Shown piece by piece: positions 1 through 32,737 of a DNA stretch of 32,737 bases. The translations under genes and the position numbers were made by a program. This DNA comes from a virus. The notes under the pieces were generated by a model. That model made no database searches and was not told where the DNA came from. It saw nothing but the letters and a program-made list of their open reading frames with translations. Numbering within the stretch: position 1 is the stretch's first letter; each line of letters begins with the position of its first letter. The stretch spans positions 1-32,737 of the IMG/VR virus record IMGVR_UViG_3300035199_000200; one strand, written 5' to 3'.

Positions 1-127
1 CAATCCAGACGATAGAAACATCCCCAGGCTTCGTATATGTGGCAGACGAAGTGAACCGCTGGAAGTCTACCTTGGCGGCGACTAACCCTGATTGTCCTGC
101 TTGGTTTCTTTGTGTTAATCCACTCAT
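1..127 (-). CDS. Tail adhesin-like protein, N-terminal fragment (runs off the window)
   Basis: This is the beginning of a gene that continues past the left edge; about 42 codons are visible. It starts with ATG at 127, immediately after the TAG stop of the glycine-rich gene upstream (TAGATG junction). The visible N-terminus begins MSGLTQRNQAGQSG and continues to a FTSSATYTKPGDVS stretch. This resembles the start of the neighbouring glycine-rich protein (MSGL..., then FSATYSNWPKPYGVS), so the two are probably tandem paralogues sharing an attachment domain. By position it is a distal tail or receptor-binding component. The body of the protein cannot be seen, so function is inferred only from the paralogue. 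Confidence 0.7.
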   Translation of the reverse strand, partial: MSGLTQRNQAGQSGLVAAKVDFQRFTSSATYTKPGDVSIVWI

Positions 128-1138
128 CTAATATCCCCAAATCCTTACACATCCACCGCCGCCCACTCCAGATGCTCCGCCAGTTCCAGTATTAGAACCA
201 CCACCACCACCCGAACCCCCGCCTGGGAATCCTCCATTGCCTCCAGCCCCTGCGGTTGACCCACCAGAAGCGGCAGAGCCTCCTCCGCCACCATCACCAC
301 AACCAAAGAGATTGTCATCGCCTGCGGTGCCTGCGGAACTTTCACCAGTTCCCGCCGCGCCACCTCCGCCTCCCGTATACCCAGCCCATCTACCACCTAC
401 TCCGCCAGCTAGAGTTGCATCGGCTCCTCCTCCGCCTGCGCCTCCGCCTGCGCCGAATAAGGAAGAACCGCCCATCCCTCCTGCACCAGTGGTATCAGTA
501 CCACCACCACCTCCGCCTCCGCCGAACTCGGCCTGGTATCCATTGTTGCGGTGGGTGTTCCCACCTGCGCCTCCGCCTCCCATTCTATCTTCGCCAGCGG
601 TTGCAGTTGATAGGAAAGGCGAACCGCCTGCGTTCTTGGCGTTATATGCAGTTGCGCTGGTTCCAACAGCACCAGTTCCTCCGCCACCTCCTCCTGACCC
701 GCCAACGTCGCCTTCGTTTGCACCGTCGCCGCCCCCGCCGCCATAAGCGGCAAGGATTATCTTGCTGGTGTCATCATCTGTTACAGATGTGGTTCCTCCA
801 GCATTGCCATTAGACCCAGCCGCACCATCGCCACCACTGGCCGCCGCACCACCAGCACCAATCGTAATCGTCAGAGTTTCACCCAGGCTTTCAGCAGGGA
901 ATGACATGCGAGAAAGCGCACCGCCGCCACCTCCGCCCCCGCCTCCGTCACGGACGTTGTTCGCACCCTCACCGCCACCACCTGAACCGCCGCCGCCGAT
1001 ACATTCCACGATTATCATACTGACCCCATACGGCTTCGGCCAGTTGGAATAGGTGGCAGAGAACGAGTGGAACGTGAAGCCCTGAGACAGCCCAGAGCCG
1101 CGTCCTTTCTGGGTGGTTTCTACTATCAGTCCGCTCAT
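128..1138 (-). CDS. Glycine-rich tail adhesin-like protein
   Basis: The 336-residue protein has a short N-terminal domain (about 1-45, ending WPKPYGVSMIIVECIG), followed by very long glycine tracts with runs of up to nine Gly. Short ordered segments are interspersed, such as LTITIGAGGAAASGG near 90-105, and the protein ends GGGGCVRIWGY. This pattern is typical of glycine-rich phage tail-tip proteins, some of which form polyglycine-II helical bundles (as in the T4-like gp38 adhesins) and bind host receptors. It lies at the end of the tail operon, its start overlapping the stop of the previous gene by one base. Adhesin function is inferred from composition and location. The proline-rich open frames on the opposite strand are shadows of the Gly codons. 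Confidence 0.75.
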   Translation of the reverse strand: MSGLIVETTQKGRGSGLSQGFTFHSFSATYSNWPKPYGVSMIIVECIGGGGSGGGGEGANNVRDGGGGGGGGGALSRMSFPAESLGETLTITIGAGGAAASGGDGAAGSNGNAGGTTSVTDDDTSKIILAAYGGGGGDGANEGDVGGSGGGGGGTGAVGTSATAYNAKNAGGSPFLSTATAGEDRMGGGGAGGNTHRNNGYQAEFGGGGGGGGTDTTGAGGMGGSSLFGAGGGAGGGGADATLAGGVGGRWAGYTGGGGGAAGTGESSAGTAGDDNLFGCGDGGGGGSAASGGSTAGAGGNGGFPGGGSGGGGGSNTGTGGASGVGGGGCVRIWGY

Positions 1139-1464
1139 TACAGTTCCTGGTCTAGATAGCTAACAGCCACATCGACGTTAGCCGCTGATGCGGTGATGAA
1201 TCCTAGTTTGTCTGCCGCTTCCAAGACCAGCTTATCGCTGAACACGAAAGTCGCTTTAGCTGGCAGGGACTGCTCGTTTAGAACGTAGATGTCATTGGAC
1301 GCATCGTCCACATACATCGAAATCAGTTCGTCGGCTCCGCCCATCTCACAGAACGTCACGGAGATTATCGTGTAAGTATGCGAAGACGTTACGGTAGTCT
1401 CATTGGCTGAATTGCTCAATGCGTGGATGCCTAGGAATTTCAGTGTCTCGTCGCCTGATGCCAT
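1138..1464 (-). CDS. Small tail or fibre-associated protein, function unknown
   Basis: The 108-residue protein begins MASGDETLKFLGIHALSN and contains alternating hydrophobic and polar stretches (TVTSSHTYTIISVTF, DIYVLNEQSLPAKATFVF), suggesting a compact beta-rich domain. No catalytic motif, membrane segment or Cys cluster is visible. It lies between a fibre-like protein and a glycine-rich adhesin with almost no intergenic space, so it is probably part of the distal tail or an adhesin accessory. Similar small beta proteins accompany fibre genes in many siphovirus genomes, but I do not recognise a named family. Confidence 0.65.
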   Translation of the reverse strand: MASGDETLKFLGIHALSNSANETTVTSSHTYTIISVTFCEMGGADELISMYVDDASNDIYVLNEQSLPAKATFVFSDKLVLEAADKLGFITASAANVDVAVSYLDQEL

Positions 1465-1475
1465 AGTTTCTCCTT

Positions 1476-2246
1476 CTAGCCCATCGCCAGGATGAAGCCA
1501 ATATTCTTACCGCCAGCGGCGGATTGGAAGGTCGGGTCAGAACCCGTCCCATTGCTGGTTAGAACTAAGCCTGCCGTGCTTGGGGTGATTGGCGTAATCG
1601 CCGCCGTTCCAGAACCGACCAGAACATAGTGGTCGTTCAACGATGACGCGCCAGTTCCGCCGTCAGCCACTGGTACATCAGTTCCGCCTGCGCTATAAAC
1701 TGCGTTCCCTTCGATGCTCAGAACGCCGCCCGATGCGGTTAGCGTGTTGGCGGTTGCGTGACTTAATTCGATGCCAGTGAATTGAGGGCTGTTGCCAGTG
1801 CCAACACCGATGCTGGTTCTAAGTGTTGCTCCACTTTCTGCTACAGGGTCAGTCGTGCCATCTCCAACTATCATCTCTCCATCAGCCAAGACAGCCATTG
1901 CTACCAATGCGCCAGAACCATTACCAAGAAGAACACCACCATCAGTCAGGGTTGTGGCCCCTGTTCCTCCATTGCCTACTGGGAGAGTCCCAGTGACCCC
2001 AGAGGTCAATGTGACTTGCGCCCAAGCTGGGACGTTAGAGGTTCCAGTATTGGTCAGCACTCGTGTTGCATTCGTATCTTTGGCTAATCTTGCTGGAGTA
2101 TTCGCTCCAGAGGCATAGATGATATCGCCAAGCGTGGTCATAATCGCAGGCGCAGATAAGTCCATATTGCCCTTAATCTGCGCATTCAATAACGCGGCTG
2201 TTACCACTTCACCAGTTGTCCAAGTCCTTGGTGTTGTCCAGGCCAT
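1476..2246 (-). CDS. Tail fibre-like protein with Gly/Thr-rich repeats
   Basis: The 256-residue protein begins MAWTTPRTWTTGEVVTAALLN, a typical start for phage fibre or baseplate appendage proteins. It then carries repeated segments of the type GDIIYASGANTPARLAKDT, LPVGNGGTGATTL, VLLGNGSGAL and VPVADGGTGASSLND. Such NGGTGA-type repeats are characteristic of trimeric phage fibre shafts. The C-terminus (GKNIGFILAMG) is short, with no chaperone or enzymatic domain. It follows the hub-like tail gene, with a short gap containing a ribosome-binding site. Host-range function is inferred from repeat type and position. Confidence 0.8.
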   Translation of the reverse strand: MAWTTPRTWTTGEVVTAALLNAQIKGNMDLSAPAIMTTLGDIIYASGANTPARLAKDTNATRVLTNTGTSNVPAWAQVTLTSGVTGTLPVGNGGTGATTLTDGGVLLGNGSGALVAMAVLADGEMIVGDGTTDPVAESGATLRTSIGVGTGNSPQFTGIELSHATANTLTASGGVLSIEGNAVYSAGGTDVPVADGGTGASSLNDHYVLVGSGTAAITPITPSTAGLVLTSNGTGSDPTFQSAAGGKNIGFILAMG

Positions 2247-2255
2247 TCAATCCTC

Positions 2256-3827
2256 CTAGTATGCCAGTCGAGTGCTATTGCCTAGCGATGATGTTCCTAC
2301 AACAAAGAAGCCTGCATAGCCAGAAGCCTGGCTTAATGTCAGTGTTGTTCTATGGTTCAGTTGAGCGTCCAATTGATGATGGACAGCTTCAACAAAGAAG
2401 CCTTCACTGATACCCAGCCCTGCGTCATTCGTAGCAGTCACATTCACCAAGTCACTGATTTCTCTAGACATCACATCAGTCAATGTTGCTGTTGAGCGAT
2501 TGCCAATCATAGTCACTTTAATCAGTGGAACTGGTTCTTTCCAAGCTGAAACATGGAAGTCAGCCCAGTTCTGTGCTTCCTCTGCATCAGGTACAAATTT
2601 CCCTGGATGTGGATAAGTGCGCTTGCCAAATGTGCTTTGGCTAGTAGCATCACTGGCGAACACATCAAAGTTATCTTTAGCTGATACTGCATTGCCCTGC
2701 GCCTGGAGTTTAGTGATATACACAGTGCCACTGTGACCATTCTCCAGACTGATATCCATGCTCTGCGCTCTCTTGGTCAGAGAGACTGTGATATTGGCTG
2801 TGCGATTAGTCCCAGTACCATCAGCGCTATCGTTAGCCAGATAGTCAGTGCTGGCTGTCAGGTTCTGCCAGAAGTCCACAGCCCTCGCTGTATTGGCACT
2901 GCCACTGGATGGATACTGCGCTGTGAATATTCTGGTTGCTCCAGCACTTATGGCAGGGGATAGGCTCCCTGTTTCTGGGTGAGTCCATAGCACTGCTGGG
3001 TCAGAAGCAAGTTCAGTCTGTACCCCAAGCGATGCACTCCCAAGAATCCAAGCCCCACTATGTAGCTGAATTGAAGCGACGAGCGAGTTATAGATAAACT
3101 TTAGAGGGTCTATCTGACTGATGTGGCTGTAGGCTAAGGCTGCGCCACTAGCATCGCTGTATGTCGCTTGTGAGTTGGTGGATTTGGTGTCCTTAGACCT
3201 GGCATGTCTGTCTCGATAGACAATCTCACCAGCAGCACTTTCTTCCAGCAGCCCTGTCTCAGTCTCTTCAACCAAGCGCAAGGCTTTAAGAGTCTTGGTT
3301 TTCTCGCACCAGAACCTGGGAAACTCAACTATCCCTGTATCTAAATCCCTGTCGCCATCAGGCCAACCAGCCACATCGAGAATCTCACCAATCAATTCAC
3401 CAGCATTCTTGGAAGCAAACATAGCTGTGGACACCTCAAATTTATTGAGGTAGCCCAGAGGCCCAATCGCTTTCAGTGTTGCAAGGTTGGCTCCCTTGGC
3501 AGATGGGATTGGCTGGATGCTATCTAGAAATCCTGTCCATAATGTGCGAGTAGTGGAGCCATCATTGCCTGTGAGTTTCACCTTTCTGCCAGGCAGCAGG
3601 TTCCCATATAGGGCAGAGGAAGAATTAAAGGTGGAGTAATCGCCACTCTGATTATTCAAGGTGGCAGTTAAAGTCCCAGCGACAGCTTTCCCTACTAGCT
3701 GGGAAGCATAATCATTGCCTCGCTTCCACTCCACTTGCATGGTGCGAGCAGTGATATCCTCTCCACTATCTGAGAAGTCATCATCATTATTCCAATCTAC
3801 TGCCAGGACATATGTGCCAGTTGCCAT
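2256..3827 (-). CDS. Tail hub/distal tail-like protein
   Basis: The 523-residue protein begins MATGTYVLAVDWNNDDDFSD, a start typical of large siphovirus tail-tip proteins. The N-terminal part (to about 130) reads GTLTATLNNQSGDYSTFNS ... LLPGRKVKLTGNDGS ... TRTLWTGFLDSI, the pattern of baseplate hub (gp27/Tal-like) proteins in which a beta domain is followed by local coordinate-type phrases. It comes after the tape measure gene (with two small genes between) and before the fibre genes, the expected place for a distal tail or hub protein. The ATG directly abuts the 16-bp palindrome at 3828-3843. The best Shine-Dalgarno (AGGAG) lies about 17 nt upstream, unusually far unless the palindrome folds in the RNA. 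Confidence 0.75.
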   Translation of the reverse strand: MATGTYVLAVDWNNDDDFSDSGEDITARTMQVEWKRGNDYASQLVGKAVAGTLTATLNNQSGDYSTFNSSSALYGNLLPGRKVKLTGNDGSTTRTLWTGFLDSIQPIPSAKGANLATLKAIGPLGYLNKFEVSTAMFASKNAGELIGEILDVAGWPDGDRDLDTGIVEFPRFWCEKTKTLKALRLVEETETGLLEESAAGEIVYRDRHARSKDTKSTNSQATYSDASGAALAYSHISQIDPLKFIYNSLVASIQLHSGAWILGSASLGVQTELASDPAVLWTHPETGSLSPAISAGATRIFTAQYPSSGSANTARAVDFWQNLTASTDYLANDSADGTGTNRTANITVSLTKRAQSMDISLENGHSGTVYITKLQAQGNAVSAKDNFDVFASDATSQSTFGKRTYPHPGKFVPDAEEAQNWADFHVSAWKEPVPLIKVTMIGNRSTATLTDVMSREISDLVNVTATNDAGLGISEGFFVEAVHHQLDAQLNHRTTLTLSQASGYAGFFVVGTSSLGNSTRLAY

Positions 3828-3843
3828 TTGAGTTTAAACTCAA
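3828..3843. promoter_or_regulatory. 16-bp palindrome TTGAGTTTAAACTCAA, operator-like copy 1
   Basis: This is a perfect self-complementary 16-mer lying exactly between the stop of the 43-residue gene (3847) and the ATG of the hub-like gene (3827). It is one of seven copies in the window. There is no recognisable -10 box near this copy, so it could act as an operator that blocks elongation (stoperator-like) or as a hairpin in the mRNA. Confidence 0.75.
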
Positions 3844-3846
3844 CTC

Positions 3847-3978
3847 CTATCTCTTCTTGCGCTTCCTCGCTGTGCTAAGGGCGATGGCTACAGCCTGCTT
3901 GGGCTTGTAGCCCTCACTCCTTAGGGTCTTTATGTTCTTGCTCACTGACCTCTTGCTCCCCCCCTTCTTTAGTGGCAT
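3847..3978 (-). CDS. Small basic protein resembling DUF6496
   Basis: This is a 43-residue Lys/Arg-rich protein beginning MPLKKGGSKRSVSKNI, then KTLRSEGYKPKQAVAIAL and a basic tail STARKRKKR. The SKNI...LR.EGY..KQAVAIAL pattern matches the small phage proteins annotated as DUF6496, whose function is unknown. Its ATG overlaps the TAA stop of the nuclease gene (TAATG), indicating translational coupling. It ends just before the palindrome at 3828. The high positive charge suggests nucleic-acid binding, but that is inference only. Confidence 0.8.
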   Translation of the reverse strand: MPLKKGGSKRSVSKNIKTLRSEGYKPKQAVAIALSTARKRKKR

Positions 3979-4349
3979 TAGACCCACGGAACTTTTGAGC
4001 CACCGAAATAGGGGCGAGCGTGACCCTCTTCAATGAGTTGGTTATTGATGTTGGTTTCACTGCCTTCTTTGTCAACAACAATGATATCTGCAAGGATGCG
4101 CCCAAACTTGCCCTTGCCTTCTTTAGAAGTTGCAATTTTTACTTTCTGTCCTTTGAGAAGTTCCTTGAGTCTGGCCTTACTAGCCAACCCTAAGGCCTTC
4201 TCTGCTAAATTTCTTGTTCGACTTTCTGGAGTGTCGATGCCCATCATTCTGACCCTTGCAGAATGGTGGATATCGAAACCCAAGTCTACTGTCACATCAA
4301 TCGTGTCGCCATCTACTACTCTGTTGACCTTGCAAAAATATTCAAACAT
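3978..4349 (-). CDS. Staphylococcal nuclease (SNase/thermonuclease)-like protein
   Basis: The 123-residue protein matches the SNase OB-fold: VVDGDTIDVTVDLGF (about 11-25), ARVRMMGIDTPESRTRN (about 31-47), LLKGQKVKI (about 64-72), KFGRILADI (about 81-89) and LIEEGHARPY (about 104-113). The Asp of DGDTID, the Arg of VRMMGIDTPE and the Arg of GRILADI sit where metal- and phosphate-binding residues lie in staphylococcal nuclease. The protein starts MFEYFCKVNRVVDGD with no signal peptide, so it is cytoplasmic or virion-associated. The ribosome site is AGGAGAG about 5 nt before ATG. It is an unusual gene to find between tape measure and hub. A role in host DNA degradation or DNA entry is speculative. 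Confidence 0.88.
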   Translation of the reverse strand: MFEYFCKVNRVVDGDTIDVTVDLGFDIHHSARVRMMGIDTPESRTRNLAEKALGLASKARLKELLKGQKVKIATSKEGKGKFGRILADIIVVDKEGSETNINNQLIEEGHARPYFGGSKVPWV

Positions 4350-4454
4350 GAGGCTCTCCTATCAACTTATAGCACCAGATACACATCTGTGATGTTCCAC
4401 ACGAACAATGCTGAAACCTATGAAAACCCAGAAAGCATTTCAATCGTCTTTTCA
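4350..4454. other. Short non-coding gap
   Basis: This gap of about 105 bases lies between the tape measure gene and the nuclease gene. On the minus strand it ends with the AGGAGAG ribosome-binding site of the nuclease. I see no convincing promoter, terminator hairpin or small gene in it. Confidence 0.5.
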
Positions 4455-6731
4455 TCAGGCCTCTGCGAACACTCCTGAGAATCCGCCTGATATGGCATGG
4501 TCACGCACTGCTTCCACCACCGCTTCTTTCAAATCCTCTACTCCATAGACACTGCCATGAAAATGGAAGTTATTCGTTGTCCCCATCCCTGCACCTTTGC
4601 TCAATGGGACGACTGCTTCTGGGCCAGCTTCGCCAACGACTGCAAGAGTGGGCTGTTGAACGATGCCCCCATTAGCAAGACCAGCCGCCGCAATCACGCC
4701 AGCCCCTATACGAACATTACCAAACTTCATTGCGGCTTCCATCTGGCCCCGCGCAAAAGCCTGTCTTGTCATGCCTGCATGTTGTGGGGCTGGGCCGATT
4801 ACGCCACCGCTTCTTGCTCGTTGCACCCTAGCCGCTGACTCTTGCGCCAATCGTTCGTTGTGATTCAAGACTTCAGCCAAGAAGTCTGTTGAACTCAATG
4901 CCGATATACGCGCCGCTTCTTCCATGCGGGAGAAGTCGCCGATTACTCCATCGACTGCGGTGCGACCAGCTTGCTTAATCAAGCCCATCGTGTCGCCGTA
5001 ACGAACTCCCGCTCTTGCTAAGTCGTCTGCCATCTTCGATGCGCTGACACCGTGACGCTGTGCCAGTCCTTCAACAACGTCAGCAAAGTCCAGATTGGCT
5101 TTGGCTAACGCTTGCATCGTCACGTCTTGATTGACTTTATAGCGCGTCCAAGAATCGTTTATCTGCTCAGTGATTCTTGCTTCTTCGTCACGTCGTCTCT
5201 GTGCCGCCGCCAGCCCATCCTCAATCCACTTTAGATAATCATCCCTCGATTCTTGTCGCGCTTGAATTTCAGCCTCTTTGTTCTTCTGAGCAAAGAAAGC
5301 CACACGGTCAGAGAACTCTTTCTGCTTCGCTTCGATTTCTTCCAGACTCTGAATCGTTATGCCCTGCGCCTGCATCGACGCGTCTTCTACATCGCCATAA
5401 GCAGTCGAGAAGTCGAGAGCCATATCTTCCGCTGACCGTGCGATTTTTTGCTGTTGATTCGACACTTGAAACCCAACATCTTCGCTGACGTTTGCGGTGC
5501 TGTTCATCGTGTCTTGCAGTTCTTCTTGTCTGTCTGCGGTTATATCAATCATGGGTATGCCGTCGCCTAGCTTGTCAGAAAATCCCTTAATCGCATCAGC
5601 CGCACCTTTGAACTTATCGCCGACAAAAGGTAGCTTCGACCCTAACTCCAGCAACTTAGCGACAGCACTGCCGATAAGTTCAAACTGCTTGCGCCAGACT
5701 AGGGTCAGCTTGTTCAGAATACCTATGACGAAGTTGACCACTGTTTCTGTGACTTTCTTGATGCCGTTGAATATCTTGTCCCAGTTCTTCATAACAAGAG
5801 GGAGGGCAACCATCGCCAAGGTAGTCAAAGCCACAAGCAAGATACCCACAGGGTTCGCTGCCATCGCAGCAGTGACCAGCCTGATTCCCCCTGCGAATAT
5901 CTTCATGCCCATGAATAATTGAGGGAGGATAAGAAGCATTGGCCCAAGCACCAGCATGATAGCGCCCAGAGATGCAGCGACAATCGACAGCACTTTGGTC
6001 AGATTGGGATGGGCTTCAGTCCATTCAATCATGCGTTTGACCATGCTTTCAATCAGCGGAACCATAGTCTCTATGACAGGTAGCAACGCTGTACCCATCG
6101 CTTGAAATAAATCTCCTACCCTATTCTTCAATTGGGTCATTGGGTCAGCAGCAGCCTCAGCCTGCCCCTGGAATTTCGCCATGATTGCACTGAGGACTTC
6201 TGTGGAATCTGCACCTTTCTCCACTGAGACACCATAGCGATTCAGGGCGCTCTCCTCACCACTGATGGCCCTAGCGACCAAGGTGGCTGCTGCGCCCAAG
6301 TCCATCTCTTTGCCTGCTGCCAATTCCATCGTAGGCACCAAGGCTTTCATGGCATCATCATAGTTGCCACTGACCAGAATGAGTTCTCTTAAAGCATCTC
6401 TCTGCTCTTCATCGCCAAAGTTTGTCTTGTTCTGCTGGGCAGCTACTACAGCTTCTATCTGGGCCTTCTGCTGCTCATAGGAAGTCCCAACCTTCTGCAA
6501 GGCCACATCAAGCTGGCGAATCCCTTTCTCTTGGTCGAATGCTGATTGGACTGAGAGAGCAGCGATACCAGTGATGGCAGCGCCCATCGCAGTCATCGCC
6601 ATCCCTATGGCACGACGATGCTGCTGGATGCCCTGCACCATCTTGCCCATGTTGCTCTCGACATTCTTGAACTCTCTGGAAGCATTGTCCTTTGCTTGTA
6701 TCAGGACAGATACTGTCGCTGCATCAGCCAT
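4455..6731 (-). CDS. Tail length tape measure protein
   Basis: The 758-residue protein is the largest in the window. It starts MADAATVSVLIQAKDNASREFKNVE (a classical tape measure start), with helical N-terminal regions and a TP901-type core (FDQEKGIRQLDVALQKVG ... LRELILVSGNYDDAM). Hydrophobic segments follow at about 250-320 (VLSIVAASLGAIMLVLGPMLLILPQ and VGILLVALTTLAMVALPLV), then coiled-coil stretches and the frequent C-terminal phrase VGEAGPEAVVPLSK. It sets tail length, occupies the tail lumen and may form a membrane pore during DNA entry. It directly follows the frameshifted chaperone (8-nt overlap), the canonical siphovirus order. It is shorter than many tape measures, implying a modest tail; applying about 1.5 A per residue would give roughly 110 nm (family rule, not measured). 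Confidence 0.93.
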   Translation of the reverse strand: MADAATVSVLIQAKDNASREFKNVESNMGKMVQGIQQHRRAIGMAMTAMGAAITGIAALSVQSAFDQEKGIRQLDVALQKVGTSYEQQKAQIEAVVAAQQNKTNFGDEEQRDALRELILVSGNYDDAMKALVPTMELAAGKEMDLGAAATLVARAISGEESALNRYGVSVEKGADSTEVLSAIMAKFQGQAEAAADPMTQLKNRVGDLFQAMGTALLPVIETMVPLIESMVKRMIEWTEAHPNLTKVLSIVAASLGAIMLVLGPMLLILPQLFMGMKIFAGGIRLVTAAMAANPVGILLVALTTLAMVALPLVMKNWDKIFNGIKKVTETVVNFVIGILNKLTLVWRKQFELIGSAVAKLLELGSKLPFVGDKFKGAADAIKGFSDKLGDGIPMIDITADRQEELQDTMNSTANVSEDVGFQVSNQQQKIARSAEDMALDFSTAYGDVEDASMQAQGITIQSLEEIEAKQKEFSDRVAFFAQKNKEAEIQARQESRDDYLKWIEDGLAAAQRRRDEEARITEQINDSWTRYKVNQDVTMQALAKANLDFADVVEGLAQRHGVSASKMADDLARAGVRYGDTMGLIKQAGRTAVDGVIGDFSRMEEAARISALSSTDFLAEVLNHNERLAQESAARVQRARSGGVIGPAPQHAGMTRQAFARGQMEAAMKFGNVRIGAGVIAAAGLANGGIVQQPTLAVVGEAGPEAVVPLSKGAGMGTTNNFHFHGSVYGVEDLKEAVVEAVRDHAISGGFSGVFAEA

Positions 6732-6981
6732 CGCTTTCCACTGCCTCTACCATCTCTTTCCAAGCAGATACTTGGTCAGGATGCATCTGAGTGGCATCCT
6801 GATTGTGCTGTTCTCTGGCGCTCACTAATAACCTGTAATCCATGATGTTCTTGATGGTTGTCCAGTCCTCTTCTAATACCTGACTTGGCAGGCAACCAAA
6901 GGCCTCACATATCACGCTGATGGTAGCGTAGCCTGGCTGCTGGTCATCTCCAAGGATGTATCTCCCAAGGCTTCTAAGTCT
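6724..6981 (-). CDS. Tail assembly chaperone T extension, reached by -1 frameshift
   Basis: This reading frame is -1 relative to the upstream chaperone gene and remains open from the slippery A7 (6981-6987) to a stop at 6724. After the slip the ribosome would read RLRSLGRYILGDDQQPGYAT, then ISVICEAFGCLPSQVLEEDW, and end VEAVESDG, giving about 85 residues added to about 134 (219 in total). The only internal start is a GTG without a good ribosome site, so independent translation is unlikely. In lambda-like phages the GT fusion binds the tape measure and recruits tail tube subunits. The arrangement G, GT, tape measure supports this strongly. Confidence 0.8.
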   Translation of the reverse strand, partial: RLRSLGRYILGDDQQPGYATISVICEAFGCLPSQVLEEDWTTIKNIMDYRLLVSAREQHNQDATQMHPDQVSAWKEMVEAVESDG

Positions 6982-7382
6982 TTTTTTCTTTCCTCAGCGC
7001 CCTCACCCCCACCAGTGGCATTTACCAGCCAGAGCAGTTCCTCTGAAGACAGACCTTCCAAAACGTCTGGGCGATTGTAGGGCTGTTCCATCTTCTCGCC
7101 CATCAGATTTGTCCAGTTCCACTTGATGACTCTGCGAGATAATTCCTGGCATAAATCTGTCAGGCTTTGCCCTAAAGTGCTACCCTCTCCAGAATTGTTC
7201 TGAAGCCTTGAAAGGTTCATCACCTCCCTCACTGTCATCACTGGCATCACCTCAACCCACTCCCCTTCATGGACATAATAGGGAGTACCTGGGGAAGTGA
7301 TTTCACCATCTTCCACCACCTGCCCAACATTGATTGCACAAGCATCTGATAGCACTTTTTGAGTTGGTATCTTGGGCTTCAT
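6912..7382 (-). CDS. Tail assembly chaperone G-like protein
   Basis: The 156-residue acidic protein begins MKPKIPTQKVLSDACAIN and lies between the tail tube genes and the tape measure gene, the invariant position of the tail assembly chaperone. A strong ribosome site (AAAGGAG) lies about 8 nt before ATG. Residues 127-137 (GEGAEERKKDL) are encoded across a run of seven A. The -1 frame continues for a further 85 codons into a plausible protein, so both short and long products are expected. A central segment (VIKWNWTNLMGEKMEQPYNRPDVLEGLSSEELLWLVNA) resembles phage proteins of this role. The sequence family itself is not recognised by name. Confidence 0.8.
   Translation of the reverse strand: MKPKIPTQKVLSDACAINVGQVVEDGEITSPGTPYYVHEGEWVEVMPVMTVREVMNLSRLQNNSGEGSTLGQSLTDLCQELSRRVIKWNWTNLMGEKMEQPYNRPDVLEGLSSEELLWLVNATGGGEGAEERKKDLEALGDTSLEMTSSQATLPSA
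6981..6987 (-). promoter_or_regulatory. Programmed -1 ribosomal frameshift slippery site A AAA AAA
   Basis: On the minus strand the zero-frame codons read AGA AAA AAA GAC, giving the heptamer A AAA AAA followed by G. This is a perfect X XXY YYZ slippery sequence. Slipping back by one base enters a frame that is open for 85 codons to 6724. The location at the 3' end of the gene between tube and tape measure genes is diagnostic for the G/GT system. Confidence 0.82.
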
Positions 7383-7631
7383 AGAGCCTCTCCTTTGCTA
7401 ATATTTATACCCATGTACTGTGATACTAGATATACCATTGAGCCTCTGCATATCAGAATGTAATACTAATTATTATCGAGGTCAGTTTTTTGATACCCTT
7501 TCCTTGCGCACCTAAGGCGTTTTAAGAGGGGTATATTTTCTAGCTGAACAAGCATTGGCAAGCCTTGGAAACTCAGCACCTCTATTTTCAGTACCTTTGT
7601 TCTGATTCTGGGCTTCTGTAGACAGGGTGAA
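7383..7631. other. Leader region of the chaperone gene, largely non-coding
   Basis: This stretch of about 250 bases separates the tail tube genes from the chaperone gene. On the minus strand it begins after a strong hairpin (7632-7666) and ends with the AAAGGAG ribosome site before 7382. A copy of an AGAGGCTC-N4-GAAGCCC repeat spans the start codon at 7374-7393, and the related AGAGGCTC octamer also occurs near 7436-7443. On the plus strand it contains the gene remnant at 7516-7605. A TATAAA appears close to the chaperone start but without a convincing -35 box, so no promoter is claimed. Confidence 0.5.
7516..7605 (+). pseudogene. Plus-strand remnant related to the small ORF at 27422-27559
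   Basis: This plus-strand open stretch runs from just after a TAA (7513) to a TGA at 7603-7605, has no start codon, and reads GVLRGVYFLAEQALASLGNS before diverging. Its FLAEQALA..GN core matches FLAEQALARSGN in the minus-strand ORF at 27422-27559. The two share 22 identical nucleotides (7541-7562 versus the complement of 27501-27522). The flanking differences are mainly synonymous (Leu TTA/CTA, Gly GGT/GGA, Asn AAT/AAC), as expected of protein-coding descent. I read it as a decayed fragment. An RNA or attachment-site role for the shared element remains possible. Confidence 0.45.
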
Positions 7632-7666
7632 ATATGACCCCTTTTTGTCAAGAAAAGGGGTCATAT
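7632..7666 (-). terminator. Strong hairpin after the last tail tube gene
   Basis: A perfect 14-bp inverted repeat (ATATGACCCCTTTT and its complement) with a 7-nt loop lies 6 bases after the stop of the tail tube gene at 7673. There is only a short T run after the stem (TTTCACCC), so it may be a weak terminator or a 3' mRNA-stabilising hairpin. Either would keep tube protein production high relative to the downstream chaperone and tape measure genes. Confidence 0.6.
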
Positions 7667-7672
7667 AAATCC

Positions 7673-8080
7673 TTATCCTCTGGTTGGTGCAGCAGCATCC
7701 AGAGCAGCAGAACCGCCGTTATGACGGAACGATGCGCTGTATGTTATTGGCCCACCAACAGTGCTGGAAATCGAGTAGGAAGTGACGATGGCAAATCCGT
7801 TATACCCTGTCGAGCCATCTGGTTCAAAATCCCATTCCTCGCCTTCCAAACCCAGTTCATTGAAGATAGTTATATCCCCAGCGCCTGCTGCCAGGTCAGC
7901 GAATCCACTGACATCCACAGTGGCTGTTGGCTTACCTGCCAGGAAGTTTTGATAGGTGTCAGCAAAGGCAGTCACATCAGCTTCTGGCACTGTGAAGTTA
8001 AGGGTTACTGAATTTAACTCGTCCTCTAGCGCTACGCTATCGAAACTAAAGTCAGCATCCTTTCCATGAGTTCTAGCCAT
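7673..8080 (-). CDS. Tail tube (major tail) protein paralogue, third copy
   Basis: The 135-residue protein starts MARTHGKDADFSFDSVALED. It contains LNSVTLNFTVPEADVTAFADTYQNFLAGKPTATVDVSGF, typical of TP901-like or gpV-like tail tube proteins in siphoviruses. It is closely related to the next two genes upstream (8093 and 8534), all starting MAR and sharing the VTAFADTYQNFxAGK block at about 35-50. The ending (GGPITYSASFRHNGGSAALDAA) is the usual last beta strand. It is followed immediately by a strong hairpin. It would polymerise into the tail tube around the tape measure, or cap it. Confidence 0.82.
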   Translation of the reverse strand: MARTHGKDADFSFDSVALEDELNSVTLNFTVPEADVTAFADTYQNFLAGKPTATVDVSGFADLAAGAGDITIFNELGLEGEEWDFEPDGSTGYNGFAIVTSYSISSTVGGPITYSASFRHNGGSAALDAAAPTRG

Positions 8081-8092
8081 CTTGGTTCCTCC

Positions 8093-8524
8093 TTATGAAA
8101 CCGCTCTAGTAGTAGAGCCTGAGCATTGAAATGTTGCGCTGTAAGTAGCTGCCCCACCAACTGGAAGGTTGATGGTGTAACTGCTGCAAATCGCTCCAGT
8201 CAAACCAGAGGAGGTGCAGGTGTATTCAGGGCTGTTGCTATCTGGCCCTGCTCCATCTGGGTCAAACACCAGAGTCTTTGGCCCACTGGTCAGGGTGAGG
8301 TGGTCAAATATAGTGGCATCCCCCTGGCTTGCAGCCATGTCGAGGCTCCCTGATATATCGAATGACACACCTTTCTTTCCAGCAATGAAGTTCTGGTATG
8401 TGTCACTAAAAGCTGTAACCTCACTCTCTGCAACTGTGGCATTCATAGTGATGCTACTGAGTTCATCCTCGATTGCCACGCCATTGAATGAGAAATTGGA
8501 ATCCTTGCCGTGAGTTCTCGCCAT
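8093..8524 (-). CDS. Tail tube (major tail) protein paralogue, second copy
   Basis: The 143-residue protein begins MARTHGKDSNFSFNGVAIED, with SEVTAFSDTYQNFIAGKKGVSFDISG at about 33-58 and a terminal GGAATYSATFQCSGSTT. Its first 60 residues are very similar to those of the 135-residue paralogue downstream. The middle differs (SPEYTCTSSGLTGAICSSYT), suggesting a different surface loop. A stop-to-start gap of 12 nt and a ribosome site (GGAGG) show co-translation. With three paralogues in a row, I cannot say from sequence which forms the bulk tube; this one or the 7673 copy is the most likely. Confidence 0.8.
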   Translation of the reverse strand: MARTHGKDSNFSFNGVAIEDELSSITMNATVAESEVTAFSDTYQNFIAGKKGVSFDISGSLDMAASQGDATIFDHLTLTSGPKTLVFDPDGAGPDSNSPEYTCTSSGLTGAICSSYTINLPVGGAATYSATFQCSGSTTRAVS

Positions 8525-8533
8525 GCAATCCTC

Positions 8534-9277
8534 CTATGTGACGTAGTAGCCGAAGCCAACTATCAATTTGAAAGAGCGGCTACCTGCTCCGCCGATTGTT
8601 ACCACAACTCGCCAGATATTATCTGACCCTGCTGGGCCTGTGGCAGTTTGAGTCTCAAAAGTAGCCCCACTACCTTGATTCAATTGAGTGAACGTCAATC
8701 GGTCAGTCGGGCTGCTGTAACCACTTGTATCTGACTGGATTTTTACGTCTAGGGTGTTGTTGCCAGAGCCACCAATCTCAATCAGTCGCAAGATTCCAAT
8801 TATCGTGTTGGTGTTTGCGATTGTCCCAAGTGTGTACTGAGTGCCATTGGCAGAAGAACTGTCTGTGGCATATCTCAAAATGGTAGAACGGAATGGGGCA
8901 GATGCGCCCTGCCAGGTGACGTTACAAGCGATGGCATCGCCTATGGTGCTGACCCTTGGGGATGAACTGATGTTAGTAGCGCCCTCATACCCAAACACCC
9001 CATCACTGATGCCACCTGGGTAGATGCCAACCCTGCGATTGGTAGCAGTCAAATCAGTGAACATCTCACCATCATAATTAGGGCTGGCAGTTGACCAGAG
9101 GCCATTCACATTGAATGTGAATGTAGGCTTGCCTTGTATAAAGGTCAGGTCAGTATCAGCAAAGGCAGTAACCTCTGCTGGAGTCTCTGCGATGCTCAAA
9201 TCCATCGAGTTGCTGACTCCACTGAAATCGAACTCATCGACCAATAGACCTGCTGACTTTGCGCTGATTCTAGCCAT
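8534..9277 (-). CDS. Tail tube protein paralogue with C-terminal extension, first copy
   Basis: The 247-residue protein has the same N-terminal module as its two neighbours (MARISAKSAGLLVDEFDFSG ... AEVTAFADTDLTFIQGKPTFTFNVNG, residues 1-60). It then has a longer domain: after about residue 105 a beta-rich, jelly-roll-like segment (FRSTILRYATDSSSANGTQY ... GSRSFKLIVGFGYYVT). The central part looks like a carbohydrate-binding or immunoglobulin-like decoration carried on a tube subunit. It may be a minor tube protein, a tube initiator or a decorated tail subunit. It overlaps the upstream gene by 8 nt. Confidence 0.75.
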   Translation of the reverse strand: MARISAKSAGLLVDEFDFSGVSNSMDLSIAETPAEVTAFADTDLTFIQGKPTFTFNVNGLWSTASPNYDGEMFTDLTATNRRVGIYPGGISDGVFGYEGATNISSSPRVSTIGDAIACNVTWQGASAPFRSTILRYATDSSSANGTQYTLGTIANTNTIIGILRLIEIGGSGNNTLDVKIQSDTSGYSSPTDRLTFTQLNQGSGATFETQTATGPAGSDNIWRVVVTIGGAGSRSFKLIVGFGYYVT

Positions 9278-9566
9278 TCCTTCTCCTCTTCTTTGGCTTG
9301 GGCATCTCTGCTAATCTAGCCTGCGCCCACTCTTCATCTGAGTCCTGATAGACCTTGACTGCTCCTGTTCTAAGCAGTGATTCAATATCAACAGGCTCAT
9401 CTCCGTCCAAGGTAAACCTTTGCCCTGGAAAGAATCTGATACTTGATGGTTTGACCCCTGGCCCTTGCGCCATAAGCAACTTATGGAGCGCCAGATACCA
9501 GACCTCGTTATCTGTCCCACCAGTTCCAGCGCCTTCTGCTTTCTTCTTCTTGCTCAAGGGTGGCAT
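9270..9566 (-). CDS. Small basic tail-module protein of unknown function
   Basis: The 98-residue protein has basic termini: MPPLSKKKKAEG at the start and MPKPKKRRRNG at the end. Between lies a predicted globular part (WYLALHKLLMAQGPGVKPSSIRFFPGQRFTLDGDEPVDIESLLRTGAVKVY). The GQRFTLDGDEPVDIESLLRTGAVK stretch resembles small phage proteins that follow tail terminator genes, but no named domain is certain. It overlaps the zinc-ribbon gene upstream by 59 nt in another frame and the tube gene downstream by 8 nt. Confidence 0.65.
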   Translation of the reverse strand: MPPLSKKKKAEGAGTGGTDNEVWYLALHKLLMAQGPGVKPSSIRFFPGQRFTLDGDEPVDIESLLRTGAVKVYQDSDEEWAQARLAEMPKPKKRRRNG

Positions 9567-9723
9567 TGGTATCTCTTTCTAATGTGATGTGGTGCATATC
9601 CATGTAGATAGAATTTTGAAATTCTTTGGTTCCCTGGCAATTCTTACATGTGCCTACACTGACTGGGCCATTAGCAATGGCAATCTCCCAATGATGCACA
9701 CAAGCATCAGCTTTCATCTGCAA
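9508..9723 (-). CDS. Small HHW-type zinc-ribbon protein
   Basis: The 71-residue protein carries CVHHWEIAIANGPVSVGTCKNCQGTKEF at about 8-35. This is a single zinc-binding unit made of C-x-HH-W...GPxSxGxCxxCG/Q, seen in many small bacterial and phage proteins of unknown function. The remainder is charged (TNATLEQEEESRRRWNWWDR). It overlaps the tail terminator gene by 17 nt and the next gene by 59 nt, a compact arrangement that suggests coupling. A nucleic-acid or protein-binding role is likely but unproven. The start could be the second Met (residue 3). Confidence 0.7.
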   Translation of the reverse strand: MQMKADACVHHWEIAIANGPVSVGTCKNCQGTKEFQNSIYMDMHHITLERDTNATLEQEEESRRRWNWWDR

Positions 9724-10120
9724 TTATTCTGTACATCCCCCCAACATGCTGGAATATCTTCCCATTCAAATCTTCTACCAGATAGAAATCAGATTCCCTG
9801 CGACACATCAGCAAGCTGTGGCCTGTGATACTGAGAGAGGCATCCTGCATGGCAGAGTCTATCTGGGTGTCTATGTCTGCTGCTGTCTTGGGCCATCTGC
9901 TCTCATCAATGGCCTTTATCATGTACAAGGCTGTCCCTCCCCTGCCTGTATAGGAAAAGTAGTCATCTACCTTGCTCATGGCCTGGAACACCACGAATGG
10001 GGCGCTGGTGCTTTCTGGGGCCATAAGATTGAACACCCCTCCAAGCGCCTCATTGGTCACTGCTGCGATATTCAACTTATCGAATATCGCTGTGTCCAGA
10101 TTTACTCTTAGATTAGCCAT
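9707..10120 (-). CDS. Tail terminator-like protein (DUF3168-like)
   Basis: The 137-residue protein begins MANLRVNLDTAIFDKLN. It contains the family-like features SAPFVVFQAMSKVDDYFSYTGRGGTALYMIKAID, KTAADIDTQIDSAMQDA and a final EDLNGKIFQHVGGMYRIIAD strand. Such proteins (gpU-like/DUF3168) form the hexameric ring that ends the tail tube and joins it to the head. The position between the HK97-gp10-like gene and the tube genes agrees. The start is coupled to the preceding stop (TAATG). Confidence 0.82.
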   Translation of the reverse strand: MANLRVNLDTAIFDKLNIAAVTNEALGGVFNLMAPESTSAPFVVFQAMSKVDDYFSYTGRGGTALYMIKAIDESRWPKTAADIDTQIDSAMQDASLSITGHSLLMCRRESDFYLVEDLNGKIFQHVGGMYRIIADES

Positions 10121-10488
10121 TAGAAAGGAAACATCTGGTCATCAGATAGAGCCTCTTTGAAGCGAGGGGCTTCTTGTTCTAAAGCAGGAATCATGTATGG
10201 CCTAGCTGCCATGAAGCGAGTGCCAAATTCTATGAAGGGCGCATATTCTGTGGTAGGCCCAATCTTCTGACTGAAGGATGGAGTGCCTGGGTCAACAAAG
10301 ATGCTGTTCCTAGTCGCCCCAGTATCCACAGCATCTTGGTCAGTCATGCGCTGCTTGGAATCTTTCTCGATATTGCGAGCAGCTATCTGCACCACTGTTT
10401 TAATCTTGTCATCAAATTGATTGTTGAAGTGACTCAATTTCTCTATATCAACTTTCACTGAGACATTCATTTCAAATTTATCAGCCAT
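10120..10488 (-). CDS. HK97 gp10-like tail completion protein
   Basis: The 122-residue protein begins at the internal ATG (MADKFEMNVSVKVD) rather than the GTG at 10515, because the sequence before it is a terminator-like hairpin and T tract. It has the family pattern IARNIEKDSKQRM...DTGATRNSIFV...YAPFIEFGTRFMAARPYMIPALE. The protein helps join tails to heads or completes the tail. No good Shine-Dalgarno precedes the ATG; AAGGG lies about 13 nt upstream inside the hairpin, so translation may depend on RNA folding. It is the first gene of the tail operon. Confidence 0.82.
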   Translation of the reverse strand: MADKFEMNVSVKVDIEKLSHFNNQFDDKIKTVVQIAARNIEKDSKQRMTDQDAVDTGATRNSIFVDPGTPSFSQKIGPTTEYAPFIEFGTRFMAARPYMIPALEQEAPRFKEALSDDQMFPF

Positions 10489-10501
10489 AAAAACAAAAAG
10501 A

Positions 10502-10531
10502 CCCTTGACCCTCACAATGAGGTATCAAGGG
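10502..10531 (-). terminator. Rho-independent terminator/attenuator in the tail-operon leader
   Basis: On the minus strand a stem CCCTTGA...TCAAGGG with an inner CTCA/TGAG stem is followed by TCTTTTTGTTTTT and then directly by the ATG of the tail completion gene. It lies about 70-100 nt downstream of the promoter at 10607-10635. A terminator placed between promoter and first gene suggests attenuation or antitermination, or the production of a short leader RNA. Confidence 0.72.
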
Positions 10532-10597
10532 CTTCTATGAGCCTCTAAATATGTATAGCTGGCGCTCTAGGCACTCTGGGCTTCAAGGAGCCTCTTA
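10529..10597 (-). repeat. Two direct repeats in the tail-operon leader
   Basis: Minus-strand copies TAAGAGGCTCCTTGAAGCCC (10578-10597) and TTAGAGGCTCATAGAAGCCC (10529-10548) agree at 17 of 20 positions. A third related copy spans the start codon of the chaperone gene (7374-7393). The upstream copy contains a ribosome site and TTG that would open a 13-codon frame (MKPRVPRAPAIHI) ending in the second repeat, so it could be a leader peptide. It could equally be a relic of a duplicated gene start. Confidence 0.55.
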
Positions 10598-10606
10598 GCT
10601 ATCGCC

Positions 10607-10635
10607 ATTATAATTTGAGTTTAATCTCAAATCAA
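10607..10635 (-). promoter_or_regulatory. Promoter for the tail operon, operator in its spacer
   Basis: On the minus strand TTGATT (10635-10630) is separated by exactly 17 nt from a consensus TATAAT (10612-10607). The spacer is almost entirely the palindromic operator (10615-10630). This predicts transcription starting near 10600, towards the tail genes. It would restart transcription after the bidirectional terminator at 11105-11147. Confidence 0.75.
10615..10630. promoter_or_regulatory. Operator-like palindrome copy 2 (TTGAGTTTAATCTCAA)
   Basis: This copy has one mismatch to the 16-bp consensus but longer arms (ATTTGAG/CTCAAAT, 10613-10632). It occupies the space between the -35 and -10 boxes of the minus promoter and lies 20 bp from the plus promoter, so one bound protein could control both directions. 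Confidence 0.75.
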
Positions 10636-10643
10636 TCCCTGCT

Positions 10644-10689
10644 AAAGTGTTGACAAACCTTGACAGGGTGTGATAAACTTCGTTTATCA
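10644..10689 (+). promoter_or_regulatory. Promoter of the lone plus-strand gene, with inverted repeat
   Basis: The motif AAAGTGTTGACAA (10644-10656) includes a consensus -35 TTGACA (10650-10655). A -10-like GATAAA follows at 16 nt spacing (10672-10677). The -10 overlaps an inverted repeat TGATAAAC-TTC-GTTTATCA (10671-10689), which may be an operator or early RNA hairpin. A ribosome site (AGAGGAG) precedes the ATG at 10710. Confidence 0.68.
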
Positions 10690-10709
10690 AGTAAAGAGGA
10701 GTCGCCAAA

Positions 10710-11090
10710 ATGAAAATTAAATTTGAACAAACCACCTGCAAGCGATGCCAAGGCAAAGGAGGAATAGATTCTTTCCTGCATGTTGATGGTGGGCGTTGCT
10801 TTAGCTGTGGCGGTAGCGGTAAGAAACTCACCAAAAAGGGTCTTGCCGAAAAGAAGGTCTATGTAGAAGCGCATACCATTCAGGCCAGTGAAGTTAAACC
10901 AGGCATGACCATCATAATTGACCGCTGCGAATATCAGGTTTTAGCCGTAGAAACAACTCCCGATAGCTATAGCGTTTTCGGAAATGCAGTAGCAATAACC
11001 TTAGACGGATACTGCCACACCGATTTTCAAGGACGCACAAGCAACGTGGTTGGAGTATGGGAATCTAACAAAATTCGCCTCAGTGAATAA
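10710..11090 (+). CDS. Protein with DnaJ-type zinc knuckles; the only plus-strand gene
   Basis: The 126-residue protein has CKRCQGKGG (10-18) and CFSCGGSGK (30-38). These are two CxxCxGxG knuckles like those of the DnaJ cysteine-rich domain, here as a single zinc site. It is followed by a small beta domain with VKPGMTIIIDRCEYQVLAVE (about 63-82). There is no J-domain, so it is not a DnaJ chaperone. The gene is monocistronic, opposite to all neighbours, has its own promoter and operator-like sites and ends at a bidirectional terminator. This resembles a moron or an independently regulated gene. Its function is unknown; nucleic-acid or protein binding is the likeliest role. Confidence 0.85.
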   Translation: MKIKFEQTTCKRCQGKGGIDSFLHVDGGRCFSCGGSGKKLTKKGLAEKKVYVEAHTIQASEVKPGMTIIIDRCEYQVLAVETTPDSYSVFGNAVAITLDGYCHTDFQGRTSNVVGVWESNKIRLSE

Positions 11091-11104
11091 CAAAAACCAA
11101 TAAG

Positions 11105-11147
11105 AAAAAGAAAAGGGCTGGGGAAACACCTCAGCCCTTTTCTTTTT
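11105..11147. terminator. Bidirectional rho-independent terminator
   Basis: A near-perfect 19-nt stem (AAAAAGAAAAGGGCTGGGG and its partner, with a single G-T pair) and an AAACA loop are flanked by A and T tracts on both sides. It lies 14 nt after the plus gene stop and overlaps the last codons of the minus-strand gene at 11146. It therefore ends transcription from both directions and isolates the head operon from the tail operon. Confidence 0.9.
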
Positions 11148-11367
11148 ACGAATCCCCTATAGGAACCTCTACAAAGCCACCTTGCCCATCTCCTTTCAGT
11201 CTCACCTTGGCATCTTCTGCTGCAAAGGTACTAACCACTCCACAGCGTCTGCACTTCACCTCTACCTGGCTATTACCCTCAAGGCGAACCCTAGCCAGCA
11301 GGTGCTTACATTCCTCTCTCCTGCATCGAGCCTCAACCCATAGGGCTAGACCTGTCGAGCCTGACAT
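11146..11367 (-). CDS. Com-like small zinc-ribbon protein
   Basis: The 73-residue protein has C-x4-C (CRREEC, about 15-20) and CRRCGVVSTF (about 39-48) joined by a short beta segment (KHLLARVRLEGNSQVEVK). This resembles Mu Com-type zinc ribbons (CxxC...hxIxCxxC), which in Mu activate translation of the mom modification gene. It is the last gene of the head operon, overlapping the head-closure gene by 22 nt, and its stop lies in the bidirectional terminator. Regulatory RNA binding is suggested by the family only. Confidence 0.72.
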   Translation of the reverse strand: MSGSTGLALWVEARCRREECKHLLARVRLEGNSQVEVKCRRCGVVSTFAAEDAKVRLKGDGQGGFVEVPIGDS

Positions 11368-11711
11368 CTCTTAGAGGTATCCCATGAGCGAGAGGATGTC
11401 ACAGACACCACCTCATAGGTATCCTCTCCATGAGAAATCCTGTCTGACTGTTCCAGGGATTGGTCATAAGCCACTGTCACAGTGAACCGTGTATCCACAT
11501 CCTCTCTCGCCACTGCGAACCTCTCAGAAGAGGACATGAAAGAGATACGAGCAGGGATGTTCTCATAGACGATTGACCAGCCCTCTGTGAACCCTCCCTG
11601 CTTATCGCTTTCGAGAGTGCGCCTGAGGATACTCACTGAATCTGGCAGTGCTTTGCTGGCCTCAGAGCGCATGTAGGCCACATCACCTGTCTGTAGCAGG
11701 TAATCAGCCAT
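11346..11711 (-). CDS. Head closure/head-tail joining protein
   Basis: The 121-residue protein starts from MADYLLQTGDVAYMRS (a longer version from 11747 would overlap the connector gene by 44 nt). It contains SVSILRRTLESDKQGGFTEGWSIVYENIPARISFMSS, then FTVTVAYDQSLEQSDRISHGEDTYEVVSVTSSRSWDTSKRCQARQV. This is the SPP1 gp16/phage head-tail joining protein pattern (beta barrel with a late disRIxhgg-like turn). It seals the portal channel and docks the tail. It lies directly after the connector gene, the usual order. Confidence 0.75.
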   Translation of the reverse strand: MADYLLQTGDVAYMRSEASKALPDSVSILRRTLESDKQGGFTEGWSIVYENIPARISFMSSSERFAVAREDVDTRFTVTVAYDQSLEQSDRISHGEDTYEVVSVTSSRSWDTSKRCQARQV

Positions 11712-12114
11712 CTGAGTACCTGCCATATTGACCAGTACCTGAGTCAAGGATGTTCAGGCCTGTGACCTCATCAGAGTCAGTGTAGACACTGTAGCCATCC
11801 TTGCGCCTTGGCATGACCACAGTGGTTCCCCTGGCCCTGTTGCGCAGTCGCCTTGCCAGCTTCTGGTACATCATGGTCACTTGGTTCTTTTGGAAGGATG
11901 CACCATCTGCTGAAAAGGAGAAGTCCCTGGCAAAGCGCACAGCGAGGACTTCACATGCCCTCGCTGAAGCGCCCATGATACTGTCTGATTCCTGCGAGAG
12001 GAAGTCATCTAGTTCAGCATCTTGGAAGAGCGCTCTGCCTGAATCAGTATCACCTATCTCAAGGCGAACCCTGTCCCTGTCATCGCTGCTGCCTTCTGTG
12101 TAACTGAAAGCCAT
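11704..12114 (-). CDS. Head-tail connector (gp6/gp15-like adaptor)
   Basis: The 136-residue helical protein begins MAFSYTEGSSDDRDRVRLEIGDTDSGRALFQDAELDDFLSQE, followed by a helix RACEVLAVRFARDFSFSADGASFQKNQVTMMYQKLARRLRNRARG. The start-to-RLEIGDTD-to-LFQDAELDDFL pattern is characteristic of siphovirus adaptor proteins that form the ring below the portal. It has start-stop contact with the neighbouring gene on its 5' side (12114). Confidence 0.85.
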   Translation of the reverse strand: MAFSYTEGSSDDRDRVRLEIGDTDSGRALFQDAELDDFLSQESDSIMGASARACEVLAVRFARDFSFSADGASFQKNQVTMMYQKLARRLRNRARGTTVVMPRRKDGYSVYTDSDEVTGLNILDSGTGQYGRYSDG

Positions 12115-12488
12115 CAGACCCTCACAAAGATAGTCATGGTCAAGGCATCAGTCAGGGCATCACACCCAGCCAGTTCAGTGAGAAGATTCCCATGAACCAC
12201 AGCAGGGATATATGCCCCTGTGATAGCTGAACCACTACTGTCATCTAACTGATGGGTTGGATAGTACCAAGCATCAGTAGCAGAGTTTGTTATGGTCAGT
12301 AGGGTCACAGACACTGGCCCTCCTGGGGAGGAGAGCGTAGTGTCTGTTGTCCCAGGTGCGGATGCGTGGAAGTCTAGTCTTGCTGCGAGTAACTCACAGT
12401 AAGGGAGCGCTGTGACTAGACTTCCTGTAGCCGAACCACTGCTGCCTGTGGTAGACACCTTGATGGTGTGTTTCTCTATAGCCATCAT
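12114..12488 (-). CDS. Small beta protein, capsid decoration-like, paralogue B
   Basis: The 124-residue protein begins MMAIEKHTIKVSTTGSSGSA and contains VTLLTITNSATDAWYYPTHQLDDSSGSAI, ending LTDALTMTIFVRV. This last third aligns with the neighbour at 12485 (LTILTLTNANSDGWFHPRHVVDNNAGADI ... VDVVVVYYAGA), so the two genes are paralogues. Both look like single beta-sandwich domains. Placed between capsid and connector genes, they may be capsid decoration or stabilisation proteins. The start overlaps the previous stop (ATGA). Confidence 0.68.
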   Translation of the reverse strand: MMAIEKHTIKVSTTGSSGSATGSLVTALPYCELLAARLDFHASAPGTTDTTLSSPGGPVSVTLLTITNSATDAWYYPTHQLDDSSGSAITGAYIPAVVHGNLLTELAGCDALTDALTMTIFVRV

Positions 12489-12886
12489 GCACCAGCATAG
12501 TAAACAACGACCACATCTACTGAGTCATCATCATTGGCTTGAGAGACAGTTATCTTGATGTTATCTGCCACACACACCTTGTCATAGACTGAATAACCAT
12601 CAGCATATTCGATGTCTGCACCAGCATTGTTATCCACAACGTGCCTTGGATGGAACCATCCGTCGCTGTTGGCGTTGGTCAGAGTGAGGATGGTCAGCGC
12701 AGGGCCATTATTCCCTGCTGTCGCTATCACCAAGTCTGTGCTTGCTGGGGGTGACCCATTATAGGTCACCCCTATCGAGCAAATCTGACCTACAACCACA
12801 TGGCTTGAGGTGTTGTTATTGGTGGAAACACCAGCACCACCATCAGTAGCACCAGAACTGATTGAAACTGATTGATAACCGTACAT
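12485..12886 (-). CDS. Small beta protein, capsid decoration-like, paralogue A
   Basis: The 133-residue protein begins MYGYQSVSISSGATDGGAGVS and contains LTILTLTNANSDGWFHPRHVVDNNAGADIEYADGYSVYDKV, then IKITVSQANDDDSVDVVVVYYAG. A conserved W(F/Y)xPxHxxDxxxGxxI core is shared with paralogue B downstream. Its low Lys content and Thr/Ser/Asn richness suit an exposed virion surface protein. I do not recognise a characterised family; function is inferred from duplication and genomic position. Confidence 0.68.
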   Translation of the reverse strand: MYGYQSVSISSGATDGGAGVSTNNNTSSHVVVGQICSIGVTYNGSPPASTDLVIATAGNNGPALTILTLTNANSDGWFHPRHVVDNNAGADIEYADGYSVYDKVCVADNIKITVSQANDDDSVDVVVVYYAGA

Positions 12887-12895
12887 CTAACCCTC

Positions 12896-13837
12896 CTAAC
12901 TGTCGATGGCAGGTAAGACATATCCAGAAGCAGTGTTGGTCGCTGTCCCTAGGTTGTCGAACTGGCGAACACCATCAGCATCAATCAGGACTTCAGAGCC
13001 TGTGTCTGCATGTCCCACCCTGTTGTGGGCGATGATTCCTGTATTGTCAGTGGTATCGCTATCAACGATAAGGTCGCCTGCTGTATTCAGACGATAGATG
13101 TAGTTGCCTATGACCTGGCAGCTAGTCAGGTCTTTACCTGTAGCGACTTGGATGACTGATTCTCCATCAGCTACACCCAATTGGATGTAGTTGTTGTTGA
13201 ACACTAACCCATCAAGGTCGCCACCAATCTGCACTATGCAATCATTCCCAGTGTCAGGACTGTCCACATAGTTGTTGGTGAACTCCAACCTGTCGCACTC
13301 ATTATTGGTTGTGGTACAAACAATCAGTTCCACGAAATTCATGGATGCAGCAGTATCAACAAAGCGACAATTGTTCACCACGAACCCAGCAGCACTGAGG
13401 TCAAACACCCCAGCGATATCAGCGTAGTTCATGCTGAAAATCATATTGTGAATCTGCACATCAGCAGCAGTCACATCAATGTCTGTGCTGGCTGCTGTAT
13501 CCAGGGTGATTGTGGGGCGATTGTTCCCTGTGCCAAGACCCACGATGGTCACACCAGCAACATCACAAGTGATGGCTGCTGCTGCTGAGATAGTCTCGCT
13601 GTGACCTGGGTGAAGCAAAATGAGGTCGCCATTGTTGGCAGTTGTTTTGCCAATAGCACCATCTAAGGTGGCTGCTGGCTGCTTGGGATTGGTCGCTGCG
13701 TTGTCATTGTCAGCAGTATCAGCGCCACTGTCTACATGGTAGACATTCCCCAACGTGAATAGAGGACTGCCTATTCCAGCCATCCCCTCTACAGGGATGC
13801 CTCGACTTTGGATACCAGACGGAAAGTTAGTAGGCAT
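12896..13837 (-). CDS. Right-handed parallel beta-helix protein in the head module
   Basis: The 313-residue protein uses MPTNFPSGIQSRGIPVEGM as start (a GGAG lies about 9 nt upstream; an upstream start at 13855 lacks this). After a VYHVDSGADTADNDNAATNPKQPAATLDGAIGKTTANNGDLILLHPGHSET segment typical of pectate-lyase-like folds, short repeated beta rungs follow (VTIVGLGTGNNRPTITLD, VQIHNMIFSMNYADI, LEFTNNYVDS, LVFNNNYIQLG, VIGNYIYRL). The N/G turns are typical of beta-helices. Such folds usually occur in tail spikes. Here the gene lies beside the capsid, so a head fibre or decoration protein is likely. Confidence 0.78.
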   Translation of the reverse strand: MPTNFPSGIQSRGIPVEGMAGIGSPLFTLGNVYHVDSGADTADNDNAATNPKQPAATLDGAIGKTTANNGDLILLHPGHSETISAAAAITCDVAGVTIVGLGTGNNRPTITLDTAASTDIDVTAADVQIHNMIFSMNYADIAGVFDLSAAGFVVNNCRFVDTAASMNFVELIVCTTTNNECDRLEFTNNYVDSPDTGNDCIVQIGGDLDGLVFNNNYIQLGVADGESVIQVATGKDLTSCQVIGNYIYRLNTAGDLIVDSDTTDNTGIIAHNRVGHADTGSEVLIDADGVRQFDNLGTATNTASGYVLPAIDS

Positions 13838-13862
13838 TACCAGTTTCTCCTTCAAGAAACCA

Positions 13863-13896
13863 GCAGGGGCAGTGCATTTGCATACATGGCCCCTGC
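13863..13896 (-). other. Hairpin between capsid and beta-helix genes
   Basis: An 8-bp inverted repeat GCAGGGGC/GCCCCTGC, with an inner TGCA pairing in the loop, lies between the beta-helix start and the capsid stop (13916). No T run follows it on the minus strand, so it is not an obvious terminator. It lies upstream of the beta-helix gene and could protect the capsid mRNA end or modulate downstream translation. Confidence 0.45.
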
Positions 13897-13915
13897 CAGC
13901 TTGCCTTATTTAGTT

Positions 13916-14842
13916 TTAGCTAGGGTTCTGACCGTAAATCCATTTCCAGTCAGTCCAACCGATTCCATATCTCATATAACCTCTGAACTTAGCTGTGAGG
14001 CCATCGAAATCTTCAGCAGTGCTGAACTCAGGCCTGATACGCCACTGCCAGATGAGGTGTTGTTTCATCAGGGCAGAGTCAATCAGGAACCAAGCATTGG
14101 CATCAGTAAGTCTGTCCCAGACCACTGGCTGGAAGCGACCACTGAACATGTTGATGTCATACTGAGCGCTATTTGGCTCATACAGCGCTCGCTCGCTAAC
14201 GAGTTGAGTCGCTGTTCGCTCTAGTTCTGGTGGAACTAGAAGCATGTTGGGATTCACTCCCAGAAGCTGGCCTGCATCATCAGTGAAGTTTCTCATGGCC
14301 TGTCTGGTGGTATCGAGGTTGTCGATAGTCAGGGCCAGAGTCCCTTCATTGGCCTGGGTTGTCCCAGTATCAGCAGGGCTGTATGGATGGGCTGTGCTGA
14401 GGAGGCCCACACCATCTGCACCATTGGTGGATGCGCCCATCCTGTTGGTTCCACTATCAGTGAAGGCATTGATGAACACATTGACAGCATCTTGCTCGAT
14501 AGTGTTATTGAAACTATCAGACATGTTGCTGGCCCTTCTGCGAACTTGACCATACTGGTCATCGTCCACTAATCTGCGCTCCACTTGGATGCCCATCGCA
14601 AATTCATAATTCCTTATGTCAGTGCGATAGCCAGCATCAAAATCGTGGTAAGGAACCGTCCCATCAAATGGGGGAACCAGACCCTGAGCGCCCATGCCTT
14701 GGTATTGTTCCTCAAAGCGAGTCGAGGACTCCACTCCAAAGAGCATCTCCATGATTGGCCTAGGGCGAGACATACCCACATCGAATATGCGCTTCAGCCC
14801 AGGCTTCAGTAAGTCAGCAAAATTGCCACTCGTTAGAGGCAT
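13916..14842 (-). CDS. Major capsid protein (HK97 fold)
   Basis: The 308-residue protein begins MPLTSGNFADLLKPGLKRIFDVG. It contains DFDAGYRTDIRNYEFAMGIQVERRLVDDDQYGQVRRRASNMSDSFNNTIEQDAVNVFINAF (E-loop and spine helix pattern), GLLSTAHPYSP, then LLGVNPNMLLVPPELERTATQLV (P-domain) and a terminal FRGYMRYGIGWTDWKWIYGQNP. These features match the Mu gpT-like/HK97-fold capsid proteins. It follows scaffold and decoration-like genes, as in many siphoviruses. No N-terminal delta domain is evident, agreeing with a separate scaffold gene. Confidence 0.9.
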   Translation of the reverse strand: MPLTSGNFADLLKPGLKRIFDVGMSRPRPIMEMLFGVESSTRFEEQYQGMGAQGLVPPFDGTVPYHDFDAGYRTDIRNYEFAMGIQVERRLVDDDQYGQVRRRASNMSDSFNNTIEQDAVNVFINAFTDSGTNRMGASTNGADGVGLLSTAHPYSPADTGTTQANEGTLALTIDNLDTTRQAMRNFTDDAGQLLGVNPNMLLVPPELERTATQLVSERALYEPNSAQYDINMFSGRFQPVVWDRLTDANAWFLIDSALMKQHLIWQWRIRPEFSTAEDFDGLTAKFRGYMRYGIGWTDWKWIYGQNPS

Positions 14843-14851
14843 CTAGCCCTC

Positions 14852-15319
14852 CTATTGAACCTTGGAAAGATAGTGGGTTGGAGCAGTGAACTGAACTCTA
14901 GTCTCATCTGAGGACTGTCGCTTTCGCTCTACTACTACAAACTCATTGTTGGATGCAGAGGCTAAAGTCTGCGCTCCAGTTGCGCCAGAGATGTCCAGCA
15001 ATGCGCCAGCCAATCTAGCACTGGTGTCATTCGGGTCAGCATAGACAGCATCAGGATTGCAAATCACTTTGACAACTGTAGTGCTGTCTGTGCCAGCTAC
15101 CTTGCCTGGCTCACCATCAGTGGCATCATTGGGGTTTTCAGGCCCAACAAAAACACCAGCAGCAGCGACATCAGTTGTTACCATGAGGTCAACCTCGCCA
15201 GATTCGATATTCAACATATCGCCTCTGGTCAAGGTTTCACTGTCCTTCATCAGGAAAGTAAGAATCAGTGGTCGTCCACCACTGACGTTATAGCGCCATT
15301 CAAAACCATTCGCAGCCAT
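14852..15319 (-). CDS. Capsid-associated (decoration-like) protein
   Basis: The 155-residue protein begins MAANGFEWRYNVSGGRPLILTFLMKDSETLTRGDMLNIESGEVDLMVTTDVAAAGVFVGPENPND. The central stretch VVKVICNPDAVYADPNDTSARLAGALLDISGATGAQTL and the final EFVVVERKRQSSDETRVQF resemble small beta proteins (DUF2190-like) found between scaffold and capsid genes and often used as trimeric decoration proteins. It lies between scaffold (36-nt gap) and capsid (9-nt gap), so co-transcription is likely. Exact family assignment is uncertain. Confidence 0.7.
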   Translation of the reverse strand: MAANGFEWRYNVSGGRPLILTFLMKDSETLTRGDMLNIESGEVDLMVTTDVAAAGVFVGPENPNDATDGEPGKVAGTDSTTVVKVICNPDAVYADPNDTSARLAGALLDISGATGAQTLASASNNEFVVVERKRQSSDETRVQFTAPTHYLSKVQ

Positions 15320-15355
15320 AATTATCTCCTAGACGTTCTATCCGTCATTCAGAAA

Positions 15356-15970
15356 TTAGAGTCCTTGGGAATATTCTTCCTCAGTCATGCCCATCAATCT
15401 CGCTGCTTCTTGTTGGTCTGCTGTCAACCTAAGGGCTGGGGCAGCTTGCCCTCCCTCTGGATTGATGTTAGGTATGCGACCAGCAGCGCCTTTCAGATAC
15501 GGTTTGTCTTCCAGCAGTTGGGTCAGGGCATCCTCGACACCAGTGACACCATCATTGGCATCATATTTCACATTGCGTTTATCCAGTAATAGATAAGCAG
15601 CATCTGGGTCAACTATGCCTAACTGGACAGCCTTCACTTTGACCTCACTGGAAATCAGAGCATTGGTCAATTGAGTGTTGGCCTCTGCTGTCTGCTTCTC
15701 AGCTTCTGTCGCTCTTTGTGTGAGCCTCTCAGCCTCAGTGAGTTGGGCTTGCTCCAGTTCATCTGCCCTCGCAGCCCTTGTCTTGAGGTCGCTGTAATCG
15801 CTGAATTGGCCTCTGACCTCTCTTCTGGCCTGACCAACCATGCGATTGACTTCCTCTTGAGTGAAGCGTTGAGTACCTGTTTCAGCAGGTGGAGTCGCTG
15901 GTTGCGCCTCTACCTCTGTTGCCTGGGGAGTTACCCCTTCTTCTGGTTGAGCCGTATTATCTGTGGTCAT
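15356..15970 (-). CDS. Scaffolding protein (Gp20/DUF4355-like)
   Basis: The 204-residue protein is highly acidic. It starts with a Thr/Pro/Glu-rich disordered tail (MTTDNTAQPEEGVTPQATEVE), then TQEEVNRMVGQARREVRGQFSDYSDLK and a long coiled coil (about 65-110: ADELEQAQLTEAERLTQRATEAEKQTAEANTQL). The C-terminal part reads ALISSEVKVKAVQLGIVDPDAAYLLLDKRNVKYD ... DKPYLKG, a common phage scaffold pattern. It would be bound inside the procapsid and removed. It is the first gene behind the promoter at 16014-16042, with AGGGGGAAGG just before ATG. Confidence 0.85.
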   Translation of the reverse strand: MTTDNTAQPEEGVTPQATEVEAQPATPPAETGTQRFTQEEVNRMVGQARREVRGQFSDYSDLKTRAARADELEQAQLTEAERLTQRATEAEKQTAEANTQLTNALISSEVKVKAVQLGIVDPDAAYLLLDKRNVKYDANDGVTGVEDALTQLLEDKPYLKGAAGRIPNINPEGGQAAPALRLTADQQEAARLMGMTEEEYSQGL

Positions 15971-16013
15971 CCTTCCCCCTATTTATACCCACTGGGTAAG
16001 TGGTAGTTTCTGG

Positions 16014-16042
16014 ATTATATGAAGATTTGAGTTTAAACTCAA
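16014..16042 (-). promoter_or_regulatory. Promoter of the capsid operon overlapping an operator
   Basis: On the minus strand TTGAGT (16042-16037) lies 17 nt from a perfect TATAAT (16019-16014). The -35 is part of the 16-bp palindrome. The predicted start is near 16007, leading into the scaffold, decoration and capsid genes. A bound repressor would cover the -35 element. Confidence 0.75.
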
Positions 16043-16069
16043 TAACCTTAATGACATGTCATATGTCAT
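16027..16069. promoter_or_regulatory. Operator-like palindrome copy 3 (perfect) plus TGACATGTCA element
   Basis: The perfect TTGAGTTTAAACTCAA (16027-16042) is followed after 9 bp by TGACATGTCATATGTCAT (16052-16069), containing the palindrome TGACATGTCA and a further TGTCA half-site. A similar pairing occurs at the small terminase gene. The TGACAT element overlaps the stop codon of the 41-residue gene. Confidence 0.7.
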
Positions 16070-16191
16070 TTGCCACGTTTGCTCATAGCGCCTCTATTCC
16101 CTCTCAAGCGCTTGTCCCTAGGTGGGCCAGTCTTTACCCTGCCCTTGGGTTTGTAGCCAACTCCCTTGTTGACTGCTTTCTTGTCTGGCAT
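16066..16191 (-). CDS. Very small basic protein (41 residues)
   Basis: It begins MPDKKAVNKGVGYKPKGRVK and ends RGAMSKRGK; about one third of residues are Lys or Arg. It has a near-perfect ribosome site (AAGGAGG, 5 nt before ATG), and its ATG directly follows the TAG of the zinc-ribbon gene. The stop TGA lies in the TGACATGTCATATGTCAT operator-like element. Small basic proteins in packaging modules can bind DNA or RNA. No family is recognised. The strong ribosome site is the main evidence that it is real. Confidence 0.68.
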   Translation of the reverse strand: MPDKKAVNKGVGYKPKGRVKTGPPRDKRLRGNRGAMSKRGK

Positions 16192-16395
16192 CTATACCTC
16201 CTTCACCCCACATCTTCCACAGTACATCCTGTCATTCCATCTGGTGAATGGAGCATCCATAGGAACCACTTCCTTGCAACTGTAACAAGTATTAAAGACC
16301 TCAAGCAGGGTTTTAGGCCTGATAGGTCTACCTGTGCCTCTAGTGCGCCTTAGGCGCTTCTTGAGAGGCTGCAATGGGTTCCATGTCTTCATCAT
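16192..16395 (-). CDS. Small zinc-ribbon protein (third of three)
   Basis: The 67-residue protein has a basic N-terminus (MMKTWNPLQPLKKRLRRTRGTGRP) and a zinc ribbon CYSCKEVVPMDAPFTRWNDRMYCGRCG (about 37-63, two CxxC pairs). GAGGG lies a few bases before the ATG pair, so the second Met may be used. It overlaps the preceding zinc-ribbon gene by 56 nt in another frame. It follows two other short CxxC proteins, suggesting related functions or duplication. DNA or RNA binding is plausible. I know no specific homologue. Confidence 0.65.
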   Translation of the reverse strand: MMKTWNPLQPLKKRLRRTRGTGRPIRPKTLLEVFNTCYSCKEVVPMDAPFTRWNDRMYCGRCGVKEV

Positions 16396-16531
16396 GCCCT
16401 CTATGGTTCTGCTCTAGTCCACAGTTCGTGCAAAGCCTCATCACTATCCCAGCTTGTACATAGGCTTTGCGCTCATAAGGCCAGAGAGGAGCCAACACTA
16501 AGGTATCCTCTCCACAACGATAGCAGGTCAT
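16340..16531 (-). CDS. Small zinc-ribbon protein (second of three)
   Basis: The 63-residue protein begins MTCYRCGEDTLVLAPLWPYERKAYVQ and has a second CxxC pair in LCTNCGLEQNHRG, forming a single zinc ribbon. The start overlaps the previous stop by 4 nt (ATGA), so translation is coupled. The tail is acidic. No named family is recognised. Small zinc ribbons of this kind are common hitchhikers in phage structural operons, and their roles are unknown. Confidence 0.68.
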   Translation of the reverse strand: MTCYRCGEDTLVLAPLWPYERKAYVQAGIVMRLCTNCGLEQNHRGHDEDMEPIAASQEAPKAH

Positions 16532-16785
16532 TTGTTCCTTCTGCGTTTAGGAGGCTCTACTGCTTTGTCATCCTGATAGGCAGCATCTTCCTCAACAACT
16601 TCTGCCACAACTTCCTCAACAACTGGCGCTGGGGCTGCATCGACAAACTCAACACCACACCCTTCACAGATAGGCCCAGTGGTTTCTACCTGTCTGCTCC
16701 TGTCGCAGAAAGGACACCATGCAACACCCCTGCGCTCCTTTACAACTGGCCTGGATTCCCCTGTAGATGCTTGGATAGCTTCCAT
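16528..16785 (-). CDS. Small zinc-ribbon protein (first of three)
   Basis: The 85-residue protein contains CPFCDRSRQVETTGPICEGCGVEF (about 24-47), a two-CxxC zinc ribbon, followed by a Val/Glu-rich stretch (APVVEEVVAEVVEEDAAYQDD) and a basic tail PPKRRRNK. A GAGGAG ribosome site precedes the ATG at 16785. The mixed acidic and basic C-terminus is probably disordered. It forms an operon with its neighbours, with a gap of 4 nt to the gene upstream and 4-nt overlap with the gene downstream. Confidence 0.7.
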   Translation of the reverse strand: MEAIQASTGESRPVVKERRGVAWCPFCDRSRQVETTGPICEGCGVEFVDAAPAPVVEEVVAEVVEEDAAYQDDKAVEPPKRRRNK

Positions 16786-16789
16786 GTCT

Positions 16790-16945
16790 CTACTCCTCTT
16801 CCTCAGCTATTCTTCTTTCAGCCTCTTCCCTAGCAACCCTCGCCCTAGCCTGAGCAAATGTCTCTCTCATCCCTTCTTCAAGTTCAGGAGATGGGTCTAT
16901 AAACTCTTCTCCTGATATATCTATCGGCCCTTGTGGTTGTGTCAT
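16790..16945 (-). CDS. Small acidic protein (51 residues)
   Basis: It begins MTQPQGPIDISGEEFIDPSP and continues to a Glu/Arg-rich helix (RARVAREEAERRIAEEEE). Its ATG overlaps the TAA stop of the MuF gene (TAATG) and is preceded by AGGGAGG, a good ribosome site. A short helical, highly charged protein of this type could be a coiled-coil partner or small scaffold-like chaperone for the neighbouring minor head proteins. This is a guess from charge and location. Confidence 0.7.
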   Translation of the reverse strand: MTQPQGPIDISGEEFIDPSPELEEGMRETFAQARARVAREEAERRIAEEEE

Positions 16946-18783
16946 TATCTAGCCTCCCTTACAAAGTTATTGATTTGTCTAATGTGAACATGCAAAATTT
17001 CGCCCTTACCTGCTACCACATCACTGGTAGGAATTAACTCAGTCCTTAGGACTTGAAACCGTCCATGAAAGATGCGCTCGCTTTCACCGATATAGCTACT
17101 GACAGGAGAGACATTCAATCCTTTCGCCCCTTTTTCAAGATGAAGAACAACTGAGGTGTTGCCTGGCTGCATCACCCCTCTTCCAGCAAAACTTTCTGCT
17201 ATATCTGACACCGTGGAGAAACTCGAAATCTGTGAATCGAACTTTGTACCTGCTTTATATACATCTGCAACTTGGTCAGGGCTTTTACCTTTAAAGATAA
17301 ACCCTCTATGAGTAGGCACATTCACAGGAGGGGCAACAGAGACAGCTTCCGCTATTCTAGCCCCTTGTATTTCCCCTGTGGAATAAAGTGGAACATCTCC
17401 AGAATATTCTTTGACACCCTTTAACCATTTACTTGAGCCTCTTCTGTGTGCCTCATTTCCTCCATCGGCCCAGCCTATAATCGCTTCCCCCAATTCTTGT
17501 CCTTCTGGAGTGGCATTAAGAATTTGAACATTACTGACTCTTGATAAATCATCTGGAGCATCTTCCCATTTAGCAAGGTCATCTGCTGGCCCTTTAAAGC
17601 GAGAAGATACATTGGTCACTTCCCTGCGCTTGGGAATCACCTCTGCTTCTGTACTTGGCAGCTTAGGCTTGGCCTTCTTTACTGCCACCTTGATTGGAGC
17701 CTCTTTAGCTTTCTCGACAGCAAGCCATTTAAGCAAACTAGCCCCTGAGTCAGTGACCATCTCTTTGACTGGTGCAACCACAGCAGTATTGCCCCAGATA
17801 GGATGCTTAGTCTTTTTCACAAAATCGAAATAATCTATCTCTCCAGCTTGGAATGCCTTGAACTTACTGGCTCCCATCATCTTCTGCTGCACAGCAGGGG
17901 ATTGACCATTGAACCATCCCAATGCCCCTTCAGGCTTGGGTGGTTCAGGTATGCTCATCCCTAAATCGCCGTAAGTCAGTGTCTCTGGAACTATGGCACA
18001 GCGACAATTGACATGGGCATCCAAGGCTTGGTCATTCCCATAGAGATTGCCATCCAGAACAATACATGCCATGCACACCCTGTCATCCTTAGCTGCCATC
18101 CTGCGATAGCCCTTGATAAGGTCTGGATTCGCTGCATACTGCAACCTGCTTGCTTCCCTGAAAGCCCTGTTGGTTTCTGTGCGAGATATAGCAAGCGCCC
18201 TTGTCAGGCCCATGCCACTCTTGATGGATACAAGGTCTGCTGTCTTTCTTGGGCTGTAGCCTAAAGCTATCCCTTCTCCAATCCCCTCCCTAACAGCAGT
18301 TGCTGTCTGTGGCCCAAGGGGTGCAAGGAGATTTCCCAAGGGAGCGCCATCGCCAGAGATGCCAACAAAGTTAGCGAAAGCCTCTCTGGGCAACCTTGAC
18401 CATGAGATGCCCTGCCTTGCCAGCATGTTGGGTGTGATGCCAGGAGGAAGCCCTGCAACCATAGTCGCCTGAGTCGCTTGCTGAGAGAGAGCGACTGCTG
18501 CTGCCTGTCCTTGGGTTATCTGTGTGCTGGCAATCTGAGCGAACTGTTTCATCTCGCCTGTGATTTGCCCTCTCAAGTCCTTCATCATGCCAAGGCGCAT
18601 TACCTGCCAGGGCTTGAGTTTCTTGGCTTGGGCTACCTTTGTCACAGCCTGCACCTGCTTCCTGATTGCAGTGTTCACAGGTTTATAGGCATTGATAACA
18701 GCCTTCATCTCGCTGGCTTCTAGAGCATCAAGGCGCTTCCTGAAATCCTCTACAGCTTTCTGTGCATCAACTGGCCCAGCCAC
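16945..18783 (-). CDS. MuF-type minor head protein with C-terminal ADP-ribosyltransferase-like domain
   Basis: The 612-residue protein starts with GTG, overlapping the portal stop, with AGAGG upstream. Residues 150-265 form the phage MuF minor head domain: SPRKTADLVSIKSGMGLTRA, LAISRTETNRAFREASRLQY and the metal-binding-like KDDRVCMACIVLDGNLYGND...HVNCRC. Residues about 435-612 look like an R-S-E class mono-ADP-ribosyltransferase: R493 in THRGFIF, the SFSTVS motif (521-526), and E567-S568-E569 followed by RIFHGRFQV. The middle (about 340-400) is a Lys-rich linker. Fusions of MuF to polymorphic toxins are known in temperate phages; the effector would be ejected with DNA. Target and activity are inferred. 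The C-terminal part looks more AT-rich than the MuF part by eye, hinting at domain acquisition. Confidence 0.85.
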   Translation of the reverse strand: MAGPVDAQKAVEDFRKRLDALEASEMKAVINAYKPVNTAIRKQVQAVTKVAQAKKLKPWQVMRLGMMKDLRGQITGEMKQFAQIASTQITQGQAAAVALSQQATQATMVAGLPPGITPNMLARQGISWSRLPREAFANFVGISGDGAPLGNLLAPLGPQTATAVREGIGEGIALGYSPRKTADLVSIKSGMGLTRALAISRTETNRAFREASRLQYAANPDLIKGYRRMAAKDDRVCMACIVLDGNLYGNDQALDAHVNCRCAIVPETLTYGDLGMSIPEPPKPEGALGWFNGQSPAVQQKMMGASKFKAFQAGEIDYFDFVKKTKHPIWGNTAVVAPVKEMVTDSGASLLKWLAVEKAKEAPIKVAVKKAKPKLPSTEAEVIPKRREVTNVSSRFKGPADDLAKWEDAPDDLSRVSNVQILNATPEGQELGEAIIGWADGGNEAHRRGSSKWLKGVKEYSGDVPLYSTGEIQGARIAEAVSVAPPVNVPTHRGFIFKGKSPDQVADVYKAGTKFDSQISSFSTVSDIAESFAGRGVMQPGNTSVVLHLEKGAKGLNVSPVSSYIGESERIFHGRFQVLRTELIPTSDVVAGKGEILHVHIRQINNFVREAR

Positions 18784-20213
18784 TAGACCTCTTCAACCTC
18801 CTCGACCTCACCAGCAGCACCACCAAATCCATTCCCTGCATTGAAGGTTCTGAGTATCTCAGCGCCTATGTTGGTATCTGCTGACCTCTCCTGTAACTGG
18901 TCATCATCCATCTGGTCTATCTCTTCCTGGCTATAGCCCATCTCTCGCCACAATTGGTGCTTACTTATCCCTAGTTCTGCCTTGGACTTCAGGACTTCCA
19001 TGTGGGCCTGCTCATTTCGAGTCTCAGGGTCATCCCACTCCATCTCAAGTGTCACATCAGCAAGGTTAGCAACCCTTGGCCCAAAGGCTTCCTGTACCCT
19101 GAGGGCAACCATAAGGCAATCTTCCCAGGAGTTGCCAAAGTTGACCTGTCTCTGTTTGGCCTTCTGGACAAGGCCACTCTCAGCAGTCTTTAAGGATTCC
19201 CCTGATGGCGCACCTCCCATGATTTGGAACAGGTGCTGTGGAGTCCTGCTTATCCCAGCGATATGCTGAACAAATGATTCAATGGTGCGCAAAGCCCCAT
19301 CGACATTAGCCCCTTCCCATTGTCCAACCTGTCCACCAGAATCCAACTCTGTATGGAACTCTGTGACAGAGCCAGGCATGATGTCGAGCCTGCTGCTGTT
19401 ATGGTCGATGTCTACTGTGTACCTTTGAGGGAATGCCAAGGTGTCCAGTATCATCACAAGGTCAATCAGGGTCTTATTCAGCAAGTCCTGCATAGGGATG
19501 ATGTTATCTATCTCTGAAAGGCCAAAGTCCTCACCCAATGGCTTGTTCTTAAAGTGGATGATTGGAACTCCTATGGGTTCTCCATTCCCCATGACCCAAG
19601 GAGTGGGCCACACATCATCATCCATGTCCATATAGGGCGACCAAACACCACCTCTCGCCACATACTTCTCAACCCTGTCTGGATAGTAGATGTTCAACCT
19701 TGTCTCTGGCTCATCCCCCAGGTTAGGGTATTGCAGCCACTTCTTACTGGCCCAGTCTATCTGTCTGGTTGTCTCGCTGTAGTGAGGCACTATCATCTCA
19801 GCCATCTGGTGAGTCCATCTGGGGCGCTCATTCGCAGCATCCCAGTCACAGAGCAGATAACTATCCCCAACCATCACAGTGTCTGTGTGAATGACAACCT
19901 GGGTATAGTCTGACCTGTTCTTTTGCCATAAGTCCCAGGCCCATTCAGAAACAAGGTCATTGTTGCTGCCTATACCAATGATTCTGAGTCTTTCAGCCAA
20001 GGACTCAACAACCACATTGCAATAGTTATCCCTGAAGGTAAGCCTGGGAGGTAGGAACTTCTTGAGCCTATCTGTGAGCGCTGTGTCATGTTCGCCATAG
20101 TAGTAGCGCCTGGATAGTTCATACCCATCGCGCCTTTCATCAATCTGGTGCTGTATCCATCTCATCAGCGATTCGCTGACAGGGTTAACATTTGAGTTTA
20201 AACTCAATACCAT
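18783..20213 (-). CDS. Portal protein (SPP1 Gp6-like family)
   Basis: The 476-residue protein begins MVLSLNSNVNPVSESLMRWIQ and contains YELSRRYYYGEHDTALTDRLK, FRDNYCNVVVESLAERLRIIGI and PIIHFKNKPLGEDFGLSEIDNIIPMQDLLNKTLID. A later segment reads GISRTPQHLFQIMGGAPSGESLKTAESGLVQKAKQRQVNFGNSWEDCLM. These are the wing, stem and tunnel-loop features of the phage_prot_Gp6/SPP1-like portal family that forms the dodecameric DNA channel. It follows the large terminase and precedes MuF, the classical order. The tail ends GEVEEVEEV. The perfect palindrome copy 4 lies in codons 3-8 at the start. Confidence 0.92.
   Translation of the reverse strand: MVLSLNSNVNPVSESLMRWIQHQIDERRDGYELSRRYYYGEHDTALTDRLKKFLPPRLTFRDNYCNVVVESLAERLRIIGIGSNNDLVSEWAWDLWQKNRSDYTQVVIHTDTVMVGDSYLLCDWDAANERPRWTHQMAEMIVPHYSETTRQIDWASKKWLQYPNLGDEPETRLNIYYPDRVEKYVARGGVWSPYMDMDDDVWPTPWVMGNGEPIGVPIIHFKNKPLGEDFGLSEIDNIIPMQDLLNKTLIDLVMILDTLAFPQRYTVDIDHNSSRLDIMPGSVTEFHTELDSGGQVGQWEGANVDGALRTIESFVQHIAGISRTPQHLFQIMGGAPSGESLKTAESGLVQKAKQRQVNFGNSWEDCLMVALRVQEAFGPRVANLADVTLEMEWDDPETRNEQAHMEVLKSKAELGISKHQLWREMGYSQEEIDQMDDDQLQERSADTNIGAEILRTFNAGNGFGGAAGEVEEVEEV
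20192..20207. promoter_or_regulatory. Operator-like palindrome copy 4 (perfect), inside the portal start
   Basis: TTGAGTTTAAACTCAA encodes codons 3-8 of the portal (L-S-L-N-S-N). There is no visible -10 box in either direction, so it is more likely a roadblock or stoperator site than a classical promoter operator. Confidence 0.7.
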
Positions 20214-20219
20214 CTTTAC

Positions 20220-21680
20220 CTACCTATCCCAGTATTTAGGGTCATCAGGGTCAAGCCCCAATGGATTGTATCCATTGCGCCTGCCCACACCAATCAAGTC
20301 ATGCACCTCTGGCCCTGACAGGCTGGCTAGGTCTTGCCTCATCGCCTGCCTCAGGACTCCAACAAAAGCATCAACTTGGTCATCATGCGCCCCATTAGGA
20401 AACATCCCCAACTCATCGAGGAATGGCCCCAGCCACTGAGCATTGGATGGTATCGAAACCCTCCCTGCTTCCAGCATCCCTGTCACAGCATTGGCCCTTG
20501 ATACCTTGTCCTTATCCACTCGCACTGGTAGCACAGGAAGATTAGTCTCTTGCCTTAGAGACTGGACAAGGGATTGTCCACTCGCTGCATCTTCTACGAA
20601 TACCCTGTTGGGTTCATAGCGCCTGTATAAAGCCTGAGCAACTCTGGTGAGGTTGGGATAGTCCACCTTATCTCTCCACACATCGAGGACATAGAAAGTG
20701 TCCCTGTCCACACCCATAGTCACACAGGCAGAATAGTCATTGCTCTCGCCTGTCTTGTATGCAGTATCCCAGAACTGATAGACCTGCCCAATGGTCTTGG
20801 GCCACTCCTTGTGGAACCTCCACCATTGGAACTTGAATAGTCCTCCCTCAGCTAGAGCAGGGCGCTGCTGATAAAGCCCTGCCCAGTCCTCAAGGCCTAC
20901 TGCTTGCCTGATGCGCTGCAAGGAATCCACATCATATCTGTCAGGCCATAGCGCAGTGCCTACATCACGGTATAAGTCCTCATCCTCTGCGATAGCAGGA
21001 AGCCTGATATGTTCCCAGGTTTCAGCGAACTCTGTATCTTCCTCGCTCAGTAGCTGCCCAATCAAATCCTCTTCATGCCATCTGGTCATCACTATGATGA
21101 TTGAACCACCTGGCTCCAATCTAGTCCTAGCAGTGCTGCGCCACCAGTCCCAGAGATGGGTTCTCGATACCTGGGATTGGGCCTCTGCCCTGTTCTTGAT
21201 TGGGTCATCTATTATCAGGAGGTCAGCACCTCGCCCAGTGATAGGGCCACCAACACCAGCAGTGGTCATCCCTCCACCTTGGATGAGTTCCCACCTTGCA
21301 GCAGCGCCAAGGTCATCAGCCAACTCCATCTCAATCTCTGAATTGACGATGGTGTTCCTGACCTTTCTGCCCCAGGAAGCAGCAAAGTCTGCTGCATAAC
21401 TAGCAAGGATGATTCTCTTCCTTGGGAAGTTAGCCAGATACCAGATAGGAGTCCAATGGGAAAGGAGTTCACTCTTTCCATGTCTTGGAGGCATAGAGAC
21501 GATAAGGCGCACTGGCTTAGTAGCCAACATGGAAACCCTACTGGATATAAGGTTTAAGTGATGCTCCCTGCGCCATGTGCTATTAGACCACCTAACTGCT
21601 GTCGCTGCTGGTGTCGCCCTCCAAGCGTTGGGCAAGATGGTCGAGAGCGATTCTTGATTGAGGGTCTTTGATGAGGTCAT
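20220..21680 (-). CDS. terL: Terminase large subunit (ATPase/nuclease)
   Basis: This 486-residue packaging motor has Walker A PPRHGKS (64-70), Walker B LLIIDD (154-159) and a coupling motif VMTRWHEEDL (198-206). The RNase H-like nuclease has D305 (FWDTAYK), E363/D364 (FVEDAASG) and D433/D434/D437 (HDDQVDAF). The ATPase translocates DNA into the prohead and the nuclease makes the packaging cut. Length and domain order are normal. The start at 21680 overlaps the small subunit gene by 89 nt in another frame. No in-frame ATG, GTG or TTG lies closer to the small subunit stop, so this is probably the true start, though its ribosome site is weak (GGGA). Confidence 0.95.
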   Translation of the reverse strand: MTSSKTLNQESLSTILPNAWRATPAATAVRWSNSTWRREHHLNLISSRVSMLATKPVRLIVSMPPRHGKSELLSHWTPIWYLANFPRKRIILASYAADFAASWGRKVRNTIVNSEIEMELADDLGAAARWELIQGGGMTTAGVGGPITGRGADLLIIDDPIKNRAEAQSQVSRTHLWDWWRSTARTRLEPGGSIIIVMTRWHEEDLIGQLLSEEDTEFAETWEHIRLPAIAEDEDLYRDVGTALWPDRYDVDSLQRIRQAVGLEDWAGLYQQRPALAEGGLFKFQWWRFHKEWPKTIGQVYQFWDTAYKTGESNDYSACVTMGVDRDTFYVLDVWRDKVDYPNLTRVAQALYRRYEPNRVFVEDAASGQSLVQSLRQETNLPVLPVRVDKDKVSRANAVTGMLEAGRVSIPSNAQWLGPFLDELGMFPNGAHDDQVDAFVGVLRQAMRQDLASLSGPEVHDLIGVGRRNGYNPLGLDPDDPKYWDR

Positions 21681-22176
21681 TCACAATCCCAATCATAACT
21701 TCTGCTTGGATTGGCCCACCACTTGGGCCAGTTATCTCTGTCTGTGTCCTGCCAAGGGAATCGCCTAGCGCCCTTAGTTCAACATCTGTAGCTATCTTCA
21801 GCATCTGGGCAAGGACTGGCACAGGTATCTCATCTGCTGCCATGTTCTCAAGGCGCTGTAAGACCTTTTCCTGTACTTCCCTGGCTAATAGTGCATGTCT
21901 GTCCCTTGCAGCGTAGAGTTCGCTCATATGGCGCTCTCTAATCAGCCTGTCCAACTCTTGGTCATAGACCCTGCATCTATTGACCCAGTTCCAGCGACTT
22001 GACCATCTATGGATTAAAGCAGTCGATTTCCCTAACTCTTGGACTACCTTCCCTATACTTCTTATGCCTAAACCTAAATCACGGTAAATGACAAAAGCAG
22101 CAAAGGCTGTCGCTGTCTCATTCTCTTGCTGTTCCCAAGGCTCGATTGAGTTTAAAGTCAAATTATGACATGTCAT
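21592..22176 (-). CDS. terS: Terminase small subunit-like protein
   Basis: The 194-residue protein has an EPWEQQENETATAFAAFVIYRDLG start (about 12-35) and a helix-turn-helix RSIGKVVQELGKSTALIHRWSSRWNW (about 40-65). A coiled oligomerisation region follows (YDQELDRLIRERHMSELYAARDRHALLAREVQEKVLQRLENM), then an acidic C-terminus. This is the DNA-recognition subunit pattern found immediately upstream of large terminases. Its first codons (MTCHNLTLNS) are built from the TGACATGTCA and TTGACTTTAAACTCAA elements, and no clear Shine-Dalgarno precedes the ATG. The start may therefore be reached from a leaderless mRNA or be wrong by a few codons. Confidence 0.8.
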   Translation of the reverse strand: MTCHNLTLNSIEPWEQQENETATAFAAFVIYRDLGLGIRSIGKVVQELGKSTALIHRWSSRWNWVNRCRVYDQELDRLIRERHMSELYAARDRHALLAREVQEKVLQRLENMAADEIPVPVLAQMLKIATDVELRALGDSLGRTQTEITGPSGGPIQAEVMIGIVNDLIKDPQSRIALDHLAQRLEGDTSSDSS

Positions 22177-22183
22177 ATGGCAT
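22146..22183. promoter_or_regulatory. Operator-like palindrome copy 5 plus second TGACATGTCA element
   Basis: TTGAGTTTAAAGTCAA (22146-22161, one mismatch) lies 4 bp from TGACATGTCATATGGCAT (22166-22183). The two-element arrangement repeats that at 16027-16069 with closer spacing. It covers the first codons of the small terminase gene and the bases before it. Confidence 0.65.
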
Positions 22184-22212
22184 AGTTTAGGCAGAAAAAG
22201 GCAAAAAGAAAA

Positions 22213-22232
22213 GCCCCCAGAAATCTGGAGGC
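22213..22232 (-). terminator. Rho-independent terminator, minus strand
   Basis: On the minus strand GCCTCCAGA-TT-TCTGGGGGC (one mismatched pair) is followed by TTTTCTTTTTGCC. It lies between the PP-loop enzyme gene terminator at 22310 and the small terminase start. The roughly 75 bases between the two terminators contain no gene and could form a small RNA, which is unproven. Confidence 0.72.
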
Positions 22233-22309
22233 TTCAGCAATATTAGAACAATGCTACAGGAGAACACTGTCCAATGAGGCAGTTTAGTTCTTACACCACA
22301 AAAGGAAAA

Positions 22310-22329
22310 GGGGCCACTGTCATGGCCCC
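22310..22329. terminator. Terminator hairpin after the PP-loop enzyme gene
   Basis: The stem GGGGCCA/TGGCCCC has a 6-nt loop, with T-rich tracts on both sides (plus: CTTTTTCTTGG; minus: TTTTCCTTTT). It lies 15 nt after the TAA stop at 22345 and ends the early transcription unit. Confidence 0.85.
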
Positions 22330-22344
22330 CTTTTTCTTGGTCGA

Positions 22345-23169
22345 TTAAACAAAGCAATGCCCAGAATCACAAGGCATGTCCATCTCCATCTGTTTGGCTC
22401 CATAGTCCTCAGGGATTCTCACAGCCTCTTCAAGAGGCAACCCTGATGAATGGACAAATTGCTGGAACTCTTTTCCTCCACCCTTGCCCATGTTCCTTAT
22501 AGCATGGTCAAGCTGGACAGCTTCATCCCAATCAGCCCCACCTGCTTGCTTCATGCGATGCCATTCGGATTTTGTGTGGTATGGACAAAAAGTGCAGGCG
22601 CTTTTAGGTGGAATGTCTAAGCCATGTTGTTCAAGCCAGGACACACAATAGGCACGATTGAGGCGGCGGTCAACCAATGGGTAAACGTGCTTGATATATT
22701 GTTTCGGTGATGTTCTCATACGTTGCCATTCATCCAAGGAGATACCCATCCACATCTCGACACACTCTGGAGATGTCTTTCCAACAATCGAACGAGCAAA
22801 GCGATGCAGAGGGGTAATCTTCCAGTGTTTCGTACACTGGCGAAACCCCTGGCCCCCTAATCCAGTCTCATTATGAACTGCAAAAGCAGGAATATTAATC
22901 CTATAAGCAGATTTGCCATACCCATCCATAACGTAATTTTGAGTTGCTTTTACTGTCCTGACCCTCACTCCATGTTCTTCCAGCCAGGGAGTCCATTTCT
23001 CTGCATGGGCATAGGTTCCCTGCATCTCGTGGGTAGTGTCAGCATGGACTGCATAATCAGGCATCGGAATCTCGCCTAGAGCAGCCATCGCTGCTAAAGT
23101 CCAGCTTTGGACTCCCCAACCTAGCGAAAGAACTTTTAAGGGGTTTCCTGCGTTATATATATGCTCCAT
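22345..23169 (-). CDS. PAPS reductase-like PP-loop (adenine nucleotide alpha hydrolase) protein
   Basis: The 274-residue protein has a PP-loop SLGWGVQS (15-22) in place of the usual SGGxDS-type loop. It also has YAVHADTTHE (39-48), a RQCTKHWKITP segment with C112, and CTFCPYHTKSEWHRMK (192-207). These features match the phage PAPS-reductase-like family. Known relatives include sulfate reductases and DndC-type DNA phosphorothioation enzymes; most phage members are uncharacterised. The Cys set suggests a metal cluster or zinc. A ribosome site AGAGAGG lies 5 nt before ATG. It sits between a terminator upstream (23207) and one downstream (22310), so it is its own unit or the end of a readthrough operon. 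Nucleic-acid modification is the likeliest role. Confidence 0.78.
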   Translation of the reverse strand: MEHIYNAGNPLKVLSLGWGVQSWTLAAMAALGEIPMPDYAVHADTTHEMQGTYAHAEKWTPWLEEHGVRVRTVKATQNYVMDGYGKSAYRINIPAFAVHNETGLGGQGFRQCTKHWKITPLHRFARSIVGKTSPECVEMWMGISLDEWQRMRTSPKQYIKHVYPLVDRRLNRAYCVSWLEQHGLDIPPKSACTFCPYHTKSEWHRMKQAGGADWDEAVQLDHAIRNMGKGGGKEFQQFVHSSGLPLEEAVRIPEDYGAKQMEMDMPCDSGHCFV

Positions 23170-23196
23170 ATAGACCTCTCTTTATCTAACCTATAC

Positions 23197-23286
23197 TTAA
23201 AAATTAGGGCTGATAGGTTTTACCCTACCAGCCCAGGTCGAGGAGGTGATAGCCCTAGGCTTCGTCATATATTCAATCACTGGCAT
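23197..23286 (-). CDS. Candidate micro-ORF, 29 residues
   Basis: MPVIEYMTKPRAITSSTWAG begins this ORF. AGGA lies about 5 nt before ATG, and the last codons overlap the terminator at 23207. It is the last of five short frames on the minus strand in a 500-base stretch. The ribosome site is the only support, and chance cannot be excluded. Confidence 0.35.
   Translation of the reverse strand: MPVIEYMTKPRAITSSTWAGRVKPISPNF
23207..23234 (-). terminator. Rho-independent terminator, minus strand
   Basis: On the minus strand an 11-bp stem GGGCTGGTAGG/CCTATCAGCCC (one G-U pair) with a GTAAAA loop is followed by TAATTTTTAAG. It separates the small early genes from the PP-loop enzyme gene. Confidence 0.85.
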
Positions 23287-23310
23287 AGGAGTCCTGACCA
23301 GTATCCGCCT

Positions 23311-23382
23311 TCAAGCCATCATCATTCTATCATATGAGGGCGAGTGCGATTTACATGAGGAGTCGCATGTGTCGCATCTCAT
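23311..23382 (-). CDS. Candidate micro-ORF, Cys-rich, 23 residues
   Basis: MRCDTCDSSCKSHSPSYDR begins this short frame and contains three Cys (CxxCxxxC). AAGG lies about 7 nt before ATG. The Cys spacing would fit metal binding, in line with the many zinc proteins in the window, but its length makes it uncertain. Confidence 0.3.
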   Translation of the reverse strand: MRCDTCDSSCKSHSPSYDRMMMA

Positions 23383-23403
23383 TATCTGCCTTGTCTGCCC
23401 AGC

Positions 23404-23538
23404 TTACCTCTTTTCGCAGGGCCATGAAAAAACCCTGCGCCAAGCAGCAACTTGGAATAAGCAGTGGGGCTTCCTGAAAATCGCACCTAGAATTTCAAGC
23501 GTACCATTCCACTCTGGATGGGAGGCAGAACCCTGCAT
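23404..23538 (-). CDS. Candidate small protein, 44 residues
   Basis: It starts MQGSASHPEWNGTLEILGAI and ends in a basic, aromatic segment (AAWRRVFSWPCEKR). The ATG follows directly (one base) after a TGA of the preceding 18-codon frame, implying possible coupling. No good ribosome site of its own is seen. Composition is plausible for a real protein (HPEWNGTLEILGAIFRK), but no family is recognised. Confidence 0.4.
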   Translation of the reverse strand: MQGSASHPEWNGTLEILGAIFRKPHCLFQVAAWRRVFSWPCEKR

Positions 23539-23539
23539 G

Positions 23540-23672
23540 TCATCTATAACGACCTACTTCCTTCTGCTTCTTTCCTTCCATCTCCATCGTGTCCATATCA
23601 TCCCTCTTATTCATAGATTAGTTCATACATGCGCCAGTAAATCCTGCGCATCCACCTCACCACTCGCCCCAC
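23540..23672 (-). other. Two further micro-ORFs (21 and 18 residues)
   Basis: A GTG frame at 23607-23672 (MRRIYWRMYELIYE at its end) follows a strong AAAGGGGAGG ribosome site by about 6 nt. A second frame at 23540-23596 (MDTMEMEGKKQKEVGRYR) follows AGAGGG. Together with the next three short frames they could form a tandem micro-peptide cluster, or this may be a decayed gene. The plus strand of the same stretch has a long open frame but no ribosome site, and its direction is opposite to all neighbours. Confidence 0.3.
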
Positions 23673-23690
23673 AAGTGACCTCCCCTTTAT

Positions 23691-24074
23691 TTAACTGATA
23701 TAAACCCCATTCCCCTGCAATCTCACACCATCTGGCATAGCCATCTCTGTAGAGCGAACCTGCCCGAATGGGAGATTGGTGCTAGGCTTAGTCAGCCAGG
23801 CTTTGTATACTCGCTTGTCGCTGAATCCCAGGACATCCAATCGAACATGCTCCAATTCTCGATAACAGATAACCACATCTTCCCCATACGCTACCTTGGC
23901 AATGTGTCTGATGTTATCCTTCATGGTTTCCCTGATACCCAAGAAAAAATCTCTGGATTCCCAAAAAGGAATATTCATCCCATTCCCACTCGACCATGAC
24001 TCTTCTGAAAACATCTGATGAAGGTCATAGGTCTTTACCTTCTCGCCTTTGCTGTCATAAACAAAGGTCATCAT
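23691..24074 (-). CDS. Early protein of unknown function
   Basis: The 127-residue protein begins MMTFVYDSKGEKVKTYDLHQMF and contains FWESRDFFLGIRETMKDNIRHIAKVAYGEDVVICYRELEHVRLDVLGFS. It has no Cys pairs, membrane segment or known motif. It overlaps the upstream zinc-binding gene by 4 nt (ATGA), so it is part of the same transcript. Mixed alpha/beta character is suggested. No family recognised. Confidence 0.7.
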   Translation of the reverse strand: MMTFVYDSKGEKVKTYDLHQMFSEESWSSGNGMNIPFWESRDFFLGIRETMKDNIRHIAKVAYGEDVVICYRELEHVRLDVLGFSDKRVYKAWLTKPSTNLPFGQVRSTEMAMPDGVRLQGNGVYIS

Positions 24075-24256
24075 TCTTGGACTCCTGTTTTTGTAAATTG
24101 GCTACCCTTTTTGCATCGTGAACACGTACCATAATGCACCTCTACTGGGTCAGGAAGTGGAATGCCTGGTTGTAACTCCGCTCCTGCATCGTAGTCATTG
24201 AATGTGGTTATCGTCCCCCTAACAGGGCGAGATTCACAGCAGGTTGATTTAATCAT
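24071..24256 (-). CDS. Small early zinc-binding protein
   Basis: The 61-residue protein begins MIKSTCCESRPVRGTITTFND and contains CSRCKKGSQF near the C-terminus (about 45-54), so CC and CxxC can form one zinc site. GGGGAGAG precedes the ATG. It is the first gene after the AAAGTGTTGACAA motif at 24285, and it is coupled to the next gene. Role unknown. Confidence 0.7.
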   Translation of the reverse strand: MIKSTCCESRPVRGTITTFNDYDAGAELQPGIPLPDPVEVHYGTCSRCKKGSQFTKTGVQE

Positions 24257-24284
24257 GCTCTCCCCTTTTGGTGTTTAGATTGAA

Positions 24285-24297
24285 TTGTCAACACTTT
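24285..24297 (-). promoter_or_regulatory. Conserved AAAGTGTTGACAA element, second copy
   Basis: On the minus strand AAAGTGTTGACAA, which contains a consensus -35 TTGACA, lies at the end of the 24298 gene and upstream of the small gene starting at 24256. The same 13-mer occurs at 10644-10656 (plus) and 25394-25406 (minus). No good -10 box is seen here, so it may be another type of site. Confidence 0.55.
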
Positions 24298-24651
24298 CTA
24301 TGATTGTCTTTTCACATCCATCGCAATCCCTCGAAACCTTGGAAGGTTCAGACAAGATTTACAAGTCACGTTGTTGATTGTTGCTGGAGTAAACCCAGGC
24401 ATAAAGCCCAGCACATCTTTGCTGCTATTAGGCGCACAGGCAACAAAGACATCTGCTCTGATTTCGTTAGCATCCCCAGGCTTGGCATCCCAGTTATGGC
24501 CCAGATGTTCGCTCTTCACATAAGCAAGATGCATCTTGTCAGTCTTGCTGCTCCCTGACCCAAGGAAAGCACTGCCATACTCATGCACATCAGTCCAGTT
24601 CCTTTCATTGCTTCTTCCGATGTTATTTGTCCTTAGTGATACTTCAATCAT
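24298..24651 (-). CDS. Early protein of unknown function
   Basis: The 117-residue protein begins MIEVSLRTNNIGRSNERNWTD and ends NNVTCKSCLNLPRFRGIAMD plus VKRQS, with one CxxC. AAAGGGAG lies 8 nt before the start. A middle section (GDANEIRADVFVACAPNSSK) suggests a small alpha/beta fold. No membrane or catalytic motif is visible. It lies in a run of small early genes in which I recognise no functions. Confidence 0.68.
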   Translation of the reverse strand: MIEVSLRTNNIGRSNERNWTDVHEYGSAFLGSGSSKTDKMHLAYVKSEHLGHNWDAKPGDANEIRADVFVACAPNSSKDVLGFMPGFTPATINNVTCKSCLNLPRFRGIAMDVKRQS

Positions 24652-24749
24652 GGTTGAACTCCCTTTGATTTGATAGATAGAGCCAGGGTTTTATCCCTTA
24701 AATTCTGTGAACCCGATTAGAATCTTCTTGATTTGGTTGCCTGACTTGG

Positions 24750-25103
24750 CTAAAGACCAGCCATCAAGAGAGTAGCTGGATTCATGCCCCTGGCATGTTT
24801 GTCATCAGAATATTCTGACTGGAAACAATAACCCTCTATAGCCATCATGGTCGCATCCAGAACATCTCTGTGATGAGACTTGCTCTTGCAAAGGCTTCTG
24901 TCGAATTTTGCCCGCTCATAGGCATCCAAGATGGCATCTTCAAGAAAGGCGTAATACTTGGGTTGCCCCATGTCATTCCAGATGTAGACGGTTGAATCGC
25001 CCACAGTAAGTACAGCAAGAAGGGGAGCGCTCATGCCCCTGGCATGGATATTGTCTTTCAAGATGGCTTCTGGCTGTGCCTGGCTGGTATGTGTAGTTGT
25101 CAT
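24750..25103 (-). CDS. Early protein of unknown function
   Basis: The 117-residue protein begins MTTTHTSQAQPEAILKDNIH and has LAVLTVGDSTVYIWNDMGQPKYYAF, then a helical part (AILDAYERAKFDRSLCKSKSHHRDVLDATMMAIEGY). It ends DDKHARGMNPATLLMAGL. The phrase HARGM occurs twice (about 21 and 104), which may be chance. It lies 2 nt from the gene upstream, so they are co-transcribed. No known family. Confidence 0.68.
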   Translation of the reverse strand: MTTTHTSQAQPEAILKDNIHARGMSAPLLAVLTVGDSTVYIWNDMGQPKYYAFLEDAILDAYERAKFDRSLCKSKSHHRDVLDATMMAIEGYCFQSEYSDDKHARGMNPATLLMAGL

Positions 25104-25105
25104 GG

Positions 25106-25339
25106 TTAGACTCCTTTTGAAAGGTAGTATTCTCTGGGTTTGTCACCAAGGTATATGTGATACTCAAATTTCTCAGTGGATTTGATGCTGACTACCCTGA
25201 AAGACCTGCCTGCCTGATACCTTTCCTCTAAAGCCTCTAGGTAGTCCATCCCTGCTTGTTTGGCCTCTTCACGACTGCCATACTGCTCTTTGCTGTAGCC
25301 TATCCTGAGTGAATTAGGTGCCATCTTATTTATTACCAT
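25106..25339 (-). CDS. Small early protein of unknown function
   Basis: I place the start at ATG 25339 (MVINKMAPNSLRIGYSKEQY) because TAGGAG lies about 7 nt upstream; a longer frame from 25390 has no such site. The 77-residue product has a basic alpha/beta character (GSREEAKQAGMDYLEALEERY, then FRVVSIKSTEKFEYHIYLGDK). It is the first gene downstream of the operator and AAAGTGTTGACAA element at 25394-25429, so it is probably under that control. Confidence 0.65.
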   Translation of the reverse strand: MVINKMAPNSLRIGYSKEQYGSREEAKQAGMDYLEALEERYQAGRSFRVVSIKSTEKFEYHIYLGDKPREYYLSKGV

Positions 25340-25393
25340 CCTGTGACTCCTACCTTGATTTGATGAAGTAAGACTAACATAGCTTGCCAAGTA

Positions 25394-25429
25394 TTGTCAA
25401 CACTTTGCAGAAATTGACTTTAAACTCAA
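25394..25429. promoter_or_regulatory. AAAGTGTTGACAA element next to operator palindrome copy 6
   Basis: On the minus strand TTGAGTTTAAAGTCAA (25414-25429) is followed by TTTCTGC and AAAGTGTTGACAA (25394-25406), which carries a -35-like TTGACA. The arrangement matches that before the plus-strand gene at 10710. The stop codon (TGA) of the methyltransferase overlaps the palindrome. A weak -10-like TATGTT is too close; the true -10 is uncertain. Confidence 0.6.
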
Positions 25430-26343
25430 AAAGGCTTCTGGAATATTAAGCCATACTCATGGCGCTTAGGGATGATTCTCTCTTTGACTATCTGAGAGGC
25501 AAAGGCTGCTCTGATGGATAACCCAAAGTCCACTATCATCAGGTCAAACAAGATGAACCCAGCGCTCTGCATGAGATTGCAGACATCCATGTGAAATGGG
25601 TAGAAGCGCCAGTCCCTCCTAAAGTCATTAACGAACCATGCAGCGAAAGCCCCAGGCTTCAGAACCCTGAAGTTCTCCTTGGCTACCTGCCCCAGTTCCT
25701 CTAGGAAAGCCTCATAGGTCTTGGCCTTGCCAAGCTGCTCTGGCTCATCGCCATATTTCTCGATGTTGTAATAAGGAGGAGATGTGATTGTGAAATCCCC
25801 ACTATCAGCAGGCGACTGATTGAGGCTCCTGCTGTCCTGCCTATGGAGCAGGATGTTCCTGTCAGGGTAGCACTCCCTCAGGCGCTCCCTCTCCTCAAAG
25901 TTAAAGCGCATGAACTTATCTGAGATGTCATAGCCTTGATAATCCCTGCCCTCTGGAACCACCATCCCCATCCTTGAGTTATGCCCTGCGAATGGGTCAA
26001 TCACCAAATTTCCTGGCCTGGAATACAAGAGCATAAGGCTCCTGCCTATGTTCCAGGGAAACTGAGAAAGCCCTCCCTTACGAACATTCCCAATGCCTTG
26101 GGTGAACTCCATGTCCTCAGTTGGGTTCTTGCGAATGTTGGTCTGGTCATAGGAGTTCTGCGCTGGTGCGTCATTCCTGCTGGTAAACCTGGCCTGCATG
26201 ATAGATTGAGGGAGTTCTCCTTTGAACTCCCTCAGTATCTCTATCCTCTGTTCTCTGCTGTAGGCCAAGGCTCCCTTCTGATTCCCTGTCACCTCTGAGG
26301 CATCGCCCTCCCAGAAACCTTGCTGCTGCCAATTGCTTGCCAT
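25426..26343 (-). CDS. DNA methyltransferase (N4/N6 class)
   Basis: The 305-residue protein has GNLVIDPFAGHNSRMGMVV (about 111-129, motif I-like AdoMet pocket), YDIS (about 138), HRQDSRSL (about 167-174) and TSPPYYNIEKYG (187-198, motif IV of amino-methyltransferases). The order DPFAG before TSPPYY is permuted relative to beta-class enzymes. The C-terminus reads DLMIVDFGLSIRAAFASQIVKERIIPKRHEYGLIFQK. It would methylate cytosine-N4 or adenine-N6, protecting the phage from host restriction or marking its DNA. No restriction partner is seen. The gene follows a ParB-like gene with an 8-nt gap, a pairing seen in other phages. Confidence 0.88.
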   Translation of the reverse strand: MASNWQQQGFWEGDASEVTGNQKGALAYSREQRIEILREFKGELPQSIMQARFTSRNDAPAQNSYDQTNIRKNPTEDMEFTQGIGNVRKGGLSQFPWNIGRSLMLLYSRPGNLVIDPFAGHNSRMGMVVPEGRDYQGYDISDKFMRFNFEERERLRECYPDRNILLHRQDSRSLNQSPADSGDFTITSPPYYNIEKYGDEPEQLGKAKTYEAFLEELGQVAKENFRVLKPGAFAAWFVNDFRRDWRFYPFHMDVCNLMQSAGFILFDLMIVDFGLSIRAAFASQIVKERIIPKRHEYGLIFQKPF

Positions 26344-26351
26344 AAATCACC

Positions 26352-27452
26352 TCACAGAATCTCTGGGAATGGTTCTATCCTCTCGCCATTGGTTCTCCAG
26401 CGTAACTCCTTGATGGCTCTATTCTTCTTGCGATAATTCCAGGCTTTGATGACCATCGCTAATAACCCAAGTTTATTGATTTTCTTCAAAGCCTTATCTC
26501 TGTAAAGGGTTTCCCTCAGAACCAATACTGGGTCACCTTGGTCAAGGTTAACTCCAGTCTCGAAATCCTCCCAGAAACGATGGAAATCAGGACTACCATG
26601 ACAGTAGATGTACATAAGATACTCAAGAGCGCCTGCCCAAGCATGTGACCTCAACATGCTGCTGCATTGCTTCAGAGAGTTGAAGGTAGTATCTATCCTG
26701 TCTATAAAGTCAGGATTCTCGTCAGCCCATTCCCTCAGGTCGAGTGATGGATACTTTGGCACTGTCTCCCAAGTGGTGGCTCCTAGGTAAGGAGGCTCAA
26801 ACTCCTCATGGCCTCGCACTATGGTTATCGCATTAGTAAGAATGGTTGGATGGTTAAAACCAGAGGATGCGAATAAATCGCTGGATGTCCTTGTCTTGCC
26901 AGTGTCTACGATAGCCTGCACATCTGGGTTGGTTTCCCATCTGATAGTATGCTCACAAGCCTTATTTGTAAGCCATGATGCCCACAGCCTGGCCTGACCA
27001 CTTATAATCCAAGGCGTTGTCTTGTCATCTGGCTGACAAAAGATTACAGGGTCGCCACCATTAAGCCATCGCTCTCTGACCATCTCTTGGGCAAACCTCA
27101 GCACCCTGGCATCAGAAACTGTCCTGTTATTTGTATTGTAGGTGAGCCAGTAAAGCGCTGTCTCTGGGCCAACAATCTGGTCACCTGCTTCTGGCATGTA
27201 GATGAATCTTTTAGGGATTCTGCGCAGATATACATCAACATTATCTAGCAATTCTTTCTGTGAATAATTGATGCGTTGACCTGCTGAACTTCTTCTGCTT
27301 GGGTTCCTGCCATCAGCGCTGATGTCAAATATATCCGTCTGACATCTCTCTTTAGATAACTGAGCGATGGACAGACCCTCGACAGAAACCCTCCCACCAA
27401 AGCGATAGGTTTTAGCAGAAGCTACCTGCTTTCCAACATCTTTGATAACCAT
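26352..27452 (-). CDS. ParB-like/Srx-fold phage protein
   Basis: The 366-residue protein has VSDARVLRFAQEMVRERWLNGGDPVIF, ISGQARLWASWLTNKACEHTIRWETNP, then VDTGKTRTSSDLFASSGFNH. This is the pattern of ParB N-terminal-like proteins in phages (measure, remove, GQ.R, IDTG..RT). The rest (about 200-366) is helical and includes a helix-rich C-terminal part. These proteins often accompany phage methyltransferases; known roles are plasmid-type partition or nuclease, here uncertain. AAGGAAGG lies 8 nt before the ATG. Confidence 0.72.
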   Translation of the reverse strand: MVIKDVGKQVASAKTYRFGGRVSVEGLSIAQLSKERCQTDIFDISADGRNPSRRSSAGQRINYSQKELLDNVDVYLRRIPKRFIYMPEAGDQIVGPETALYWLTYNTNNRTVSDARVLRFAQEMVRERWLNGGDPVIFCQPDDKTTPWIISGQARLWASWLTNKACEHTIRWETNPDVQAIVDTGKTRTSSDLFASSGFNHPTILTNAITIVRGHEEFEPPYLGATTWETVPKYPSLDLREWADENPDFIDRIDTTFNSLKQCSSMLRSHAWAGALEYLMYIYCHGSPDFHRFWEDFETGVNLDQGDPVLVLRETLYRDKALKKINKLGLLAMVIKAWNYRKKNRAIKELRWRTNGERIEPFPEIL

Positions 27453-27559
27453 AAAATACCTTCCTTTTTTAGAACATCTGTTTGAGTGTAATTACCAGAC
27501 CTTGCCAATGCTTGTTCAGCTAAAAAGTTCGACACCCAGAAAACGGCTCTCAGAGCCAT
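27422..27559 (-). CDS. Candidate small protein sharing a segment with the remnant at 7.5 kb
   Basis: The 45-residue frame begins MALRAVFWVSNFLAEQALAR and ends VLKKEGILWLSKMLESR. It overlaps the start of the ParB-like gene by 31 nt. An alternative GTG at 27583 would add 8 residues. No clear ribosome site is seen. The FLAEQALA..GN core is also found on the plus strand at 7516-7605, with mainly synonymous differences, which argues for real coding descent. It may be a small protein, a decayed gene, or the 3' end of an acquired gene. Confidence 0.42.
   Translation of the reverse strand: MALRAVFWVSNFLAEQALARSGNYTQTDVLKKEGILWLSKMLESR
27501..27522. repeat. 22-bp repeat shared with 7541-7562 in opposite orientation
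   Basis: The bases at 27501-27522 are identical to the reverse complement of 7541-7562 over 22 nt. As both sites lie in intergenic leaders read on the minus strand, the two RNAs would be complementary over this stretch. The similarity extends to nearby codons. Confidence 0.75.
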
Positions 27560-27625
27560 TCTGATAGGGTTGAGAATCAGCACATCTGTTCTACATAATA
27601 CTTGTCATCATATACCATGATATTG

Positions 27626-28060
27626 TCATATCTCCCAGACTGATATCTCAAGCAAATCCTCCTTGGCTTTTTCCTTCTTTCCTGGCCCTCTCTGGTACAC
27701 CCATCTATCATCGAACCAGATGGATTTGTTGGCTGCATCCTCCACAGCCTTCTCAAGATTTCCCAGGTCAGACCTATGCGCCATTGGCCCAGATACTGAT
27801 ATGGCACAGCCAAGGGGAACCTTCCCAAAGGGTTCCAACTTCTCTTTCTTCATCATCAATGTCAGGCAGTCCCTGAGGTCTGCTTGGTTGGCGATGTACT
27901 CCCTGGCGTACTTGCCATGATAGTCGCCCCTCCAGCGAGTCCTGCCAGTCATCCTGACATAAGCCCTGACATACATCCAGAGTTTGATGGAGAGATGGCG
28001 CTTGCCATCCTTCTCCCAGTGCTTCACTTCCCAAATCTTATTTTTCATTTTTTTTACCAT
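27626..28060 (-). CDS. RusA-like Holliday junction resolvase
   Basis: The 144-residue protein has the RusA signature HRSDLGNLEKAVEDAANKSIWFDDRWV (about 95-121): D98, N101, K104, D108 and D117/D118. These are positions that bind metal and DNA in RusA-family endonucleases. It would resolve branched DNA during replication or prepare packaging substrate. The length is close to the usual 120-145. The ATG at 28060 lies inside the long palindrome at 28058-28089, and the next ATG (28048) is an alternative. Neither has a good ribosome site. Confidence 0.85.
   Translation of the reverse strand: MVKKMKNKIWEVKHWEKDGKRHLSIKLWMYVRAYVRMTGRTRWRGDYHGKYAREYIANQADLRDCLTLMMKKEKLEPFGKVPLGCAISVSGPMAHRSDLGNLEKAVEDAANKSIWFDDRWVYQRGPGKKEKAKEDLLEISVWEI

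Positions 28061-32737: not shown

Follow-up and report, generated by a model that had tools for sequence, protein, structure and literature searches.

A conserved leader RNA with Com-type hairpins precedes a neck gene in an uncultivated tailed phage

The linear viral record IMG/VR IMGVR_UViG_3300035199_000200 comes from an uncultivated tailed phage; its whole length of 32.7 kb (32,737 nt) was analysed and is called the window below. Between a minus-strand neck gene and a small plus-strand gene, two promoters stand back to back with a palindrome beside them, which raises the question of what is controlled at this locus, and how. An earlier note had taken the arrangement for a compact two-way decision module, in which one protein bound at 10615-10630 would switch both promoters. 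The best explanation of the region is instead that three features are stacked in it: an operator-bearing late promoter, a leader RNA and an inserted counter-transcribed cassette. Our overall reading, drawn from sequence comparison and held with a probability of about 0.72, is that a post-transcriptional Com-type circuit controls virion assembly genes. The nearest relatives at the locus are L084, whose neck1 protein is 85% identical, and contig 3300030392_000728 (L004/L085), with 78%.

The minus promoter (10607-10635, minus strand) is composed of TTGATT at 10635-10630, a 17-nt spacer and TATAAT at 10612-10607. Transcription from it is predicted to start near 10600-10602, where the leader RNA begins. 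Promoter boxes found by consensus alone are at chance level (4 in 2.5 kb against 3.7 expected); since consensus matching cannot tell boxes from chance, the promoters were judged by conservation, and through it and their recurrence in the sequences compared they become credible. The stretch made of the minus promoter, the palindrome and the leader is identical at 138 of 147 positions in L084 and L085, against only 66-80% identity at third codon positions of the flanking com and neck1 genes. The TTGATT-17-TATAAT promoter of the earlier note, with an operator-like palindrome (TTGAGTTTAATCTCAA, 10615-10630) in its spacer, was borne out by this conservation, and an operator within the spacer is supported by the same comparison.

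L084 and L085 have the minus promoter and the palindrome but no plus gene. Com runs there straight into the minus promoter (GGGGATTC then TTGATTTGAGGTTAAACTCAAATTATAAT), its stop codon overlapping the minus -35. Compared with this empty site, the window carries an inserted, counter-transcribed cassette of about 514 bases at 10636-11149 (ends approximate), consisting of the plus promoter, a zinc-finger gene and a bidirectional terminator. Because the two relatives keep the minus promoter and palindrome without the plus gene, the promoter pair is best read not as the decision module it was taken for, but as a by-product of cassette insertion just 5' of the minus -35. What the relatives conserve is the minus promoter with its operator, not the divergent arrangement, which is, to judge from them, recent and an accident of insertion.

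The cassette gene (10710-11090, plus strand) encodes a small zinc-finger protein with a weak Anti-TRAP-like match below the cut-off and no homologue in the viral contigs searched. It is followed by the bidirectional intrinsic terminator at 11105-11147 (-28.9 kcal/mol, z -7.5). As for the plus promoter, the TTGACA at 10650 and a perfect 7-bp inverted repeat over the -10 (GATAAAC-ttc-GTTTATC, 10672-10688) stood as previously described. The proposed TTGACA-16-GATAAA register gives way to TTGACA-18-TAAACT with an extended TG (10650-10679, plus strand), which is the register common to the other copies of this promoter. The module recurs at 25406 (minus strand), partly at 24297 (minus strand) and twice in L004 (773 and 1267); its closest paralogue, the promoter at 25.4 kb, lacks the inverted repeat. 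Viral contigs scanned for the plus-promoter pattern gave 66 matches, mostly taken as chance. We also note a promoter family of the form AAAGTGTTGACAA...CTTGNCA common to small genes (window 24286-24297 and 25395-25406, minus strand; L004 773 and 1267, plus strand), and a TTGNCA repeat 10 bp past the -35 recurs in most of its copies.

Phage morons are extra genes that sit between neighbouring late genes and bring a promoter and a terminator of their own. The cassette has its own predicted promoter and terminator and is missing from the relatives at the same place. Moron cassettes (for example PMC3573128) have the same build; unlike them, the window cassette is counter-transcribed, ends in a bidirectional terminator and lies just 5' of a promoter predicted to be able to restart the late operon. 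A comparable counter-transcribed cassette is found in the L004 contig at 7700-8060 (minus strand), with a homologue of the window gene 25106-25390 and the same types of promoter and terminator, inserted just 5' of another palindrome-bearing promoter. From the insertion sites found, both cassettes thus precede a promoter that would restart the late operon, and we infer that they are tolerated because the adjoining promoter can do so. A direct repeat of 8 bp, AAATGACA, borders the L004 cassette on both sides and is single in the window (16050-16070); either target duplication or recombination at short homology may have produced it. At the same junction as in the window, L313 has another insertion: an extra HNH-type-endonuclease-like reading frame (640-1360) between com and the leader and neck1.

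Control of the two promoters by one regulator at 10615-10630 is unlikely. The promoters and the palindrome do exist, and the palindrome lies near two other cassette-type promoters too, but it has six further copies in the window and is kept in relatives that lack the plus gene. Its distance from the cassette promoters, moreover, varies: it ends 19 nt 5' of the plus -35 at 10.6 kb, with a spacing of 13 nt at 25.4 kb in the window and 47 nt in L004, which makes fixed dual control improbable. The recurring neighbourhood of palindrome and cassette might nonetheless have some effect on the plus promoter.

A structured RNA and a terminator, both overlooked in the earlier note, separate the minus promoter from the next gene downstream. 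The leader RNA spans 10489-10602 (minus strand), between the Com-like gene and neck1. A search with an alignment of the com protein led to 51 loci. The 25 distinct com leaders studied all have a Com-like zinc-finger gene on their 5' side and contain C(N)2-3GA hairpins of at least 4 pairs. Altogether they hold 51 Com-type hairpins, against 2.5 in shuffles, and this loop is the commonest of 64 types tested. The window leader scores 50.3 bits (E=2.4e-13) with the covariance model, a value that is not independent because the window sequence helped to build it. In the window the model has three matches: the leader, its third hairpin and the start of a probable chaperone gene. Rfam 15 gave no match at the gathering threshold for the window or its relatives, the window yielding chance-level hits only.

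The leader begins with a three-way junction (10555-10602, minus strand) of a closing stem P1 and two hairpins. P1 is AUAGCU/AGCUAU in the window and CCGCC/GGCGG, CUAUC/GAUAG, AGCC/GGCU or CCACC/GGUGG elsewhere; it was assigned by hand in most sequences and is weaker or interrupted in a few. H1 (10579-10592), GGCU-CCUUGA-AGCC, has a Com-type hexaloop, and H2 (10562-10574), GUGC-CUAGA-GCGC, a Com-type pentaloop that matches CC(N)2GAG exactly. A third hairpin, H3 (10530-10543), GGCU-CAUAGA-AGCC, follows on the same strand, its 3' arm overlapping the base of the terminator. Across an alignment of 22 sequences the C, G and A of the loops never vary, and the H1 and H2 stems covary: 19 cells are double-changed against 5.1 in shuffled alignments (0/500), and the signal is lost when partners are slid. 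The isolated window junction folds into the three-way structure but is no stabler than shuffles (z 0.02), so the case for the junction rests on covariation. Conservation, covariation, motif identity, overlap and insertion are all read directly from the sequences. In L253 (2737-2786), a Com-like reading frame runs through the leader and places H1 and H2 inside coding sequence.

The leader could in principle be an independent, trans-acting small RNA without any cis switch, running from the promoter at 10607-10635 to the terminator at 10501-10532. It would have its own promoter, with a terminator just 5' of neck1, in the window, L084 and L085. We consider this improbable: the leader always lies between com and neck1, and in those more distant relatives that were examined the minus promoter and palindrome were not seen, with the leader still present. 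Identity of the loops to the Com target, together with a start-codon hairpin elsewhere in the window, also points to protein-mediated cis control.

A candidate for that protein is encoded just upstream. The Com-like gene (11146-11367, minus strand) specifies a 73-residue CCCC zinc finger that matches phrog_6417, a translational regulator. Its similarity to the profile of Com proteins (Mu, B3, Chuche, Phipami28, JD024 and Mcat1) is significant by hhalign (96%, E=3.9e-9, 39 columns). Scores against PF10122 stay below the gathering cut-off of 22.9 bits, with 15.2 for the window protein and 21.1 for the best member of the subfamily, and the first cysteine pair of the window protein is Cx4C, not CxxC. 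No solved structure was found for the protein, and the cultivated phages searched contained neither this subfamily nor the fused finger described below. Among genome contigs, the Com search returned one distant Com-like protein, with no matching leader seen: it lies in a Candidatus Kaiserbacteria MAG (L281, 5001-5108) and is above the Pfam cut-off (25.1 bits).

Com is known from work on mom, the antirestriction gene that it regulates. Com of phage Mu binds and selects CC(N)2-3GAG in a hairpin loop, next to which a structure conceals the start of mom (PMC6483171). The window resembles this system in having a small CCCC zinc finger encoded just 5' of its target, C(N)2-3GA loops, and beside the Com-type hairpin a structure that hides the start signals of the target. 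It differs in that the predicted targets are tail-completion and probable tail chaperone genes rather than a DNA modification gene, that two to three hairpins occur, in a covarying three-way junction, that the leader holds a true intrinsic terminator, and that the protein forms a separate, Cx4C subfamily. In the cultivated Mu-like phages B3, Chuche, Phipami28 and JD024, com is followed by the target as in the window; their targets are different, being methyltransferase or Mom-like genes. Under the same hairpin rule, a pentaloop and hexaloop pair lies 5' of the target gene in B3, Phipami28, JD024 and Mcat1, the first three of which thereby share the C(N)2-3GA pair of the window. Mu has one hairpin and Chuche none of at least 4 pairs; the cultivated com phages together have 9, against 0.7 in shuffles.

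The Com-like protein is thus the expected ligand of the leader hairpins, as predicted from these likenesses. A host protein or another phage protein might bind them in its place. We regard this as quite improbable, given that the loop matches the SELEX motif of Com, that its adjacency to com recurs in two phage groups and that the same loop pair is present in cultivated com phages.

The predicted target of the leader is the tail completion or Neck1 gene (10120-10488, minus strand; phrog_5, E=1.9e-20; PF04883). An intrinsic-terminator hairpin at 10501-10532 (minus strand; -19.5 kcal/mol, z -3.0), with equivalents in relatives, covers its probable ribosome-binding site, and the U tract (10489-10500) is directly 5' of its start codon. 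Most leader versions keep this order: the junction, the third hairpin, then the terminator, whose U tract ends at or near the start codon of neck1. In neck1 leaders the end of the terminator 3' arm, AAGG- or GAGG-like, is the only evident ribosome-binding site; because the 3' arm holds it, the terminator hairpin can block both elongation and initiation. A Com-type hairpin, where one stands beside the terminator, overlaps the terminator base with its 3' arm. In each of the eight cases computed, imposing the last Com hairpin costs 6-13 kcal/mol and unpairs the base of the terminator, and as computed structures the binding hairpin and the terminator are mutually exclusive. In some clades the hairpin beside the terminator is not Com-type. 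In L313 and L339 the ribosome-binding site is not sequestered, so control of termination and of translation may weigh differently between phages.

We propose that the leader RNA is transcribed from the minus promoter, and in relatives also by readthrough from com, and that the Com-like protein would then bind its two or three C(N)2-3GA hairpins. Binding would pay the cost of 6-13 kcal/mol and open the terminator base, which would favour readthrough and translation of neck1, much as Com opens mom mRNA in Mu. That the effect should favour neck1 follows from the overlap of the last hairpin with the base of a terminator covering the ribosome-binding site; we infer Com binding, the direction of this and every other effect, and the working of the promoters and operator. 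Antitermination of the LicT/SacY type uses a hairpin that overlaps a terminator and, when bound by protein, excludes it. The leader shares this exclusion, and differs in the unrelated protein family and in its Com-type loops.

A second predicted target lies further downstream. The window has three copies of the hairpin in its strict form, always on the coding strand (shuffle mean 0.09): as H1, as H3 and at 7375-7388 (minus strand), GGCU-CUAUGA-AGCC, where the loop contains the AUG of gene 6912-7382 (minus strand). This gene has the major tail genes on one side and the tape measure on the other; from that position only, and with no family match, it is called a probable tail assembly chaperone. 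The start-codon hairpin is kept across the com-bearing clade, with the loop variants CUAUGA, CCAUGA and CAUGA and, as a compensatory change, the stem GGUU/AACC. Distant homologues in which no com was detected lack the hairpin, as does one com-bearing group, L312-L314. Com bound at this hairpin would compete with the ribosome and block the start, and regulation of the chaperone would presumably be downward. Nearby, at 7673-9277, three successive genes have a similar start sequence and are apparently duplicated; two of them match major tail proteins.

In a second phage group (L150, L339, L342 and L346), a head protein ends in a Com-like finger (e.g. FRCVGCNRLLGRQVVTGTRIMCRHCKSER) and the same hairpin, overlapping a terminator, lies 5' of a prohead protease gene, so named from its own sequence. 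Because Pfam searches with such short fingers are unspecific, the resemblance of the head-protein finger rests on its motif. The odds seem about even that Com-like zinc fingers are a general class of phage RNA regulators timing virion assembly by binding C(N)2-3GA hairpins. These would work as antiterminators ahead of neck or prohead protease genes and, on tail chaperone genes, as clamps over the start codon, and Mu com/mom would be one branch of the class. Literature searches found no report of structural genes under Com-like control.

The Com-like protein and its predicted RNA target lie within the head-to-tail gene cluster of an uncultivated phage group. If our reading is true, the two would form a post-transcriptional circuit that sets the order or dosage of virion assembly. 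The leader would then represent a new family of structured RNAs, one for which a ligand is predicted, and the two-hairpin signature of Com targets would be shared with Mu-like phages that can be cultivated.

As to the palindrome, the site TTGAGTTTAAACTCAA is a perfect 16-bp palindrome with 7 copies in the window, each with at most 1 mismatch at constrained positions. Shuffles, searched with up to 3 mismatches, have 1.6 on average, and 0/100 reach seven. For six of the seven centres a start codon lies no more than 80 nt away, where the expected share is 23.5%. Apart from the copy in the minus-promoter spacer, they lie at 3828-3843, directly 5' of a start codon; at 16027-16042, in the scaffold-gene promoter TTGAGT-17-TATAAT, which is kept in L004 (TATACT); at 20192-20207, over portal codons 3-8; at 22146-22161, near the small terminase start; at 25414-25429, upstream of another cassette-type promoter; and at 30739-30754, near the start of gene 30476-30820. 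L004/L085 have conserved, equivalent copies at the genes for small terminase, portal, scaffold and neck1, and several further viral contigs hold multiple copies. From this distribution the palindrome looks like a dispersed operator network rather than a local device. No repressor was found among the searched proteins of the window (a linear record) and the palindrome contigs, and a search for HTH proteins or repressors near palindromes in other contigs gave none.

Stoperators of mycobacteriophage L5 are asymmetric 13-mers oriented with transcription and dispersed over the genome, many of them near gene starts (PMC9283540). The present site shares with them the many dispersed copies, often near gene starts, and differs in being a 16-bp palindrome with no repressor gene found. 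Membership of the L5 type was dropped because the window site is symmetric, and so was a role of the palindrome as a leader RNA hairpin, since the site is upstream of the predicted start. It is very improbable that a repressor with these dispersed operators is the main device and the RNA hairpins incidental terminators: the seven copies, their closeness to start codons and the multi-copy contigs suit such a network, but it leaves the covariation and the invariant loop bases unexplained, and the leader is conserved in relatives without the palindrome.

A second recurrent palindrome, (T)ATGACATGTCAT(A), occurs in the window at 16051-16062 and 22164-22177 and in the relative L004 at 1610 and 8065; it adjoins two TTGAGTTTAAACTCAA sites. 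The window gene at 28883-30157 (minus strand) encodes an AAA_25 helicase-like protein whose C-terminal domain resembles sigma-70 region 4. Finally, an intergenic gap holds a perfect 32-bp palindrome, CATGACATTTTTATATATATAAAAATGTCATG, at 28058-28089, and a 16-bp one at 28106-28121. Their half-sites resemble ATGACAT, and they may mark an origin or a control region.
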